From an uncultured Rhodospirillales bacterium (GTDB lineage: Bacteria > Pseudomonadota > Alphaproteobacteria > RF32 > CAG-239): DNA of 64,000 nucleotides. The position numbers and the translations under genes were made by a program. Shown in pieces: positions 1 to 64,000 of this stretch (position 1 is its first letter; each line of letters begins with the position of its first letter). The DNA lies in the NCBI GenBank assembly GCA_902761715.1, contig CACWLK010000012.1, positions 1-64,000 on the forward strand, given 5' to 3'. Below the pieces are notes generated by a model, which did no database searches, had not been told where the DNA came from, and saw only the letters and a list, made by a program, of their open reading frames with translations.

Positions 1-129
1 GGACGTATCGAAATCGGCGGACGTTACGGCTTTACCGATGCTCTGTCCGGCTATGCCTGGGCTAACTACACCTTCGGCTCAAGCTATGATGCTTATGCCC
101 TCGGTGCCGGTATGAGTTACGCTTGGTAA
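1..129 (+). CDS. C-terminus of an autotransporter-type outer-membrane beta-barrel (5' end outside window)
   Basis: Frame 1 is open from the first base to TAA at 127-129 and gives 42 residues rich in Gly, Tyr and alternating polar/aromatic residues, ending GAGMSYAW. A C-terminal aromatic residue preceded by alternating hydrophobics is the known signature of the last strand of outer-membrane barrels recognised by the BAM complex, and the GRYGF...YAWANYTFG style fits autotransporter barrels. Passenger and start lie outside the window, so the function of the whole protein is unknown. A strong terminator follows. Confidence 0.75.
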   Translation, partial: GRIEIGGRYGFTDALSGYAWANYTFGSSYDAYALGAGMSYAW

Positions 130-147
130 GTTAACCCTTAAAACACG

Positions 148-177
148 AAAACCGCTCTCTTGCGAGGGCGGTTTTCT
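148..177. terminator. Intrinsic terminator between convergent genes
   Basis: Stem 151-158 (ACCGCTCT) pairs with 165-172 (AGGGCGGT) around a 6-nt loop, extended by AAA/TTT and followed by a T-rich run. It can end the barrel gene and, read the other way, the minus-strand gene that stops at 187. Confidence 0.8.
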
Positions 178-186
178 TTGTGATTT

Positions 187-1152
187 TCAGGACTGGCGGT
201 GTTCATCGTTTTGGTATTCATTGATAATATCGACGACGAATTTTTCCGGTCCGGTGAGTTCTGTGCCATGCTGGTCAATGTGCCACTGGTTGTAGAGTTT
301 TTGAGCTTTGTAAAGCACCACTACACCCATGCCGAATTTGCTGATCATCGGGTGCGCCTCAATCAACAGGTCGTGAGTTTCTTGGGAAATCCAATCATCA
401 CGGAACAACCAGTTGATGAGTGTAACATCGCCCTTGATTTTGGTCAGGACCTCATAAATGAAGTCAAAGCACATTTGTTTGAACAGCAGAGGTTTCTCGC
501 ATTGGCTATCATAAACATGATAAACCAGAAGACTTTGCTCTTGCAATATCTTCGGATTGTCCGAAAATTCCGTTTGCAACGCAATTTTGAACAGCTCGGT
601 AGGAATGGGGCGATCATAGTCCTGCAAATTGCGAACATGTTTGAGAACCTGAAGCTGAAAGAGCTGATCTTCGTTGCGTCGACGATATGACTCTTCGTGA
701 GCTGCAACCTGACTGGTAAGTTTGTCCATATCAAGGTCCACAATCGTTTGAACGGCATAGCTATAGAAACGCTCACGGCGTTCAAGATAGCGCTTAATCA
801 GGTCTAAGACTTGCCCTAACATACGGCTCGGACGGTGTCCGGCGTTCTGTTGCATTTGCATTTGTTTTTCGCCTCGGGACAGGAGCTTTTGAAGGTTGAC
901 GTCTTCGTGATTGCGGATTTCTTGAACAATCTTGTAGGCATAGGTTTCTGGATCGGCGCGCAAATCATTAATATCGCGCGACATTTTCAAAAACCACTTG
1001 CGGTAAAGATGTTTTTCAAACTCGGCAAACGGGGTCATAAACTCCAAGATTACTTCAGGGTTGCTCTCGTCTTGTGATAAAATCACTGCTGCTTTGCGAG
1101 TTGCACGTGGCAATTCGGAAAAGAATTTTCCTTGTTCTTTTGTTAATTTCAT
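187..1152 (-). CDS. Hypothetical protein, 321 aa, soluble and highly charged
   Basis: I do not recognise this protein. The ATG at 1152 (MKLTKEQGKF) is chosen over an in-frame ATG 60 bases upstream, because the extra 20 residues are Lys/Asn-rich and read like leader DNA. The protein is mostly helical, rich in Glu, Lys, Arg and Gln, with no signal peptide, membrane segment or familiar motif. It follows two other unknown minus-strand genes, separated by a terminator at 1217-1255, so it probably has its own promoter. Its codons are richer in G/C than the neighbouring mac operon. It could be a lineage-specific or acquired gene. Confidence 0.6.
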   Translation of the reverse strand: MKLTKEQGKFFSELPRATRKAAVILSQDESNPEVILEFMTPFAEFEKHLYRKWFLKMSRDINDLRADPETYAYKIVQEIRNHEDVNLQKLLSRGEKQMQMQQNAGHRPSRMLGQVLDLIKRYLERRERFYSYAVQTIVDLDMDKLTSQVAAHEESYRRRNEDQLFQLQVLKHVRNLQDYDRPIPTELFKIALQTEFSDNPKILQEQSLLVYHVYDSQCEKPLLFKQMCFDFIYEVLTKIKGDVTLINWLFRDDWISQETHDLLIEAHPMISKFGMGVVVLYKAQKLYNQWHIDQHGTELTGPEKFVVDIINEYQNDEHRQS

Positions 1153-1212
1153 AAATATAAATAAATAATTTTTTGCTTCAGTAAATTTACCATTTTGACA
1201 CTTTTTTGTCAA

Positions 1213-1255
1213 ACAAAAAAACGTTTCCGCCCGAGACGGGGTAGGAAACGTTTTT
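1213..1255 (-). terminator. Strong intrinsic terminator on the minus strand
   Basis: A 12-bp perfect stem (1217-1228 with 1244-1255, AAAAACGTTTCC against GGAAACGTTTTT) encloses a 15-nt loop. On the minus strand it is followed by a T-rich tract. It lies 20 bp after the stop of the gene at 1275-2024. Confidence 0.85.
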
Positions 1256-1274
1256 AGTGTAGAAACGGTATTTG

Positions 1275-2024
1275 CTAATAGATTGGTTTTAGACCTCCAT
1301 AGATAGCAAGAAGTACCGTAAAGAAGAAATGGCGCCGGGCACGACGTCCGCTGGCCGGACCATCATTGGCTGCCGTTGCTTCAAGGAACCTTTCGTGCTC
1401 GCGGTCCGCATGCTGGCGGATTTTGTCGACGAGCATAGGAAAGAGTTCTTCAAAGCCATGTTGGCGCAGGTAAGTTCCGCTTTCGTTGTCATGTTTCATC
1501 ATGAGGCGAAGGGCGTCCATGGGGACAAATTCTCTGCTCCACAGTTGCATCCACAAGGTCGGAGACGGTTTGACACCTTTTTCGTACTTGTCATTCAAGT
1601 ACTTAAAAGAGAACTTTGCCAACTCGTGGTTTTCTTCAGGATACTTCAGGCCTTCAATAAGAAGTTGTTCGGTCTCAAAGGAGAAACCGGGAACACCCTC
1701 AAAATGAAGGATGAAGGTCTTGAACTTTTCTTTCTCCTCCTTCGACAAACCGGCAGCAGCCAAGTTGCGATGTTGGAGATAAGCATGGCGACGGTCATAA
1801 AGATAACGCCAAAGATCAAGCATTTCGCGCTTTACTTCAGCAATCTCCTGCTCGCTCAGGTCATCAACAAGGAATACGTCTTCGATGTTCTCCTCGTTTT
1901 CACGGTCAAACGGAGGCTGGTTAGCCTTGCGTTTCATAGCTCTGCGGGCGGCTTCTTCCGGATTGGATTTTGCCCATTGAGCTCTCCATTGAGCAATCTG
2001 CTCCTCAGTAGGTTTGGTCTTCAT
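1275..2024 (-). CDS. Hypothetical protein, 249 aa
   Basis: Unrecognised. The start ATG at 2024 is preceded by a CGAGG ribosome site placed in the 12-base gap after the stop of the gene at 2037-2348, so the two are probably co-transcribed. The protein begins with a Trp/Gln/Arg-rich charged segment (EEQIAQWRAQWAK) and has helical charged stretches in the middle. It ends in a short hydrophobic stretch after an Arg cluster (FFFTVLLAIYGG), which might be a membrane tail. The codons are GC-rich compared with core genes in the window. No function can be assigned. Confidence 0.6.
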   Translation of the reverse strand: MKTKPTEEQIAQWRAQWAKSNPEEAARRAMKRKANQPPFDRENEENIEDVFLVDDLSEQEIAEVKREMLDLWRYLYDRRHAYLQHRNLAAAGLSKEEKEKFKTFILHFEGVPGFSFETEQLLIEGLKYPEENHELAKFSFKYLNDKYEKGVKPSPTLWMQLWSREFVPMDALRLMMKHDNESGTYLRQHGFEELFPMLVDKIRQHADREHERFLEATAANDGPASGRRARRHFFFTVLLAIYGGLKPIY

Positions 2025-2036
2025 ACCTCGTGATTT

Positions 2037-2348
2037 TTAGGCCAAGTAGGCTTTTTCAAAGTTGTTGGCGCTGTTGATGATTTGTGAGTTGTTGATTGCG
2101 GTGGCGCAGTTCCTGACCAGCTCGACAAAGCGACGGTAGACGTCACGCGTTGTCTTGTTGACCTTCGGCTTCTTGTAGTAGAGGATAGCCTCAGCTCTGT
2201 ACTTGACAGCAGGCTTGCGCAACTGCGAAACTGACAGTTCCTCACACACCTCGTTGATTAATGTAACGAGTTCTTCATCACTGGCGTTCTTCAGCAGCTT
2301 CTTAAGCTCATTGGCCTTCTTAGCAGCTTCTTCATTCTTTCTGTTCAT
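2037..2348 (-). CDS. Small hypothetical protein, 103 aa, first gene of a two-gene unit
   Basis: Unrecognised. It starts at ATG 2348 (MNRKNEEAAKKANELKKLL) and is highly charged and helical, with no membrane segment. It is followed after 12 bases by the 249-aa hypothetical gene, with which it probably forms an operon. The 173-base AT-rich region on its 5' side is shared with the divergent mac operon and must hold both promoters. Confidence 0.55.
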   Translation of the reverse strand: MNRKNEEAAKKANELKKLLKNASDEELVTLINEVCEELSVSQLRKPAVKYRAEAILYYKKPKVNKTTRDVYRRFVELVRNCATAINNSQIINSANNFEKAYLA

Positions 2349-2521
2349 TCTTAAAAAGTTTTTTGAATAATTATTAAAAAAATAAAATGTCGTTTTGTAT
2401 TATAGACAAAAATGAGGCATGGCGCAAGCATATTTTTATAAAAATTATAGATTTTTTGAACTTTTTTAATTATTATTGCGTTACAAGTATGTAGATTCAA
2501 TGTGTTATACGAGGCAGAAAA
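2349..2521. promoter_or_regulatory. AT-rich divergent promoter region
   Basis: These 173 bases lie between the minus-strand hypothetical pair and the macA-like gene and are very AT-rich. A GAGGCAGAAAA ribosome site precedes the plus-strand ATG at 2522. I cannot single out a convincing -35/-10 pair for either direction. Confidence 0.4.
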
Positions 2522-3667
2522 ATGAAAAAATTAGCAATTTTGGCTGTTGCGGCAATTGTTGCAATTGTAATCGGCTTGAGTTTTGTAAAAAAAGGAACAA
2601 GCGGAAAAAAGTTTATTACTCACAAGCTGACAAAAGGTGATATTACCGAAATGGTTTCAGCTTCGGGGACAATTAATCCGATTTCAAACATTGATGTCGG
2701 CACGCAGGTTTCAGGTCGAATTCAAAAAATTTATGTTGATTATAACTCGTTGGTAAAAAAAGACCAATTGTTGGCCGAAATTGATCCGTCATCCTTTGAA
2801 TCTAATGTTGCGAAAGAAAAAGCTAATCTTGATGTGGCAAAAGCTCAAGTGATGAGTGCTGAGGCCAGCCGTGATTATTATAAAAAGCATTTGGCTCGTA
2901 TATCAAAGTTAAATAAACAAAACTATTCTGCCGACAAAGAGCTTGATGAGGCACAAAAAAACTATGATACGGCGGTTGCTAACGTGGCTTTGTATAAAGC
3001 TCAAGTTGAGCAGGCTCAAGCGGCTCTTGATTATAATACAATCCAGCTCGGATATACAAAGATTGTTTCGCCGGTTGACGGAATTATTGTTTCAAAGAGT
3101 GTGGAAGAAGGGCAAACCGTTGCCGCAAGTTTTGAAACTCCGACACTATTTAATGTTGCCGAGGATTTGACCAAAATGCAGATTGAGGCCTCAGTGGTAG
3201 AAGCAGATATTGCCAAAGTTAAAGAAGGACAGAAAGTTCAGTTTAATGTCGACAGTTTTCCGAATGAGACATTTGAAGGAGTGGTTACGCAGGTCAGAAA
3301 TGAGGCAGTTACCACCTCAAACGTTGTAACCTACCAAGTTGTGATTGCCGTTGATAACAGTGAGCTAAAATTTAAGCCGGGTATGACCGCTAATGTCGAA
3401 ATTATTACAGCTAACGAAAAGAACGTTTTTGTCGTTCCGAACAAGGCTTTGCGCTTCTCGATGGGAGATGATGTCCGCTACGCACAAAAAGGTATCTGGG
3501 TTATGGAAAACGGGCACCCTACCCGCATTGAAGTTAAATCGGGCGTGTATGATGATAACAATACTCAAATTGAGAGCGATAAGTTAAGTGAGGGCATGGA
3601 AGTTATTATTGAACATGCCGATAATGCCGCTAAAGGCGGACGTAATATGCCGATGAGGATACGTTAA
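2522..3667 (+). CDS. macA: MacA-like periplasmic adaptor of an ABC-type tripartite exporter
   Basis: This 381-aa membrane-fusion protein links an inner-membrane ABC exporter to an outer-membrane TolC-type channel. Residues 1-22 form a signal anchor (AILAVAAIVAIVIG). The N-terminal beta part has the ASGTINP and VGTQVSGRI patterns typical of HlyD/MacA adaptors. A long Ala/Lys/Gln-rich helical hairpin spans about 95-165, and a second lipoyl/beta-barrel half has SPVDGIIVSKSVEEGQ. The stop overlaps the ATG of the ATPase gene (TTAATG), so translation is coupled. No TolC gene is in the window. The substrate is unknown: macrolides, peptides or lipids are handled by known relatives. Confidence 0.85.
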   Translation: MKKLAILAVAAIVAIVIGLSFVKKGTSGKKFITHKLTKGDITEMVSASGTINPISNIDVGTQVSGRIQKIYVDYNSLVKKDQLLAEIDPSSFESNVAKEKANLDVAKAQVMSAEASRDYYKKHLARISKLNKQNYSADKELDEAQKNYDTAVANVALYKAQVEQAQAALDYNTIQLGYTKIVSPVDGIIVSKSVEEGQTVAASFETPTLFNVAEDLTKMQIEASVVEADIAKVKEGQKVQFNVDSFPNETFEGVVTQVRNEAVTTSNVVTYQVVIAVDNSELKFKPGMTANVEIITANEKNVFVVPNKALRFSMGDDVRYAQKGIWVMENGHPTRIEVKSGVYDDNNTQIESDKLSEGMEVIIEHADNAAKGGRNMPMRIR

Positions 3668-4356
3668 TGCCGTTGATTAAGTTGGAAAACATCCGAAAGA
3701 GTTACCCTCTCGGGGACGGAATGCTGGAGATTTTGAAAGGGATTTCACTTGAAATAAATCAAGGCGAATTTGTGGCAATTATGGGGCCTTCCGGCTCGGG
3801 AAAATCTACTCTGATGAATATACTCGGGTGTTTGGATAAGCCGACAGCAGGAAAATATTTTTTGGATGGACAAGAAGTCGGTAATCTTGACAGTGATGAT
3901 TTGGCAACAATCCGCAATAAAAAGATAGGTTTTGTGTTTCAGGGGTTTAATCTGTTATCCAGAACCTCGGCAGTGGAAAATGTGGAATTGCCTATGATTT
4001 ATGCCGGAATTCCTGATGCAGAACGGCACGAAAAAGCTATTCAGGCACTTAAAAATGTGGGGCTGGAGCAAAGAATGGATCACCAACCGAACCAGTTGTC
4101 AGGCGGTCAGCAACAACGTGTAGCTATCGCTCGTGCGCTGGTAACCGAGGCGCCGATTATATTTGCCGATGAACCAACCGGAAATTTGGACACCAAGACC
4201 AGCGTTGAAGTTATGGAGTTGTTTACACGTTTTAATAAAGAACTGGGACGGACGATTATTTTGGTAACCCATGAGGAAGATATTGCTCTTTATGCAGACC
4301 GAATTATTAAAGTTGTAGACGGGGAAATCAGAAGCGATGAAAGGAATGTTAAATGA
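3667..4356 (+). CDS. ABC transporter ATPase (MacB/LolD class)
   Basis: A 229-aa nucleotide-binding subunit. Walker A is GPSGSGKST at 40-48, the Q-loop is VFQGFNLL, the signature LSGGQQQ is at 144-150, Walker B IIFADEP is at about 164-170, and an H-loop sits in LVTHEED. The short length and sequence style match the MacB/LolD/FtsE group, which powers mechanotransmission rather than import. In E. coli MacB the ATPase and permease are one chain. Here they are separate genes with an ATGA overlap, as is common in other bacteria. Confidence 0.92.
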   Translation: MPLIKLENIRKSYPLGDGMLEILKGISLEINQGEFVAIMGPSGSGKSTLMNILGCLDKPTAGKYFLDGQEVGNLDSDDLATIRNKKIGFVFQGFNLLSRTSAVENVELPMIYAGIPDAERHEKAIQALKNVGLEQRMDHQPNQLSGGQQQRVAIARALVTEAPIIFADEPTGNLDTKTSVEVMELFTRFNKELGRTIILVTHEEDIALYADRIIKVVDGEIRSDERNVK

Positions 4357-5582
4357 TTGAGCTTAAAACCATTACCAAAATCGCTATTCGGGCAATACGC
4401 GCCAACAAAATGCGTTCATCATTGACAAGTCTCGGCATTATTATCGGTGTTGCTGCCGTAATTGTTATGTTGGCAATTGGGCATGGAGCGCAGATTTCAA
4501 TTCAGGAAGACATGAAAACCATGGGCTCAAACCTGATGATTGTGCGCTCGGGGACATCGACATCAGGCGGTGCCCGAGGCGGGCGTGGTTCTTTGCCGAC
4601 AATGAAAGCTGCCGACGGTGATGCAATTCAGGAAAAAATTGCTAAGGTAAAACTGGCTGCACCGGTTTTGGAACAGACAAACCAAATTGTGTACGGAAAT
4701 GCAAACTGGTCAACATCCACTACAGGAACCGATAATCGCTATTTTGAAATTAAGGATTGGGCTCTCGATTATGGGCGCAATTTTTCGGAAAGTGATATCA
4801 AAAATGCGGCAAAAGTTACTGTTTTGGGGCGTACTGTGGTTACCGAATTGTTCGGCGATGTTGATCCTTTGGGAAAAACAGTGCGAATTAAAGGAATGCC
4901 GTTTACGGTAATCGGTGTTTTGCAAAAGCGAGGAGAAAACGGCATGGGAATGGATCAAGACGATGCCGTGTTTATTCCGATTACCACCGCACAAAAGAAA
5001 GTTATCGGTATTACATTCCCCGATCAGGTCAGTATGATTATGCTTCAGGCTGTAGACGGAGAAGCGACCTATTCTTCTCAAGACGATATTTCTCAATTGT
5101 TGCGGCAAAGACACAATTTGGGCGCAAATAAAGAAAATGATTTTGTAATTATGAATTTGACGCAAATGCAGGAAATGATGGAGAGCTCAACCAAAATTCT
5201 GACAGTTCTGCTCGGTTCAATTGCTTCTATTTCTCTTTTGGTCGGCGGTATCGGTATTATGAACATTATGCTGGTGTCGGTTACCGAAAGAACACGTGAA
5301 ATCGGGATAAGAATGGCAATAGGCGCAAAAGCCTGGGATATCAGGTGGCAATTTTTGATGGAAGCTATTGTGCTGTCACTTATCGGTGGACTGGTAGGAA
5401 TTGTTACCGGACTGGTCGGGGTTGAGGTCATGAAGTTGTTTACGTCATTTACGCTCAAGATTGCCTGGGCTTATGTGATTATACCATTTGTTTTCTCGGG
5501 CTTGGTGGGAATTTTGTTCGGGTTTTATCCGGCTTATAAAGCATCGTTATTAAACCCGATAAATGCCTTGCGTTACGAATAA
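4353..5582 (+). CDS. MacB-like ABC exporter permease (MacB periplasmic core + FtsX domain)
   Basis: A 409-aa inner-membrane protein. It has an N-terminal transmembrane helix (about 20-45, SLGIIIGVAAVIVMLAIG), then a large periplasmic domain with the MacB-type MGSNLMIVRSG pattern. Three C-terminal helices follow from about 280, with the diagnostic IGIMNIMLVSVTERTREIGIRMAIGA segment shortened here to its key motif TERTREIGIR. It overlaps the ATPase gene by 4 bases and completes a MacA-ATPase-permease operon. The stop lies 1 base from the stop of the convergent mlaC-like gene. Confidence 0.9.
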   Translation: MIELKTITKIAIRAIRANKMRSSLTSLGIIIGVAAVIVMLAIGHGAQISIQEDMKTMGSNLMIVRSGTSTSGGARGGRGSLPTMKAADGDAIQEKIAKVKLAAPVLEQTNQIVYGNANWSTSTTGTDNRYFEIKDWALDYGRNFSESDIKNAAKVTVLGRTVVTELFGDVDPLGKTVRIKGMPFTVIGVLQKRGENGMGMDQDDAVFIPITTAQKKVIGITFPDQVSMIMLQAVDGEATYSSQDDISQLLRQRHNLGANKENDFVIMNLTQMQEMMESSTKILTVLLGSIASISLLVGGIGIMNIMLVSVTERTREIGIRMAIGAKAWDIRWQFLMEAIVLSLIGGLVGIVTGLVGVEVMKLFTSFTLKIAWAYVIIPFVFSGLVGILFGFYPAYKASLLNPINALRYE

Positions 5583-5583
5583 A

Positions 5584-6231
5584 TTATTCCTGTTCAGGAA
5601 GTGCGTAATGCTGTTCGGCAGAGGTGGTAGTCAGCTCAAAATCTTCCAGAAACCATTCCATATCTTCGTCGCTGTCTTTAATCATCTGATAAAAGCGACC
5701 ACGATATGACAGTATCAATGAACTTTCGGCAACTTTGATATCTGTCAGCATGATATGCTCGCCAGCTTTGTGCATCCTAAATTCGACAAGATATGTATCA
5801 ATCTGCCCTTCCTGATTTTTGTAATTTATGTTGGCAGTAACAACAACAGCATCACCATCGCGGTGGCTGCCGGAAATTGCAAATGAAATTCGATTATCAA
5901 ATTGAAGCGGAAAACCTTTATACAGGCTCATTGCATAGCGTTTGAACAAAGATTGATATTTTGTTTGCTGATCTTTGGTCATCTCACGCCAATATTTTCC
6001 GACCACAAATTTGGAGATATAATTAAGGTCAATATAGTTTATGAAAAGATTATCAAGTTTTTGGTATTTGGTTGCCAAATCTTTTTCAGAAAAGGCTTTA
6101 AGCAGTTCATCTCCACGAGTTTGAGCAAAAGCCTCAGCCTCGGCAGTGGTAAGCTCAGCTGCCTTAATTTGAGGAGAAAACAACAGTAGTCCACAAAATA
6201 GAATAAAATATAAAAAACAGTTACTTTTCAT
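5584..6231 (-). CDS. MlaC/Ttg2D-family periplasmic phospholipid-binding protein
   Basis: A 215-aa protein with a signal peptide (residues 1-24, hydrophobic core YFILFCGLLLF, cleavage near KAA-EL). The body carries the family hallmarks: YISKFVVGKYWREM, the basic FKRYAMSLYKGF segment, and the C-terminal LSYRGRFYQMIKDSD pattern. MlaC proteins shuttle phospholipid between the outer-membrane MlaA complex and the inner-membrane MlaFEDB importer. The other mla genes are not adjacent, so the partner is inferred. It has an acidic tail of about 30 residues after the usual end. Confidence 0.85.
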   Translation of the reverse strand: MKSNCFLYFILFCGLLLFSPQIKAAELTTAEAEAFAQTRGDELLKAFSEKDLATKYQKLDNLFINYIDLNYISKFVVGKYWREMTKDQQTKYQSLFKRYAMSLYKGFPLQFDNRISFAISGSHRDGDAVVVTANINYKNQEGQIDTYLVEFRMHKAGEHIMLTDIKVAESSLILSYRGRFYQMIKDSDEDMEWFLEDFELTTTSAEQHYALPEQE

Positions 6232-6289
6232 AAAAAAATGCCCTATATATATTTCTATACAGATTCATTATAACAAAGTGGTGCCGGAA

Positions 6290-7309
6290 ATGAAACTAAA
6301 ATTGTGCTTGTTGAGTATATTATTTTCAACATTGGTCGGAAACGCTGTGGCAGCAGATGCCGGACTGCGTTATATTAATACTCGTGGCAATGTACGTTGC
6401 GGCACACCAAACGACAATCAGATTTTTGCCTATAAAGACGAGGACGGAGTTTGGCAAGGTATCAGCGTTGAAGTTTGCCGCATGATATCAACTGCCGTTT
6501 TCGGGCGCAGCGATCGTATTCAGATGGTGCAAGTGCCGGAAGTGTTGGTTTCAAAGGCATTAGCCACAAATAAAATTGATGTGATGATCGGCGGACTGCC
6601 ATATTCAGCAACCAATGAGATTTCAACCAAAGCGGCTCCTGTCGATATACTTTATTATGACCGATTGACTTTCTTGTCCAGAGCTGCAGGCAAAGCAAAA
6701 TCAATGAAGGATTTTAAAGGAGAAAGAGTTTGCATTGCCCAAGATCCCGATGATTTGAAACGGCTGATGTCGTATAGCGAGCGCTATAACCTTGATTTGC
6801 AACCGGCAACTTACCAGACTGCTAGCAGCGCAAAAGCAAATTTTTTGTTGCACAGATGCCGACTGCTGGCCGGAAACTATATGTTGTTGCAAGATATGTT
6901 GGTCAACACGCCCAGCGGATTGGAAGATGTGGAAATGTTGCCCGAGACGGTTGATGAGCGAGCTGTCTACCTATATGCGCTGAAAGACAACACAACTTTG
7001 CGCACAATCTTGAAATGGATTATCAACGCCTCAAAATTTGCAGAAAATGTCGGGCTTACACAAGAAAACTATAAATTAAATCTGGGCTCGAAAAATCCGG
7101 AAATTATGAATCTGCTCGGTGTTGATGAGAAGTTGTGGACCCGCTTTAAGTTGGAGCCGACATGGGTTCAAATTATGCTGAAGGAACGCGGAAACTATGG
7201 CGAAATATTTGATAAAGCTTTCGGTGAAAAATCGCGTTTTAAGATTAAAAGAGGCAAAAACAATCTGCTCAGAAACGGTGGCTTGATTACTTCTGAACCT
7301 TTTTTATAG
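6290..7309 (+). CDS. Periplasmic amino-acid-binding protein (SBP_bac_3 family, AapJ/BztA-like)
   Basis: A 339-aa solute-binding protein. The ATG at 6290 gives a good signal peptide (MKLKLCLLSILFSTLVGNAVA); an upstream GTG at 6278 is possible but adds nothing. The mature start RYINTRGNVRCGTPND and the region WQGISVEVCRMI match the general L-amino-acid-binding proteins, with the Cys pair they share. No ABC permease or ATPase lies beside it, so this is either an orphan receptor or one working with a transporter elsewhere. Its last 23 bases overlap the end of the convergent HAD-like gene. Confidence 0.8.
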   Translation: MKLKLCLLSILFSTLVGNAVAADAGLRYINTRGNVRCGTPNDNQIFAYKDEDGVWQGISVEVCRMISTAVFGRSDRIQMVQVPEVLVSKALATNKIDVMIGGLPYSATNEISTKAAPVDILYYDRLTFLSRAAGKAKSMKDFKGERVCIAQDPDDLKRLMSYSERYNLDLQPATYQTASSAKANFLLHRCRLLAGNYMLLQDMLVNTPSGLEDVEMLPETVDERAVYLYALKDNTTLRTILKWIINASKFAENVGLTQENYKLNLGSKNPEIMNLLGVDEKLWTRFKLEPTWVQIMLKERGNYGEIFDKAFGEKSRFKIKRGKNNLLRNGGLITSEPFL

Positions 7310-7763
7310 ATGATACATATTTTTCTATTGCTTCCAGTGCAGACAACGGAGATTTGCCAAAATCTATGCTCCCGTCAGTCATGGTACAACTTGAAGTTTT
7401 CGGATCATATAAGCAGAACGGAGTAGAAAAATCATCTCCATAGCGTGCCGTATCGTCAATTTGGATATCTATATTATTCTCACGGCAATAATCGGCTTTA
7501 GCTTTATTCCACAGCTCATCAGGTACCTTAAAGTTACCGTTATCAAAATATTCGACTTTGCCACGAGCGGCAAAGTGGTCGAGCAATGAAAATATTTTGG
7601 TATATTGAATATGCCAAGCCTTCAAAAAGTCCTTTTCAACCTGATGCGGTCCGCCGGAAATTATATATATTTCGTGCCCTTTGCTGAGTGCCAATGCGTT
7701 AAAGTTGCGAAAGAATACCGGAGCTTCGGTGATTACGCCATGAAAATCTATGCCAATGCGCAT
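7287..7763 (-). CDS. HAD-like hydrolase, 158 aa
   Basis: The ATG at 7763 places the motif IDFHGVITEAP at residues 4-14. This is HAD motif I with the nucleophile Asp, but His replaces the usual second Asp. A motif-IV-like acidic segment (IQIDDTARYGDD) lies near 115. Similar small proteins are annotated as nucleotidase- or phosphatase-like, and the substrate is unknown. The start lies 1 base after the stop of the AsmA-like gene, so the two are likely co-translated. Loss of the general-acid Asp could mean altered or lost phosphatase activity. Confidence 0.7.
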   Translation of the reverse strand: MRIGIDFHGVITEAPVFFRNFNALALSKGHEIYIISGGPHQVEKDFLKAWHIQYTKIFSLLDHFAARGKVEYFDNGNFKVPDELWNKAKADYCRENNIDIQIDDTARYGDDFSTPFCLYDPKTSSCTMTDGSIDFGKSPLSALEAIEKYVSSIKKVQK

Positions 7764-7764
7764 G

Positions 7765-10700
7765 CTAGAACCCCTCTTCCTCATCTTGGCCAAACAGCGA
7801 TGCAACAACCTCTTTCAGAGAATTGGGGCTGAGTGCAGAAAGCGGATTGAGATCGACTTCAGGAGCATCGGACGTGCCTGATATTGTATAATTTGCCGCA
7901 AAAACTGTTCCGTCTTTTCCGGCCAAAAGATTACCAACCAAAGGAATTTTTCCTATCATGGTATTTAATCCGTAAGCCGGTGCGACCATGCCGCTGATGT
8001 CTATAACATGGTTGTTCATGTTATATGCTCCGCTGAAATTAATTCCCAAAACATTGCCGTAAGTATGAGCTTTGTTTACATATAATATATCATTTTTATA
8101 TTTAAACGGGGCGTCAAAGTGCGAAAATGTCATACCATCGCCGGTGAGCAAATCAACCATGCCGGTAAAAGAAGCGACAGTCAGCAGTTTTGCCAATACA
8201 GGTGTATTGTGTAAACTGAAATCGCGGATTTTGGCATGACCGATTAACATTTTGTCAGCACCGCGCTTGGCTTCAATCTTGAGGTTGCCGCTGTAAAGAT
8301 TGTTGTAAATACGCAAGAAACGTAACGTGTTGCCGGCAGAGTTGCTAGTGATGTTTAAGTAATATTCTTTATTGGGTTTGGGCTCATAATCAACTTTTAA
8401 TGTCATATCTTTGTTGTAATCATAGTTGCCAATCAAATGAACCTCGTGAATACCGACACCATGAACAAGTTGTGCTGTACCGGCAAAATTAGTAACTGCA
8501 ACATCAGGGTTGCTCCAAAGGCTGTTAACCGCAATATTCAAATCAATATTCGGCGTGTTTTCCCAACTGTTATCAGCTTCTTTTTGGTTATCAACAGCAG
8601 ATGTTGATCGACGCTCAAAAAACTCTGTCAAATCGTAGCTGTTGCCGGAAATATTAATCGTATACTTTTGGTTTTTGTCATATGCAAGATCTATCTTGGC
8701 TTGAGCTCTGGTCTTAGGACCATTGATTTTGCTGATATCAATAAGTTTAGGACGGTTTTTGTTGTCAAAATCAGCACGTCCGATAATTTCAAAATCGGGC
8801 TTTTTCATGCTGAATGAGGAAATAGAATTGAGTTTTTTATCTTTAATAACCAAATTTGCTTTCAGCTCACCTGATTGGTCCTTAGGTTTTACAAAACCCA
8901 AAAAGCTGTAGTCAAGGGCGGCATGCAACATATTGGCCGTAACATCGACATTATATCCGTTTTTGATAGGTTGAGCGACGGCCTCAATCTCAATGTATCC
9001 CTCAATGTAAGGTTTGCTTAAAAAGCTTACATCGACGCCCAATTTTTTGAGCAAAGCTTCATCACCGTTGAATTTAGCTCGATAACTACTGGTGTTGTCT
9101 TTGTCCGGATTGAAACGCTCGTTCCAAGAAATATTTAGCGGTATGCCGTCAAGTTCGGCATCACCGTTAACCTTGAGACCGGAATTATCTACAAACAAAC
9201 TCAGTTCATCGGCTTTGACATCTTTATTGTCCCAGACATCAGATATTTCAACATCATGTAAAGTTGATTTTACCGTTACTTTAACATCATTATATCCGAG
9301 ATCTTTTTTAAGCTCAAAATCAAGTGTCAAATCTGTTTCGGCATTACCTTTCATAATGTCAGGTTTCAGACCCAAATCAGACGTAAAGTTAAGCGGCGGA
9401 TGATCAATGAGTTTAAGGGCATCGGTAATTGAGGAGTTTGAAAGCAACTTGATGTTTATGTAGTTGCGGTCCTTGTCCAAATCATAAATTCTGACCGAGC
9501 CGGAATCAAGCAAAATTCCATCAGACTTTGCCTTATCCAACAAAATTGTAATGCTGTTGGAATCAACTTTAAATTCGCCATAAACATTAGTAACCATCGG
9601 CATGGTATCAATGTAGCGAACGTTAGAATCTTCAATATAAGTGCCACCACTTAACTTAGTAAGCTCAATTTTTTTGGTCTTAGTATTATACCCGAAGTCA
9701 AACTCAAAATGTGCATCTTTGGCATCACCGCCGAACAGACTTTCTTTGCACCATTCCCAAGCTTCAGGTGCAATGTAACGTGGCCAATAAATGTAAAGAT
9801 CATTTAATTTAAGGGCTTTGATATCGGCAGTAAACTTCATTTTGAGAGCTTTGAATGACGACTTGAGCAACATTTTACCCAAACCGGTGGCACTAAAGCC
9901 GACTTTTACTTTTTGCTCTCCGAGGTTAAAGTCAGCATTTTGAATTTCAAGGTTATCCAGACCGCCGTTGATTTTTCCGTCTAAAACAAAAGATGAAATG
10001 TTATATTTTGAGTTTTCGTCATCGGCTGCAAAAATAATATTACCCTGTCCGCCTTCAAATTGAAAACTGATTTCACCTATGGCTTTTTCAACGGCATGAA
10101 TAAGGTCTTCACGGCTGCTGGCAAATTCGTTAAAATCAACCACCGTTGCTACTTTACCGCTGACCGGAACATTGATTTGGTACAGTTTGGCTCGAGTTTC
10201 TTCATCAACGTAGTTATTAATAACCGTTGAAGGAACCAAATCACTGAAATATGCCTGAATTGCGAGTTTGTTATCACCGGCACGATATCCGGCATCAACA
10301 CCGGCTGAAATTTGGGTGTCATTAATATTAATAAGAGCGCTGACATCCGTCAACATATCGCTAAGTCCGCGGCTGAAATGGTAATTCAGGTCGGAAAGCA
10401 CCCATTTTCTGCCCAAATCCACCTCGTGGAACTCGGCTTCGCCCCCGGAAATGACAATGCTGTTTATATAGCTTTCGGGATAGGTGTTATCGTTGGAGTT
10501 AAAACGCTCCAAAAAGTCTTCAAACAAAGAAACATAGTAGTCGAGTTTTTTCTCGGTAACTTCAGAGGCTTTATCCTGTTTTTTGAGGCCATAAGTCGTA
10601 AAGATATATACAGACGGGTTTTCAAGCTCAATTGAAGACGGAGCCACAATACCGCGCAACAAAGCCTTTATGCTAAATGATACGGCCGCTCGCGGTGCAG

Positions 10701-10983
10701 AAAATCTGACGGTTTCGTCATTACTTTTATATACAACTTTATTGGCAATAATTTTGATCGGCTTAACCGAGCGAACAAGCTCAATGTTTACGCTTTCAAG
10801 CGAGACATCTGCGGTTTCAGCGTCAGGACTTAAGGCCGCTATTATGTATGGTTTAAGGAACGGCGCTGAAATAGGACCACGATATAACTGCCACAAAAAC
10901 AGCAAAAAGACAAACAGCAATGCAAGCATTGCATAATTCAGAATTTTGCGGGCAAGATAGAGCCTGTTAGATACTTTTCGCAT
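7765..10983 (-). CDS. Giant AsmA-like / DUF3971 envelope protein (YhdP/TamB-type bridge)
   Basis: A 1072-aa protein with one N-terminal membrane helix (about 15-34, LNYAMLALLFVFLLFLW), the rest being a long beta-rich periplasmic part. The N-terminal segment (SVNIELVRSVKPIKI, PRAAVSFSIKALLRG) matches the DUF3971/AsmA start. The C-terminal 250 residues have the AsmA_2 pattern (LLTVASFTGMVDLLTGDGM; GTFAANYTISGTSDAPEV-like end). Members such as YhdP and TamB form hydrophobic grooves that move phospholipid between the membranes. The gene directly follows prfB on the same strand, with no gap. Confidence 0.85.
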   Translation of the reverse strand: MRKVSNRLYLARKILNYAMLALLFVFLLFLWQLYRGPISAPFLKPYIIAALSPDAETADVSLESVNIELVRSVKPIKIIANKVVYKSNDETVRFSAPRAAVSFSIKALLRGIVAPSSIELENPSVYIFTTYGLKKQDKASEVTEKKLDYYVSLFEDFLERFNSNDNTYPESYINSIVISGGEAEFHEVDLGRKWVLSDLNYHFSRGLSDMLTDVSALININDTQISAGVDAGYRAGDNKLAIQAYFSDLVPSTVINNYVDEETRAKLYQINVPVSGKVATVVDFNEFASSREDLIHAVEKAIGEISFQFEGGQGNIIFAADDENSKYNISSFVLDGKINGGLDNLEIQNADFNLGEQKVKVGFSATGLGKMLLKSSFKALKMKFTADIKALKLNDLYIYWPRYIAPEAWEWCKESLFGGDAKDAHFEFDFGYNTKTKKIELTKLSGGTYIEDSNVRYIDTMPMVTNVYGEFKVDSNSITILLDKAKSDGILLDSGSVRIYDLDKDRNYINIKLLSNSSITDALKLIDHPPLNFTSDLGLKPDIMKGNAETDLTLDFELKKDLGYNDVKVTVKSTLHDVEISDVWDNKDVKADELSLFVDNSGLKVNGDAELDGIPLNISWNERFNPDKDNTSSYRAKFNGDEALLKKLGVDVSFLSKPYIEGYIEIEAVAQPIKNGYNVDVTANMLHAALDYSFLGFVKPKDQSGELKANLVIKDKKLNSISSFSMKKPDFEIIGRADFDNKNRPKLIDISKINGPKTRAQAKIDLAYDKNQKYTINISGNSYDLTEFFERRSTSAVDNQKEADNSWENTPNIDLNIAVNSLWSNPDVAVTNFAGTAQLVHGVGIHEVHLIGNYDYNKDMTLKVDYEPKPNKEYYLNITSNSAGNTLRFLRIYNNLYSGNLKIEAKRGADKMLIGHAKIRDFSLHNTPVLAKLLTVASFTGMVDLLTGDGMTFSHFDAPFKYKNDILYVNKAHTYGNVLGINFSGAYNMNNHVIDISGMVAPAYGLNTMIGKIPLVGNLLAGKDGTVFAANYTISGTSDAPEVDLNPLSALSPNSLKEVVASLFGQDEEEGF

Positions 10984-12085
10984 TTATTTTGCCACCTTGT
11001 CCGCCAATGCTGATTCCAAAAATAAATCTATGTCGCCGTCAAGGACAGACTTTACATCTGAAGTTTCAACTTCTGTGCGCAAATCTTTGACCATTTTGTA
11101 CGGCTGTAAAACGTATGAGCGAATTTGATAACCCCAACCGTTATCGCCTTGAGCATCCCATTGACCTTTTTCGGCATCTTCACGTTTTTTGACCTCAATT
11201 TCATATAAACGGGCTCGCAACATATTCCATGCTGCCTCTAGGTTTTGGAATTGAGAGCGCTGATTTTGACATTGAACAACAATACCTGTCGGAATGTGGG
11301 TTATGCGAACAGCAGAATCGGTTTTGTTAATATGTTGACCACCGGCACCCGATGAGCGGTATGTATCAATGCGACAATCAGATTCATTGATTTCAATATT
11401 GATTTTGTCATCAATATCAGGATAGACACCGACCGAGGCAAAACTGGTATGACGGCGAGCGTTACTGTCAAACGGTGATATACGTACCAAACGATGAACG
11501 CCACTTTCTGATTTTAACCAGCCGTATGCATTGTGCCCGATAATTTTTATTGTAGCGGATTTTATGCCGGCAACATCGCCTTCAGCTTCTTCAATGTATT
11601 CAACCTTATATTGATGAGCCTCTGCCCAACGAGTATACATACGGAGCAACATCTCAGCCCAGTCCTGAGCCTCAGTGCCGCCGCTGCCGGAGTGAACTTC
11701 CAAAAATGCATTGTTACTATCCGCCTCTCCGCAAAGCAAGGCCTCAAGTTCGCCGCGGCGACCTTTGGATTTGAGGGCTTGCATTTGAGAAATTATTTCG
11801 GATATAAGTTCCTGATTGTTTTCAAGTTCGGCAAGCTCACACAACTCAACCAAGTCTGTACGAGATTTTTCAAGTTCATCAATCAGGTTAATGTCAGCCT
11901 CGAGTTTATTTTTTTCGCTGAGTAATTTTTGTGCCTTGTCGGCATCATTCCACAGCTCTGCATCTGAAGTCAGGTTGTTCAGTTCATCAAGACGGATAAC
12001 GGCATTGTCATAGTCAAAGAGACCTCCTCAGCAGGCTGATTGACTGCTTGATTTCTTCATTTAAATTATAAACTTCGGCTTGCAT
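10984..12085 (-). CDS. prfB: Peptide chain release factor 2 with programmed +1 frameshift
   Basis: RF2 ends translation at UGA and UAA. The gene is in two frames. Codons 1-23 run from ATG 12085 to CTT at 12017-12019 and are followed by an in-frame TGA (12014-12016). Skipping one base continues into 343 further codons, giving 366 aa, close to the E. coli length. The tripeptide anticodon SPF (near 204) and the catalytic GGQ (near 248) are present. An AGGAAA ribosome site lies in the gap after the PBP1A stop. The shift sequence autoregulates RF2: low RF2 lets the ribosome slip past its own UGA. Confidence 0.96.
12013..12028 (-). promoter_or_regulatory. RF2 programmed +1 frameshift signal
   Basis: On the minus strand the sequence reads AGG AGG TCT CTT TGA C. 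This is a Shine-Dalgarno-like AGGAGG placed one codon before the CTT TGA C slip site, with the same spacing as the E. coli prfB site. Both frames around it encode recognisable RF2 sequence (…LLRRSL then DYDNAVIRLDEL…). Confidence 0.95.
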
Positions 12086-12096
12086 TTTGTTGTTTC

Positions 12097-14553
12097 CTAA
12101 TATTGGGTGCCAAGTTGGAAAGCCTCTTGTCCGGCGCTGTTTTCAAAGCTTTTGTAACTGCCGTTGGCTTGCGGATCATCATCAGCATTGCCACCGATTA
12201 CACGGGTTGTATTGGAAAAACTAAACTCGGGTTTGAGAGCCTCCAAAATGACAACTTTGTCGCTCGGCTGAGCCGGATTTCCGGTTTCGTAGTTAACACG
12301 GACAAGTTTGATACCGGTAGGAATGCGGAAAGCTGTATCCGGCTGACCTTTAAGAGCTTCTTCCATAAAACGATAGAAAATCGGCAATGCGACACTGGCT
12401 CCGGTTTCAACTTTACCGAGGGAGCGAGGTTCGTCAAAACCAACGTATGTTCCAACGACCAAATCAGGTGAAAAACCGACAAACCAGCCTTCTTTGTTGT
12501 CATTTGTAGTTCCGGTTTTTCCGGCCAGATGGCGTCCTAAACCACGCAGGCGGGCACCGGTACCACGAATGGCTACGCCTTCAAGAATTGAGGTCATTTG
12601 GTAAGCTGAAAGGCGGTCGATTACTTGTTCACGAGGGTCAGTCAATTGCGGTACATCTTGAGAATTCCACTTATCAAAATTGCAATCCTCACATTTGCGC
12701 TTGTCGTGCTTCAAAATGGTGTTGCCGTATCGGTCCTGAACCTGCTCAATAAAATACGGAGTAACTTTTTTGCCACCGTTAACAATAATGGCGTATGCTG
12801 ATGTAAGATCGTCAAGCTTGGTTTCGCCGGCACCTAAAGACATTGACAAGAGCTTAGGCAGGTTTTTGTTGATACCTACTTTAGCGGCAAATGCCGCAAC
12901 TTTATCCATACCAACATCTTGCGCTAGACGAACGGTCATGAGGTTACGCGATTTTTCAATGCCGGCACGCAAGGTCATCAACCCATAGAACTTTTTAGAG
13001 TAGTTTTCAGGCTTCCACTTTGGCAATCCGGGACCTTGATCAAGAACAAACGGAGCGTCCAAAATCAAATCGGTCGGAGAATAACCGTTTTCAAGAGCAG
13101 TCAGATAAACAAACGGCTTAAAAGCTGAGCCGGTCTGACGTTTGGCTTGAGTAGCACGATTGAATTGTGAACGACCGAATGCATACCCGCCAACCACTGC
13201 CAAAACTTTGCCGGTATGAGGGTCAATTGCAATCAGACCTCCATCAACGTTTGGTTCCTGACGCAGGTAGTATGAGTGTTCCGGAAGTTTTTGCTTAGCA
13301 ATTTTGTCTTCGCTTACAGGCTCAACAATAATAACATCTCCGGTGTTCAAAACTGCTGTTGCTTTGGTTGGAGTGTCGCCGATGCGTTGATCAGGCAAGT
13401 TTTTGTGTGCCCATTTCAACAATGCCATGGGAATTACACCGACATTGCCATCAGCCGTAGTAATTGAGGCTTCTTTTTCATTAACATCAACCACTAAAGC
13501 CTTTTGCCAGCTCTTATTTAAGTAAGTAGGAAGTTGAATTTCCTTAAAAGCTTTATCATCATCGGGATTAATGTGAGCCAATGGTCCTCTCCAGCCATGC
13601 CGAATGTCATAGTTTTCAACTTCTTCACGAAAGACTTTGGTAGCAATATTTTGCAAGCGAGGATCAAGTGTGGTACGGACAATCAACCCGCCCTCGTTCA
13701 GATCTTCAGCACCAAAACGGCTTTGAATTTCACGGCGAACTTCTTCGCTGAAATATTCGGCATTAGTTACATAGTTATCAGACCGTTCAATAACTTTCAG
13801 CGGGCGATTTTGTGCTTCGGCAGCAGTAACTTCATCAATATAACCTTCCTCGTTCATACGAGTGAGCACCCAGTTACGTCTAGCAATTGCGGCATCATAA
13901 TGACGATGAGGGTTGTAGTTATTAGGTCCCTTTGGCAGTGCGGCAAGGTAGGCTATTTCTTCAATAGCCAGTTTATCAAGCGGCTTGCCGAAATAATTGA
14001 GAGCGGCGGCAGCAACACCGTAAGAACGGTTGCCCAAGTAAATTTCATTTAAGTAAAGCTCTAAAATATGTTCTTTGGTAAAGGCTTTCTCAATACGTCT
14101 CGAGATAATTGCTTCTTTGATTTTGCGAACATATGAAACCTCGGATGACAAAAGAAAGTTTTTGGCAACTTGTTGGGTTATGGTTGAAGCACCGGCAGGG
14201 CGGCGACCGCTACCGAGATGTTTGAGGTTACCCAACATCGCACGAACAATGCCTAAATAATCAATGCCGGAGTGGGTATAAAAGTTTTTGTCCTCGGCGG
14301 CGATAAATGCATTTTTTACCATTGCCGGAATTTTTTCTATCGGCATAAACAAACGCTGTTCGGTAGCGTATTCCATCATCAACTGTCCATCACCGGCAAA
14401 AAGGCGGGTGGTAACCGGAGGTTCATATTTTTCAAGCTGGTGATAGTCGGGCAAATTGTGATTGATACGCAACAGCACAACCATAAGCAAAAGCAAACCT
14501 ACTACAGCAAAGAAAAAGCAGGTACTGAGCATTGATGATAAAGTTTTAAGCAT
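12097..14553 (-). CDS. mrcA: Penicillin-binding protein 1A (bifunctional glycosyltransferase/transpeptidase)
   Basis: An 818-aa class A PBP that polymerises and crosslinks peptidoglycan. It has a membrane anchor at about 9-29 and a GT51 domain with the catalytic Glu in AAEDKNFYTHSG (E87). The transpeptidase has SXXK in GSAFKP near 475, SRN near 534 and KTGTT near 680. A pair CEDC near 630 is an unusual local feature. The gene sits between the amidase and prfB on the same strand, an order often seen in Alphaproteobacteria, and its stop is 11 bases before the prfB start. Confidence 0.95.
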   Translation of the reverse strand: MLKTLSSMLSTCFFFAVVGLLLLMVVLLRINHNLPDYHQLEKYEPPVTTRLFAGDGQLMMEYATEQRLFMPIEKIPAMVKNAFIAAEDKNFYTHSGIDYLGIVRAMLGNLKHLGSGRRPAGASTITQQVAKNFLLSSEVSYVRKIKEAIISRRIEKAFTKEHILELYLNEIYLGNRSYGVAAAALNYFGKPLDKLAIEEIAYLAALPKGPNNYNPHRHYDAAIARRNWVLTRMNEEGYIDEVTAAEAQNRPLKVIERSDNYVTNAEYFSEEVRREIQSRFGAEDLNEGGLIVRTTLDPRLQNIATKVFREEVENYDIRHGWRGPLAHINPDDDKAFKEIQLPTYLNKSWQKALVVDVNEKEASITTADGNVGVIPMALLKWAHKNLPDQRIGDTPTKATAVLNTGDVIIVEPVSEDKIAKQKLPEHSYYLRQEPNVDGGLIAIDPHTGKVLAVVGGYAFGRSQFNRATQAKRQTGSAFKPFVYLTALENGYSPTDLILDAPFVLDQGPGLPKWKPENYSKKFYGLMTLRAGIEKSRNLMTVRLAQDVGMDKVAAFAAKVGINKNLPKLLSMSLGAGETKLDDLTSAYAIIVNGGKKVTPYFIEQVQDRYGNTILKHDKRKCEDCNFDKWNSQDVPQLTDPREQVIDRLSAYQMTSILEGVAIRGTGARLRGLGRHLAGKTGTTNDNKEGWFVGFSPDLVVGTYVGFDEPRSLGKVETGASVALPIFYRFMEEALKGQPDTAFRIPTGIKLVRVNYETGNPAQPSDKVVILEALKPEFSFSNTTRVIGGNADDDPQANGSYKSFENSAGQEAFQLGTQY

Positions 14554-14633
14554 TTTTGTTTCTTGTCCGTTGATAATAAATTTGCAATAAAATTAGCAGT
14601 TTTTAGATTTTCATACAACTATTTTTTTTGATG

Positions 14634-15848
14634 TCAAAACAATGATTTATGTTTCATATCTTCAAAGTATCTGTTAATTGCCTTAACTGCCGATGAAGCA
14701 AGCTTGCGACGATAACTCTCCTGACGCAGAAGACGCTCTTCGTTTTTGTTGGAAAGGTAACCCATTTCCAAGAGAACGGAGGGAACATCAGGAGCTTTGA
14801 GAACAGCAAAACCGGCGAAACGATGGGTATCACTAATTAACCGAACCGATTTACGCATTTCAAGCTCAATGCAACGGGCAAACTCAGATGAGCGATTGCG
14901 AGTTTCACGTTGAGCAAGGCTAATCAGCACATCATTAACTTCTTTAGATTGTTCAAACATGTTTACTCCGGCAATGATGTCAACCTTATTTTCACGTTCA
15001 GCCAAAGCTTCGGCTTCTTTATCCGATGCTGTTTCTGACAAAGTATAAACTGACAAACCTTTGGCGTTGCGGTTAGTAGCACTATCGGCGTGCAGAGATA
15101 TAAACAAATCGGCATTATGTTTGCGGGCGATTTTGACACGATCACGCAAAGGAATGAAAATATCAGTGCTTCTGGTTAAAAAGACTTTGTATTTGCCCTC
15201 TTTATCAAGTTGACGTTTCAACTCCTTAGCGGCAGCTAAAGTAATATTCTTTTCATAAACACCGGAATATCCGATTGCTCCGGGATCATGACCGCCATGT
15301 CCGGCATCAATTACGACTATTTTTTTAGCATTGTTATTGTTGTTGGCTTTAATCGGGGTAACCGATGATGTGCTTTTGTTTTTGGTACCGTTGCTGACTG
15401 CGTGTCCCTGCCCGACTTTTGAGGCAAAATCACGCTCGGAGGCAACATTAACATCGATTGCCAAGCGCCAGTTAAAATTGGACTGTGGTGCCAGCATAAA
15501 AGCTTTTTTGATAGTAACCGGCTTCTGCAAATCAAATACTATGCGTTTTTTGGTTCCGTCAAGAGTTCCGACTCGTACACGTCCGACAATATTGTTTTTG
15601 TCCTTGGTGTTTTCAATCGAGCGGGCGACATTAGTGCCATCGACATCGATTACCAGTCGTTTGGGATTGTCAAGCAGAAAGACATTGTAATGAAAATCTG
15701 ATGAAGCATCGAAGACAACACGGACACTATCTGCGCCCTGTCCGATGCGTAAGCCGGTAATCTCACCGGCAAATGCCGGTAAGCACATAATGCAATACAG
15801 AATCGCAAACAGCGCCAATCCGCAGAATGTAGAAATCAGTCTTTTCAT
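14634..15848 (-). CDS. amiC: N-acetylmuramoyl-L-alanine amidase (AmiC type)
   Basis: A 404-aa periplasmic septum-splitting amidase. The start ATG at 15848 gives a signal peptide (LISTFCGLALFAILYCIMCLPAFA). An AMIN domain occupies about 25-135 (ITGLRIGQGADSVRVVFD). A low-complexity Asn/Lys/Ser linker follows, then an Amidase_3 domain from about 175 with zinc ligands in VIDAGHGGHDPGAIG and SLHADSA and the catalytic Glu in LLEMGYLSN. The AMIN domain is known to target such enzymes to septal peptidoglycan. It lies 80 bp upstream of the PBP1A gene on the same strand. Confidence 0.93.
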   Translation of the reverse strand: MKRLISTFCGLALFAILYCIMCLPAFAGEITGLRIGQGADSVRVVFDASSDFHYNVFLLDNPKRLVIDVDGTNVARSIENTKDKNNIVGRVRVGTLDGTKKRIVFDLQKPVTIKKAFMLAPQSNFNWRLAIDVNVASERDFASKVGQGHAVSNGTKNKSTSSVTPIKANNNNNAKKIVVIDAGHGGHDPGAIGYSGVYEKNITLAAAKELKRQLDKEGKYKVFLTRSTDIFIPLRDRVKIARKHNADLFISLHADSATNRNAKGLSVYTLSETASDKEAEALAERENKVDIIAGVNMFEQSKEVNDVLISLAQRETRNRSSEFARCIELEMRKSVRLISDTHRFAGFAVLKAPDVPSVLLEMGYLSNKNEERLLRQESYRRKLASSAVKAINRYFEDMKHKSLF

Positions 15849-16328
15849 TTTATGCCACTTGTTTGGTATATTATACCTATTACTTATTACCAAGATATTA
15901 AAACATTGCCAAATGTTATTTTGTTAATTGTGAAAAACCTGTTGTAATTTTTTTCAGCTTGTTATATTTTAGGGTTGTCAAATTTGTTTTGATCGGTTCT
16001 GCAACTAACAACATATGATGGAACTACAGAGTGCAGAAAGCCGGTCGCCGCCGTTTTCATAGCGAAAATCGTGCCTAGGCAGGTTTGAATTTGGAGAGGT
16101 TTTACCTCGGAGAGGATTTTTGATTTTTTTGAACAATAAATAACTAAACAACAACAATGTTCAAAAAAGAATGTGTTTGAAACAGGTAGGCGCATGAGGC
16201 GTCATTTACGGAGAGGTGCGAGTGCACCGGCTTTTTTCAAATTAGGGGGAGAATCCGTCTTCCCGAGTTCTCAGTCGATATTCTTTCCGCGGAGTTTGCG
16301 CAGATTTGTGCGCTGATGTGGAGTTTTT
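15849..16328 (+). promoter_or_regulatory. 480-bp intergenic region containing the RNase E leader
   Basis: No protein gene is supported here. A weak promoter for rne may be TTGTAA (15942-15947) with TATATT (15963-15968), although its spacing is only 15. The following transcript would have a leader of about 350 nt. It contains GAGG-TTTTA-CCTC, a terminator-like hairpin at 16215-16228 (GGTGC-GAGT-GCACC) followed by a run of six T (16232-16237), and a small hairpin at 16298-16313 just before the start. E. coli rne has a comparable 361-nt leader used for autoregulation. By analogy this could be a feedback element, which is inference. Confidence 0.45.
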
Positions 16329-18950
16329 ATGACAAAAAGAATGCTTATTGATGATACCCAACCTGAAGAAACAAGAGTGGTTGTGGTTAACGGAAACAAA
16401 ATCGAAGATGTAGAGTTTGAATCGACTTTTCGCCGCCAGATAAAAGGAAATATTTATTTGGCAAAGATTATGCGAATCGAACCTTCTTTGCAGGCTGCGT
16501 TTGTTGATTATGGCGGAAACCGCCACGGATTTTTGGCGTTCGGAGAAATTCATCCAGACTATTATAATGTGTCTCCGGAAGTTATGGCGCAGTACGAAAA
16601 AGAGGTTGATGAAATCATCGAAAACAAAAAGCAGATGATTAAAGAGCGTGAAGCCGAGAGAGCCAGAATTCGCGAAGAAAAGGCTTTGAAACGGGCTCAA
16701 CGTTTGGAAGAAGAAGCTGCTAGAGCTGCTGCCGAAGCACAGGTCGCTGCCGAAGCGGAAAGTGCTCAAACTTCTGATGAAACGGCTGCTGTTACAACCG
16801 ATGCCCCCAACAAAGCTGATGTAAACGAACAGCCTGTTATGACTGCCGATGAGCAGGTAGCTGCTGAAAATGTTGTTACGACAGATGAAGCCGTGGTAGA
16901 AGTTGCACAACCGCAGGAAGATAGCAAGCCGGAAGCAACATCTGAGGAAGCAACCAACCAGCGTAAACAGGGCAGATACAGACATAACAGAGAACATCGT
17001 CAAAAAAATGAAAATGTTGCTCAAGATGAGAGCATGATTGCGACGGAAAAAGAAGAAGTAAAGGCTGAAGCGGCGACAGAAGTTGAACCTGCAAATCAGG
17101 AAAATACCGACACCCAAGCCGAAGAAAATTCTAACGGAAACGACAGCAAGCAAAGACGCAGATATCGTCGCAGACCAGTCAAGACAATGGCTGATGATGA
17201 GGGAACTGAGCAGGAAACCGTTACGCAAGAAGTCTCAACCGATACAGTAGAGGAAACCAGCGAAAATGTTGCTCAAGATGTTGTCGAAAACAATGATGAC
17301 AAAGAAGAAGTAAACAATATTACTGCCAATAATGTTGCTGATGATGATATGCCCGATGATGATGACGATGGAGAATATGATTTTGATGCTCAACGCAAGC
17401 TGATTTTGATGCGCAAACTGTTCCACAACAGCGCGATTCAAGATGTTTTGAAAGAAGGACAGGTTTTGTTGGTTCAAGTTGTCAAAGAAGAACGTGGCAA
17501 CAAAGGCGCAGCGCTCACAACTTATTTATCTTTGGCCGGCAGATATTGCGTGTTGATGCCGAATCGGATCAAAAGCGGCGGTGTATCAAGAAAAATTACC
17601 AACGCACAAGACCGCAAACGTTTGAAAGGCATTATTAGAGAATTGCCGATGTCAAATGATATGTCTTTGATTGTACGTACCGCCGGTGAAGAAAAGACCA
17701 AGGCTGACATTACACGCGACTATAACTATTTGATCAGAACATGGAATCAAATTCGTCTTGATGCGTTGAAAAACAAAGCTCCTACTCTTATTTATGAAGA
17801 AGGTAATCTGATTAAACGTGCTTTGCGCGATATGTTTACCAAAGAAATTTCAGAAATTATTGTTGATGGCGATGAGGCTTATAAGTCTGCTCGCAACTTT
17901 ATGCGTATTTTGTCTCCGCACAATATGAAAAAACTGAAATCATGCAAGGCTGATGATGTACCATTGTTCCAGCGTTTTCAAGTAGAAAGCCAGTTGGATA
18001 AGTTGCATGATCCGAATGTTCCACTCGAATCGGGCGGTTATTTAGTGATTAACCCGACCGAGGCTTTGGTTTCGATTGATGTTAACTCAGGGCGTGCTAC
18101 AAAAGAGCTTGATTTGGAAGAGACTGCGCTTAAGACCAATTTAGAGGCTGCCGATGAGATTGCTAAACAACTGAGAATGAGAAATTTGGCCGGTTTGGTG
18201 GTTATTGACTTTATTGATATGGACGAGCCGAAAAACAATCAAGCAATTGAAAAACGCATGAAAGAAGCCATGAAAAATGACCGTGCACGTGTTCAAATCA
18301 GTAAGATGAGTTGTTTCGGACTGTTAGAGATTTCTCGTCAGAGAATGCACTCTTCGTTCCTTGAGAGCAACTATCAGACTTGTCCGTTCTGCCACGGCAG
18401 AGGTATTATTCGTACGGTTGAGTCCGGCGCAATGTCAATTTTGCGCATAATTGAGGAAGAAGGCACCAAAGGTCGGTCTTCAAGCGTAAATGTTTTTGTT
18501 CCGGCTGATTATGCGGTATATCTGCTCAACCAAAAACGTCAGGCAATCTGCGATATTGAGCAACGTTATAACATGACAGTGATTATCAGTGCAGATAACA
18601 ATGTTAAAAACATTGCCGAATATAGAATTGAGCGCATAAAAGCCGTTAAGACGGAAGAGCCGAAACCAGCGCCATTGCAGTCTTATGATGAGCCGGTTGA
18701 AGAAGAAGAGATAACTACCGAGGTTGCGGTTAATGATGAAGAAAGCACCGATGAGCCTCAGTACCGTCGCCGCAGAGAAAGATATGGCAGACGTAACCGT
18801 TTTGACCGCCGTCGCCGTCGTGATCGCAGAAACGATTATGCCGAATCTGCTGAAGAAAAACCGGTTGCCGATAATAACAATTCGACTGAGCCGGAAGAAA
18901 AATCAGAAAAAAGGAAGGTTGTTTGGTGGAAAAAGCTCATAAACGGATAA
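16329..18950 (+). CDS. rne: Ribonuclease E/G
   Basis: An 873-aa endoribonuclease for mRNA decay and RNA maturation. The N-terminal MLIDDTQPEETRVVVV and the S1 half FVDYGGNRHGFLAFGEIHPDYY are followed by about 250 residues of Ala/Glu/Thr/Asp-rich acidic low complexity (about 90-345). The second S1 part and the catalytic core then follow (VSIDVNSGRATKE, LVVIDFIDMDEPKNN). The zinc-link CPFCHGRG is near 690. The tail is Glu-rich with Arg blocks (YRRRRERYGRRNRF), which are likely RNA-binding. An insertion at this place is characteristic of alphaproteobacterial RNase E. The last 25 bases overlap the M48 protease gene. Confidence 0.95.
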   Translation: MTKRMLIDDTQPEETRVVVVNGNKIEDVEFESTFRRQIKGNIYLAKIMRIEPSLQAAFVDYGGNRHGFLAFGEIHPDYYNVSPEVMAQYEKEVDEIIENKKQMIKEREAERARIREEKALKRAQRLEEEAARAAAEAQVAAEAESAQTSDETAAVTTDAPNKADVNEQPVMTADEQVAAENVVTTDEAVVEVAQPQEDSKPEATSEEATNQRKQGRYRHNREHRQKNENVAQDESMIATEKEEVKAEAATEVEPANQENTDTQAEENSNGNDSKQRRRYRRRPVKTMADDEGTEQETVTQEVSTDTVEETSENVAQDVVENNDDKEEVNNITANNVADDDMPDDDDDGEYDFDAQRKLILMRKLFHNSAIQDVLKEGQVLLVQVVKEERGNKGAALTTYLSLAGRYCVLMPNRIKSGGVSRKITNAQDRKRLKGIIRELPMSNDMSLIVRTAGEEKTKADITRDYNYLIRTWNQIRLDALKNKAPTLIYEEGNLIKRALRDMFTKEISEIIVDGDEAYKSARNFMRILSPHNMKKLKSCKADDVPLFQRFQVESQLDKLHDPNVPLESGGYLVINPTEALVSIDVNSGRATKELDLEETALKTNLEAADEIAKQLRMRNLAGLVVIDFIDMDEPKNNQAIEKRMKEAMKNDRARVQISKMSCFGLLEISRQRMHSSFLESNYQTCPFCHGRGIIRTVESGAMSILRIIEEEGTKGRSSSVNVFVPADYAVYLLNQKRQAICDIEQRYNMTVIISADNNVKNIAEYRIERIKAVKTEEPKPAPLQSYDEPVEEEEITTEVAVNDEESTDEPQYRRRRERYGRRNRFDRRRRRDRRNDYAESAEEKPVADNNNSTEPEEKSEKRKVVWWKKLING

Positions 18951-20281
18951 ATAAATATATAATGTCTATACTGGCTGCGGCAATTTGTTTTGCCGCAATG
19001 CCGGTGTGGGCATTGTCATTGATTTCCGATGAAGAGACCGAAGTATTTTTGCACCAGACGTTAAAGCCGATTTTTCAGGCATCGGGTACAACCTTTAATC
19101 CACGAAACATTTATATTGTAAATGATAAATCCTTGAACGCATTTGTCGCCGACGGAAACAATATGTTTGTAACTGTCGGAACATTAATGAATGCTGACAG
19201 CCAAAATGAAATCAGTGGCGTGTTGGCGCACGAAACCGGACATATTGAGGGTGGACACCTGTTGAGGCATAAAATTCAGGCACGAGAAGTACAGAGGGTG
19301 AGTTTGGCCTCAATGTTACTCGGAGGCGCAGCCGGAATTGCCGCCGGAAGACCGGATATAAGTATTGCGGCAATTTTGGGATCACAAGGGTCGGCAATGA
19401 GCAATATGTTGTCTTATCAAGTCAGCGAGGAGCGGAGTGCTGATGAGGCGGCCATAAAACTATTGAGGAGGATTAACCAATCTCCGGCGGGAATGTTGAG
19501 TTTTATGAAGAAAATTCAAAAAAACAACACATTGCAGGGAATTGAGGAAACCAGTTATTATCGCACTCACCCGGTAACGTCAGAGAGAATCGCTTTTTTG
19601 GAAAAGGCAACCAAAGATTCAAATGCACCGAGTACAGGGGCGCAGGAGAACACTTTTTCCAGAATTAAAGCCAAGCTTTATGCATATATTGAAGAGCCCA
19701 AAAATACATTTATAAAATATCCGGAAGGCGATAATTCCCTGCCGGCAAGATATGCCCGCACAATTGCTTATTTTAAGCAGATGAAGATGCAACCGGCAAC
19801 AGAGCTGATTGATAATTTGATTCAAGAAGAGCCGCAAAACCCTTATTTTTACGAATTAAAAGGGCAAATGGCAATGGAGACCGGCAATGTTCGTGAAGCG
19901 GTAAATATTTATAGAAAAGCATTAAGTCTGCGCCCTAATTCGTCATTGTTTAAGCTGAATTTGGCACAAGCAATGCTGGAGAACTCCCCCAATCCGGCAG
20001 AACAACAGCAGATTGTTGATATGCTCAATCAGGTTTTGATTTATAACCCCGACAGTTATGCATGGATTTTGCTGTCGAGAGCCTATGGGCTGCAACAAAA
20101 TGCTGCCGGATATAACTATGCCGCCGCAGAATACAGTTTGAGAATGCATGACATAAGGTTAGCAAAGCAACAAGCCGAACAAGCGTTGAAGTCCAACCCG
20201 TCGCAGACCTTACGTCTCAAACTAGACGATTTGATGATGCGGATTAAAGACGAAGAAAAAGAAATGAAGAAGATAATTTGA
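18926..20281 (+). CDS. Periplasmic M48 metalloprotease with TPR repeats (BepA/YfgC-like)
   Basis: About 451 aa. GTG 18926 is preferred: AAGGAAGG lies 7 bases upstream, inside the end of rne. TTG 18923 and ATG 18962 are alternatives. A signal peptide (SILAAAICFAAMPVWA) is followed by an M48 domain with HETGH (HExxH), a third zinc ligand Glu in SEERSADEAA, and a Gly/Ala-rich loop. The C-terminal half holds TPR-like repeats (PYFYELKGQMAMETGN; YRKALSLRPNSSLFK). Known BepA proteins check assembly of LptD and other outer-membrane proteins. The overlap with rne suggests co-transcription. Confidence 0.88.
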   Translation: MEKAHKRINKYIMSILAAAICFAAMPVWALSLISDEETEVFLHQTLKPIFQASGTTFNPRNIYIVNDKSLNAFVADGNNMFVTVGTLMNADSQNEISGVLAHETGHIEGGHLLRHKIQAREVQRVSLASMLLGGAAGIAAGRPDISIAAILGSQGSAMSNMLSYQVSEERSADEAAIKLLRRINQSPAGMLSFMKKIQKNNTLQGIEETSYYRTHPVTSERIAFLEKATKDSNAPSTGAQENTFSRIKAKLYAYIEEPKNTFIKYPEGDNSLPARYARTIAYFKQMKMQPATELIDNLIQEEPQNPYFYELKGQMAMETGNVREAVNIYRKALSLRPNSSLFKLNLAQAMLENSPNPAEQQQIVDMLNQVLIYNPDSYAWILLSRAYGLQQNAAGYNYAAAEYSLRMHDIRLAKQQAEQALKSNPSQTLRLKLDDLMMRIKDEEKEMKKII

Positions 20282-20313
20282 CCAAGCTAAATGTTTTTAT
20301 AAATAATCAATAC

Positions 20314-20345
20314 AAAAAACTCCGACTGAATGGTCGGAGTTTTTA
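20314..20345. terminator. Bidirectional intrinsic terminator
   Basis: An 8-bp perfect stem, ACTCCGAC (20319-20326) with GTCGGAGT (20333-20340), is flanked by A and T runs. It separates the convergent M48 protease and Mrp genes. Confidence 0.9.
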
Positions 20346-20361
20346 TTCAATCAAAAATAAC

Positions 20362-21351
20362 TTAATTCAGTTTTTTAATGATATTGGCGGCGATGGAGAT
20401 ATAGGCTTTGGCAAACTCGCCATCGGGCTCGGCCTCGACAATCGGAGTGCCGGCATCTGCGTGGCTGCGGATTTTGATATTAAGCGGAACACCGCCCAAG
20501 AAATCAACACCAATTTTGGCGGCGGTATCCTCGGCTCCGTGTTCACCAAAAATATATTCCTTATGTCCGCATTGTTCGCAAACGTGGTAGCTCATATTTT
20601 CAACAATGCCCAAAATCGGAACATTGACCGCTTTAAACATATTTACTCCTTTGACTGCGTCTATAAGGGCAATATCTTGCGGAGTAGAGATGATTACCGC
20701 ACCATTGATACGAACTTGCTGAGAAAGTGTAATTTGAATGTCGCCGGTACCGGGAGGCATATCAATAACCATTACATCAACATTTGACCAGTTGACATCA
20801 GACAGCAGTTGTTGCAAAGCTCCGCAAGCTTTAGGGCCACGCCAAATCAGCGGGGTATTGCGGTCGACAAGTGTGCCGATGGACATGGTCTGAAGCCCCA
20901 TGACTTCAAAAGGCTCAAAAGTTACACCGTCTTTAGACATTGGGGTGGCACCTTCATAGTTGAGCATGGTCGGGACCGACGGACCATAGATATCAGCATC
21001 AAACAAGGCAACACTTTGCCCCAAACGTTTGAGAGCCAAGGCAATGTTGACGGCGGTTGTTGATTTACCGACACCGCCCTTGCCTGAAGCTACGGCAATG
21101 ATTTTTTTGACACCGCGAATTTTCCAGTGGTGGTCGTTTTCATCAGATTTGACGGCGGTAAAAACAACTGAAGCCTTGGACACGCCTTCAAGCTGCAAAA
21201 TCTCTTTTTTAAGAGAATCGGCTTTTGCCGTATCTTCCGGTATATTAATCAGAGTTATAATCGCACGGTTGTTAAAAATATTAACACTGTCAATATTTTC
21301 GGGATTGAAATATTTGAGTGCGAGGGATCTTACTGCCTCGGTTTCCGCCAT
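20362..21351 (-). CDS. mrp: Mrp/ApbC-family iron-sulfur cluster carrier ATPase
   Basis: A 329-aa P-loop ATPase. The N-terminal 75 residues resemble the MIP18/DUF59-type domain (VRSLALKYFNPENI). The deviant Walker A SGKGGVGKST is at 89-98. Further motifs are DADIYGPSVPTML, VMVIDMPPGTGDIQITL and the CEQCG pair near 258 that binds a bridging Fe-S cluster in dimers. The family delivers Fe-S clusters to apoproteins. It is a single gene between the M48 protease and the divergent hflK operon. It is sometimes annotated as a chromosome-partitioning ATPase, but the CxxC motif favours the carrier role. Confidence 0.92.
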   Translation of the reverse strand: MAETEAVRSLALKYFNPENIDSVNIFNNRAIITLINIPEDTAKADSLKKEILQLEGVSKASVVFTAVKSDENDHHWKIRGVKKIIAVASGKGGVGKSTTAVNIALALKRLGQSVALFDADIYGPSVPTMLNYEGATPMSKDGVTFEPFEVMGLQTMSIGTLVDRNTPLIWRGPKACGALQQLLSDVNWSNVDVMVIDMPPGTGDIQITLSQQVRINGAVIISTPQDIALIDAVKGVNMFKAVNVPILGIVENMSYHVCEQCGHKEYIFGEHGAEDTAAKIGVDFLGGVPLNIKIRSHADAGTPIVEAEPDGEFAKAYISIAANIIKKLN

Positions 21352-21386
21352 GTCGGGTCCTCCTGTTGATATGTGAAATCCTTAAA

Positions 21387-21415
21387 TTGTCTTTAGAATG
21401 TTTATATTATATATT
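21387..21415 (+). promoter_or_regulatory. Candidate sigma70-type promoter of hflK operon
   Basis: TTGTCT (21387-21392), 17 bases, TATATT (21410-21415), lying 42 bases before the hflK ATG. Spacing and -10 match are good, and the -35 is partial. Confidence 0.5.
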
Positions 21416-21456
21416 TGGGTAAATGCAACAAAATAAACTGTATGTGAGGTAAAAAT

Positions 21457-22545
21457 ATGGCAAATACAAAAAGTCCGTGGGACGATGATGAAACAACCGG
21501 ATCATCCGGCTATGAGACGCAGGGCGAAAAGGTTGTAAAGTTCAAAAAAATTGTAAAACCTAAACCGCCAAAGGTTAATATCAGTCCGTTGACCTGGGTG
21601 GTGATTGTTGTTGTTTTGTGGGCTTTGACCGGCTTTTATCAAGTACAAACCAACGAAAACGGTGTGGTTTTGCGTTTTGGCAAATATGTTGATACTACCG
21701 AGCCGGGGTTGCACTATCACCTGCCCTACCCGATTGAGGAAGTATATAAAGTAAGTATGACTCAAGAGCGCAGTATCAATCTGGGGGTAAACGACGGATC
21801 ATATACACGTAATTATCGTGATAATTCGTTTACTGAAACGCATATGCTGACCGGTGATGAAAATATTGTCGATATTAACCTTACAATTGTTTGGCGCATT
21901 AAAAACGCTAAGGACTTTTTGTTCAATATGCGGGAGCCGGAACAAACCGTGCGTGTAGCCGCCCAGTCAGTATTGCGTGAGATTGTCGGACAATCTCAAA
22001 TGATGCCGATTATTTCAGGCGACCGCGGTAAAGTTGAGGACGATACCAAGGCTGAGTTGCAAAGAGTTTTGGACGACTTTGGATCAGGAGTAGAAATTGT
22101 ACGTGTAAAACTGCAAAAAGCCGACCCTCCGCAACAAGTGGTTGATGCTTTTAATGAAGTTCAGCGTGCAAAAGCCGATATGGAGCGTTTTAAGAACGAG
22201 GCTGAAGCCTATCGCAACGAAGTTGTGCCTAATGCCAGAGGTCAGGCTTCACAAATTTTGCAAAGTGCAGAGGCATATAACCAAGCTGTCGTAAACAAAG
22301 CAACCGGTGAAGCAGACCGTTTTAACTCTGTTTATAAGGCTTATCAAAAAGGTAAAGATGTTACTGTTCGCAGACTATACCTCGAAACTATGGAAGAAGT
22401 TTTGAAAAAATCTGATCGGGTAATTATTGATCCATCTTCTAAAGGTGGAAATGTATTGCCGATTTTGCCGATTGATAGTTCAAAAAACAAATTTTTGCCT
22501 TTTGAACAAAATCGAACAACAATGCCGCTTAACACTGCTAAATAG
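21457..22545 (+). CDS. hflK: HflK, SPFH-domain subunit of the FtsH-regulating HflKC complex
   Basis: A 362-aa protein. A hydrophilic N-terminus with a cytoplasmic stretch is followed by one membrane helix (about 46-62, LTWVVIVVVLWALTGFY). The SPFH/band-7 domain then has ENGVVLRFGKYVDTTEPGLH and VNLTIVW-like strands, and a long coiled-coil follows (VVDAFNEVQRAKADMERF). HflK and HflC form a large membrane cage around FtsH and modulate its proteolysis. It is the first gene of hflK-hflC-degP-holC, with 10 bases to hflC. Confidence 0.94.
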   Translation: MANTKSPWDDDETTGSSGYETQGEKVVKFKKIVKPKPPKVNISPLTWVVIVVVLWALTGFYQVQTNENGVVLRFGKYVDTTEPGLHYHLPYPIEEVYKVSMTQERSINLGVNDGSYTRNYRDNSFTETHMLTGDENIVDINLTIVWRIKNAKDFLFNMREPEQTVRVAAQSVLREIVGQSQMMPIISGDRGKVEDDTKAELQRVLDDFGSGVEIVRVKLQKADPPQQVVDAFNEVQRAKADMERFKNEAEAYRNEVVPNARGQASQILQSAEAYNQAVVNKATGEADRFNSVYKAYQKGKDVTVRRLYLETMEEVLKKSDRVIIDPSSKGGNVLPILPIDSSKNKFLPFEQNRTTMPLNTAK

Positions 22546-22555
22546 GAGAATGGAT

Positions 22556-23422
22556 ATGAAAAATAAGATGAAAATTTTCTGGGGCGGTATTGCACTGATT
22601 GTCGTGTTCTTAATCGGCACCAGCGTATATATTGTCAATCAGGCGGAACAGGCAATTGTTCTGCAATTCGGTCGTCCGGTAAGATTGGTACAGGATCCGG
22701 GACTTAAACTTAAAATTCCGTTTATCCAAAATGTAATCTTTTATGATAAGAGATTGCTCAATCTTGATCCGCCGGCACAAGAAGTTGTGTTGAACGACAA
22801 AAAACGTTTGGATGTTGACAGCTTTACCCGTTATCAGATTGTAGATCCGATTAAATTCTATAAAACCGTACGTACCGAGCAACAGGCTCAAAGCAAACTG
22901 GCGGAAATTGTAAACTCATCAGTACGCAAGATTTTGGGACGCATTACTTTGCAAGAGTTGCTCTCGGAAAAACGTACCAAAATTATGAACGACATCAGCA
23001 GTGCGGTTAAAATTGATGCAACTCAGATTGGTGTCAGTGTTGCCGATGTACGTATCCGCAGAGCTGATTTGCCCTTGGAAGTATTGCAAGCAATCAATGC
23101 CCGTATGAAAACAGAACGTGAAAGAGAGGCTAAGGAATTCCGTGCTCAAGGCAGTCAGGAAGCCCAAAAAATCAGAGCCAGCGCTGATAAGGAAAGAACC
23201 ATAATTTTGGCTGATGCCGAAAAGCAGGCTCAGATTATCCGTGGTCAAGGCGATGAAAAAGCTATTGAAATCTGGAATAATGCGGCCGGAAAAGATGTTG
23301 AGTTCTTTAACTTCTATCGTTCGCTTGAAGCTTATAAAAACTCTCTGAGTGACGGAAAGTCGTCAATGATATTGTCTCCGGACAGCGAATTCTTTCACTT
23401 TTTTAGAAAGGCAATGAAATAA
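22556..23422 (+). CDS. hflC: HflC, SPFH-domain partner of HflK
   Basis: A 288-aa protein. ATG 22556 is 7 bases after AGGAG, while an ATG at 22550 sits too close to that site. It has an N-terminal membrane helix (FWGGIALIVVFLIGTSVYIV) and a band-7 domain starting EQAIVLQFGRPVRLVQDPG. Later motifs are RILGRITLQELLSEKR-like and the helical AKEFRAQGSQEAQKIRASADKE shortened here to EAQKIRASADKE. It ends near a Ser/Pro-rich region with FFHFFR. It partners HflK in the cage that controls FtsH. Confidence 0.94.
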   Translation: MKNKMKIFWGGIALIVVFLIGTSVYIVNQAEQAIVLQFGRPVRLVQDPGLKLKIPFIQNVIFYDKRLLNLDPPAQEVVLNDKKRLDVDSFTRYQIVDPIKFYKTVRTEQQAQSKLAEIVNSSVRKILGRITLQELLSEKRTKIMNDISSAVKIDATQIGVSVADVRIRRADLPLEVLQAINARMKTEREREAKEFRAQGSQEAQKIRASADKERTIILADAEKQAQIIRGQGDEKAIEIWNNAAGKDVEFFNFYRSLEAYKNSLSDGKSSMILSPDSEFFHFFRKAMK

Positions 23423-23423
23423 T

Positions 23424-24842
23424 ATGCTTAAAAAGGTTGGTTTTATTGTAATAACCCTGCTGTTGGCAACTGTGTCAAAAGCAAATGCGCAAAATGGTTT
23501 TCCGTCTTTTGCCGATTTGGCAGAAAGGTTGTTGCCGACTGTTGTCAATATTTCGACAATTCAAAAGGCTGAAAAAATTGATGTTACCCTGCCCGATGAT
23601 GAGGACGGAGAAGCTGCGGCCGCACAAATAGATGATGAGGACAGCAGTGTTCTGCGTCAAGCTTTAGGGTCAGGCTTTATTATTGACGAGCAAGGTTATA
23701 TTATTACCAACTATCATGTTATTGAAAATGCCAGTTCAATTAATGTCGTATTGTTTGATAATACAGAAGTTGAAGCTGATATTATCGGAGGCGATGAAAA
23801 AACCGATTTGGCGCTGATTAAAATTGATCCTCCGTATGAGTTAAGCAAAGCGGTATTCGGGAACTCTGATGAACTGAGAATCGGTGACTGGGTATTGTCG
23901 ATAGGCAATCCTTTCGGATTGGGCGGCAGCGTTAGCGCCGGAATTGTTTCGGCTAAATCACGTGATATTGCCGCTGGTCCTTATGACAACTTTATTCAAA
24001 CCGATGCCTCTATAAATCAGGGAAGTTCCGGAGGTCCGATGTTTAATATGAACGGGGAAGTAATCGGCATTAATACCGCATTGTTTTCGACTACAGGAAG
24101 CAGCATGGGGGTCGGATTTGCCATTCCGATCAATACTGCGGGGTGGATTATCAGTCAGTTGGAAGAAACCGGAAAAGTCAAGCGCGGATGGATTGGGGTT
24201 AAAATTCAAACCAACAGTCGTGAAACTGCCGAATCTATGGATTTGAAAGATAAACAGGGAGTGATTGTATCTGCAGTTACCGAGAATAGTCCGGCGGCAG
24301 AAGCAGGTATTACGGTCGGTGATGTAATTTTGAGTCTGGGCAAAAAAGAAATCAGCAGTTCTAAAGAGTTTTCACGTCTGGTGGCCGAAAGCCCGATTGG
24401 AAAAGAAATTTCTCTGTTGGTGTGGAGAAACAGCGAGATTATGACAATTAATGTTCCGGTGGAGGAGATGCCCGCTGCTCCGACAATAAGCAAACCGACA
24501 ACCCCAGAACAAATGCAAGACAATGACCGAGTTTTGTATGAGGTCGGTATTAAGGTGGAGGAGATTACTCCGGAACTGTTAAAAGCATTTGGATTGTCTC
24601 CGGTAACCATAGGATTGGTCGTTACAAATGTTGAGGCTAATTCTGATGCCGCTGCACAGGGCGTAAAAAAAGGCGACGTGGTGCTTAAAATTGACAAGAA
24701 AGATGTGATGACCACCGAAGCGATGCTGAATTATATCAAAGAAGCTCGCCAGGAGGGTAACCGTCCGATTATGTTAATGTTGCAAGACCAAGAACAAGGA
24801 GTAATGTCGGCGGTGGCCGTAAAGTTGAAAAAGCATGAGTAG
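23424..24842 (+). CDS. degP: DegP/HtrA (Do-type) periplasmic serine protease
   Basis: A 472-aa protein with a signal peptide (residues 1-22, cleaved after NAQ or nearby). The trypsin-like domain has catalytic H98 (TNYHVIENA), D128 (KTDLALIK) and S202 (INQGSSGGPMFN). Two PDZ domains follow (about 265-350 and 370-465). The acidic loop PDDEDGEAAAAQIDDED before the catalytic His is in the position of the regulatory LA loop. DegP refolds or degrades damaged envelope proteins. One base separates it from hflC. The hflKC-degP linkage is common in Alphaproteobacteria. Confidence 0.94.
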   Translation: MLKKVGFIVITLLLATVSKANAQNGFPSFADLAERLLPTVVNISTIQKAEKIDVTLPDDEDGEAAAAQIDDEDSSVLRQALGSGFIIDEQGYIITNYHVIENASSINVVLFDNTEVEADIIGGDEKTDLALIKIDPPYELSKAVFGNSDELRIGDWVLSIGNPFGLGGSVSAGIVSAKSRDIAAGPYDNFIQTDASINQGSSGGPMFNMNGEVIGINTALFSTTGSSMGVGFAIPINTAGWIISQLEETGKVKRGWIGVKIQTNSRETAESMDLKDKQGVIVSAVTENSPAAEAGITVGDVILSLGKKEISSSKEFSRLVAESPIGKEISLLVWRNSEIMTINVPVEEMPAAPTISKPTTPEQMQDNDRVLYEVGIKVEEITPELLKAFGLSPVTIGLVVTNVEANSDAAAQGVKKGDVVLKIDKKDVMTTEAMLNYIKEARQEGNRPIMLMLQDQEQGVMSAVAVKLKKHE

Positions 24843-25290
24843 AGTTGACTTTTATCATTTGCAAAGCAAAAAACTTGAAGATGTCTTGCCCAAACTGTTG
24901 GAAAAAGCCTATGGGGTGGGGAAAAAGGCAGTTGTACGTGTCGGAAACGTTGAGCGTGTTGAGTTTTTGAACGGTGTGCTGTGGACCTATGACGAACAAT
25001 CTTTTTTGCCGCACGGAAGCAAAAAAGACGGAGCTGCGGCTATGCAACCGATTTGGTTGACAGCTGATGATGATGTGCCTAATGAGGCGGAGTTTTTGTT
25101 CCTTGTGGATGGAGCTAATGCCGAAAGTCAGGAAATTGCAAAATTTGAACGAGTTTTTAACATTTTTGACGGAAACTCAAGTGAGGCTTTGGAAAAAGCT
25201 CGTGCGTTTTGGAAAGAACTGAAGAACCAAGGCGTTGAAGTGTTTTATTGGCAACAAAGCGCAAACGGATCTTGGCAACAGAAGGCTTAA
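24835..25290 (+). CDS. holC: DNA polymerase III chi subunit
   Basis: A 151-aa protein that links the clamp loader to single-strand binding protein. It begins MSRVDFYHLQ and has the family patterns LPKLLEKAYGVGKKAVV, LNGVLWTYDEQSFLPHG and PIWLTADDDVPNEAEFLFL. The length matches the family. It overlaps degP by 8 bases, so its expression is coupled to that operon. Confidence 0.9.
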   Translation: MSRVDFYHLQSKKLEDVLPKLLEKAYGVGKKAVVRVGNVERVEFLNGVLWTYDEQSFLPHGSKKDGAAAMQPIWLTADDDVPNEAEFLFLVDGANAESQEIAKFERVFNIFDGNSSEALEKARAFWKELKNQGVEVFYWQQSANGSWQQKA

Positions 25291-25293
25291 CCG

Positions 25294-25941
25294 ATGGGAA
25301 ATTTTTTTAAGGATAATAATCTGGTTGAAATTAAAGACGAGCGTTTTATTGTCGATTTAATGTATGCAAGACCGGAGAATGTTACAATGCATCCGGTGTA
25401 TGAGGAAGTGGGCTTTGGCAAAAAAGCCTATGTTCATCGTGATGTGGCAAAATGTTTGGTAGGGGTAAGCAAAAAACTGAAAGATCTGAAGCTGAAAATG
25501 CGGATTTGTGATGCTTACAGACCACCGGTTGCACACCGCCGAATTTTGGACTTGTTGCCGATTGAGGGGCTGTTTGCTCCGACGGCAGAGAGGTCAGCGC
25601 ATTGCCATGCCGTAGCAATTGATTGCTGTCTGACTGATGAGCGAGGAAATAATTTGTGTTTTCCGACCAAAGTTGATGCATATGATAAAAATTTGGCACG
25701 GAAATTGGCTTTTGGGCAAACCGATGACTTTTATAAACATTTTGCAAAGGCAGCGGCCGATTTTTATGATGAAAAATACCAACGCGAGATTTATAATCGT
25801 GAGTTGCTGAAATCAATTATGTTTAATGCAGGTTTTGAGGGAATACGCTCAGAGTGGTGGCATTTTCAGTTGCCGGAAGGGATTTCAAAATATCCTGTGT
25901 TTGAGTGGAGCGAACACCCCAACAAGAAAAAAGGAGTTTAA
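25294..25941 (+). CDS. D-alanyl-D-alanine dipeptidase (VanX/DdpX, peptidase M15D)
   Basis: A 215-aa zinc peptidase. Ligands and catalytic residues are visible with family spacing: H103 and D110 in SAHCHAVAID, E187 and H190 in SEWWHF, and the substrate-clamping RICDAYRPP at 70-78. The usual SxHxxGxAxD has Ala instead of Gly. There is no signal peptide, so it is probably cytoplasmic and recycles D-Ala-D-Ala released from peptidoglycan. A role in vancomycin resistance is unlikely, because no vanH or vanA genes lie beside it. It follows holC after 3 bases. Confidence 0.9.
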   Translation: MGNFFKDNNLVEIKDERFIVDLMYARPENVTMHPVYEEVGFGKKAYVHRDVAKCLVGVSKKLKDLKLKMRICDAYRPPVAHRRILDLLPIEGLFAPTAERSAHCHAVAIDCCLTDERGNNLCFPTKVDAYDKNLARKLAFGQTDDFYKHFAKAAADFYDEKYQREIYNRELLKSIMFNAGFEGIRSEWWHFQLPEGISKYPVFEWSEHPNKKKGV

Positions 25942-25943
25942 TT

Positions 25944-26387
25944 ATGCCGTTTATTGTAGCATGCACCATTTTGGTTATGGGAATTTTTATGGTCGATAAT
26001 CTGCGGTTATACAGGATTTTTTATGTGGCATTAAGCCTGCTGTTGTTGACGTTAATTTATAATACATTCATCATTTATACAGCTGACTTTGAGTTTTCGC
26101 CGTGGCATAATAGTGGCAAAGTGGCATATTTGGTGGTTGTGATTGAGGTATTGTGGTTGTTGGCAATCAATGCGATTATGGCACTTTTGAGCCGGAAAAT
26201 AACTATTTCGCCGGATCAACTTGCCCTGCCCTTTATTGCAGCAGTTATTTTGGGAATATATCTGATATTTTATACTAACCCGCCGATGTGGTTGTGTATT
26301 GGCGGGGCGGCGGCGAGTGTTATCATGTTTTTCAGTTCGCTCACGTTGTTTTTTATCAACTATTTTAAGAACCTCAAAGAAAAATAA
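25944..26387 (+). CDS. Small integral membrane protein, 147 aa
   Basis: Unrecognised. ATG 25944 follows an AAGGAG site at the end of the VanX-like gene. Four or five hydrophobic helices are visible (for example PFIVACTILVMGIFMV, FYVALSLLLLTLIYN, VAYLVVVIEVLWLLAIN, LPFIAAVILGIYLIF). The last gene of the hflK-to-vanX run, it is followed by a terminator. No catalytic residues are evident. Confidence 0.7.
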   Translation: MPFIVACTILVMGIFMVDNLRLYRIFYVALSLLLLTLIYNTFIIYTADFEFSPWHNSGKVAYLVVVIEVLWLLAINAIMALLSRKITISPDQLALPFIAAVILGIYLIFYTNPPMWLCIGGAAASVIMFFSSLTLFFINYFKNLKEK

Positions 26388-26392
26388 ATTCA

Positions 26393-26425
26393 AAAAAACC
26401 TCGTCCCGAAAGGAACGAGGTTTTT
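26393..26425 (+). terminator. Intrinsic terminator
   Basis: The stem AAAAACCTCGT / ACGAGGTTTTT around a short CCCGAAAGGA loop closes the hflK-to-membrane-protein run. It can also act for the gene converging from 26449. Confidence 0.88.
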
Positions 26426-26448
26426 CTTGTGCGGTGTGCATTTGCGGG

Positions 26449-26886
26449 CTAGTCGTCAAGCTCCATGGTTCTGAAGTCTTTTCCGTCGTAGAAAAGTAAC
26501 TTTCGCCCTCCGGTGAAGACCGGCGCAAACTTCTTGCAGGTTCGATAAGCCGCATAGTTGGCAATGAGCGCAACGATGCAAATCGTAATCATCAGACCGA
26601 GCCAGAGGAATGCGTGTTTCTCGATGATTTGGTGGTACTTGAGCCCTTCAAAAATGAAGAAGCCGATGACCGCCAAAGCCGTCAGAATTGCAAAGACACC
26701 TGCCCAAAGGTAAGCACGGCGAATGGTCGTCTGACAGATGATGAACGAATCGCGGATTTCATCGTTTTTGGAAAACATAACATCATCATGCCAGGTGCTC
26801 ATGTTGAGATAGCCGTCTTCTCTGGGGGTGTGTCCAAACTCGGCAAGGTAGGCTTTTTCTGCCTGATCAAATCTTTCTTTTGCCAT
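26449..26886 (-). CDS. Two-helix membrane protein, 145 aa, paralogue of the next gene
   Basis: Unrecognised family. A hydrophilic N-terminus of about 55 residues (FDQAEKAYLAEFGHTP) is followed by helices at about 57-78 (YLWAGVFAILTALAVIGFFIF) and 92-110 (FLWLGLMITICIVALIANY) and a short tail FTGGRKLLFYDGKDF. The gene at 27000-27452 has the same plan and matching end motifs, so the two are paralogues, each with its own terminator. Codons are GC-richer than the hfl operon. Confidence 0.65.
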   Translation of the reverse strand: MAKERFDQAEKAYLAEFGHTPREDGYLNMSTWHDDVMFSKNDEIRDSFIICQTTIRRAYLWAGVFAILTALAVIGFFIFEGLKYHQIIEKHAFLWLGLMITICIVALIANYAAYRTCKKFAPVFTGGRKLLFYDGKDFRTMELDD

Positions 26887-26948
26887 AATTTTTTAATAAT
26901 AGGTGATATGGGGTCTTTATAGCACAAAATTTTGACAAAAACAAGACA

Positions 26949-26985
26949 TAAAAAAATCTCGTCCTTGGCGGGGCGAGATTTTTGT
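26949..26985 (-). terminator. Intrinsic terminator
   Basis: The stem AAAATCTCG / CGAGATTTT (26953-26961 with 26974-26983) is followed on the minus strand by a T run. It terminates the gene at 27000-27452. Confidence 0.85.
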
Positions 26986-26999
26986 GGTTTGAGCCATGC

Positions 27000-27452
27000 T
27001 TAGAAGCAGGGGAACGATTTTTTCTGCAGGCAGGTAAAGCCTTTGCCGGTGTACAGCAGGTTTTTGCCCTCGCCGGTGTAGATGTTCTCAAGCCGCTCAC
27101 AGGTCAGATAGCGTTTGCTGTCAATGACGGCCAGAACAATGCCGATGACTATGACAACACCAACCCAGGGATACATGTACGAATCACGGAGCTCGTGCAA
27201 TACCCTGTATTGGTAGGCCAAGAAACCGACTGTGCAGAAAAACAGTACAGCGAGCATGATGGAAAATAACCAGATGCTTCTGGTTACCAGACGTTCTCTT
27301 TCGAGATAGGCGTCTCTTTCCTTGGTGGTTGGGGTGAACAACACGCCGTCGCCGACAATGGTTTTGACATTAAAGTTTTCTACCGCCGGCGAAACACCAA
27401 ACTCAGCTTCAAAAGCTTGTTCGGCTTTAAGTAAAAGCTCTTCTCTTTCCAT
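27000..27452 (-). CDS. Two-helix membrane protein, 150 aa, paralogue of 26449-26886
   Basis: Unrecognised. The N-terminal EELLLKAEQAFEAEFGVSP corresponds to the paralogue's EKAYLAEFGHTP. Two hydrophobic helices follow (SIWLFSIMLAVLFFCTVGFLA and YPWVGVVIVIGIVLAVI, each cut to its core here), then the tail IYTGEGKNLLYTGKGF, matching FTGGRKLLFYDGKDF. It differs in a Cys-containing end (KKSFPCF). Function is unknown. The conserved soluble ends suggest a shared partner. Confidence 0.65.
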   Translation of the reverse strand: MEREELLLKAEQAFEAEFGVSPAVENFNVKTIVGDGVLFTPTTKERDAYLERERLVTRSIWLFSIMLAVLFFCTVGFLAYQYRVLHELRDSYMYPWVGVVIVIGIVLAVIDSKRYLTCERLENIYTGEGKNLLYTGKGFTCLQKKSFPCF

Positions 27453-27569
27453 AGGATAATAATTGGTGAATAATCAGTGAATGGGCGCAGTGTAACAAAA
27501 TTTTTGACAAAAAGCAACTTGATTTTTTTGCTTGCATTTTCAGATAAGCGGATATATAGAGAGGATTAC
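27453..27569. other. AT-rich intergenic spacer
   Basis: Between the two-helix protein gene and the truncated tRNA copy there is AT-rich sequence with no supported gene. It probably holds the promoter for the minus-strand gene. Confidence 0.3.
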
Positions 27570-27606
27570 CGGAGTGTAGTTCAGCCTGGTAGAGCGCTTG
27601 CATGGG
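27570..27606 (+). pseudogene. Truncated tRNA-Pro: 5' half only, perfect copy of the intact gene
   Basis: These 37 bases are identical to 27823-27859, running from the acceptor 5' strand through the D arm into the anticodon loop. The match breaks inside the anticodon (GGG), and no 3' half follows. A broken copy ending in an anticodon loop is what integration by a tRNA-targeting recombinase leaves. Confidence 0.85.
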
Positions 27607-27822
27607 CAAAAGTGATAAAAAGTTGACTTGATGTCAAGTTTTGAGCACTTTTGAAAAGAACTTGTTAGTTTGTGAGTGGCAAAAGCCGTGCGAACAAACG
27701 TTACAAGTACTTTGACCGAAGCGGAGTTGTTGAGAGCTTTAGCTCGAAACCTACGGAGCAAGACAAGAAGTCGCAGAACTTCTTGCACCGGTTTAAAAAA
27801 TTATTATGTCGAAATAGTATAT
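27607..27822. other. 216-bp insert between the two tRNA copies
   Basis: It contains no convincing gene. A perfect 8-bp hairpin CAAGAAGT-cgcaga-ACTTCTTG lies at 27764-27785, and its CAAGAAGTCGC also occurs in the tRNA 3' half. It may be the remnant of an excised or decayed element, or a structured RNA. Confidence 0.35.
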
Positions 27823-27899
27823 CGGAGTGTAGTTCAGCCTGGTAGAGCGCTTGCATGGGGTGCAAGAAGTCGCTGGTTCGAATCCAGTCACTCCGACCA
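27823..27899 (+). tRNA. tRNA-Pro (anticodon GGG)
   Basis: A complete cloverleaf: acceptor CGGAGTG pairs with CACTCCG, the D arm has AGCCTGGTA, and the anticodon stem CTTGC/GCAAG holds loop ATGGGGT with anticodon GGG. The T arm is GCTGG-TTCGAAT-CCAGT, then discriminator A and encoded CCA (27897-27899). Length is 77 nt. It reads CCC and CCU proline codons. A terminator follows, and the prophage begins within the next 350 bases. Confidence 0.97.
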
Positions 27900-27902
27900 A
27901 AT

Positions 27903-27931
27903 AAAAAAGTCCCGTTTATCGGGACTTTTTT
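27903..27931 (+). terminator. Intrinsic terminator after tRNA-Pro
   Basis: AGTCCCG (27908-27914) pairs with CGGGACT (27920-27926) across a 5-nt loop, followed by a T run. Confidence 0.9.
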
Positions 27932-28273
27932 GTGTTTAATACGAGATTATCATGTTTAATTTAGTTGAAAATCTAGTGCTTGAGAGATGATTAGATATAA
28001 GACCGGAAGTATACCTTTTTAGAATAAGTATACACCGACTACTTGGCGGTTTAATTTTGCCCACGTACTCCTATTTTAATTGAATTTACTTAATTTACAT
28101 ATTTAGATATACCTGCATTAGTTCACATCCAATGACCACACTCACACAGGGAATACTAGCCAAGTATATTTTATCATTAAAAATCAAATAGATATACCGA
28201 CCACGTTATTTTTTTAATTTTTTTGAGACCGTTTTTCGATTTTTGGGAATTTACCTTTCGAAAGGAGGTCCAA
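27932..28273. promoter_or_regulatory. AT-rich left border of the prophage
   Basis: No gene is supported. TATAC-type repeats are visible: AAGTATAC at 28007-28014 and again at 28026-28033, then GATATACC near 28115 and 28193. The last 60 bases contain the 43-nt repeat shared with 31206-31248, followed by AAAGGAGG before the 63-aa gene. An attachment site probably lies here, but I could not match it to the right end. Confidence 0.4.
28216..28258 (+). repeat. 43-nt direct repeat, copy 1 (candidate phage promoter or leader)
   Basis: The sequence beginning AATTTTTTTGAGACCG and ending GGGAATTTACCTTT recurs at 31206-31248 with one mismatch (28244 T against 31234 C). Both copies end 16 to 30 bases upstream of a start codon with a strong ribosome site. 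Confidence 0.9.
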
Positions 28274-28465
28274 ATGACCCAAGCTGAAAAAATAATTAAA
28301 ATTATAATACCGGATTTACTTCGTTATTTAAAGATGAAAAAAAGTGGCATTATTGCGCAGAAAAGACTGGATAATATTTTGTTTCCAAGCATGTATTGTG
28401 AACGTGATCAAGAACAAGAGTTTGAAGAAGATGGAGGCTCTCAATGCAAGTATCAATGCAAATAG
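28274..28465 (+). CDS. Small phage protein, 63 aa
   Basis: Unrecognised. ATG 28274 follows AAAGGAGG. It is a basic, helical N-terminal two-thirds (AEKIIKIIIPDLLRYLKMKK) with an acidic tail (DQEQEFEEDGG). It is the first gene of the left module, directly after the 43-nt repeat, and overlaps the DUF2924 gene by 22 bases. The position would suit a regulator or an integrase accessory factor, but nothing in the sequence shows DNA binding. Confidence 0.55.
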   Translation: MTQAEKIIKIIIPDLLRYLKMKKSGIIAQKRLDNILFPSMYCERDQEQEFEEDGGSQCKYQCK

Positions 28466-28842
28466 CACTTTTAGAAAGACGCTCAATATCAGAACTGCAA
28501 GAAATATGGAAAAAATACTTTGATGCTCCCCCTACTACTTATAATAAGGAGTTCTACATTTCCAGGATTGCACACCGCATACAGGAACTTGCCTATGGTG
28601 GTTTAAGTGCAAATCAGCAGAAGTTGATAGCGAACATGTACGTACCACCAGAGGACAGAAATAACCTACCACCTGCCGGCACAAGAATTGTTAGGGAGTA
28701 TTTGGGAGTTGAAAACGTTGTTACAGTTATGAAAGATGGCTTTGAATATAACGGTATGAAGTATTCCAGCCTGTCAGCGGTGGCAAAAAAAATTACCGGT
28801 CGAAAAATCTCTGGACGTTACTTTTTTGGATTAGATAAATAA
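28444..28842 (+). CDS. DUF2924 family protein
   Basis: 132 aa. It has the family hallmarks ISELQEIWKKYFDAPPTTYNKEF (here cut to ELQEIWKKYF), LPPAGTRIVREYLGVENVV, and DGFEYNGMKYSSLSAVAKKITG (cut: FEYNGMKYSSLSAVAKKI). Such proteins are usually found directly upstream of large serine recombinases in alphaproteobacterial mobile elements, as here, with 11 bases between. Their function is unproven; a recombination accessory role is inferred from the linkage. The ATG at 28444 follows GGAGG by 6 bases. Confidence 0.85.
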   Translation: MQVSMQIALLERRSISELQEIWKKYFDAPPTTYNKEFYISRIAHRIQELAYGGLSANQQKLIANMYVPPEDRNNLPPAGTRIVREYLGVENVVTVMKDGFEYNGMKYSSLSAVAKKITGRKISGRYFFGLDK

Positions 28843-28853
28843 AGGAATAAACC

Positions 28854-30560
28854 ATGGAAGAGCAAAAACAAATACGATGCGCAATTTATACCCGCAAATC
28901 AACTGATGAAGGTCTTGAAAAAGAATTCAACACACTTGAAGCCCAACGTGAGGCCGGGGAAAACTTCGTAATGAGTATGAAGCATCAAGGTTGGGTGATT
29001 CTGCCCGATCATTATGATGATGGAGGCTTTAGCGGTGGTAACCTTAAAAGACCTGCATTAAAAAGATTGATGGCTGACGTTGAGAAAGGCAAAGTGGACA
29101 TGATCGTTGTCTATAAGATAGACCGTTTAACACGTTCACTTCTTGATTTTGCACAGTTAGTACAGACCTTTGAAAAGAATAATTGCTCTTTTGTATCTGT
29201 CACACAGCATTTTAATACTTGCGATTCCATGGGCAAGCTAACATTAAACATCCTGTTGTCATTTGCACAATTTGAGCGTGAACTTGGAGCTGAGCGCGTA
29301 CGTGATAAAATTGCGGCTAGTAAGAAAAAAGGAATGTGGACCGGTGGTCCGGCTCCATTAGGATATGATATAAAAGAAAAGAAGCTTATTATAAATCAGG
29401 AAGAAGCAGAAGTCGTAAAATTTATATTTGACGATTACTTGAAGACAAAATCACAACTTCAAACGATGAAAAATGTAAATGAAAAAGGATACAAACCAAA
29501 GACACGAGTTACAAAAACAGGAAGAGTTGCATCAAAAGGTCGTTTCAACCATTCAATGATAAGTAATATATTAAGCAACCCTATTTACATTGGTATGGTA
29601 GCATATAAAGACACTCTTTACGAAGGACAACACAAAGGAATCATTGACAAGGCTGTTTGGGATAATGTAGCAGACCTAAAAAAAAGTAATATTGGCTCAG
29701 GATTTTCTTCACAAAAATCTGAAAAAGTAGCACTTCTTAAAGGGCTTTTAGAGTGTGAATGTTGTGGCACAATGACACCAACCAGGAGTAAAAAAGGTAA
29801 CAAATACTATGAGTATTACACTTCGAGTAAAGCCGTAAAAGAAGGAGTAAAAACAGTTCACTGCCAAATTGGTAGCATACCAGCCGGGGAAATAGAATCA
29901 TTTGTTCTTGATAAGGTCAAAAAGATATTTCAATCACCGGATCTGCAACAGGCGATGCTTAAAGAATTTGAACGACAAAATGCAAATTACAATGGTGCCG
30001 ATGTTAATGCCATAATTAAAGATATAGGAGAAGCTTTTAAATATTTTGAACCAGCAACTATTCACGATTTCATAAAGGAAGTCGTACGAAAAGTTATTGT
30101 CTGCCATGACCATATCGAAATAAAATTAAAACCTCTCAGCGCGGCATTGTTTGAAGATGGAACTCTTGAGACTGATGAAAATTTTGATGCGAAACAGCTT
30201 GAACTTAAATACCCAATTAGATTTGGGCGCAAGCGTGGTCGGGTTTTAATCATCGAACCAACCCCGCGAAGCTCTGACCAAGGTGAGCGTGATAGTAAAC
30301 TGTATACTGCTGTCACACAGGCCTTTTACTGGAAACAACAAATGGAAGAAAGACACATAACTCTAACCGAATTAGCCAAGCAAGAACACACAGACCGAGG
30401 ATACATGGGGCAAATTCTTAAACTCACAACACTAGCTCCAGACATTGTTATGGCTATTATAGAGGGGCGACAGCCTAAGCTCCTGACAACCCGTGGTTTA
30501 ATTAGAGGACACTTCCCTTACATATGGGAGGATCAGCGGAGAGAGCTCGGTTTTAAATAA
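28854..30560 (+). CDS. Large serine recombinase (prophage integrase)
   Basis: A 568-aa site-specific recombinase. The resolvase domain has catalytic S16 (YTRKSTDEG) and the conserved KIDRLTRSLLDFAQL and FAQFERELGAERVRDKI segments. The recombinase domain follows (WTGGPAPLGYDI...; SMISNILSNPIYIG). A zinc-ribbon-like ECECCG near 300 and a coiled region complete the family plan. The C-terminus from about 465 holds an extra segment with an HTH-like stretch (ITLTELAKQEHTDRGYM). It probably integrated this prophage. attB is unknown. Confidence 0.93.
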   Translation: MEEQKQIRCAIYTRKSTDEGLEKEFNTLEAQREAGENFVMSMKHQGWVILPDHYDDGGFSGGNLKRPALKRLMADVEKGKVDMIVVYKIDRLTRSLLDFAQLVQTFEKNNCSFVSVTQHFNTCDSMGKLTLNILLSFAQFERELGAERVRDKIAASKKKGMWTGGPAPLGYDIKEKKLIINQEEAEVVKFIFDDYLKTKSQLQTMKNVNEKGYKPKTRVTKTGRVASKGRFNHSMISNILSNPIYIGMVAYKDTLYEGQHKGIIDKAVWDNVADLKKSNIGSGFSSQKSEKVALLKGLLECECCGTMTPTRSKKGNKYYEYYTSSKAVKEGVKTVHCQIGSIPAGEIESFVLDKVKKIFQSPDLQQAMLKEFERQNANYNGADVNAIIKDIGEAFKYFEPATIHDFIKEVVRKVIVCHDHIEIKLKPLSAALFEDGTLETDENFDAKQLELKYPIRFGRKRGRVLIIEPTPRSSDQGERDSKLYTAVTQAFYWKQQMEERHITLTELAKQEHTDRGYMGQILKLTTLAPDIVMAIIEGRQPKLLTTRGLIRGHFPYIWEDQRRELGFK

Positions 30561-30576
30561 AATAACCACCTTATTT

Positions 30577-30609
30577 ATACCTATGTATGTGTTAAACCTG
30601 CATAGGTAT
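30577..30609. repeat. 9-bp perfect inverted repeat after the integrase gene
   Basis: ATACCTATG (30577-30585) pairs with CATAGGTAT (30601-30609) over a 15-nt loop, 17 bases after the integrase stop. A second small palindrome CCTGTATATAGG follows at 30612-30623. Without a long T run this is at best a weak terminator. It could be a protein-binding site. Confidence 0.5.
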
Positions 30610-30702
30610 TTCCTGTATATAGGATTTTCAACCCTGCATTGAAAGAATCTGAACTTATGAATATATAGCCTTTTGTATTAATCATTAACAAAAGGTTAAA
30701 AA

Positions 30703-31206
30703 ATGACACAAAATTTATTTAATGGACTACCCCCTAAAGTAGTCACATATATAAAAGTGCACTTGCGATTTTTATATTCAACAGGACTTTTTAATTATCA
30801 GGAACGAGAGGACTTAATACAAGATTTAGTCCTCTTTTATTTAGAGTTTTTGCGAAAGCGAGGAGATGACATCTCAGATAACTTATTGTTTATGGCTATT
30901 AAGTCAAAAGCAATGCATTTAAGTCGCGCCCGGTTGCAAGAAATGCAATCGGGTTTTTTGAATCAGGAATCATTAAATGATATGTATGAAAATAAGGGCT
31001 TTGAGCCCGAAGCAAATTTTTCGTTGGCTGATTTAGAAACGAAGATGACCATTCGTGAAGTAACATCTCAATTGTCCGAAAAAGAGCAAAAATTTATTAA
31101 ACTCTTGGAATTTGGGGAGACAACGAGGTCTGCTCGGCGCAAGGCAAAAGTTTCTAACAATGTTGTTGAAAATATTAGGAAAAAACTAAAAAAGAAAAAA
31201 TTTTGA
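30703..31206 (+). CDS. Small sigma-factor-like phage protein
   Basis: 167 aa. Residues 25-80 resemble sigma70 region 2 (NYQEREDLIQDLVLFYLEFL; DNLLFMAIKSKAMHLSRARL). Residues 115-167 resemble region 4: a helix-turn-helix after SEKEQKFIKLLEFGETTRSA, ending in a very basic RKKLKKKKF. It may redirect host RNA polymerase to phage promoters or act as a regulator. The stop is immediately followed by the second copy of the 43-nt repeat, which is thus a candidate target. The match is by eye; region 2 is degenerate. Confidence 0.6.
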   Translation: MTQNLFNGLPPKVVTYIKVHLRFLYSTGLFNYQEREDLIQDLVLFYLEFLRKRGDDISDNLLFMAIKSKAMHLSRARLQEMQSGFLNQESLNDMYENKGFEPEANFSLADLETKMTIREVTSQLSEKEQKFIKLLEFGETTRSARRKAKVSNNVVENIRKKLKKKKF

Positions 31207-31248
31207 ATTTTTTTGAGACCGTTTTTCGATTTTCGGGAATTTACCTTT
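31206..31248 (+). repeat. 43-nt direct repeat, copy 2
   Basis: It matches 28216-28258 in 42 of 43 positions. It starts at the stop codon of the sigma-like gene and lies just upstream of the 78-aa gene at 31278. Confidence 0.9.
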
Positions 31249-31277
31249 TGTATCAACCTAAACAAAAGGAGAAAAAA

Positions 31278-31514
31278 ATGGTTAAGAATACAAAAACTGT
31301 ATATGAAATTATCCAAAATATCCCAGTCGAAAGCATGATTGCCCTCTCTTTTACACAGTTACGTGAATTTGAAGCAGAACTGAAGGAGGAAGTCATTGCG
31401 CATACCCTCAAGCACAGAGAAAAGACCAAGCAATACCACCGCGCAGTTCTGGCCCTGCGGTGGGTTCGTGGCGTTATCCGGATTAAAAGCATGGGAGAAA
31501 AGAAAGGAGCCTAA
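31278..31514 (+). CDS. Small phage protein, 78 aa
   Basis: Unrecognised. ATG 31278 follows AAAGGAG. It is helical and charged (FTQLREFEAELKEEVIAHTL, then HREKTKQYHRAVLALR), perhaps a small coiled coil. First gene after the second 43-nt repeat, it is followed 1 base later by the replication-type protein, so it belongs to that operon. Confidence 0.55.
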   Translation: MVKNTKTVYEIIQNIPVESMIALSFTQLREFEAELKEEVIAHTLKHREKTKQYHRAVLALRWVRGVIRIKSMGEKKGA

Positions 31515-31515
31515 A

Positions 31516-32223
31516 ATGGAAAAAAAGACAACTATTTTGCTCGATACTGCCGGTTTTCTTGCTGCTGTGCATAACTATAAGAAAAGTGAAATCGCAGATT
31601 TAATTGTTGCGCTGTGCGAATTTAATTTATACGGTTGCACTTCTGTAAAATTAACGGACATGAAAAAAATTCACTTTGATGCGATTCAAGAAGTAATTGA
31701 ATTGCGCAATTCGCGTTGGCTTAAAACATGCGAGATTAACGCGCAAAACGCAAAAAAGCGAACAGCAAATCGCAAAGCGACCGCTGAGCGAAATTCAAGC
31801 GAGCCACCTGGACCAGCGCAAACCGACCGCTCGGAAGATAAAGAGAGAGATAAAGAGAACGATAGTGAACTAGATGAAGATAAAGAGTCCGATAATGATT
31901 TTATAAATAAAAAAGATAGAAATAAAGAGGCGGAAAATGTGGATAAGTCCCGATACGTAGGTGCTCCGAGTGTTGAAGAAGTAGCGATTTATTGCAAGGA
32001 AAGTGGTTATACCATCGACCCGGTGGCGTTTGTGAAGTGGAATTCTGACCGAGGTTGGATGAATGGCAAGAAATACATCGCGCTGGATTGGCGAAAAGCT
32101 GTCCGGAAATGGTTTTGTAAAGAAAACGGTTTGTCCTACTCCGAAATGGAGAGCATGACTGACATCTGTCACGATATGCTCAGCAAGGTAAAGGGGGCGC
32201 AAGATGAAGCCAATCACACCTGA
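31516..32223 (+). CDS. Phage replication-initiation / replisome-organiser-like protein
   Basis: 235 aa. ATG 31516 follows AAAGGAG. The N-terminal part (ILLDTAGFLAAVHNYKKSEI... LRNSRWLKTCEINAQNAKKR, shown in parts) has the pattern of DUF6291-type proteins. The middle is an Asp/Glu/Lys/Asn-rich linker (about 105-160). The C-terminus has VEEVAIYCKESGYTIDP and IALDWRKAVRKWF, the Trp-rich motif common at the end of phage replisome organisers. It probably helps load the host helicase at the phage origin. Its last 20 bases overlap the next gene. Confidence 0.65.
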   Translation: MEKKTTILLDTAGFLAAVHNYKKSEIADLIVALCEFNLYGCTSVKLTDMKKIHFDAIQEVIELRNSRWLKTCEINAQNAKKRTANRKATAERNSSEPPGPAQTDRSEDKERDKENDSELDEDKESDNDFINKKDRNKEAENVDKSRYVGAPSVEEVAIYCKESGYTIDPVAFVKWNSDRGWMNGKKYIALDWRKAVRKWFCKENGLSYSEMESMTDICHDMLSKVKGAQDEANHT

Positions 32224-32626
32224 ACAAATCAAAAATGATCTAGAAACAGCGGCTTATGTAGAGCGGCTCATGCCTCCGGTACGACCTCCAAAATATCGGT
32301 GCTGTATGCCGGACGTTGTCTATACTCCGCAAGAGATTGCGTTCATGGACCGCCGCCCGGTACCGCCGCGCCCAACTCAAGAACAAATTGCCATCTGGGA
32401 AAAGGTAATTTTACAATGGTTGCCTATTCTTGATGTTGAAGAAAGGAGTCTCGTCTGGAAGCGAGCCTGTCACATACCTTGGAAGTTACTTTGTCGGGAT
32501 TTTGGTCTCTCTAGGCCGCAACTGAATATCGTGTATTCTCGAATAATCAATTATTTACACGGTTACCTAACAGGAAAAATGTCTAGACATAAAAAGACAA
32601 GACATTTTCAAAAAAAAGTGCTATGA
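32204..32626 (+). CDS. DUF6362-like phage protein
   Basis: 140 aa. A proline-rich N-terminal half (PPVRPPKYRCCMPDVV; RRPVPPRPTQEQ) is followed by a helix-turn-helix-like end: WKRACHIPWKLLCRDFGLSR then RIINYLHGYL. The phrase about an IPW.l...g.sr helix recalls the DUF6362 family found in alphaproteobacterial prophages. I assign it from memory of the pattern, not from a search. It could regulate the early genes. It is the last gene before a terminator-like hairpin. Confidence 0.55.
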   Translation: MKPITPEQIKNDLETAAYVERLMPPVRPPKYRCCMPDVVYTPQEIAFMDRRPVPPRPTQEQIAIWEKVILQWLPILDVEERSLVWKRACHIPWKLLCRDFGLSRPQLNIVYSRIINYLHGYLTGKMSRHKKTRHFQKKVL

Positions 32627-32630
32627 ATCT

Positions 32631-32726
32631 TGGTATAATCGCGAGTGAGTGTGTAAACAAGCATTCCGATTATATTTTTATCTCGATGAAACATACCCCG
32701 CCGGTGGCAAACTGGCGGGTTTTTTG
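32631..32726 (+). ncRNA. Candidate small RNA: extended -10 promoter to intrinsic terminator
   Basis: TGGTATAAT at 32631-32639 is an extended -10 (TGn + perfect TATAAT). About 58 bases later a hairpin (CCCGCC...GGCGGG within 32697-32719) with a run of six T ends the segment. No ORF lies between. The unit would yield an RNA of about 80 nt. It may instead be a promoter plus an unrelated terminator of the upstream operon. Confidence 0.35.
32696..32726 (+). terminator. Intrinsic terminator of the left operon
   Basis: CCCGCC pairs with GGCGGG around GGTGGCAAACT, followed by TTTTTT. It sits between the DUF6362-like gene and metK. Confidence 0.85.
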
Positions 32727-32841
32727 TTGTTGCAAATCATCTTAAAATCTGCCATAATCAGAGCAACCTCGTCCGGTGATGAGGTGATGTGGATTTAGGC
32801 CAACTTGTCCTACTATAATGGACTAAACAGGAGAAAAACTT

Positions 32842-33888
32842 ATGCTGAAAACAGCTGAAGCGGTGTCTATCGGCCACCCGGATAAAACAGCCGATTACAT
32901 TTCAAGTTACATTTTAGACAGACTTATCGAGCAGGATCCACGCGTTCATTACGCTGTGGAAGTTATGATCAAAGATAACTGCGTTATGCTCGGTGGTGAG
33001 GTCAAAGGTTCGGTAGATATGTCAGACATCGAAACATATGTCTGCAATGCCCTCCGAGAAATCGGTTATGATGAACATTACTCAGACATATGGAAAAATT
33101 ATGCCATAGATGTTCGACATATAGAGGTCATAAACAAAATCGGGGTCCAATCGGCCGACATTAACCAAGGTGTCGAGCGCGATGGATGGGGAGATCAAGG
33201 CGTGTTTGTGGGCTATGCCTGCAAAGGCCCGGCTCTCATCAACCGCGAGTTATGGCTGGCACGTAAACTAAATGATGCTCTTTATGAACATGCAAAGACA
33301 TCATCTAACCTTGGCCTCGACATAAAAACACAAATTACCATAGATGATGCAACCGGTGACATAGTGACGGCCATAGTTGCCATACCTATGTTAGAGCCGG
33401 AAGACATCAAACCATTTGTCGTTGATGCGCTCGGTCAAGAGCCAAAGTCCATCATCGTGAATGGCACAGGCATTTATCAATTCCATTCATCCATTGCTGA
33501 CTGTGGTATTACCGGTCGGAAATTGGCGTGCGACTTCTACTCTACCGCCTGTCCGATTGGCGGTGGTTCGCCATGGACCAAGGACCCGAGCAAGGCAGAC
33601 TTAACCTTGAATGTCTACGCCCGTTACCTTGCAACAGAACATCTTGGTGACAATGATGAGTGCTTCGTTTACCTTTCATCTTGCATTGGCAAGTCTGAAC
33701 TGCCCAGCGGCTTGATCCGGACCGTTAAGAACGGTGTTGTGACAAACAGTCCGCTTGTTTGCAACCAAAAACCGAACACATTAATCAAGTTCTTCGGCTT
33801 GGATCGACCGATCTACACCAAGTTATGTCGCAAGACTTTGCAGGCGTTGACGATCGTTCCGGTTCAGGATGACAAACTTGTTGCCTAA
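32842..33888 (+). CDS. Prophage-encoded S-adenosylmethionine synthetase
   Basis: A 348-aa methionine adenosyltransferase-like protein, shorter than the 384 aa of E. coli MetK. Visible signatures are SIGHPDKTADYISS (residues 9-22, with the catalytic His), GDQGVFVGYACKG near 116-128 and GGGSPWTKDPSKADLT near 236 (the third MetK signature, altered from GGGAFSGKDPTKVD). It makes SAM from ATP and methionine. It sits between phage replication genes and a DNA methyltransferase, so it probably feeds phage DNA methylation. A TATAAT at 32814-32819 may be its -10. AGGAG precedes the ATG. Confidence 0.88.
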   Translation: MLKTAEAVSIGHPDKTADYISSYILDRLIEQDPRVHYAVEVMIKDNCVMLGGEVKGSVDMSDIETYVCNALREIGYDEHYSDIWKNYAIDVRHIEVINKIGVQSADINQGVERDGWGDQGVFVGYACKGPALINRELWLARKLNDALYEHAKTSSNLGLDIKTQITIDDATGDIVTAIVAIPMLEPEDIKPFVVDALGQEPKSIIVNGTGIYQFHSSIADCGITGRKLACDFYSTACPIGGGSPWTKDPSKADLTLNVYARYLATEHLGDNDECFVYLSSCIGKSELPSGLIRTVKNGVVTNSPLVCNQKPNTLIKFFGLDRPIYTKLCRKTLQALTIVPVQDDKLVA

Positions 33889-33934
33889 CCCCGCAGTTTC
33901 CAGGAAGTTCCGCCAGTTGGTCGCTCAACTTCGA

Positions 33935-34005
33935 GCGGCCGAGGCCGGCGGGTCCTTCCTCGCTTCGGATCGTATGCGGGGCTCCAAGCCGCGGCATTTT
34001 TCTAG
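33935..34005 (+). other. GC-rich cos-like sequence
   Basis: Between metK and the methyltransferase lies a short GC-rich island. Its end (CGGGGC..CC..GCCGCGG.ATTTTTC, 33977-34002) has the same layout as lambda cosN (CGGGGC...CGCGGGTTTTCGC). Three perfect repeats follow, as the gpNu1-binding R sites follow cosN in lambda. Terminase lies 3.7 kb further on, so intervening genes would enter first on packaging. Confidence 0.4.
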
Positions 34006-34017
34006 CGAAACACAAAA

Positions 34018-34117
34018 ATTTTGGGTGGTCAGTGGTCACCTAAAAATACAGTAATATCAAGCACTTATAACAGCAACTTAAAATTTTGGGTGGTCACTTT
34101 ATTATTTTGGGTGGTCA
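34018..34117 (+). repeat. Three perfect 14-nt direct repeats (ATTTTGGGTGGTCA)
   Basis: Copies are at 34018-34031, 34083-34096 and 34104-34117, all 14 of 14 identical. The last two start 21 bases apart, two helical turns. A partial GTGGTCACC follows the first. They lie 35 bases before the methyltransferase ATG. They may be terminase-binding sites or operators. Confidence 0.9.
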
Positions 34118-34151
34118 CCCTTTGTTTTATTACACAAATTCAGGAGCAAAA

Positions 34152-35426
34152 ATGGAATTTCAACAGAACTTTCCAGTGGATAAACTTATCCCTTACGCAC
34201 GCAACTCGCGCACGCATAATGATGAACAAGTGGCGCAGATTATGGCCAGTATTAAGGAGTTCGGCTTTACTAACCCGATCCTTATCGGCTCGGATAACGT
34301 CATCATTGCCGGGCATGGCAGACTTTTGGCGGCCCAACGCCTGGGAATGACAGAAGTCCCAGTCATTGTCTTACCGGACTTAACCGAAACGCAACGCCGA
34401 GCATTGGTCATTGCCGATAACCGGATTGCCCTCAACGCCGGTTGGGATGAAAAGATGTTGGCGTTGGAAATCGGCGAGCTGAAGGACGAAGACTTTGACC
34501 TAACTAACCTCGGCTTTACCGATGATGAACTAAAGGCCCTCGAGAACTTTGGCGAAATTCAGGACACCGGTAACACCGAAGATGATGAGGTACCTGAGGC
34601 ACCGGTCGAACCTACCTCCAAGCATGGCGACGTTTGGCAGTTGGGAAACCACCGGTTGATGTGCGGCGACACGACCATGATAGACGATTTCAAAAAGTTA
34701 ATGCAAAACGACGTGGCCGACATGATCTTTACCGACCCGCCATACAATGTTAATTACGGCGCAACGATGAAAGACAAACTCCGTTATCACACCAGTCCGA
34801 ACCATGGCCGCACTATTATGAACGATAACCTGGGCGAAGATTTCGAGCAGTTCCTTTACGATGCCTGCACCAATATGCTGATGTATTGCAAAGGTGCCGC
34901 CTACGTTTGCATGAGTTCGTCCGAACTTCACACCCTTTACTCGGCATTTGTGAAAGCCGGCGGCAAATGGTCAACCTTTATCATTTGGGCCAAGAACACC
35001 TTTACCTTGGGCCGGGCTGACTATCAGCGGCAATATGAACCTATCCTCTACGGCTGGGTGAGCGACAAGCCTCACTATTGGTGTGGTGACCGGAACCAGT
35101 CCGACATTTGGGAATATAACAAGCCACAGCACAATGACCTGCATCCTACAATGAAACCGGTCGAGCTTGTTGAGCGCGCTATCAACAACAGTTCCAAGGT
35201 TGGCGAGATTGTTTTGGACGGATTTGGCGGTTCCGGGTCGACTTTAATCGCCTGTGAGAAGACCGGTCGAGTCGCAAGACTGATGGAATTGGACCCGAAA
35301 TACTGCGATGTTATCGTGAAAAGATGGGAAGATTGGACCGGAAAAAAGGCTGTTCTGTTAGAAAGTGGCGAAATATCAAAAAATAATGCAGAAACAAGCA
35401 CTTATAATGCAGAATTAACTGGATAA
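34152..35426 (+). CDS. ParB-domain DNA methyltransferase fusion
   Basis: 424 aa, ATG 34152 after AGGAG. Residues 1-100 form a ParB/Srx-type N-domain (VIIAGHGRLLAAQRLG; IADNRIALNAGW). The C-terminal half is a beta-class DNA methyltransferase: motif IV TDPPYNVNYG near 195 comes before motif I LDGFGGSGSTL near 357. DPPY favours N6-adenine methylation. No restriction enzyme lies nearby, so it probably protects phage DNA or regulates it. It lies next to the SAM synthetase. Such ParB-methylase fusions are common in phages; the target site is unknown. Confidence 0.9.
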   Translation: MEFQQNFPVDKLIPYARNSRTHNDEQVAQIMASIKEFGFTNPILIGSDNVIIAGHGRLLAAQRLGMTEVPVIVLPDLTETQRRALVIADNRIALNAGWDEKMLALEIGELKDEDFDLTNLGFTDDELKALENFGEIQDTGNTEDDEVPEAPVEPTSKHGDVWQLGNHRLMCGDTTMIDDFKKLMQNDVADMIFTDPPYNVNYGATMKDKLRYHTSPNHGRTIMNDNLGEDFEQFLYDACTNMLMYCKGAAYVCMSSSELHTLYSAFVKAGGKWSTFIIWAKNTFTLGRADYQRQYEPILYGWVSDKPHYWCGDRNQSDIWEYNKPQHNDLHPTMKPVELVERAINNSSKVGEIVLDGFGGSGSTLIACEKTGRVARLMELDPKYCDVIVKRWEDWTGKKAVLLESGEISKNNAETSTYNAELTG

Positions 35427-35483
35427 TTCTTCGAAAAAGAGCGTTCATTGACTTGTAAGATACAACAGCGAAAGGAAATTAAA

Positions 35484-35795
35484 ATGAAAACAGTTAAAAC
35501 TTACATGGTCCGCAAGCCAAGCGACCTCGACGAAGTAAAGAGCATAACCAGAGCCAACAGCGACAGACTTGAAACTGTGGCGGTGGTTGAAACCATTAAC
35601 CTGACACCGGCCGAACATAAAAGAGTATGCAAGAGCCCATTAAACGACTACGGCTTCTTAAAAGGCAAAGGCGGCTACTGTGATGAGCACGAATACCGCC
35701 AGGTGGTTGAGATAACAGCAGACGGCCAGCCGACACTCTACGCTGACCCGTCAGGATCAAGCTACTGCCGCTACTTAGGCATAGAGGTTAAATAA
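35484..35795 (+). CDS. Small phage protein, 103 aa (DUF6329-like)
   Basis: ATG 35484 follows AAAGGAAA. It contains VVETINLTPAEHKRVCKSPL and ends ADPSGSSYCRYLGIEV. The pattern recalls the DUF6329 family, assigned from memory only. It has no signal peptide and one or two Cys. It is the first of a run of five or six small same-strand genes between the methylase and a terminator. Role unknown. Confidence 0.55.
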   Translation: MKTVKTYMVRKPSDLDEVKSITRANSDRLETVAVVETINLTPAEHKRVCKSPLNDYGFLKGKGGYCDEHEYRQVVEITADGQPTLYADPSGSSYCRYLGIEVK

Positions 35796-35805
35796 GGAGG
35801 TCGCC

Positions 35806-36102
35806 ATGATGAACAAAAAAGAAAACCTGAACCAAGCCTTTAAGGAACTCCGCAAGCTCGGATACTTCGCAAGACAAAACTTTATGTGCTGTCAGTCCTG
35901 CGCTTGGGCCGCGGTACCAATGCATGCCAAAAAGGTGGTCTTTTATCACAAGCAAGATGCCGACCAGTTAAACGATACCGGTGAATGCTTCCTCGCCTGG
36001 TCCGGTGACCGGGACGAAATCGCCGAAGTCCTGGAACGCAACGGGGTCTTAAAAACAAAACCCGAGAACGAAGCCAAAAGATTTGAAATCAGCATTAACT
36101 AG
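35806..36102 (+). CDS. Small phage protein with CCQSC motif (DUF6891-like)
   Basis: 98 aa. AAGGAGG lies 5 bases before ATG 35806. The key segment YFARQNFMCCQSCAWAAVP and the later GECFLAWSGD resemble the DUF6891 family seen in phages and plasmids, from memory. Clustered Cys could bind metal. It follows the 103-aa gene after 10 bases. Function unknown. Confidence 0.6.
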   Translation: MMNKKENLNQAFKELRKLGYFARQNFMCCQSCAWAAVPMHAKKVVFYHKQDADQLNDTGECFLAWSGDRDEIAEVLERNGVLKTKPENEAKRFEISIN

Positions 36103-36114
36103 AAAGGAAAAACA

Positions 36115-36606
36115 ATGACTGAGATTTTAAAGACACAAAACAAAACCTGGGGATTTTGGGGAACCGCCAGCAACCATATAGAACATAAAAAGGAAATGCA
36201 GGCATTTTGGGATAAGGCCGCCGAGATAATCCAATCCAAGGGCTTAACCCCGCAACAAACCCTAGGCCTAATGGACAGCCGCTGGGGCCGCCACATCGCT
36301 GACGAGTTCGCCGAGGAGCTCAGCACCAACTTGGAAACATTCGCCTCGGTATTTAAAAGGCAAATGAGCACGATCCGCCTGATTAAAGAATACCGCTACT
36401 ATGTGGACCCGAAAGCATTCCCGGACGTAAAGCCACGCGCTTATGAGAACTTCGCCAAGGATTTAACCAAACTCTGCAAGACTTACGGCGTAACGATAAA
36501 GTGCATCGGCGGTGTGGTCCTGCACTCACAAGACGAAATGAAAAAGCTCCTGGGTTACAGCTCAGACCTGGACAGCGGCGACATATTACCGATTTGGAGG
36601 GATTAA
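36115..36606 (+). CDS. Hypothetical phage protein, 163 aa
   Basis: Unrecognised. It starts 12 bases after the CCQSC gene with an AGAAAGGAAA site. The N-terminal region is Trp-rich (TWGFWGTASNHIEHKKEMQAF in part), the middle is helical and charged, and the end holds TIKCIGGVVLHSQDEM. No catalytic motif is obvious. It is probably an early accessory gene acting on the host, by position only. Confidence 0.5.
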   Translation: MTEILKTQNKTWGFWGTASNHIEHKKEMQAFWDKAAEIIQSKGLTPQQTLGLMDSRWGRHIADEFAEELSTNLETFASVFKRQMSTIRLIKEYRYYVDPKAFPDVKPRAYENFAKDLTKLCKTYGVTIKCIGGVVLHSQDEMKKLLGYSSDLDSGDILPIWRD

Positions 36607-36607
36607 A

Positions 36608-36979
36608 ATGTATCAAGAAGTACCTGAAGATTTAATGGTCAAAATTAAAAAGGCCGCCGGCACTATTAACGAACACAACTGTGCGGTTGATACCATGCTT
36701 ATCGCTGTTGGAGAAAAATATTATGGTTATCAACCCCAACCTCAGCCGAAGAAAAAGAAATACTGCCAAGTAGCAGATAAGCGGCTGGAGGAACTGAGCC
36801 ACACGTTCAACGAGGTCCATGACGGACTGGCAAAAGAGAACATCGAACTCTTGGTTTGCTTTGTGGCTCTAAAAGACGGCGGTGCAACGGTTTTCGTATC
36901 TCAAGAAGCCGTTAACCGCCGCCTTGACGTATTTAACGAACTTAAAAAAATGGAGGAACAGCATGCCAAAATATCCTGA
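36608..36979 (+). CDS. Hypothetical phage protein, 123 aa
   Basis: Unrecognised. It begins 1 base after the previous stop and overlaps the next gene by 17 bases. It contains a short Gln/Pro/Lys linker (YQPQPQPKKKKYC) between two helical parts. No motif is recognised. Confidence 0.5.
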   Translation: MYQEVPEDLMVKIKKAAGTINEHNCAVDTMLIAVGEKYYGYQPQPQPKKKKYCQVADKRLEELSHTFNEVHDGLAKENIELLVCFVALKDGGATVFVSQEAVNRRLDVFNELKKMEEQHAKIS

Positions 36980-37160
36980 TATTACGGTCCAGCTGACCGG
37001 TAAAGACGGCAACGCATTTAATATATTAGGTATATGTTTACAGGCTATGCGCCGGGCCGGACTAAGCCAAGAAGAACGCGATGCCTTTCAGGCGGAAGCG
37101 ACCTCAGGCAATTACGACCACTTACTTGCTACCTGCATGGAATGGTTTAACGTCGAATAA
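36963..37160 (+). CDS. Small hypothetical phage protein, 65 aa
   Basis: ATG 36963 follows TGGAGGA. The product (MPKYPDITVQLTGKDGNAF...; ICLQAMRRAGLSQEERDAF) is compact and helix-rich. Similar short proteins with this beginning are frequent in phage genomes, but no function is known to me. It is the last gene before a terminator. Confidence 0.6.
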   Translation: MPKYPDITVQLTGKDGNAFNILGICLQAMRRAGLSQEERDAFQAEATSGNYDHLLATCMEWFNVE

Positions 37161-37165
37161 TTGGA

Positions 37166-37207
37166 AATAAAAAAACTGGGATTTTTTGAAAAATCCTAGT
37201 TTTTTTT
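37166..37207. terminator. Intrinsic terminator
   Basis: The near-perfect stem AAAAAACTGGGATTTTT / AAAAATCCTAGTTTTTT around TG lies between convergent genes. It ends the early operon and can also serve the DUF3489 gene. Confidence 0.85.
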
Positions 37208-37222
37208 GTAAAATCTTAGTCG

Positions 37223-37582
37223 CTATGCGTTGGCCTTAAGGTAATAAGTCCGAACCCCGTCTTTCTTTTCGGAGGCGATGGTTGTCTTTGTCTTTTTGGC
37301 ATACAGCGACATCGCACCGCGGATCGAGTTTTCTTTCCATCCGAGGGCTTCGGCCATCTCTTTTAAGGTAGCTCCTTCCGGGCGGCTGAGCATAACAACC
37401 ATAAAGGCTGTTTTGTCGCGACCGTCAATCTTAACCGGTTGCGGCTGTGCGACCGTTGGCTCCGGCTCGGCTACCTTGGCCAGGGTTTCGGTCAGGATAT
37501 TACCTAACTCTTTATCAGTAATACTGGAGGTTGATTTTTTAGTTGTAGTCTTAGCTACTGGTTTTTTCTTTTGTGTTGTCAT
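37223..37582 (-). CDS. DUF3489 family protein
   Basis: 119 aa, on the strand opposite to its neighbours. A Lys/Thr-rich tail (KKKPVAKTTTKKSTSS) precedes a winged-helix-like domain with LSRPEGATLKEMAEALGWK, SIRGAMSLYAKK and DGVRTYYL, the pattern of DUF3489. It is probably a small DNA-binding protein. The divergent position just before the terminase genes would suit a regulator of the late operon or a moron; this is inferred. Confidence 0.8.
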   Translation of the reverse strand: MTTQKKKPVAKTTTKKSTSSITDKELGNILTETLAKVAEPEPTVAQPQPVKIDGRDKTAFMVVMLSRPEGATLKEMAEALGWKENSIRGAMSLYAKKTKTTIASEKKDGVRTYYLKANA

Positions 37583-37672
37583 TTTTTTATCCTTTCTATC
37601 TGGTTAACACAACACAATGAATGCTTGGAATAAAAGATTAGTCCAGTAAATAATGCAAGAAAGTGAAGAAAT

Positions 37673-38182
37673 ATGGCAAATAAAGTATCAATGCGGGAAT
37701 ATGCGCGACTTAGGGGCGTAAATTTAAGCGCAGTTCAGAACGCAATCAAGTCCGGCCGCATTCATACCGAGCCTGATGGCAAAATAGACGTGGAGGAAGC
37801 CAATCGGGACTGGTTCATCAATACCGACCAGTCAAAACAGCGTAAACCCGACCCGATATTTGAATCTCAGATTGAAAGCCGACCCAATAACATGGGAACC
37901 TTTCAACAGGCCAAAACGGCCGATATTTATTACCGGGCCATGATCGCCAAGGCAAAACTTCGGGTTTTGAATGGCGAAGTCGTAGATAAAAAAAAAGCCG
38001 CACAGTACGCATACACATTGGGCCGCTCCATCAGAGATCTGATGTTGAGCTTTCCGGTGCGCTACGGTGCGATTATTGCTTCCGAGCTGAATACGGATGA
38101 ACACACAACAACATTGATTTTGGAGAAATATATCAGTGAACTCCTTTCAAACAGCGAAGAACTCCTCAATCGAAACCTTTGA
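37673..38182 (+). CDS. Terminase small subunit (gpNu1-like)
   Basis: 169 aa. The N-terminal winged-helix DNA-binding part reads VSMREYARLRGVNLSAVQNA and KSGRIHTEPDGKIDVEEANR, the Nu1-type pattern. The C-terminal helices (KAAQYAYTLGRSIRDLML) would contact the large subunit. It recognises phage DNA and starts packaging. The large-subunit gene overlaps its 3' end by 47 bases. Confidence 0.8.
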   Translation: MANKVSMREYARLRGVNLSAVQNAIKSGRIHTEPDGKIDVEEANRDWFINTDQSKQRKPDPIFESQIESRPNNMGTFQQAKTADIYYRAMIAKAKLRVLNGEVVDKKKAAQYAYTLGRSIRDLMLSFPVRYGAIIASELNTDEHTTTLILEKYISELLSNSEELLNRNL

Positions 38183-40076
38183 TTTGCAGGGTTTTATTGC
38201 ATCAGAGATATTCCGGGGATTAGAACCGGACAGCTATATGTCGGTGTCGGACTGGGCTGATGCGTACCGGACCTTGTCGTCAAAGTCGGCCGCAGAACCC
38301 GGTCGCTGGCGTACCAAACGTACACCTTACCTGAAGGAGATAATGGACTGCCTGTCGCCAAGGTCGCCAATTCAAAAAGTCGTCTTTATGAAAGGCGCAC
38401 AGATCGGCGGCACCGAATGCGGCAATAACTGGATCGGTTACATCATTCACAAGGCTCCCGGTCCGATTATGGCTATCTCGCCGACTGTGGAAATGGCCAA
38501 GCGTAACTCGCGCCAGCGTATTGACCCGCTGATTGAGGACTGTCCGACACTTAAAAACCTGGTCAGTTCTGCCCGGTCACGCGATAAAGGAAACACGATG
38601 CTGTCAAAGGACTTCCAAGGCGGTGTGTTGGTGATGACCGGTGCGAATTCAGCCGTTGGGCTTCGTTCCATGCCGGCCCGATACCTGTTTATGGACGAGA
38701 TTGACGGTTATCCGGCAGATATCGAGGGCGAAGGTGATCCAATCCTGCTGGCAGAGCGAAGAACAGCGACATTTAACACCAAGAAAAAGATATTCCTGGT
38801 TTCAACGCCGACAATAAAGGGAGTTTCGGCCATTGAGCGCGAGTTCTCGCACTCGGACCAAAGATTTTATAAACTTCCTTGCCCGTTCTGTGGCGGTTTT
38901 CAGGCCCTTAAATGGGAACAAATCCGGCCACAAGAAAACGGCGTTGTCTTTTATGAATGCGAGCATTGCCACAAGCTGATAGCGGAACATTATAAAACAC
39001 AGATGCTTGAAGCCGGCCACTGGGAAGCAACATCGGAATCTATTGACGGCCTGACCGCAGGCTTTCATCTGTCCTCGCTTTACTCCCCGGTCGGGTGGCT
39101 GTCCTGGGCTGAATGCGTGCAAATTTACGAAAAAGCCAAGAAAGATGCCACGCTGATGCAAGGCTTCCGGAATACGATTTTAGGTGAAACCTACGAGCAA
39201 GAAAGCGAGGCTCCGGAATGGCAACGGCTCTATGAAACTCGGGAAAATTACCCGATGGGTGTCGTGCCGCGCGATGGCTTATTCCTGACCGCCGGTGTGG
39301 ATATTCAAAAGAACCGTATTGAATGTGAGGTTGTTGCTTGGGGGCGGCAAAAACAAAGCTGGTCCGTTGACTATTATGTATTAGACGGCGACACCGCTAA
39401 GCCCGAGGTTTGGAGTAAACTCGCCGATGTGGTCAATAAGGACTACCCACACGAAAGCGGGATCACAATGCCGATCCGGGTGATGTGCGTTGACTCCGGT
39501 TATGCCACGCAGGACGTTTACACCTTTGTCCGCCAGTTTAACCAGGCTGTTTGGGGTGGTAACGGTGCCAGGGCCAATGCGCCAAGGACTGTTGTTGCCA
39601 TCAAAGGTCAAAGCCGCGATACAGCGATGATCCTCTCAACCTCTAAGGCTGATACGAAAAAGAAAGGCCTGAAGGTGTGGAACGTGTCCGGTCCGGTGAT
39701 TAAAACAGAGCTTTACCGGTGGCTAAAGATGGAACGTGTGGGCGAAGATGCCTCTCAGTTTGGCCGCTGTTACTTCCCGGCTTATGCAGAGGAGTATTTC
39801 AAACAGCTGACGGCTGAACGTCAGGTGGTTAAGGTCAGCAACGGTTATCCAAAGTCAGTTTGGGAAAAAGACCCGACCCGGAGAAACGAAGCGTTGGACT
39901 GCCGCGTGTATGCGCGTGCCGGTGCGGCGATTTATGGACTTGACCGGATATCTGAGCGCGGCTGGCAAGAGCTTGAATCGGCTATTCCAACCAAAACAAC
40001 CGAAAAGGTAAAGATTAAAAAGCAACCGAAATTTGTTCAAATTCAACCAACAAAGGTAAATGACCCATGGCTATAA
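38136..40076 (+). CDS. Terminase large subunit (gpA family)
   Basis: A 646-aa packaging ATPase/nuclease of the lambda gpA class. The GTG start at 38136 with GGAG 10 bases upstream keeps the family's N-terminal (VSDWADAYRTLSSKSAAEPG). A Walker-A-like FMKGAQIGGTE is near 86 and Walker B YLFMDEID near 185. A CPFCGG / CEHCHK zinc-like pair is near 250-285. The nuclease half contains GVDIQKNRIECEVVAW and CVDSGYATQDV. gpA-type enzymes usually cut at cos sites. Confidence 0.95.
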   Translation: MNSFQTAKNSSIETFDLQGFIASEIFRGLEPDSYMSVSDWADAYRTLSSKSAAEPGRWRTKRTPYLKEIMDCLSPRSPIQKVVFMKGAQIGGTECGNNWIGYIIHKAPGPIMAISPTVEMAKRNSRQRIDPLIEDCPTLKNLVSSARSRDKGNTMLSKDFQGGVLVMTGANSAVGLRSMPARYLFMDEIDGYPADIEGEGDPILLAERRTATFNTKKKIFLVSTPTIKGVSAIEREFSHSDQRFYKLPCPFCGGFQALKWEQIRPQENGVVFYECEHCHKLIAEHYKTQMLEAGHWEATSESIDGLTAGFHLSSLYSPVGWLSWAECVQIYEKAKKDATLMQGFRNTILGETYEQESEAPEWQRLYETRENYPMGVVPRDGLFLTAGVDIQKNRIECEVVAWGRQKQSWSVDYYVLDGDTAKPEVWSKLADVVNKDYPHESGITMPIRVMCVDSGYATQDVYTFVRQFNQAVWGGNGARANAPRTVVAIKGQSRDTAMILSTSKADTKKKGLKVWNVSGPVIKTELYRWLKMERVGEDASQFGRCYFPAYAEEYFKQLTAERQVVKVSNGYPKSVWEKDPTRRNEALDCRVYARAGAAIYGLDRISERGWQELESAIPTKTTEKVKIKKQPKFVQIQPTKVNDPWL

Positions 40077-40303
40077 ATGTAGAAATTTTGAAAACAAGGC
40101 TGGCTGAGGCTGAGGAAGCCTACCATAAATTGATGATCGGCGAAAAGGAAGTCTCGGTCAGCGTTGGCAACTTTGGCACAACAACCTATAATCAAGCGAG
40201 CCGGACAGCTCTTGAAAGCTACATCAGCTCTCTTAAATCACAAATTGCCGCGGCTGAAGGAACACCAACCTGCCGCCGCCGGATTATGAAAGTGAGTTTT
40301 TGA
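40067..40303 (+). CDS. gpW-like head-tail joining protein
   Basis: 78 aa, overlapping the terminase by 10 bases. The helical LKTRLAEAEEAYHKLMIGEK, then SVSVGNFGTTTYNQAS and ALESYISSLKSQIAAA, match the small gpW/gp25-type stopper that stabilises packaged DNA and provides the tail attachment. Length is as usual. Confidence 0.88.
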   Translation: MAINVEILKTRLAEAEEAYHKLMIGEKEVSVSVGNFGTTTYNQASRTALESYISSLKSQIAAAEGTPTCRRRIMKVSF

Positions 40304-40304
40304 C

Positions 40305-40604
40305 TTATTTTGGGAATTTAATGGTTATGCTATCCTCTCCGTTAATCTCGACTTCTCGAGTCACTGCGACACTCTCTTGTCCAAATACAATTTTAATTTT
40401 TCCTTTTTTAGAGGCTAACTCTAGATCAAAAATTCTTTCATTGGGATTTGGATGAAAAACTCCTTTGCCTCGTTCATTGGCATTACACAAAATATCCTTT
40501 TGTGATGACAAAATTCTTAATCCAGTATTATTTGAAAAGTCCCCGGAATTGAGTATGTCAGCAACAAAGTCCTCTAATTGAATAGTCAGTACTACTTTAT
40601 GCAT
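40305..40604 (-). CDS. Moron-like gene on the opposite strand, 99 aa
   Basis: Unrecognised. It is inserted between gpW and portal and reads against all neighbouring genes. It starts at ATG 40604 with GAGAGG, has its own promoter and is AT-richer than the structural genes. The predicted protein is a small beta-rich soluble protein (FHPNPNERIFDLELASKKGK). Independent genes of this kind in phage structural operons are often expressed from the prophage and alter the host. This gene's function is unknown. Confidence 0.65.
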   Translation of the reverse strand: MHKVVLTIQLEDFVADILNSGDFSNNTGLRILSSQKDILCNANERGKGVFHPNPNERIFDLELASKKGKIKIVFGQESVAVTREVEINGEDSITIKFPK

Positions 40605-40624
40605 AAAAACCTCTCTTCAAGTCT

Positions 40625-40653
40625 ATTTTATACCATTCACACAATTTAATCAA
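40625..40653 (-). promoter_or_regulatory. Promoter of the antisense moron
   Basis: On the minus strand TTGATT (40648-40653), 17 bases, TAAAAT (40625-40630). An overlapping extended -10 (TGGTATAAA) is also present. It lies 21 bases before the ATG at 40604. Confidence 0.6.
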
Positions 40654-40662
40654 GGAAAATCA

Positions 40663-42171
40663 ATGACAGATACATCACACAAAGCAGCTTCGCAAACTTT
40701 GCGAGAAATTGCCTCATGGCTTCCGGGCCGCGGTTCTGCCGACAGCGATTTGTTGCCGGAATTGGACACGATTGTTGCCCGGTCGCGTGACTTAACGCGA
40801 AATCATGGAATTGCCGCCGGTGCAATGCAGACCTTGTCCGATAACATTGTCGGTACCGGGTTTCGTTTATCGGCCAAGCCGGACTATAAGGCACTCGGCA
40901 AAACCAAGGAATGGGAAGAAGAATGGCAAGCACATGTTGAAAGTTTATGGCGATCCTGGTCCGAAACTTTTGAATGTGATGCGGCCAAGTCCTTAACTTT
41001 CCATGGCCTGACGACACAAGTTTTCAAGTCTTGCCTGATCAACGGCGAGGCTTTGGCTATTCCGCTATGGCTGAAAGACCGGAAGTTTTCTACCGCAATT
41101 CAGTTGGTAGAGCCCGACCGGTTGTCTAATCCAAACGGCCAAACGGATAGCAAAACCCTCCGCGGTGGTATTGAAATAGATAAATATGGCGCACCAGTTG
41201 CCTACTATATTCAAAAAGACCACCCAGGCGACTTTTGGACAGGAACTGCGTCTTGGGAGCGTATTCCGGCATTTACTTCATTTGGCCGGAGACGAGTTCT
41301 ACACGTTCACGATATCAGCCGTATCGGCCAATCTCGTGGAAAGCCTGTCCTCAGTTCCATAATGCCGATGTTCAAAATGTTGGACCATTACGAACGATCA
41401 GAGCTTCAGGCCGCGATCGTCAACGCAATGATTGCCGCATTTATTGAAACTCCGATGGATGGCGAAAGCCTGAACGAACTGTTCGGCGGCTCAAGTGATG
41501 ATTACCTGTCTGCGAAAAAGGATTGGCAGGTTAAACTTGAAGGTGGCTCTATCATCCCTGTTTTTCCTGGTGATAAAGTCGCGCCATTCACACCATCACG
41601 ACCGAACTCGGCTTATGGAGCTTTCGTTGAAAACTTGCTCCGACACATCGGAACCGGCCTCAACATTCCATACGAATTGCTCTTGAAAGACTTTTCAAAG
41701 ACCAATTATTCGTCAGCCCGGTCCGCATTGTTGGAAGCCTGGCGATACTTTAACGGCCGCCGGCAATGGCTTTCCACTTACTGGGCTACGCCGGTTTATG
41801 AGCTATGGCTGGAAGAAGCCGTCAATAAAGGCTTGGTTGATGCACCGGACTTCTACGAGAACCGCTACGCTTACACAAGATGTAAATGGATCGGTCCGGG
41901 TCGCGGCTGGGTTGACCCGGTCAAAGAAGCTCAGGCCTGCCAAATCCGAATGGACATCGGGCTTTCTACATTAGAGGCCGAATGCGCTGGTCAAGGCTTG
42001 GACTGGGAAGAAGTTTTGGAACAACGGGCGAGAGAAAAAGCCAAACTCGCCGAATTAGGTTTAACAACAGGAGATAATAATGAAACTCATGCAAAAAACA
42101 GTGTGGGCAATAACGCCCGAGATGCTTTCGACAATGATAGCGATAGCGCACCAAACGAACCGAACACCTGA
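40663..42171 (+). CDS. Portal protein (lambda gpB family)
   Basis: A 502-aa portal ring subunit through which DNA enters and leaves the capsid. Motifs typical of the lambda-type portal are VARSRDLTRNHGIAAGAMQT, DNIVGTGFRLSAKPD, LVEPDRLSNPNG, HVHDISRIGQSRGKP and NIPYELLLKDFSKTNYSSAR. The C-terminus is a Asn/Asp/Glu-rich tail. It overlaps the protease gene by 92 bases. Confidence 0.95.
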   Translation: MTDTSHKAASQTLREIASWLPGRGSADSDLLPELDTIVARSRDLTRNHGIAAGAMQTLSDNIVGTGFRLSAKPDYKALGKTKEWEEEWQAHVESLWRSWSETFECDAAKSLTFHGLTTQVFKSCLINGEALAIPLWLKDRKFSTAIQLVEPDRLSNPNGQTDSKTLRGGIEIDKYGAPVAYYIQKDHPGDFWTGTASWERIPAFTSFGRRRVLHVHDISRIGQSRGKPVLSSIMPMFKMLDHYERSELQAAIVNAMIAAFIETPMDGESLNELFGGSSDDYLSAKKDWQVKLEGGSIIPVFPGDKVAPFTPSRPNSAYGAFVENLLRHIGTGLNIPYELLLKDFSKTNYSSARSALLEAWRYFNGRRQWLSTYWATPVYELWLEEAVNKGLVDAPDFYENRYAYTRCKWIGPGRGWVDPVKEAQACQIRMDIGLSTLEAECAGQGLDWEEVLEQRAREKAKLAELGLTTGDNNETHAKNSVGNNARDAFDNDSDSAPNEPNT

Positions 42172-43192
42172 GGCCATTGCCAAAGAAATGGGCCGCGATA
42201 TGAAAAACACCTACGCCGTCTCCACCCGAGGCGGCGTTGCTGTTATTCCGGTAACCGGTCCGCTTTTCAGACACGCCAACCTTTTGACAGCGATCTGTGG
42301 CGCGACATCTTACGAACTATTGGCGCAGGACTTTAACAAAGCCCTGAACGACCCGAACATATCAGCTATTTTGTTTGATGTGGACAGTCCGGGCGGCGAA
42401 GTCAACGGCTGTTCGGAACTGGCCGATATGATTTACAACGCCCGAGGTAAAAAGCCGATTATCGCTTATGCCTCCGGTTCTTGTTGTTCTGGTGCTTACT
42501 GGATTGCTTCGGCCTGCGACAAGATTATGGCGGCCGATACCGCAATCCTCGGTTCTATCGGGGTGGTGTCCATCTTTGAAAAAGAGGGCGAGAAAAAGAC
42601 CATTGAAATTGTTTCCTCGCAGAGCCCGAACAAGCGGCCTGATGTGGAAACAGAAGAAGGAAAAGCCAAAATCCAAGAGCACATTGATGCCTTGGCCGAG
42701 GTTTTTATCAATAAAGTTGCACTTCACAGGGATATATCGCCGAAAGATGTCATCGAAAACTTCGGTGGCGGTGATGTCTTTGTGGGGGACAAAGCTGTTC
42801 GGATCGGTCTGGCGGACAGTTTGGCTTCATTTGAAGCTATCATCTCAGACCTTAACATTAATTCAACGGAGAAATCATTCATGAATGAAAACTTAGAAAA
42901 GCCAGCCGTTGACATCAAAGCTATGGAACGCGAGCGCATGTCTCAAGTTCTTTCGGCTGAAGGTGTTAAGGGCAAAGAAGCAACCGCTCAAGCGTTGCTC
43001 GCAAAAACCGATCTGTCTGCAACAGACATTTTGGCCATCTTAGAAACAGTGCCGTCAGCCAAACAAAGCAATGCTTTTGAACAGGCAATGGCACAAATCA
43101 AAAATCCGGCGATCACACCATCTGCCGAAGATAACGAAGAAACACCTGAAGACGTTGCTGACCGCATCGCTTCATACACAATTGGAGGTTAA
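42080..43192 (+). CDS. S49 (SppA-like) capsid maturation protease with C-terminal scaffold
   Basis: 370 aa, gpC-like. The ATG 42080 follows AGGAGAT within the portal gene. The protease part has FDVDSPGGEVNGC, the SGSCCSGAYWIAS segment that holds the catalytic Ser in this family, and LGSIGVV. The C-terminal 103 residues are helical and charged (ERMSQVLSAEGVKGKEATAQ) and resemble a scaffold. An in-frame internal ATG can make this part alone. The protein processes the prohead of the gpD/gpE capsid encoded next. Confidence 0.92.
   Translation: MKLMQKTVWAITPEMLSTMIAIAHQTNRTPEAIAKEMGRDMKNTYAVSTRGGVAVIPVTGPLFRHANLLTAICGATSYELLAQDFNKALNDPNISAILFDVDSPGGEVNGCSELADMIYNARGKKPIIAYASGSCCSGAYWIASACDKIMAADTAILGSIGVVSIFEKEGEKKTIEIVSSQSPNKRPDVETEEGKAKIQEHIDALAEVFINKVALHRDISPKDVIENFGGGDVFVGDKAVRIGLADSLASFEAIISDLNINSTEKSFMNENLEKPAVDIKAMERERMSQVLSAEGVKGKEATAQALLAKTDLSATDILAILETVPSAKQSNAFEQAMAQIKNPAITPSAEDNEETPEDVADRIASYTIGG
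42881..43192 (+). CDS. Internal-start scaffold protein (Nu3-like)
   Basis: An in-frame ATG at 42881 follows GGAG with a suitable spacing and begins a 103-aa helical protein (MNENLEKPAVDIKAMERERM) identical to the end of the protease. Lambda makes its scaffold Nu3 in the same way inside gene C. No other scaffold gene is visible between protease and capsid. Confidence 0.65.
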   Translation: MNENLEKPAVDIKAMERERMSQVLSAEGVKGKEATAQALLAKTDLSATDILAILETVPSAKQSNAFEQAMAQIKNPAITPSAEDNEETPEDVADRIASYTIGG

Positions 43193-43195
43193 AAT

Positions 43196-43546
43196 ATGAC
43201 TGTACAAGGATTTACGGATCAAGGATCCACAACCGCTGACAACTTGATTGCCGGCGAATTCCCTCGTGTCTCTGAACTCGCAACCATTACGGGTGGTAAT
43301 TATGCCCGCGGAACGGTCTTAAAGGATTCAAGCGGAAGTCTTACCATTTGTGGTACATCTGACACACCTGAAGCCATTTTGGCTGAGGCTGTTGATGCCA
43401 CAAGTGAAGATAAACAAGCCGTTGTTTATTTGACCGGCGAGTTTAACTCTGCGGCTCTGACTGTGGCAAGCGGTTCAACCGTTGCAGGCTTAAAAGCCAA
43501 GCTCAGAGCAAAAAGCATTTTCGTAAAAACAAATCAAGCATACTGA
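43196..43546 (+). CDS. Head decoration protein (lambda gpD family)
   Basis: 116 aa. It contains PRVSELATITGGNYARGTVL and AVDATSEDKQAVVYLTGEF, the usual gpD/HDPD patterns. Trimers of gpD cement the expanded capsid. It starts 3 bases after the protease stop and is followed by the major capsid protein. Length matches lambda gpD (110 aa). Confidence 0.92.
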   Translation: MTVQGFTDQGSTTADNLIAGEFPRVSELATITGGNYARGTVLKDSSGSLTICGTSDTPEAILAEAVDATSEDKQAVVYLTGEFNSAALTVASGSTVAGLKAKLRAKSIFVKTNQAY

Positions 43547-43558
43547 AAGGAATAAATA

Positions 43559-44587
43559 ATGGATATTTTTTCAACACAAGTGCTCGCAAAAGTCGTTGAA
43601 CGTTTACACACGCCTTCGTCTTTCTTGCTCGACACCTTCTTCCCGAATGTGCAAACTTCGGATAAAGAAGAGATCTTTTTTGATGTAACGGACAGCAAGC
43701 CGCGCATCTCTCCGTTTGTTTCTCCACTTCTTCCCGGCAAAGTCGTTGATAGCGGTGGTTATCAGACCAAATCATTCAAGCCGGCTTATGTGAAAGACAA
43801 ACGTCGCTTTGATGCAAACATTCCGTATAAACGCGTTGCCGGTGAGATTATCGGCGGCTCTCTGTCTCCATCTCAACGCTATGAACGCGCTTTGGCCACA
43901 ACTTTGACCGACCAGTTGGAAAATCTGACCCGTCGTGAAGAAGTCATGGCGGCCGAAATCTTAAGAACCGGACAAGTTGTTGTTTCCGGCGATGGTTATC
44001 CATCTACAACGGTGAACTTCGGACGTGATGCGGCTTTGACAAAGGCCTTAACCGGTTCTGCCACATGGGAAACTGCGGCTGTTAACCCGATTGAGGACTT
44101 GGAGGACTGGGCAGATTTGGTTCAAACAAAGTCCGGTATGATCGCAAAAACGGTCATCATGGATCCTGAAGCATGGAAAATCTTCCGTTCAAAAGATGAT
44201 GTGAAGAAGTTCTTGGATTACCGCAGAGGCACCAACAACACTTTGAATGTTGACCCGATCATTCGTGGTGAAAACTCCAAAGTGCGCTACGTTGGCTCTA
44301 TCGGTGACTTTGATATCTATGTTTACAATGACATTTATATCAATGATGCCGGTGTTGAAAGCAAACTCTTGCCGGCCAAAACCGTCATCATGGGAGCCAA
44401 AGACGGACTGGAAGGCACACGTTGCTATGGGGCCATTCATGACGAAAAGGCAAACTGGACAGCCCACAGATATTTCACGAAGTCTTGGGTTGAGGAAGAT
44501 CCATCGGTTCGCTGGTTGCTGTTGCAATCTGCGCCTTTGGTCGTTCCTTACCGTCCGAATGCTTCATTCTGTGCAACCATTGGCTAG
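43559..44587 (+). CDS. Major capsid protein (lambda gpE family)
   Basis: 342 aa. It begins MDIFSTQVLAKVVERL and carries FFPNVQTSDKEEIFFDV, the repeated FVSPLLPGKVV region and RFDANIPYKRVAGEIIGG. The region LKDPEAWKIFRSKDDVKKFL-like (EAWKIFRSKDDVKKF) is the lambda gpE fold signature. This is an HK97-fold capsid subunit, next to its decoration protein. Confidence 0.94.
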   Translation: MDIFSTQVLAKVVERLHTPSSFLLDTFFPNVQTSDKEEIFFDVTDSKPRISPFVSPLLPGKVVDSGGYQTKSFKPAYVKDKRRFDANIPYKRVAGEIIGGSLSPSQRYERALATTLTDQLENLTRREEVMAAEILRTGQVVVSGDGYPSTTVNFGRDAALTKALTGSATWETAAVNPIEDLEDWADLVQTKSGMIAKTVIMDPEAWKIFRSKDDVKKFLDYRRGTNNTLNVDPIIRGENSKVRYVGSIGDFDIYVYNDIYINDAGVESKLLPAKTVIMGAKDGLEGTRCYGAIHDEKANWTAHRYFTKSWVEEDPSVRWLLLQSAPLVVPYRPNASFCATIG

Positions 44588-44596
44588 GAGGTATAA

Positions 44597-44833
44597 ATGC
44601 GTATTAAGGCTTTGATTACGTTAGTTGTGTCTGCCGGCAAAGAAATCGCACCCGGTAAGGAGTATGATTTAAACGAAGCAGATGCAAAAAGTCTGATTGA
44701 ACGCGGCTTTGCGGTGGTTGTTAAAGGTGGCCAAAAACCGGCAACTCAGCAACAACCGCCACAGAAACCTAATGAAACAGGAGGTAAAGATGACCCTTCC
44801 TCTCAAAAAGGCGGTGGACAGCCTGTTCAATAG
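44597..44833 (+). CDS. Small structural-region protein, 78 aa
   Basis: A beta-rich N-terminus (MRIKALITLVVSAGKEIAPG, NEADAKSLIERGFAVVV) precedes a Gln/Pro/Gly low-complexity tail. Short proteins of this kind follow the capsid gene in many phages, as head-completion or DUF-class proteins. It overlaps the next gene by 44 bases. Function unproven. Confidence 0.7.
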   Translation: MRIKALITLVVSAGKEIAPGKEYDLNEADAKSLIERGFAVVVKGGQKPATQQQPPQKPNETGGKDDPSSQKGGGQPVQ

Positions 44834-45083
44834 ATGCGGAACGACCGGGACATATCAAGGACGTGAAGTCCTTTTTTTGTTGACCGAACCGGACGAAGTT
44901 GTCGGTGTGGGCTTTGTTAACGCTCACACCGATACGCATTTAATGAGGATCCGGCTTTCTGATGCGCCCGATTTAGCTGTCGGGGACACGATAGAAACAG
45001 ATACGGCAACCTATCGGGTGCATACGGAACCGGTCAAAGATATTCATAACTTGGTATGGAGTGTTGATGTGCTATGCAATTAA
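44790..45083 (+). CDS. Head-tail joining protein (gpFII-like)
   Basis: 97 aa. ATG 44790 follows AGGAGG. The beta-rich sequence ends LAVGDTIETDTATYRVHTEP and KDIHNLVWSVDV, a pattern of the Phage_attach/gpFII class that joins head to tail. It overlaps the next gene by 10 bases. Confidence 0.72.
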   Translation: MTLPLKKAVDSLFNRCGTTGTYQGREVLFLLTEPDEVVGVGFVNAHTDTHLMRIRLSDAPDLAVGDTIETDTATYRVHTEPVKDIHNLVWSVDVLCN

Positions 45084-45649
45084 AACTTGCATTACAGGGA
45101 AAACTGTCTGATGTCATGGAAAAGCACTACACAGATGGTGCAAAGGCTGTGACCTTGGGAATTACGGCGGCAACAAACGGATTAAAGTCATCTTTACGTG
45201 AACAAGTTCGTTCTGCCGGCATGAGTTCTCGCATGGCCAACACATGGCGCGGTGTCGTCTATCCGAAAGGGAAAACGAGTATCAGCGCGGCCGGACAGGT
45301 TTATTCTAATGCCGAAAAGATAATGCTTGGCTTTGAATACGGCAGTATTATCCGCGGCAAGAACGGTCTGTGGCTGGCCATTCCGACAGATGCCATTCCG
45401 AAAAAAGCACGCGGCAAGCGTATGACACCGGGTCTTTATGAACAGATGAAAGGCGTGCGGTTACAATTTGTGTACCGCCGCAACGCCTGTTCGTTACTGG
45501 TGCATACCAAAAAGAAAAAGACGGTCATCGCCTTTATCTTGGTGCCGCAGGTCAAAATGCCGAAATTGATTAACTTTGCAACCGAAAGCGAGCGTTGGCA
45601 AGAAAAAGTGCCGAGCTTGATTTTAGAAAACTGGAGCGAAGATGAGTAA
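45074..45649 (+). CDS. Tail completion protein (gpZ-like / DUF6441)
   Basis: 191 aa. The helical start (KAVTLGITAATNGLKSSLRE) and the later GSIIRGKNGLWLAIPTDAIPKKARG followed by PGLYEQMKGVRLQFVYRR match DUF6441, seen at the gpZ position. By place it should act in tail-to-head connection. It overlaps neighbours on both sides. Confidence 0.72.
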   Translation: MQLKLALQGKLSDVMEKHYTDGAKAVTLGITAATNGLKSSLREQVRSAGMSSRMANTWRGVVYPKGKTSISAAGQVYSNAEKIMLGFEYGSIIRGKNGLWLAIPTDAIPKKARGKRMTPGLYEQMKGVRLQFVYRRNACSLLVHTKKKKTVIAFILVPQVKMPKLINFATESERWQEKVPSLILENWSEDE

Positions 45650-46067
45650 AAGAGAAATCGTATTAAACGCTTTATTTGAAAGACTTTCTACACTTGATGT
45701 AACCGTTAAACGAAACGACCTTCTGCCACAGAAAATTCCTGATGGCGGTTTGGTTATTTTGCGCGATGGTAATGTCGGTGAGCCTGAGATTTTATTATCC
45801 CCGGCTTGCTACATTTTCACACATCGGGCCGAATTGGAAGTCATTGTTCAAAAAGAAACACCGGCCGAGCGCGATCAGGCCTTGGACGGATTGTTGGTTC
45901 AAATCGGTGAGCTTTTACAAGAAGATCCTCGCCTGGGCGGTGAAGTTGATTATATGCACGCTGATCCACCCGAGTTTGTGGAAGAACCGGTCGAAGGTGG
46001 CGTAACCATCAAAGGCGCAATCGTTCCCATCGTTTTAGAATATACCTCAATTTCAAACTTAATTTAA
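45642..46067 (+). CDS. Tail terminator-like protein (gpU position)
   Basis: 141 aa. It contains KREIVLNALFERLSTL at the N-terminus and ETPAERDQALDGLLVQIGELL in the middle, a pattern shared with minor tail proteins that are sometimes misnamed acyl-CoA transferases. By position it is the tail terminator. The following gene is the tail tube. Confidence 0.72.
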   Translation: MSKREIVLNALFERLSTLDVTVKRNDLLPQKIPDGGLVILRDGNVGEPEILLSPACYIFTHRAELEVIVQKETPAERDQALDGLLVQIGELLQEDPRLGGEVDYMHADPPEFVEEPVEGGVTIKGAIVPIVLEYTSISNLI

Positions 46068-46081
46068 CAAAGGAGACAATT

Positions 46082-47023
46082 ATGTCACGAGCATATGGCT
46101 GGAATGCCAAATTACTTATTGCTGAAGAAAGCACCTACGGCACTCTTTCTTCGGGACCTTATACCCAAGTGCCGTTTGCATCAAGCGCAATTGACAGCGA
46201 ACAAGGGTTGATTTCTTCAAACGTTTTGGGACTTGGCCGCGACCCGACCACTCCGTTCCAAGATGTGATCAATGTTGAAGGTGACCTGGCTGTTCCGGTT
46301 GACCTTAGGAACATCGGAATTTGGCTGAAAGCTGTCTTTGGCACACCAACAACATCTGTAGAAAATAGTGTTTATACCCACACATATGAGAGCGGAAAGA
46401 CCTCTTTGCCGAGCTATTCTTTGGAATTAGGCTTGGCTGAAGTTCCGGAATATATCCGTTTCCTGGGAGCGCGAGCAAACTCTATCGCTTTTAACTTCGC
46501 CCGTTCAGGTGAAGCTCAGGCTACAGTTTCGTTAATGGCCCAAAGTGAAACAGCCGCGAATACATCAATATCCGTTGCCCCTGTGGTAAAAAACTACACA
46601 CGCTTTTCACAGTTCCAAGGCTTTATTAAATCAGGCGGACAAACATTGGCCAATGTGACCAGTGCTTCGGTTACCTACTCAAATAACCTTGAAAAGATTG
46701 AGACGATCCGAAGCGATGGTAAAGTAGAAGCCATTGACCTTGGGGTCGCTTCCTTGTCCGGTTCGATCGCAGTCCGTTATGGTGACAATACTCTGATGGA
46801 CAAGGCGCGTGCCGGTATTCCTGTGGACTTAGAGCTTGGTTATCAGCTCTCTGAAAGCCAAAAACTGGTCATCACATGTCATGAAGTCTATTTGCCTAAA
46901 CCGAAACGTTCTATTTCGGGTCCGGGCGGCATTGAGTGCTCTTATGATTTCCAAGGCGCAAAGAATGCAAGTCTTGGCAAAATGGTAACCGTTCAATTGA
47001 TTAACGATGTGGAGGAATACTAA
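46082..47023 (+). CDS. Tail tube protein
   Basis: 313 aa. The N-terminal AYGWNAKLLIAEESTYG, LGLGRDPTTPFQDVINVEGD and the immunoglobulin-like rest match the phage tail tube family (TTP). Its ring stack forms the tail channel around the tape measure. Its stop overlaps the start of the chaperone gene (TAATG). Confidence 0.88.
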   Translation: MSRAYGWNAKLLIAEESTYGTLSSGPYTQVPFASSAIDSEQGLISSNVLGLGRDPTTPFQDVINVEGDLAVPVDLRNIGIWLKAVFGTPTTSVENSVYTHTYESGKTSLPSYSLELGLAEVPEYIRFLGARANSIAFNFARSGEAQATVSLMAQSETAANTSISVAPVVKNYTRFSQFQGFIKSGGQTLANVTSASVTYSNNLEKIETIRSDGKVEAIDLGVASLSGSIAVRYGDNTLMDKARAGIPVDLELGYQLSESQKLVITCHEVYLPKPKRSISGPGGIECSYDFQGAKNASLGKMVTVQLINDVEEY

Positions 47024-47559
47024 TGTTAAAGTTAAAGTTTAAGAACGAGCCTTATTGGCTGGACTTGGGAATGGGTGTCAGGGTCAAAGTAAAACCCTGT
47101 ACATCTTCGGTCTTTTATGAGGCAAAAGCCTTTATGAATTCAAAGGTTGCCGAGGTCGCAAAACGCTTAAAAGACGTGCGCGAAAACGGAGCCAAAGATA
47201 AAGATTTGCCTGATTTAGAGGACATTACAAAACGTGAGGCCTATGCAGATCAACAATTGATTTTAGGTCTTGCGCTGGCGGGCATTATTGAATGGGACGG
47301 CATTTTAGAAGCCGAAACAGATGAAAAAGCACCACTGACACCGGTCAAAATCGAGGAACTCTTCACGAACTTTTGGAGTATTGCCGAAACATTCAGACAG
47401 CAGTATTGCGGCATTCAAGAAATACTTGAGGCCGAAAAAAACGCATATACGCCCGAGCAAAATGGCACTTCGGCTCCGGGCGGAACTACTGCCAAGGGTG
47501 CGGCGAAGAAGGAATCAACTGTCCCCTCTACAGATGCCGATACGTCGAAACAGCCTTAA
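47023..47559 (+). CDS. Tail assembly chaperone (gpG-like)
   Basis: 178 aa. It has a compact N-terminal domain (FKNEPYWLDLGMGVRVKVKP; EAYADQQLILGLALAGIIEW), then a low-complexity Thr/Ala/Lys tail that reads like a frame not under selection. It binds the tape measure during tail assembly. The slip site AAAAAAC near its end allows a longer product. Position between tail tube and tape measure matches lambda G. Confidence 0.82.
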   Translation: MLKLKFKNEPYWLDLGMGVRVKVKPCTSSVFYEAKAFMNSKVAEVAKRLKDVRENGAKDKDLPDLEDITKREAYADQQLILGLALAGIIEWDGILEAETDEKAPLTPVKIEELFTNFWSIAETFRQQYCGIQEILEAEKNAYTPEQNGTSAPGGTTAKGAAKKESTVPSTDADTSKQP

Positions 47560-47744
47560 ACACCGTAGAAGGACATCAGGCTTGGGAGGTTTTATTAAAA
47601 CTTTCCGAGCCTGACCTTGGGGTTGCGCTGACGGTGGCTGAGAATTTGGGATTAAAAAGTGAAATCATGACGGAGTTATTGTCTGTTGGCATACAAGGTA
47701 TAAAGGCAGGAATGAATGATGAAGTAAAATTATTTAATTCATAA
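47023..47744 (+). CDS. Frameshifted tail chaperone fusion (gpGT-like), -1 at AAAAAAC
   Basis: At 47436-47442 the reading frame is A AAA AAC, a classic -1 slippery heptamer. A shift there joins codons 1-140 to a second open frame that runs without stop to TAA 47742-47744, giving about 240 aa. The second frame has conserved-looking protein sequence: a Cys-rich stretch (NYCQGCGEEGINCPLYRC), then YVETALNTVEGHQAWEVLLK. It cannot be reached by any other start nearby. Lambda G/GT uses the same mechanism. Efficiency is unknown. Confidence 0.75.
47436..47442 (+). promoter_or_regulatory. -1 programmed frameshift slippery heptamer
   Basis: A AAA AAC in frame with the gpG-like start at 47023. Both tRNAs can re-pair after slipping one base back. 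Confidence 0.75.
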
Positions 47745-47814
47745 ATATTCCTTGACTTTTTATGTATTTTTTTGCAATTTTTACTGTGGCTCTTTTTTAA
47801 GAAAGGACATATTA

Positions 47815-48423
47815 ATGCATGAAAATTATAATAATTTGATTAAAAAAGAAGAAATAAAATTTAGCAACAATATTGAAAAATGGCACAAAAGGCACGAATG
47901 TTGGAGTGAAGTTCAAAATTTAATTCAAAAAGAATTTAAGAAATTTGAGAAGTTAATAAACTCATCGACAATTCAAAAAATAAACAAACTATATTCGCTA
48001 AAAACCGATCTAACTGTTCAATTATCTTTTGGTCAACTACCAGTTGGTAAAACATTAAATTCTAAAAAAGAAATAGAGATGGAAAAAGGATCAGCAATAG
48101 TTTACTCAAAAGGTATAGACGGAAAAATATGTTGTTTGATATATAACTGTTATTCCAATCAAATGACTCCTTGCAAGAAGTGGTTTATATATAAGATTTA
48201 TTCCGACCCTTCTAAAATTTCTGAAAAAGAAATATATAAAGCATTAGAAGTTTTTCTTATGTGCACTAGGAATTCTTCTTGCACTCAAGAGATTTCATTT
48301 TTTGAAAAGATTAAATACTGGTACCACTCATCTTTTTATGATTGGTTTCTAAATATTTTTTCTTCCAAGACGTGTACTGCTATAGCAGAAAAAATATTTG
48401 AGATACTCTCTATAAAAAAATAG
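47815..48423 (+). CDS. AT-rich moron, 202 aa
   Basis: Unrecognised. It lies between the chaperone and tape measure genes, which are normally adjacent. Its codons are strikingly AT-rich (Lys, Asn, Ile and Tyr common) compared with the structural genes. ATG 47815 follows AAAGGA. It has a mostly helical N-terminus and about ten Cys in the second half. A TTGACT at 47752-47757 may be the -35 of its own promoter, though I find no good -10. A strong terminator follows. It is probably a horizontally acquired gene expressed from the prophage. Confidence 0.7.
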   Translation: MHENYNNLIKKEEIKFSNNIEKWHKRHECWSEVQNLIQKEFKKFEKLINSSTIQKINKLYSLKTDLTVQLSFGQLPVGKTLNSKKEIEMEKGSAIVYSKGIDGKICCLIYNCYSNQMTPCKKWFIYKIYSDPSKISEKEIYKALEVFLMCTRNSSCTQEISFFEKIKYWYHSSFYDWFLNIFSSKTCTAIAEKIFEILSIKK

Positions 48424-48451
48424 TGGACCACTAAAGTAATTAAATTATGCA

Positions 48452-48482
48452 CCTCAACCGTTTGGTTGGGGTGTTTTTTTAT
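48452..48482 (+). terminator. Intrinsic terminator of the AT-rich moron
   Basis: CACCTCAACC pairs with GGTTGGGGTG (one G-T pair) around GTTT, followed by TTTTTTT. Confidence 0.88.
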
Positions 48483-48493
48483 GGAAAAAACGA

Positions 48494-51139
48494 ATGAATA
48501 CAGCGAAAAAACTTTCAATCAGACTTGAAGCGGTGGGCGGCGACAAGGTCCGGCAAGAGTTCAAAAACATTGGCTCAGACGGACAGAAAGCCTTTCAGCG
48601 GATAACTCAGGTCATCACACCGGCAAACGATAACTTAAAGGTCTTGGACAACACAGCCAAGGCCTTTAATAATACCCTCAAACAGGCGGCATCGTTGGCC
48701 GGAGCATACCTCGGGTTGCGTGGGCTGACATCAGCATTCAAAGGAATTGTGCAGACAAACAAAGAGTTTGAAAGCCTGATCGGGTCATTAAAAACAGTGA
48801 CCGGCTCGGCCAAAGGTGCTCAAGAAGCCTTTTCAATGATCGAAAAGTTTGCGCTGGACACGCCGTATCAACTGGAAGAGATTATTGAGGCTTTTACCCG
48901 GTTAAAGGCGTTGGGTCTTGATGCCACATCTGAGGCCTTAACCTCATACGGAAATACCGCCTCGGCCTTTGGTAAAAACATCTTGGATTTTGCAAGTGCC
49001 GTCTCTTCAGCGGTAATGCTGAACTTTAAGTCACTGAGAACCTTTGGTATTCAAACTCAGGTCGAGGGCGATAAAGTCCGGTTCACGTTTCAAGGGATAA
49101 CGACCACCGTTGGCAAAAGTGCGCAAGAAATTGAGGCCTATCTTAAATCTATCGGCCTTGTGAACTTTGGTGGCGCGATGAAGGAACAGATGGACACGAT
49201 GGGTGGTGCGATGTCCAACATCGAAGATGCTATCAGTAAATTGGTCCGCTCAGTTGGTGAAAACGGTCTGAATAAAGCCTTAAAAGATACATTTTCGCAG
49301 TTTAACGAGTTGCTTGACAGCTCTGATGGTGCGGCAAATGCCATTGGCCAAACCTTGGCAACCGCTGTAAACATAGCAAGTAAAGCGTTCTTTACATTGG
49401 CCAAATACATTGAACCGATCATCACACTCTTAACAGTCCGGTTGGGTGCAAGCCTGATCACAAAAGGAATTGACCTGTTAAAGGCAAGCGTTTATGCGCT
49501 GAATGTTGCGTTAATGGGGACCGGAACAGCCGGAGCCTCTGCCACACTCGGTCTTAAAATGATGTGGCAAGTTTCCAAGGTGGCCGCAGTTCAGATGTAC
49601 GCAACAGCGGTGGCGGCAAAGGTTCTTGCCGGTGCAGTCGGACTTTTGAAAGGCATTATGGCTCTGCTTGGTGGCCCGGCCGGGCTTGTCATGTTGGTTG
49701 TTTATGGCCTGTATAAGTTAATAGACAGTCATAACGTGGCAAAACGAGCGGCTAAGGATCACGCTGACACCCTAGCAAAACTTAAGGAACAGATGGCCGA
49801 AACGGTCAAGGAAACAACTAACCTTGTGAATGCACAGACCAAAAATCAAGCCATTGCCGAATGGTCATATAAGCTAAAGGTGGCCGAAAAGAACATCAAG
49901 GATTTGGAAGAAGAGCTGAAGGACACCGGAGGTATTTCGTTTTTTCAACGCCATGCCCCGAACATGTTCCTGAAAGAATACCAAATTTTTGCAAATGACT
50001 TGGCCGAGATCCTTTCGGAATCAAAGTATAATTTAGAGGAATACCAAAAGGAAGTTTGGCGGTTGGCCGCCGAATATCCGGACTTTGCACCACAGGCCAA
50101 GGAAATCCAAGAAAAGTTCCTGCTCTTAAAGGCGGCAAGGATTGATGCACAAAAGGCTCGTGATGAGTTAAAATATATTGAGAACCCGGAACTGAGGCCA
50201 AAAGAAGAAAAACAGGAAGTCATAAAACCGCCTGTTCTGCCAAAAACTGACACATCAGCTTACGAAAAGACCATTGAGGACATCAAACAAAAGGCCTTTG
50301 AATTGCAGGATCCTTATGATCAGGCCATGCAAAAAGCGGCCAAATGGCGTGATGATGCGCTTAAAAACCTGGATAAAACCAAGGCCGGTTATGAAGATTT
50401 CAAAAATGATGTGAACCGAGTTTATGATGATATGGTCAAAAAAGCCGGTGAAGCCGCTCTTCAAAGTTCAAAGGACTGGAAAGACGGCGTAACCCGAGGA
50501 ATGAAAAGCGTTTATGAAGATGCCTCGGATATGGCTTCAATGACCGAAAACATGGTCAAGAACTCTTTCAAATCAATGGAAGATACGCTGACAAACTTCG
50601 TCATGACCGGTAAAGCGAACTTTGGAGACTTTGTTAACTCAGTTGTCGAAGGAATGGTCCGAATGGCCATGCAGTACGCTGTGATCAAGCCGATCATGGG
50701 CGGTGTCATGGGTTATTTTGGCATTCCGACAGCGCATACAGGAGGTGTCATTGGTACGGATACTTTATCTACTAAGGCTGTTAGTCCAAGTGTTTTTGAA
50801 AATGCTCCCCGTTTTCATACCGGGGGTTTGGTCGGTGGCGAGATCCCGATTATCGCGAAAAAAGGCGAAACGGTATTCACGCCGGGACAGATGAAGGCAC
50901 TGGGCGCAGAGTTAAATTCAAAACCGCCGGTTTACGTCAATGTAAATGTGGTCAATAAGGCCTCAGGCACAAGGACAACGGCAAACCCGACACGAGACAT
51001 GAACGGTAATGTCAATCTGGACATCATCGTTGAGCAGATCGAGGGTGCAATTGGTAAAAACATCAGTAAAGGTGAAGGTTTATCGCCGATCCTTGAACAA
51101 AGGTATGCGTTAAACCCGGCCTATGGGAGTTATAGATGA
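48494..51139 (+). CDS. Tail tape measure protein
   Basis: 881 aa, sets tail length. The N-terminal KLSIRLEAVGGDKVRQEFKN and LAGAYLGLRGLTSAFKGIVQ, the VTGSAKGAQEAFSMIEKFA pattern and the hydrophobic segments at about 310-430 are typical. The charged linker (about 460-640) is coiled. The end contains FVNSVVEGMVRMAMQYAVIK and FHTGGLVGGEIPI. At about 0.15 nm per residue a tail of roughly 130 nm is expected. It overlaps the next gene by 4 bases. Confidence 0.93.
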   Translation: MNTAKKLSIRLEAVGGDKVRQEFKNIGSDGQKAFQRITQVITPANDNLKVLDNTAKAFNNTLKQAASLAGAYLGLRGLTSAFKGIVQTNKEFESLIGSLKTVTGSAKGAQEAFSMIEKFALDTPYQLEEIIEAFTRLKALGLDATSEALTSYGNTASAFGKNILDFASAVSSAVMLNFKSLRTFGIQTQVEGDKVRFTFQGITTTVGKSAQEIEAYLKSIGLVNFGGAMKEQMDTMGGAMSNIEDAISKLVRSVGENGLNKALKDTFSQFNELLDSSDGAANAIGQTLATAVNIASKAFFTLAKYIEPIITLLTVRLGASLITKGIDLLKASVYALNVALMGTGTAGASATLGLKMMWQVSKVAAVQMYATAVAAKVLAGAVGLLKGIMALLGGPAGLVMLVVYGLYKLIDSHNVAKRAAKDHADTLAKLKEQMAETVKETTNLVNAQTKNQAIAEWSYKLKVAEKNIKDLEEELKDTGGISFFQRHAPNMFLKEYQIFANDLAEILSESKYNLEEYQKEVWRLAAEYPDFAPQAKEIQEKFLLLKAARIDAQKARDELKYIENPELRPKEEKQEVIKPPVLPKTDTSAYEKTIEDIKQKAFELQDPYDQAMQKAAKWRDDALKNLDKTKAGYEDFKNDVNRVYDDMVKKAGEAALQSSKDWKDGVTRGMKSVYEDASDMASMTENMVKNSFKSMEDTLTNFVMTGKANFGDFVNSVVEGMVRMAMQYAVIKPIMGGVMGYFGIPTAHTGGVIGTDTLSTKAVSPSVFENAPRFHTGGLVGGEIPIIAKKGETVFTPGQMKALGAELNSKPPVYVNVNVVNKASGTRTTANPTRDMNGNVNLDIIVEQIEGAIGKNISKGEGLSPILEQRYALNPAYGSYR

Positions 51140-51618
51140 CAGTAATTTTTCCGGAAAAACTACCTTATCCGACCACAGAGGGTTATGCAATCAAACCCGG
51201 TGAAGCAATTGTGCGAACCGATATGGAGGCAGGACCGGCAAGGCAAAGGCGGCGTTACGAACAAACGCCGTCTAAAATTTCTGTGCGCTGGGTGATGAAC
51301 CGAGAACAATTCTCGCTCTTTGAAGCCTGGTACAAATACTACGCAAAAGAAGGTGCTGAATGGTTTGTTGTTACACTTTTGGGCGGCCTCGGGTTATTAA
51401 AACAAGAAGCCAGGTTTACTCAACAGTTCGAAGCAAAACTTATGAATGGATACCTCTGGGAAATCACATCGGAACTTGAAGTGCGTGATCGACCGACACT
51501 TTCGGACGGTGCGTTGGCAATTTTACTAGAAAATGACTTTGATAGGCTTTCAACTGCGGTTAATCATCTGCACTATTTCGTTCATACGGAATGCCCGCAA
51601 TATATTGAGGATTTATAA
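51136..51618 (+). CDS. Minor tail protein, 160 aa
   Basis: It follows the tape measure with ATGA overlap. The N-terminal has FPEKLPYPTTEGYAIKPGEA and TDMEAGPARQRRRYEQTP, a pattern I know from distal tail proteins of this phage type. WVMNREQFSLFEAWYKYY follows. By position it links the tube tip to the baseplate, like lambda gpM. No enzyme motif is seen. Confidence 0.7.
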   Translation: MTVIFPEKLPYPTTEGYAIKPGEAIVRTDMEAGPARQRRRYEQTPSKISVRWVMNREQFSLFEAWYKYYAKEGAEWFVVTLLGGLGLLKQEARFTQQFEAKLMNGYLWEITSELEVRDRPTLSDGALAILLENDFDRLSTAVNHLHYFVHTECPQYIEDL

Positions 51619-51620
51619 AA

Positions 51621-52430
51621 ATGGCAAATATGGAAGAAAGATTACAAGCTGTTGTTTCGCAGGCTGAAACAGACGGCGCAAAATGGCATACAATAATTCA
51701 TGGTAATAATACAACAACTGTCCCTACAGAAAACGGCAATGTTCCAACTGTGGCCAAACAAATGAAAGATGTGCATGATGAGGTTGTTAATGGCGTTATT
51801 GATTATATGACCGAGTGTCAGACGGCGCGTGATGTTGCCATTCAAACAAAAAATGAAACAATCGCTGTTAAAAACGAAACTAACACAATTAAAGGTGATG
51901 TCACTACGCTGAGGAATGAGACCGAAAGTCTTAAAAATCAGTCGCAAACGGTATTTAATAATATCGCAACAGCAACAAACTCGGCTGTTCAGACCGTTCA
52001 GATTGAGGGAGCGACCCAGGTTACGAATGTCCAAAGTGCGGTGGCAGAACAAGTGGCCGAAGCAACCAGTCAGGCAAATCGTGCTGAACAAGCAACTTCG
52101 ACAAAGGTAAATACTGATTTATCAAACATTACTAAGGACACTATTTTTACTAAGATGTTTACGAAATATGTAAGCGGCAAAACATGGTACAGAGTTTGGC
52201 CGGACGGTTGGATTGAGCAAGGTGGCGAAGTTAGTGCATCGGGTCAAATTACCGTTACATTTCCAAAGGCGTTCTCAAATACAAATTACACAGTTGTAGC
52301 CACAAGTATTGGAACAAACGGTGAAATTTACGCGCAATGCATACAGCGTACTTCGGCATCACAAATGACCATTTATAATCGCGGTGGCAGTGCAAGTCTT
52401 GCAAAGTCCTGGTATGCGTGCGGTTACTAG
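51621..52430 (+). CDS. Tail fibre-like protein 1 (paralogue 1 of 3)
   Basis: 269 aa. The N-terminal about 150 residues start MEERLQAVVSQAETDGAKWH, then form a long helical coiled coil (TKNETIAVKNETNTIKGD, ATSQANRAEQATSTK). The C-terminal 90 residues read like the gp53-type receptor-binding domain (WPDGWIEQGGEVSASGQITV; YNRGGSASLAKSWYACGY). The fibre probably binds the host surface. The next two genes repeat its N-terminal part. Confidence 0.8.
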   Translation: MANMEERLQAVVSQAETDGAKWHTIIHGNNTTTVPTENGNVPTVAKQMKDVHDEVVNGVIDYMTECQTARDVAIQTKNETIAVKNETNTIKGDVTTLRNETESLKNQSQTVFNNIATATNSAVQTVQIEGATQVTNVQSAVAEQVAEATSQANRAEQATSTKVNTDLSNITKDTIFTKMFTKYVSGKTWYRVWPDGWIEQGGEVSASGQITVTFPKAFSNTNYTVVATSIGTNGEIYAQCIQRTSASQMTIYNRGGSASLAKSWYACGY

Positions 52431-52442
52431 GAGATACTTCAA

Positions 52443-53249
52443 ATGAACATGGAAGAAAGATTGCAGGCTGTTGTTTCTCAGGCTGAAATGGACGGCGTTA
52501 AATGGCATACAATAATTCATGGTAATAATACAACAACTGTACCGACCGAAAACGGGAATGTTCCTACGGTAGCCAAGCAATTGAAAGATGTGCACGATGA
52601 AGTTGTAAATGGTGTTGTAGATTATTTGGCCGAGTGCAGAAACGCTCGTGATGTTACAATCCAAACAAAGGCCGATACACTTGCTATTAAAGAGCAAACA
52701 AATGGATTAAAATCTGATGTTATAGGGTTAAAGAATGATACAGAGGCCTTAAAAAATCAGTCTCAAACCATTTTTAACAGCATTTCGACCGCTACAACAA
52801 ACTCTATTAGCACTATTCGAGCGGAAGGTACAACCCAAGTGACCAATGTGCAAAATGCTGTAGCTGAACAAGTAGCTGAGGCTACAAGTCAAGCAAACCG
52901 AGCTGAAGCCGCAACAAGTTCGAAAGCAAACTTGGATTTTTCAAATATTGCACCTACTGCGGCGGCCAAAACAGGAATTATCGGTTGGATTGCCCCGGAT
53001 TGGTCCCGGCGACAAGTCCTTTCTCTTAATACAGATGTGACTATTACGAAGTATGGGTGGGTTATTATGCGAAATGTTGTCTATAACAGTTCACTTTTGG
53101 GTTACATAAACGGCTATGAAGTATTCCACCAATACGGAAACTACGGACACTGGGAAGAATATAACAGTTTTTCATTCCTGGTCAGTCCGGGCGATGTTGT
53201 AAAACTAACAGGCGGAGAATTAACCTTTATGCCTTGCAAAGGAGTATAA
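52443..53249 (+). CDS. Tail fibre-like protein 2 (paralogue 2 of 3)
   Basis: 268 aa. The first ~155 residues are close to paralogue 1 (MEERLQAVVSQAEMDGVKWH; HNNTTTVPTENGNVPTVAK-like). At the DNA level the first 120 bases of both genes are almost identical. The C-terminal 105 residues (IIGWIAPDWSRRQVLSLN; FHQYGNYGHWEEYNSFSF) differ from paralogues 1 and 3, so the tip is exchanged. It follows paralogue 1 after 12 bases. Confidence 0.8.
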   Translation: MNMEERLQAVVSQAEMDGVKWHTIIHGNNTTTVPTENGNVPTVAKQLKDVHDEVVNGVVDYLAECRNARDVTIQTKADTLAIKEQTNGLKSDVIGLKNDTEALKNQSQTIFNSISTATTNSISTIRAEGTTQVTNVQNAVAEQVAEATSQANRAEAATSSKANLDFSNIAPTAAAKTGIIGWIAPDWSRRQVLSLNTDVTITKYGWVIMRNVVYNSSLLGYINGYEVFHQYGNYGHWEEYNSFSFLVSPGDVVKLTGGELTFMPCKGV

Positions 53250-53250
53250 T

Positions 53251-54669
53251 ATGCCAAATTTAGAAGAAAGATTGCAGGCTGTTGTTTCTCAATCGGAAAC
53301 CGACAGTTCAAAGTGGCACACAATAGTTCATGGGGATGATACAACAACTGTACCGACCGAAAATGGAAATGTGCCGTCTGTCGCAAAACAGCTAAAGGAC
53401 GTGCGGGCCGAAATAATAAACGGTCTAGAGGATTATGTCGGTGACTGTCGCCAGGCAAAGGCTGACACATTGCAAATAAAATCCGAAACACAAATTATTA
53501 AAAATGAAACCAATACTTTAAAAGGGCAAACAAAAACTCTTAGAGATGAAGCGGAAACATTTAAGGATCTGTCGCAAACAACATACAACAGTATTGCTAG
53601 TGCAACGGCCGCCTCAATATCACAGGTTCAGTCGGAAGGAGCTGTTCAGGTTGCACTTGCCACAGCCCAAGCAGAAAGAGCTTTAGCCTATGCACAAAAT
53701 GCGGCTCCGACACCGCTCGGCACAAAGCTGACAGTCCCAGCAAGTTCAAAAGTTCCAGACGGATATGAGCCGGTTTGGTATAAAAACACGATAACAAGAG
53801 CTCGTTACCCGGACTTTTTTACTCAACTGGTAGATACAAATAGCCTAGTTTTGGTTGATGAGGAAACCTATGATAGCCAAGTAGCAACATATGGGATGTG
53901 CGCCAGTTATGTAAAAGTCGATAATAATACACTTATTTTGCCATTGTTGGTAAACTTTGCACGTGGCGGCACCCTGAATCAATTAGGAAATGTCGAGTTA
54001 GACCAGTTCCAAGGTCACTGGCATGAAATGGTCTATCGTCAAGATGCAACATCGTCCGGATATAGATCTGACATTTTTGGGACGGATGGTTTTACAGCGA
54101 GTGGCTATTCCAATACCGGTGGTACCGATGAATGGATGCAACGTCTTGGTAATCGTACAAGTGATGCCCTTTGTGCAATCACTCCAATAACAGATTATTC
54201 AAACGGTACACCGCGAACTGGTTCAGAAACACGCCCCAAAGCATATTATGAGCTGACATACATTAAATGCGCTGATGTTACGCGTACGCTTACTGTTGAA
54301 GAAACATCAGAACTTAGAAATTTAGTTATTCTTTTGCAACAAAAACTCGAAGAAGCTGAGAATAGAATAGTTTGCTCAAAAACTCCTACGACATGGGTTG
54401 AAAAAGATACTAAGACAGGCCTGATAAAACAGGGTGGAAAAGTTACGATTGCAACAAGCGGAACAGTTACATTCCCTGAGCCTTTTCCAAATACTGCCAT
54501 CAGTGTTATCGTAACCCCGAGTGAAGTACCGACAAATTCGACGAGTGACAACAATTATGTGGCCTGCGCAGTAAGTGTCACTAAATCTACTTTTATAATA
54601 AAATATTACGATTCTGATAACACCAGCGGGCGAACTGGCGTTATTTCATGGTCAGCAGTTGGATATTGA
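53251..54669 (+). CDS. Tail fibre-like protein 3 (paralogue 3 of 3), long form
   Basis: 472 aa. The N-terminus (EERLQAVVSQSETDSSKWHT; KQLKDVRAEIINGLEDY) is the shared module. A tail-collar-like middle domain at about 155-330 follows (PDGYEPVWYKNTITRARYPD; LELPLLVNFARGG-like LILPLLVNFARGG). Then comes a short coiled coil and a gp53-type tip (LIKQGGKVTIATSGTVTFPE; SGRTGVISWSAVGY), related to paralogue 1's tip. It is the longest of the three and probably the main receptor-binding fibre. Confidence 0.82.
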   Translation: MPNLEERLQAVVSQSETDSSKWHTIVHGDDTTTVPTENGNVPSVAKQLKDVRAEIINGLEDYVGDCRQAKADTLQIKSETQIIKNETNTLKGQTKTLRDEAETFKDLSQTTYNSIASATAASISQVQSEGAVQVALATAQAERALAYAQNAAPTPLGTKLTVPASSKVPDGYEPVWYKNTITRARYPDFFTQLVDTNSLVLVDEETYDSQVATYGMCASYVKVDNNTLILPLLVNFARGGTLNQLGNVELDQFQGHWHEMVYRQDATSSGYRSDIFGTDGFTASGYSNTGGTDEWMQRLGNRTSDALCAITPITDYSNGTPRTGSETRPKAYYELTYIKCADVTRTLTVEETSELRNLVILLQQKLEEAENRIVCSKTPTTWVEKDTKTGLIKQGGKVTIATSGTVTFPEPFPNTAISVIVTPSEVPTNSTSDNNYVACAVSVTKSTFIIKYYDSDNTSGRTGVISWSAVGY

Positions 54670-54680
54670 AAGGAGAAACA

Positions 54681-55223
54681 ATGACCGATAACACGCTTTC
54701 AGAAGCACTAAAGGAAGCCTATGCTTCGGCTCCGAGTGATGTGATTTTGCTCCATACCTTGGAACTTCGGCATCCATCTTTTGTTGATGAACAAGGAAAT
54801 CAGACCGCTATTCGCGTAGTCCGAGATCACGTCAGTCATATATGTACGCTTGAAAACTCGGCTCCGCTTAATCCGGGAGAAGCTGTGGAGTTTGTTGCCA
54901 TGGCCTTTGATTTGGAATTGCCACCGGTCAACAACACGCCGACACCTGAGATTTCGGTCACGATCGACAACGTTTCAACTGAGATGATCACTTATCTTGA
55001 TCGAGCGATTGAAACACAAGACATGATTGAGCTGACATACCGCCCATATCTGTCTGACGACCTGACAACGCCACAGATGGATCCGCCGATAACCTTGGTT
55101 ATTACTGATATTCATGTGGACTGCTATAAAATAACTGCTACGGCCCGTATGATGGACATCGGAAATAAGTCGTTTCCGAGTGAAAACTATACCGTTAAAA
55201 ACTATCCGGGATTAACACGATGA
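54681..55223 (+). CDS. DUF1833 tail protein
   Basis: 180 aa. ATG 54681 follows AAAGGAG. LSEALKEAYASAPSDVILLHTLE, FVAMAFDLELPPVNNTPTPE and TLVITDIHVDCYKITATARM (each cut) mark the DUF1833 family, located between fibre or tape measure genes and the NlpC/P60 gene in many phages. It is probably a tail-tip hub component (gpL-like). Its stop overlaps the next start. Confidence 0.85.
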   Translation: MTDNTLSEALKEAYASAPSDVILLHTLELRHPSFVDEQGNQTAIRVVRDHVSHICTLENSAPLNPGEAVEFVAMAFDLELPPVNNTPTPEISVTIDNVSTEMITYLDRAIETQDMIELTYRPYLSDDLTTPQMDPPITLVITDIHVDCYKITATARMMDIGNKSFPSENYTVKNYPGLTR

Positions 55224-55624
55224 CACATTTTGCTTGTAAATATATAGGCTTGCCCTGGGTTGCCGGTGCGCAAGGCCCTGATGAATTTGACTGTTGGGGA
55301 ATGGTGCGCTGGATCCTGAAGCACGAATACGGCATAGATGTGCCGGCAGTCAATGTTAATCCGAATAATCTCCGGAGCGTTTTGATCGCATTCAAAAAGG
55401 ATCCTGCTTTCCGAGCGTTTAATGAAGTTGAGAAACCGCAAGACGGTGATGTTGTTCTGCTTCGGCAGTCAAAACATCCGGTTCATGCCGGCTTATGGTT
55501 AGATGCTGACGGCGGTGGTGTTTTACATTGTTGCCGCGATGCCGGAGTTATATTTCAAGACTTACCATCAATGCGCCTGTGCGGGTGGCAAATAGATAGC
55601 TATTATCGAGTAAAAGGAAAATAA
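55220..55624 (+). CDS. NlpC/P60-type tail peptidase (gpK-like)
   Basis: 134 aa. The catalytic Cys is C25 in DEFDCWGMV and the His lies in HPVHAGLWLDADGGG near 83. This tail-associated hydrolase probably opens peptidoglycan for DNA entry. It is located between DUF1833 and the gpJ-like gene, as gpK in lambda, but lacks the JAMM domain of gpK. Confidence 0.88.
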   Translation: MTHFACKYIGLPWVAGAQGPDEFDCWGMVRWILKHEYGIDVPAVNVNPNNLRSVLIAFKKDPAFRAFNEVEKPQDGDVVLLRQSKHPVHAGLWLDADGGGVLHCCRDAGVIFQDLPSMRLCGWQIDSYYRVKGK

Positions 55625-57859
55625 ATGATTTACTTTTCACACATTACAAACCCTTTTCAGCCGAATAAGGGTCGGATAGACAATGTCCTTGATGACGGCA
55701 AAACCGTTTGGGACATGGTCCGGGAACAGAAAGTGGACCTTTCGCGCCCGACAATATGTATGATGGATGGTGCCGCAGTCCTCAGGAAGTTTTGGAACGA
55801 TACCGTTCAGCCGAAATCCTTGGTCTGCTTCATCACTTTGCCACAAGGCGGTGGCGGCAAAAAGTCATCAAATCCGATTCAAGTTGTTTTGATGGTGGCC
55901 GTTGTGGTTGCTTCTGTTTATACCGGCGGTGCTGTAGGAGCGGCTTATGGTGCTGTATGGGGTGGCGTTGCGGCGGCCGGTGTCTCTATGGCCGGGAGCT
56001 TTTTGGTTAATACATTTGTTCCCACCCCAAGGGCATCGCTTAATGGGTCCGGCTCGGCCAACTCCATATCGGCACAAAGTCCGACTTACTCTTTACAAGC
56101 TCAGGGAAACCAAGCAAGGCTCGGTAGTCCGATACCGGTCATTTACGGGCGACACCTGATTTATCCTGATTTTGCCAGTCAGCCTTACTATGCGTATGCG
56201 AACGATGAACAGTATGTTTATCAGCTCCATTGCATTGGTCAAGGTGAATATAACATCGAACAAATAAGAATTGAAGATACTCCAATTGATTCATTCGAAG
56301 AGATTACTTATCAAATAATCAATCCGGGCGAGCACAATACATTGTTTCGTGATGATGTTGTGACTTCGCCTGAAGTTGCCGGGCAGGAACTGCTAAAAGA
56401 TGAAGTATGTGGACCTTTTGTATTAAATCCGACCGAAAGTGTTATCGATAAAATAGAGATTGATGTAGCTTTTCAAAGAGGCCTTTATTATGCAAACAAC
56501 AACGGAGGCATGGACAATAAAACCATTCAATGGCGCATTGATGCAAGGCTAATTGACGATGAGGATTTACCCCTTGGTGATTGGTTTACACTAGGTAGCG
56601 AATCATTTACATCAAATAACCACAATAGCATGTTCCGCACTTACTCATATACTGTCGCAAGCGGAAGATATGAGGTTCGCGCCGTTCGTTTAGATGTAAA
56701 AGACACATCTTCACGTGCCGGACATGAAATTAGATGGGCTTCGGCAAAAGGCTTTATTGTATCAAACCCGAGTTACGGCGACGTAACCTTGATCGCCATT
56801 AAGATGAAAGCCACAAACAACCTGTCACAACGCTCAAGCCGAATGCTTAACTGCATTGTCACAAGGAAATTGCCGACCTGGTCGCCATCAGGTGGTTGGA
56901 CCGGCAGAGTGCCGACACGCTCTATCGCCTGGGCAATAGCAGATATCTTAAAGGCCAACTATGGTGCAAGGCTGACCGATAAGTCCATAGATCTTGAAGG
57001 TTTATACCGGCTGGATCAGATTTGGGCCGCACGCGGTGATACTTTTAATGCCGTCTTTGATTCCAAACTGACGGTTTATGATGCCTTGTCGCGAACCTGC
57101 AAAGTCGGACGTTCCGTTCCCTACATTCAAGGAGGGATTGTTCGCTTTGTCCGGGACGAGCCAAAATCAATACCGGTTGCATTGTTCGGGCCAAGAAACA
57201 TCGTCAAAAACAGCCTGACAATTCAATACATCATGCCGTCTGAAGATACAGCAGACAGCGTTTGTGTTCAGTATTTTTCGGACAGGACTTGGAAGAACTC
57301 GGAGATAACCGGCAGTTTTGAAGGCTCCACTTCAGATAAGACGGCAACTGTTGAGCTTTTCGGTTGTACCGATAAAAACCAAGCTCTCCGGGAGGCCATC
57401 TATATGGCGTTGGCAAACCGATATCGCCGGCGCATTGTGACATTTTCAACCGAACTGGAAGGTCTGATTCCGAGCTATGGGGATTTGATTTCCATCACTC
57501 ATGATATGCCGCATTGGGGTTCAGGCGGTGAAATACTGTCAAAAAATGACATGACTTTAACGCTATCAGAGCCGGTTGAGTTTACCGAGGGCCAAAATCA
57601 CTACTTGGCTTTAAGAACTCGAACCGGGAGCCTGTCCGGACCATACCGGGTAACAGCCGGATCACTGCCCAATGAGGTTATCCTGCAAGAAACGCCGGAC
57701 ATTGAAATTGAGACCGGCACGAATTCAGAACGAACACATTTTGCCTTTGGAACTCAAGATAAATGGGGAACTTTGGCACGCGTTACCGGGATTAAACCGC
57801 GTTCCGGCAAGGTTGAAATCACAGCGGCAATTGAGGACTCAAGAGTTCACACCAACTAA
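55625..57859 (+). CDS. Tail tip / host-specificity protein (gpJ, TipJ-like)
   Basis: 744 aa. The N-terminus has a hydrophobic glycine-rich segment (about 80-130, VVLMVAVVVASVYTGGAVG), which is the gpI-like membrane part fused in this class. It is followed by RLGSPIPVIYGRHLIYPDF. The TipJ core is visible in MLNCIVTRKLPTWSPSGGW, FNAVFDSKLTVYDALSRTC and LIPSYGDLISITHDMPHWG. It is shorter than lambda gpJ (1132 aa) and lacks its fibronectin and C-terminal tip, which the fibre genes may replace. It begins right at the end of the previous stop. Confidence 0.9.
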   Translation: MIYFSHITNPFQPNKGRIDNVLDDGKTVWDMVREQKVDLSRPTICMMDGAAVLRKFWNDTVQPKSLVCFITLPQGGGGKKSSNPIQVVLMVAVVVASVYTGGAVGAAYGAVWGGVAAAGVSMAGSFLVNTFVPTPRASLNGSGSANSISAQSPTYSLQAQGNQARLGSPIPVIYGRHLIYPDFASQPYYAYANDEQYVYQLHCIGQGEYNIEQIRIEDTPIDSFEEITYQIINPGEHNTLFRDDVVTSPEVAGQELLKDEVCGPFVLNPTESVIDKIEIDVAFQRGLYYANNNGGMDNKTIQWRIDARLIDDEDLPLGDWFTLGSESFTSNNHNSMFRTYSYTVASGRYEVRAVRLDVKDTSSRAGHEIRWASAKGFIVSNPSYGDVTLIAIKMKATNNLSQRSSRMLNCIVTRKLPTWSPSGGWTGRVPTRSIAWAIADILKANYGARLTDKSIDLEGLYRLDQIWAARGDTFNAVFDSKLTVYDALSRTCKVGRSVPYIQGGIVRFVRDEPKSIPVALFGPRNIVKNSLTIQYIMPSEDTADSVCVQYFSDRTWKNSEITGSFEGSTSDKTATVELFGCTDKNQALREAIYMALANRYRRRIVTFSTELEGLIPSYGDLISITHDMPHWGSGGEILSKNDMTLTLSEPVEFTEGQNHYLALRTRTGSLSGPYRVTAGSLPNEVILQETPDIEIETGTNSERTHFAFGTQDKWGTLARVTGIKPRSGKVEITAAIEDSRVHTN

Positions 57860-57872
57860 GAAAGGACAAACC

Positions 57873-58115
57873 ATGGATTGGATTCAATTTTTACAGATCA
57901 TCTGCGTACCGGCCTTTGGCTGGTTTTTTTATAAACTCGGGGAGCAACGCAAGGAGATTAAAACCCTCGAGCGTGACCTCAACGAGTTCAAAGTTGCGGT
58001 GGCCAAGGAGTATGCCACTCAGGTTAACATCAATCGCCTGGAGACAAAGATTGATGAATTACATCAGCTTTTATGGGAGATGCACAATGAACACACCACG
58101 CGGCATAAGAAATAA
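57873..58115 (+). CDS. Small membrane protein with coiled coil, 80 aa
   Basis: ATG 57873 follows AGAAAGGAC. One N-terminal membrane helix (WIQFLQIICVPAFGWFFYKL) is followed by a charged helix (EIKTLERDLNEFKVAVAKEY). The form is that of the small lysis-region proteins often found here (holin-like or Rz-like). It overlaps the endolysin-like gene by 29 bases. Specific function unclear. Confidence 0.65.
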   Translation: MDWIQFLQIICVPAFGWFFYKLGEQRKEIKTLERDLNEFKVAVAKEYATQVNINRLETKIDELHQLLWEMHNEHTTRHKK

Positions 58116-58494
58116 TAACCCCGGGAACATCCGTTGGGGTTCGGACTGGAAAGGATTAAAAAAGGACGGGAAACAACAAGACCCGTCCTTTTGTGTATTT
58201 GAAACACCGGAATACGGTATCCGGGCGTTGGCCAAATTACTTCGTAACTATCAGCGGCTCTATGGCCTGAACACGCCTTATCGGATTATCAGCCGATACG
58301 CACCACCAACCGAAAACGAAACGGTTTCGTATATTGACAGCGTGTCCTGGCAGTTAAACATCACTCCGGACACACCGGTCGACCTTTCGGAAGATGGTGT
58401 TTTGATGGTCTTTATTAAGGCAATCATCAGACATGAGAACGGCATACAACCATACTCTAATGAAACTCTATTGAAAGGAATACAAATGGCATGA
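58087..58494 (+). CDS. Endolysin-like protein (lysozyme-type 'structural protein' family)
   Basis: 135 aa. The N-terminal RGIRNNNPGNIRWGSDWKGL, then FCVFETPEYGIRALAKLL and APPTENETVSYIDSV form the pattern of a family of phage lysozyme-like proteins in the lysis cassette. They are often called structural protein P5-type. It probably cleaves peptidoglycan. No signal peptide, so it needs a holin, which the next gene may supply. Confidence 0.75.
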   Translation: MNTPRGIRNNNPGNIRWGSDWKGLKKDGKQQDPSFCVFETPEYGIRALAKLLRNYQRLYGLNTPYRIISRYAPPTENETVSYIDSVSWQLNITPDTPVDLSEDGVLMVFIKAIIRHENGIQPYSNETLLKGIQMA

Positions 58495-58709
58495 AAAAGC
58501 GGCTTTGGATCCCGGTCCTAGGATGGATCCTGTGTTACGGGTTCCTCCACAACTGCCTGATCGCACCTATAACGGGTCTTCCGGTAGTGGACTGGGAGTA
58601 TTTATTAACGGCCATGGGCATTTTACTCGGTGTCAGTGGCGTACGAGATATTGGGTTAAAGGAAAGGAAAAAACAAGATGTGGTATCAGATAACAAACCT
58701 TTGGAATAA
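58491..58709 (+). CDS. Holin-like protein, 72 aa
   Basis: Two hydrophobic helices (VLGWILCYGFLHNCLIA and EYLLTAMGILLGVSGV) with a charged tail (LKERKKQDVVSDN), overlapping the endolysin-like gene by 4 bases. Size and location suit a holin of the 2-3 helix class. It overlaps the spanin gene by 32 bases. Confidence 0.7.
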   Translation: MKKRLWIPVLGWILCYGFLHNCLIAPITGLPVVDWEYLLTAMGILLGVSGVRDIGLKERKKQDVVSDNKPLE

Positions 58710-58899
58710 AGGTAAATACTGGATAATCGCCGGAGCGGTGGCCGTTTTATACATACTCGGCTACCGGCGCGGTAAGGAAAAAGAACAAGTCAAAGTAATG
58801 AAAGGAACGGTGGACAATGTTAAAACAGCTAAAAAAAGTCGGGACAGCCTGGCTGATCCTGAGCGCGTTAAGCGGTTGCACAACAAATATAAACGGTGA
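58678..58899 (+). CDS. Inner-membrane spanin (Rz-like)
   Basis: 73 aa with one N-terminal helix (YWIIAGAVAVLYILGYRR) and a periplasmic charged tail with RDSLADPERVKRLHNKYKR. Its downstream third encodes a lipoprotein in another frame, as in Rz/Rz1. Together they fuse the two membranes at lysis. Confidence 0.78.
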   Translation: MWYQITNLWNKGKYWIIAGAVAVLYILGYRRGKEKEQVKVMKGTVDNVKTAKKSRDSLADPERVKRLHNKYKR

Positions 58900-59011
58900 T
58901 TTTTGCCTTTTATACGAACCGGTGTATGCGGATTATGAGCATGACACCCCCGAAACTGTCCGTCAAATTGATAGAAACAATGTGGTTTACGATGATTTAT
59001 GTACAAATTAA
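58817..59011 (+). CDS. Outer-membrane spanin lipoprotein (Rz1-like)
   Basis: 64 aa beginning inside the Rz-like gene in a different frame and running 112 bases past it. The lipobox LSALSGC ends in Cys 21, the lipid attachment site. A short tail holds TPETVRQIDRNNVVYDDLC, a pattern of Rz1-like proteins in related prophages. Confidence 0.78.
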   Translation: MLKQLKKVGTAWLILSALSGCTTNINGDFCLLYEPVYADYEHDTPETVRQIDRNNVVYDDLCTN

Positions 59012-59021
59012 AAGATTTTGT

Positions 59022-59050
59022 TTGACTTTTCTTGCAAAAATGGCTCGAAT
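59022..59050 (+). promoter_or_regulatory. Candidate promoter of the HU gene
   Basis: TTGACT (59022-59027), 17 bases, TCGAAT (59045-59050). The -35 is good and the -10 is weak. The downstream leader has a hairpin (GAGGT...ACCTC, 59059-59075) and a 12-bp palindrome CTTAACGTTAAG (59082-59093) just before AAAGGAAA. Confidence 0.5.
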
Positions 59051-59108
59051 CATAAGCGGAGGTGTCATGAACCTCTATAAACTTAACGTTAAGAAAGGAA
59101 AATTAAAC

Positions 59109-59381
59109 ATGAATAAAACTGAATTTGTTGAAGCAGTTGCTAAAGAAGCCAAAGCTTCTAAAGCCGCCGCAAATGAATTGGTAAACGCTGTTGTAGCAGT
59201 TGTAACAAAAGCCTTGAAAAAAGGTGAATCAGTTCAAATCACTGGTTTCGGTACATTTGAAGTAGCAAAGCGCGCCGCTCGTAAAGGTCGCAATCCTGCT
59301 ACCGGTAAAGAAATCAAAATCCCAGCATCAAAAGCTCCTAAGTTCAAAGCCGGTGCAGTTTTGAAAAAAGCTGTAAAGTAA
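59109..59381 (+). CDS. HU-family nucleoid protein
   Basis: 90 aa. It begins MNKTEFVEAVAKEAKASKAA, has GFGTFEVAKRAARKG and the DNA-grasping arm RNPATGKEI, and ends in Lys-rich FKAGAVLKKAVK. HU bends DNA and helps recombination, replication and packaging. Its own promoter and a double terminator isolate it. It may be phage-borne (last prophage gene) or the host hup gene at the right junction. It lies next to two serine recombinases, which in other systems use HU or similar proteins (Hin-type inversion needs Fis and HU). Confidence 0.93.
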   Translation: MNKTEFVEAVAKEAKASKAAANELVNAVVAVVTKALKKGESVQITGFGTFEVAKRAARKGRNPATGKEIKIPASKAPKFKAGAVLKKAVK

Positions 59382-59401
59382 TAAAGTTTTAAATTTAATC
59401 C

Positions 59402-59437
59402 GCCCTATAGGTTCACGCTTATAGGGCATTTTTTTTA
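59402..59437 (+). terminator. Intrinsic terminator after HU
   Basis: GCCCTATA pairs with TATAGGGC around GGTTCACGCT, followed by a run of eight T. Confidence 0.93.
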
Positions 59438-59438
59438 T

Positions 59439-59471
59439 AACTCCCTGTGGTAAAACTACAGGGAGTTTTTA
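59439..59471. terminator. Second intrinsic terminator before the invertase gene
   Basis: AACTCCCTGT pairs with ACAGGGAGTT (10 bp perfect) around GGTAAAACT, with a T run. It insulates the invertase from HU; the invertase leader starts immediately after. Confidence 0.9.
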
Positions 59472-59486
59472 TTGAAAGGTATTAAA

Positions 59487-60107
59487 ATGATATATGGATA
59501 TATACGTGTCAGCACAGACAAACAAACCGTTGAAAATCAACGATTTGAAATAGAAAACTTCGTCCATAAAGAAAATATTAAAATTGACAGATGGATAGAA
59601 GAAACGGTATCTGGAACAGTTTCTGTTGAAAAACGGAAATTAGGTACCCTCCTACGAAAATTAAAGAAAGGTGATATTTTAGTCGCATCAGAAATATCCA
59701 GGCTTGGTAGGAATTTACTCCAGATAATGAGTATTTTACATCATTGTATGAAGAATGAAGTTCAGGTTTGGACAATTAAAGATAATTATCGCCTCGGGAC
59801 AGATATACAAAGTAAGGTTTTGGCATTTGCATTTGGATTATCAGCAGAAATTGAAAGAAACCTAATAAGTCAGCGAACCAAGGAGGCATTGGCCAGAATA
59901 AAGGCGGATGGAAAACATCTTGGACGTCCTCATGGTTTTAAGACAATGAAGCGAAAACTAGATGGTAAAAATAAGCAACTTGTAGGGTTATTAGAGAAAA
60001 ATGTACCTAAAACTCAAATAGCCAAAATGCTTGGAATTGAAAGAAGCCTTATTTATACATTCTTAAAAGTGCATAACCTGCGCGAATATATTAATAAAAA
60101 GCAGTAA
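59487..60107 (+). CDS. Small serine DNA invertase/resolvase
   Basis: 206 aa. ATG 59487 follows GAAAGG; an upstream TTG at 59472 is also possible. The catalytic Ser is S9 in GYIRVSTDKQ. Conserved resolvase/invertase segments are ASEISRLGRNLLQIMSIL, the long helix FAFGLSAEIERNLISQRTKE and GKHLGRPHG. A C-terminal helix-turn-helix follows (KTQIAKMLGIERSLIYTF). It resembles the Hin/Gin/Mpi invertases rather than large integrases. Directly downstream is a perfect inverted repeat, its likely recombination site. It may invert the DNA between 60128 and 60267. Confidence 0.92.
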   Translation: MIYGYIRVSTDKQTVENQRFEIENFVHKENIKIDRWIEETVSGTVSVEKRKLGTLLRKLKKGDILVASEISRLGRNLLQIMSILHHCMKNEVQVWTIKDNYRLGTDIQSKVLAFAFGLSAEIERNLISQRTKEALARIKADGKHLGRPHGFKTMKRKLDGKNKQLVGLLEKNVPKTQIAKMLGIERSLIYTFLKVHNLREYINKKQ

Positions 60108-60127
60108 AATACTGCGTGGTTTCTAGA

Positions 60128-60144
60128 CGGTGGTTTTTACGACA
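60128..60144 (+). repeat. Left inverted repeat (IRL), 17 bp
   Basis: CGGTGGTTTTTACGACA, exact reverse complement of 60251-60267. It starts 20 bases after the invertase stop. Confidence 0.95.
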
Positions 60145-60250
60145 GCTGTAGGGAAAACCTTTGTTTTTAATGGATTATTCCTTGAAAAATATATGCTTAG
60201 AAGCAAATTTTTTATATTTTTTCCCATGCAAAATTTTTAGGCTTTCAGAA
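60145..60250. promoter_or_regulatory. 106-bp AT-rich segment inside the inverted repeats (candidate invertible switch)
   Basis: The segment contains no ORF. GGGAAAA near its left end is mirrored by TTTTCCC near 60218-60224. -10-like TATATG (60190-60195) and TATATT (60213-60218) occur, but I find no -35/-10 pair with good spacing on either strand. Inversion would change which end faces the glycosyltransferase operon. Its function could be a promoter, an upstream-activating sequence or a terminator, and it is unproven. Confidence 0.6.
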
Positions 60251-60267
60251 TGTCGTAAAAACCACCG
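60251..60267 (-). repeat. Right inverted repeat (IRR), 17 bp
   Basis: TGTCGTAAAAACCACCG, exact reverse complement of 60128-60144. It ends 29 bases before a promoter-like sequence at 60296. Confidence 0.95.
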
Positions 60268-60295
60268 ATTTTTCTACAGAAAACTAAAAAATTTG

Positions 60296-60324
60296 TTGAT
60301 TTATTTTTTTGAATAGTGTATGTT
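60296..60324 (+). promoter_or_regulatory. Promoter-like sequence for the polysaccharide operon
   Basis: TTGATT (60296-60301), 17 bases, TATGTT (60319-60324), 82 bases before the glycosyltransferase ATG and just outside the right inverted repeat. If it is the operon promoter, the switch must act on it from upstream. Confidence 0.55.
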
Positions 60325-60406
60325 GTTTCTAGTTCACCGTTTTCGTAACAGTTAAAGGTGGAAAAGTTTTGTTTGTAATAAATAGAAAGGATTAAATAGA
60401 CTTGCT

Positions 60407-61408
60407 ATGTCGAAACCTAAAATATCCGTTGTGATGCCTGTCTATAACACAAAGGAAGAATTCTTTCGTGAGGCTATTTCTAGTATTCTTTCACAATCTT
60501 ATAAGGATTTCGAGCTTCTTATAGTCGATGACTTTTCTGATACATATATAAAAGATATTGTTAACTCGTATAAAGATAAAAGAATAAAATATTTTAGGCT
60601 TAATAAAAATTCTGGCGCAGCCATAGCAAGGAACTACGCTATTGAAAGAGCTGTAGGTGATTATATAGCTTTTTTAGACTCTGACGATTTTTCAAAAAAA
60701 GATAGATTTGAAAAACAGATAGCTTTTTTCATTAGCAATCCTGAAATCGGATGTCTTGGTACAGCTGTCGATGCTATAGGTGATGATGCAAAGGATGTAA
60801 ATTTTATTCCATATAAAACTCATTTTGAGATTGAATCAAATTTAATATTCAATGGTTGTGTCTTTTGTCAATCAAGTGTGATGATTAGAAAATCAGTTAT
60901 CGAAAAAAACAACATTCGTTATAAAAACGAGTATGTTCCCGCAGAGGATTACGGGTTTTGGTTGGATATGGTTGGTCATACAAAATTTGCAATTTTACCC
61001 GAAAAATTAACAACGTATCGTTATCATTTAGCTAATATTTCTCATACTCAACGTGATATTCAACGTGAGAAAGGAGGTTTGGCGCAAATATGCGCATTTC
61101 AGAAGTACTGCAATATCAAATTTGAAAATATCAATTTATGGTCAAAGTTTTTTATGGGGACCCCTTTTAGTCGAGACGAGCTAAAAGAGTTGGAAGACAG
61201 AATTGGACCAATTTTAGATTCGCTTATATCCAAGGGATATCCCAAAAAGGATTTAATGTATTTTTTTAAGAAAAAATTCAAAAAACACTTCCATAGAACG
61301 CGCACAATTCCAGGACAATGGAGACTAATGAACTCTAAATTGAGTAAATTTTTTAGGCTCAAACTGAGATGGAGAATTTTTTATTTTGTAACAAGAGGCA
61401 TTTTATGA
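60407..61408 (+). CDS. Family 2 glycosyltransferase
   Basis: 333 aa. [20 protein letters not shown] and the nucleotide-binding DDFSD, then [11 protein letters not shown] with the metal-binding D91-D94 motif, and [10 protein letters not shown] near 183 form a GT-A inverting transferase of the GT2 family. The C-terminal 80 residues are Lys-rich, helical and unlike the core. It probably adds a sugar to a surface polysaccharide. It is the first gene of the operon after the switch region. The stop overlaps the next ATG (ATGA). Confidence 0.9.
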
Positions 61409-62367
61409 AAACTATATTAGTAACCGGAGGAACAGGTTTTTTAGGTTCCAATTTGTGTATAAGGCTAATAAACGAAGGTAATAATGTAATCTGCGTTGAT
61501 AATAATTATACCGGACGTTTGAGTAATATCCAAAAAATAATGAAACACCCAAATTTTCGCTTTATTAAGCATGACATTTGTGAGCCTTTGGTGGTTGATG
61601 CCAAACTTGACCAGATTTATAATATGGCTTGTCCGGCATCTCCTCCGGCTTATCAGGGAAGTTACTCTATAAAGACAACCAAGACTTGCGTCTTAGGGGC
61701 AATTAATATGCTTGATTTAGCAAAACTGCATCATGCAACCATTCTACAAACATCAACTTCTGAAATATACGGTGAGCCCTTGGTGCATCCTCAAGTTGAA
61801 AGTTATCGCGGAAATGTCAATCCAATTGGCATCAGAGCTTGCTATGATGAGGGCAAGCGTTGTGCAGAGAGTTTGTTCTTTGATTATCACCGTCATGAGG
61901 GTGTTGATATTAAAGTGGTTCGTATTTTTAATACCTATGGTCCGAATATGGACCCGAATGATGGTCGCGTGGTTTCAAACTTTATCTGCCAAGCTTTGTC
62001 AGGGCAAGACATTACCATTTACGGCGATGGACATCAAACACGGTCGTTTTGTTTTGTTGATGACTTGATAGAAGTTTTAATTCGTATGATGAACTCCGAA
62101 AAAGGCTTTACCGGACCAATTAATATCGGTAACCCAGGGGAATTTACCATTAAAGAACTGGCAGAAATGGTGGTTGCAAAAGTCGGTGGTAGTTCAAAAG
62201 TGGTTTATGAAGATTTGCCGTCTGATGATCCGACACAGAGAAGACCGGACATCACATTGGCCAAAACAAAACTCGGTTGGGAACCAAAAGTCAAACTTAG
62301 CGAGGGTTTGGATAAAACAATCGCATATTTCAAAACACAAATAAATCAGTTTAAAAAGGTTGCATAA
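61405..62367 (+). CDS. UDP-glucuronate decarboxylase (UDP-xylose synthase)
   Basis: A 320-aa SDR enzyme. The NAD-binding GGTGFLG is at 8-14, the class signature is [14 protein letters not shown] near 75, and the catalytic Tyr-Lys lies in [31 protein letters not shown] follows, typical of UXS. It turns UDP-glucuronate into UDP-xylose, a donor for surface glycans. The next gene makes its substrate. ATGA overlap with the glycosyltransferase indicates one operon. Confidence 0.94.
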
Positions 62368-62368
62368 G

Positions 62369-63667
62369 ATGAAAGTAGGAATTATTGGTACAGGATATGT
62401 CGGATTACCAACAGGTGTCGGTTTGGCTGAACTTGGAAATGAAGTTGTTTGTATTGACAGAGAACCAAAGAAAATTGATGCCTTAAAAGCCGGCAAAATT
62501 ACACTTTATGAAGATGGCTTGGAAGAACTATTTCATAAGAATGTTAAAGCCGGACGGATTAAGTTTACGACCTCAATGAAAGAAGGTATTGAAAATGCAG
62601 ATTTAGTCATTATTGCTGTCGGAACACCGCCACATCCGGTCACGAAAGAGGCGGATATGAAATATATTCACGCCGCCGCAACAGAATTGGCAGAATATTT
62701 GCAGGGTTATACGGTTATTGCAACAAAGTCAACAGTTCCTGTTGGAACGGGTGACGATATTGAAGCGTTAATCTCTAAGAAAAACCCATTTGCGGATTTT
62801 GATGTTGTTTCTTTGCCGGAATTTTTGCGCGAAGGTTTTGCTGTTCATGACTTTTTCCATCCGGACCGCATTGTTGTTGGAGCTAACACCGAAAAAGCCC
62901 GCAATGTGATTAAAGAATTATACAAGCCTTTTGAGGGTAAAACTCAAATGTTGTTTGTGAAACGTCGTTCAAGTGAAACAATTAAATATGCATCCAATGC
63001 CTTTTTAGCTATCAAAATTCATTATATTAATGAAATGGCAAACTTTTGCGAGAAAACAGGTGCGGATATTACTGAAGTTGCTAAAGGTATGGGCTTAGAC
63101 AGCCGTATCGGTAACAGATTCTTAAATCCGGGTCCTGGGTACGGTGGAAGTTGCTTCCCGAAAGATACGATGGCAATGTCATACATGGCTCGCCAGAATG
63201 ATGTTGACATGACATTGATTAACGCCGCTATTGCCGGGAATACCAAGCGCAAACAACAAATGGCAGAGCGGATTTTAGAAGCCGTTAAAGGGATTGAGAA
63301 TCCGAAAATTGCGGTTTTGGGCTTGGCATTCAAAGACGGCACCGATGATTGCCGTGAAAGTCCGGCAATGGAAATTGTGTATAATTTGCTAGAGCATAAA
63401 GCAAATATTACGGCTTATGACCCGAAGGCGATGGGAACGGCTTGTCAGTTGGTTGGCGATAAAATCAGCTATGCCGATGATATGTATTCTTGTGTTAAAG
63501 ATGCTGATGTTTTGGCAATTTTGACGGAATGGAATGAATTTAAGTCCTTAGACCTAAACCTTGCATCAACTTTAATGCGGCATAAAAATATTGTTGACTG
63601 CCGAAATTTGATTAACGCAGATGAGGCTAAAAAAAGTGGATTTGTGTACAAAGGAATAGGCAAATGA
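62369..63667 (+). CDS. UDP-glucose 6-dehydrogenase
   Basis: 432 aa. The start ATG 62369 is preceded by an in-frame ATG 9 bases upstream. GIIGTGYVGLPTGVGLAELG starts the NAD domain, with PEFLREGFAVHDFFHPDRIV in the middle. The catalytic Cys is near 258 in GPGYGGSCFPKDT, and FKDGTDDCRESPAMEI marks the C-terminal domain. It oxidises UDP-glucose to UDP-glucuronate, the substrate of the preceding enzyme. One base separates them. Its stop overlaps the next ATG. Confidence 0.95.
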   Translation: MKVGIIGTGYVGLPTGVGLAELGNEVVCIDREPKKIDALKAGKITLYEDGLEELFHKNVKAGRIKFTTSMKEGIENADLVIIAVGTPPHPVTKEADMKYIHAAATELAEYLQGYTVIATKSTVPVGTGDDIEALISKKNPFADFDVVSLPEFLREGFAVHDFFHPDRIVVGANTEKARNVIKELYKPFEGKTQMLFVKRRSSETIKYASNAFLAIKIHYINEMANFCEKTGADITEVAKGMGLDSRIGNRFLNPGPGYGGSCFPKDTMAMSYMARQNDVDMTLINAAIAGNTKRKQQMAERILEAVKGIENPKIAVLGLAFKDGTDDCRESPAMEIVYNLLEHKANITAYDPKAMGTACQLVGDKISYADDMYSCVKDADVLAILTEWNEFKSLDLNLASTLMRHKNIVDCRNLINADEAKKSGFVYKGIGK

Positions 63668-64000
63668 ATGAATTAATTGTGGTAACTAAGGATCACCGAG
63701 AAATACAAACAGATAAATTATCCGGGCTTGATATAGAATGGTTGGGAAAAGATTCGTACGTTAAGATCCATGAACCATTTGTTATAAATAAATGTTTTTT
63801 TCAAGTTGGAGATAATGGACACATTGAAATTCAGGAAAACTCAAATATGTTTGAGCTTTACATCCGAATGGCCGCGGCTAATTCGAAAGTTGAAATAGGT
63901 AATAATTTTATAACGTCTACTGCAAAGTTTATTTTAGCAAGGGGAGGAAGTAATAACTCCATCATTATAGGAAATAATTGCCTATTTTCATACAATATCT
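63664..64000 (+). CDS. N-terminal part of a left-handed beta-helix acyltransferase-like protein (3' end outside window)
   Basis: The 112 readable codons start MNELIVVTKDHREIQ and continue to the window end without a stop. The region after about 60 is a ladder of short repeats of hydrophobic-x-x pattern (VEIGNNFITSTAKFILA then IIIGNNCLF), the hexapeptide repeats of LbH acyltransferases used to modify capsular sugars. The ATG overlaps the UDP-glucose dehydrogenase stop, so it belongs to the operon. The catalytic His is not visible in this part. Confidence 0.7.
   Translation, partial: MNELIVVTKDHREIQTDKLSGLDIEWLGKDSYVKIHEPFVINKCFFQVGDNGHIEIQENSNMFELYIRMAAANSKVEIGNNFITSTAKFILARGGSNNSIIIGNNCLFSYNI

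Follow-up and report, generated by a model that had tools for sequence, protein, structure and literature searches.

Capsule promoters that invert are characteristic of the Bacteroidetes. The Mpi invertase of Bacteroides fragilis and its capsule promoters were described by Coyne 2003, a study that we use in the form summarised in PMC5903667, PMC4747536 and PMC8375218. The invertible segments of Bacteroides intestinalis measure 183-186 bp (PMC8375218), and a genome survey of inversions recorded none in the four Alphaproteobacteria genomes it covered (0/4; PMC5903667). Here we analyse a stretch of 64,000 nucleotides from an alphaproteobacterium (the window), in which an invertase gene, a set of inverted repeats and a polysaccharide operon lie side by side. 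This locus has in common with B. fragilis Mpi both the protein family and a polysaccharide operon preceded by a promoter that is predicted to be invertible, and its segment of about 205 bp is similar in size to the 183-186 bp segments of B. intestinalis (PMC8375218). We consider it very likely, from the comparisons set out below, that the locus is a local phase-variation switch served by one invertase, in which inversion between two sites, here called L and R, would move a promoter and so turn the operon ON or OFF.

Results

The gene at 59487-60107 on the plus strand encodes a small serine recombinase of 206 amino acids (PF00239, E 3.6e-34). Over residues 1-200 it scores 317.7 bits, above the cut-off of 272, with the NCBIfam model for the "master DNA invertase Mpi family" (NF009949). 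This places the enzyme in the family of the capsule invertase of B. fragilis, in agreement with an earlier sequence-only reading of this DNA, which had proposed a serine invertase of Hin/Mpi type here. The catalytic residues Arg7, Ser9, Arg72 and Arg75 are intact and are invariant across 107 sequences. Of 59 genomes from the bacterial family of the host, 45 carry a gene for such an invertase (E <= 1e-30), and at the same threshold none was found among the examined genomes outside the family. In a phylogenetic tree the alphaproteobacterial invertases form one branch (SH-aLRT 92) of 51 rows, one of which is a bin with the label Melainabacteria. This branch is separate from the Spirochaetota and most of the Bacteroidota.

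The gene immediately before that of the invertase encodes an HU-type DNA-binding protein (59109-59381, plus strand; PF00216, E 1.5e-32), with two terminator-like hairpins between the two genes. In four loci an HU-type gene precedes the invertase by 108-130 bp, the relatives concerned being L036, L009 and L044, and the window genome has a second HU copy elsewhere (84% identical). HU stimulates Hin, and the protein encoded at 59109-59381 is a possible inversion cofactor.

On the other side of the invertase, the gene content fits a surface polysaccharide, and the product of the operon would presumably be a surface glycan. The first gene of this probably switched operon encodes a family 2 glycosyltransferase (60407-61408, plus strand; PF00535, E 3.3e-35). 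It is followed on the same strand by an NAD-dependent epimerase/dehydratase of the UXS/dTDP-glucose dehydratase type (61369-62367; PF16363, E 2.6e-48) and a nucleotide-sugar dehydrogenase of the UDP-glucose 6-dehydrogenase type (62360-63667; TIGR03026, 460.7 bits against a cut-off of 189.8), beyond which reading of the ORFs gives a 1014-aa GT8/GT2-like protein and then an ABC exporter. The glycan had been described beforehand as being of UDP-xylose type; the operon genes are indeed of polysaccharide type, but the specific attribution depends on the UXS-like gene (61369-62367), for whose protein no NCBIfam model among those shown, UXS models included, scored above its cut-off.

In the interval that separates the invertase from the operon, the left arm CGGTGGTTTTTACGACA (60128-60144) of a perfect 17-bp inverted repeat is paired with its exact reverse complement (60251-60267), 106 bp away, as had been reported before. 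The accompanying remark that the repeat occurs nowhere else in the window was upheld by an exact-match search, which finds only these two copies. No further exact 17-bp copy is present in the genome (1,427,246 bases, 26 contigs), where the next best match has two mismatches, and the inverted-repeat score of 17 compares with a maximum of 12 among shuffles. The 17-bp pair is nevertheless an incomplete set of sites, because a degenerate third site, overlooked in the earlier reading, lies at 60323-60350. Read as 28-bp dyads, the three sites are L (60117-60144, plus strand), which contains the left 17-bp arm and has a central GT at 60130-60131; M (60251-60278, minus strand), which contains the right arm and has its centre AC at 60264-60265; and R (60323-60350, minus strand), with its centre AC at 60336-60337. 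L therefore has one orientation, and M and R the opposite one.

M is the sole good genome match of the dyad consensus. The sites are confined to this locus, starting 9 bp past the stop codon of the invertase, and a genome-wide search found no second target of the enzyme. A site search in viral contigs returned five matches, all of them in unrelated sequence without homology to the locus; the locus DNA had no match in phage records, and an Rfam scan of the region gave nothing above gathering thresholds.

Comparison with a close relative, L049 (MAG contig CALXWA010000004.1), provides the central evidence for inversion, as the flanks of the two loci are collinear and the intervening DNA is inverted. 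Window positions 59417-60132 and 60335-63610 align to the plus strand of L049 (82% and 94%), and between them 60250-60340 aligns to the minus strand of L049 at 6731-6641 (93%, E 2e-33), giving an inverted stretch of about 205 bp from crossover to crossover (60132-60335). Collinearity of the left flank stops, and the inverted block starts, at L, and collinearity of the right flank is regained from 60335 at R. The crossovers fall at the centre of the left site (60130-60131) and that of the third site (60336-60337), with breakpoints at CGGTG/CACCG, the window site having a CGGTG core with AAAA/TTTT arms. When the window is inverted in silico between the centres of L and R, its alignment to L049 improves from a score of 51 to one of 184, and both L049 junctions are obtained nearly base for base. 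Moreover, L and R in the window are each a hybrid of a GTTTCTAG-type half and a TGTnnnnAAAAC-type half, and after the in-silico inversion each turns symmetric, which is the L049 state. This half-site make-up fits a past exchange between L and R.

These results bear directly on the earlier version of the switch, in which L and M were the working pair and flipping of the 106-bp middle segment alone (60145-60250) switched the operon. L and M are the best-matching sites and their 17-bp arms are perfect in the window and also in L049, both arms having changed together (ACGACA against AGGACA), but the inversion between the genomes ends at R and not at M. The best promoter candidate, described below, lies outside the 106-bp segment, and flipping that segment alone would therefore leave the promoter in place. 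Furthermore, the middle segment, which is strongly diverged between the two genomes, aligns to its L049 counterpart only as the reverse complement (2 of 5,000 shuffles aligned equally well), an orientation that agrees with a flip of the whole L-R interval and not with a separate flip between L and M. An L/M switch is in our judgement very unlikely. What stands of the earlier proposal of phase variation is that related genomes carry both orientations, L049 having the one opposite to the window; what falls is the extent of the flipped segment, which runs from L to R.

The two orientations come from different assemblies, and the comparison is therefore one between genomes and not within one population. 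A search of the switch region against 57 related genomes found only its own locus and weak AT-rich matches, leaving L049 as the only close homologue of the segment found, and a genus-wide DNA search matched nothing beyond the glycosyltransferase part, which was found in G006 and G011. The L049 assembly could itself be questioned, because it is a single genome and has a deletion or assembly join just upstream: at L049 5930-5936 a tail-fibre gene breaks off after about 23 codons and runs straight into the terminator that lies behind HU, and the remaining tail genes and HU are absent. However, an inversion with junctions exactly at the site centres is atypical of assembly error unless both orientations coexist.

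The best-scoring promoter candidate in the segment is TTGATT-17-TATGTT (60296-60324, plus strand), which lies between M and R, ends at R, and faces the operon in the window state and the opposite way in L049. It is the top candidate in both loci, at the same place within the segment, and this part of the segment is about 93% identical between them. We infer rather than assert its activity, because its score is not above those of shuffled controls; its position, its conservation and a comparison with L044, where TTGAAA-17-TATAGT occupies the same place relative to the last site and scores above the 95% shuffle level, suggest that it may be active.

Under the L × R model, the Mpi-family invertase (59487-60107) would recombine L (60117-60144) with R (60323-60350), which are opposed and whose orientation would be set by their non-palindromic GT/AC centres. 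This would flip the approximately 205 bp between them, including an outward-facing promoter beside R. In the window state the promoter would transcribe the polysaccharide operon from 60407 (ON), and in the flipped state, as in L049, it would point back at the invertase and leave the operon without a promoter (OFF). The orientation of the segment thus probably switches the operon on and off, and it seems likely that the adjacent invertase performs the inversion and that flipping continues within populations. A relic, with enzyme or sites defunct and the two orientations fixed as lineage differences, would accord with the single genome seen for each orientation, but it is improbable given an intact reading frame, an invariant catalytic set and a promoter part still about 93% identical. 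In addition, the invertase is 95% identical to that of L049 in protein against about 82% in DNA, which suggests purifying selection on it.

The role of the middle segment is a separate matter; possibly it forms an insulating hairpin or terminator, and its L049 counterpart contains a terminator-like hairpin on the minus strand. In an extension compatible with the L × R model, recombination of L with M (or of M with R when OFF) would flip this hairpin separately, producing four states, with the hairpin insulating the operon from read-through. M forms a complete dyad site and shares the GT centre, L044 apparently also has three sites, and the stem formed by L and M is kept through a paired change (ACGACA/TGTCGT in the window, AGGACA/TGTCCT in L049). 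The sequence after the stem reads ATTTTTC in the window; in L049 it reads TTTTCG. Nevertheless, the paired change may equally be gene conversion between sites, a loop of 106 nt is long for an intrinsic terminator, and the genomes compared include no product of L × M or M × R recombination, so that we regard this extension, four states and insulation together, as conceivable but doubtful.

A prophage with terminase, portal, capsid and tail genes, assigned mostly by reading, occupies 28854-58900 and ends just before the HU gene. It carries a large serine integrase-type gene (28854-30560) and, at 51621-54669, three tandem tail-fibre-type genes with a near-identical N-terminus (EERLQAVVSQ.E.D..KWH) that diverge afterwards. 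The invertase could in principle belong to this prophage and act on phage genes, in the way that Gin acts on tail fibres, given tail-fibre-type genes in a prophage ending near 58.9 kb and the known Mpi-like invertase of Bacteroides phage B124-14, to which the window enzyme is about 62% identical. Such a role is extremely unlikely, as the sites lie on the operon side only and relatives (L015, L016, L011 and L036) retain the invertase beside polysaccharide-type genes. A tail-fibre switch was dropped because the tail genes are without any site.

Inversion beside Mpi-family invertases is also seen at other loci. In L015 and L016, which come from the same family and represent two species within a single genus, a 182-bp block is inverted (90%) between collinear flanks, with crossovers at AATAACG-GA-CGT beside the invertase and a GT2 gene downstream. 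Two Bacteroidales MAGs, L067 and L082, differ by an inverted block of 254 bp (96%, positions 5570-5825) upstream of an Mpi-family invertase, with a core, AAACGGTC, close to the CGGTG of the window. L011, L044, L046 and L073 also have significant inverted repeats shortly after the invertase. Most of the Mpi-family relatives examined have none in the 400 bp that follow the invertase, which counts against the switch model. The cores of L011 and L044, AACGAACGTTAGA and TAACGAACG, resemble the ARACGTTCGTN of B. fragilis Mpi (PMC8375218). Genes for glycosyltransferases, a sugar aminotransferase type or a nucleotidyltransferase lie downstream in L011, L014, L015, L019, L036 and L046 (the last assigned by reading only), a selected list, many other family members having unrelated neighbours.

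In relatives the first gene past the invertase and repeats is often a resolvase-like paralogue without the catalytic arginines (L009, 2379-2978; L044, 6857-7441; L011, 709-1284, minus strand; L046, 2670-3254; L073, 6937-7701; L014, 2378-2935). Arg7 is changed to D, Q or N in these proteins, Arg72 and Arg75 are replaced, and Ser9 is retained in some only. About ten such paralogues lie within 500 bp of a putatively active Mpi-family invertase in the family, and none was found in the window genome. They may be dead-enzyme regulators of the switches. Elsewhere (L021, L022, L024, L030, L039, L040 and L048) the Mpi-family invertase has immediately behind it a second small resolvase gene in convergent orientation, and this pair recurs in several genomes, near-identical in some, as if mobile.

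Discussion

A gut alphaproteobacterial family with reduced genomes has its own Mpi branch, several members of which lie beside polysaccharide genes. We tentatively propose, as a reading that the present loci permit but do not yet favour, that this branch has diversified within the family into private site specificities (CG-GT-G here, ACGTTCGT-like or CG-GA-CG elsewhere) serving many glycan switches, each confined to its own locus; three sites would give some of these switches more than two states, and others would have a catalytically dead invertase paralogue as regulator. If these switches are active, unrelated gut bacteria would vary their surface glycans through the same enzyme family under the same phage and immune pressures. 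The natural pairs, L049 with the window and L015 with L016, are ready targets for PCR.

The Mpi regulon of Bacteroides fragilis and the window locus differ in host, the latter being alphaproteobacterial, and in scope, since B. fragilis Mpi inverts 13 scattered regions whereas the window genome has its site at one locus only. They also differ in site, the B. fragilis core being ARACGTTCGTN (PMC8375218) and that of the window CG-GT-G; L011 and L044, unlike the window, do bear ACGTTCGT-like cores. The single-locus site and the different core do not fit a regulon of the B. fragilis type, in which a master invertase acts on many loci.

With the extracellular-polysaccharide promoter IVp-I of B. fragilis (tsr19/BF2766; PMC4747536) the window shares a local invertase and several repeats at a single polysaccharide promoter, although the tsr19/BF2766 invertase is a tyrosine recombinase and the window enzyme a serine recombinase. 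Repeats between promoter and genes reduce expression at IVp-I (PMC4747536), whereas in the window no repeat pair lies between the candidate ON promoter and the operon. The likeness to Hin and Gin consists in a small serine recombinase with one segment beside its own gene and, in the window, an HU neighbour. However, the sequence similarity to Hin/Gin is only distant (E 5e-14 to PDB 4m6f) and, unlike in Hin/Gin, the window invertase gene lies outside the segment. The parts of this predicted switch are known; what appears to be new, as far as our searches of the open-licence literature reach, is the host group, together with the private site and its restriction to a single locus.
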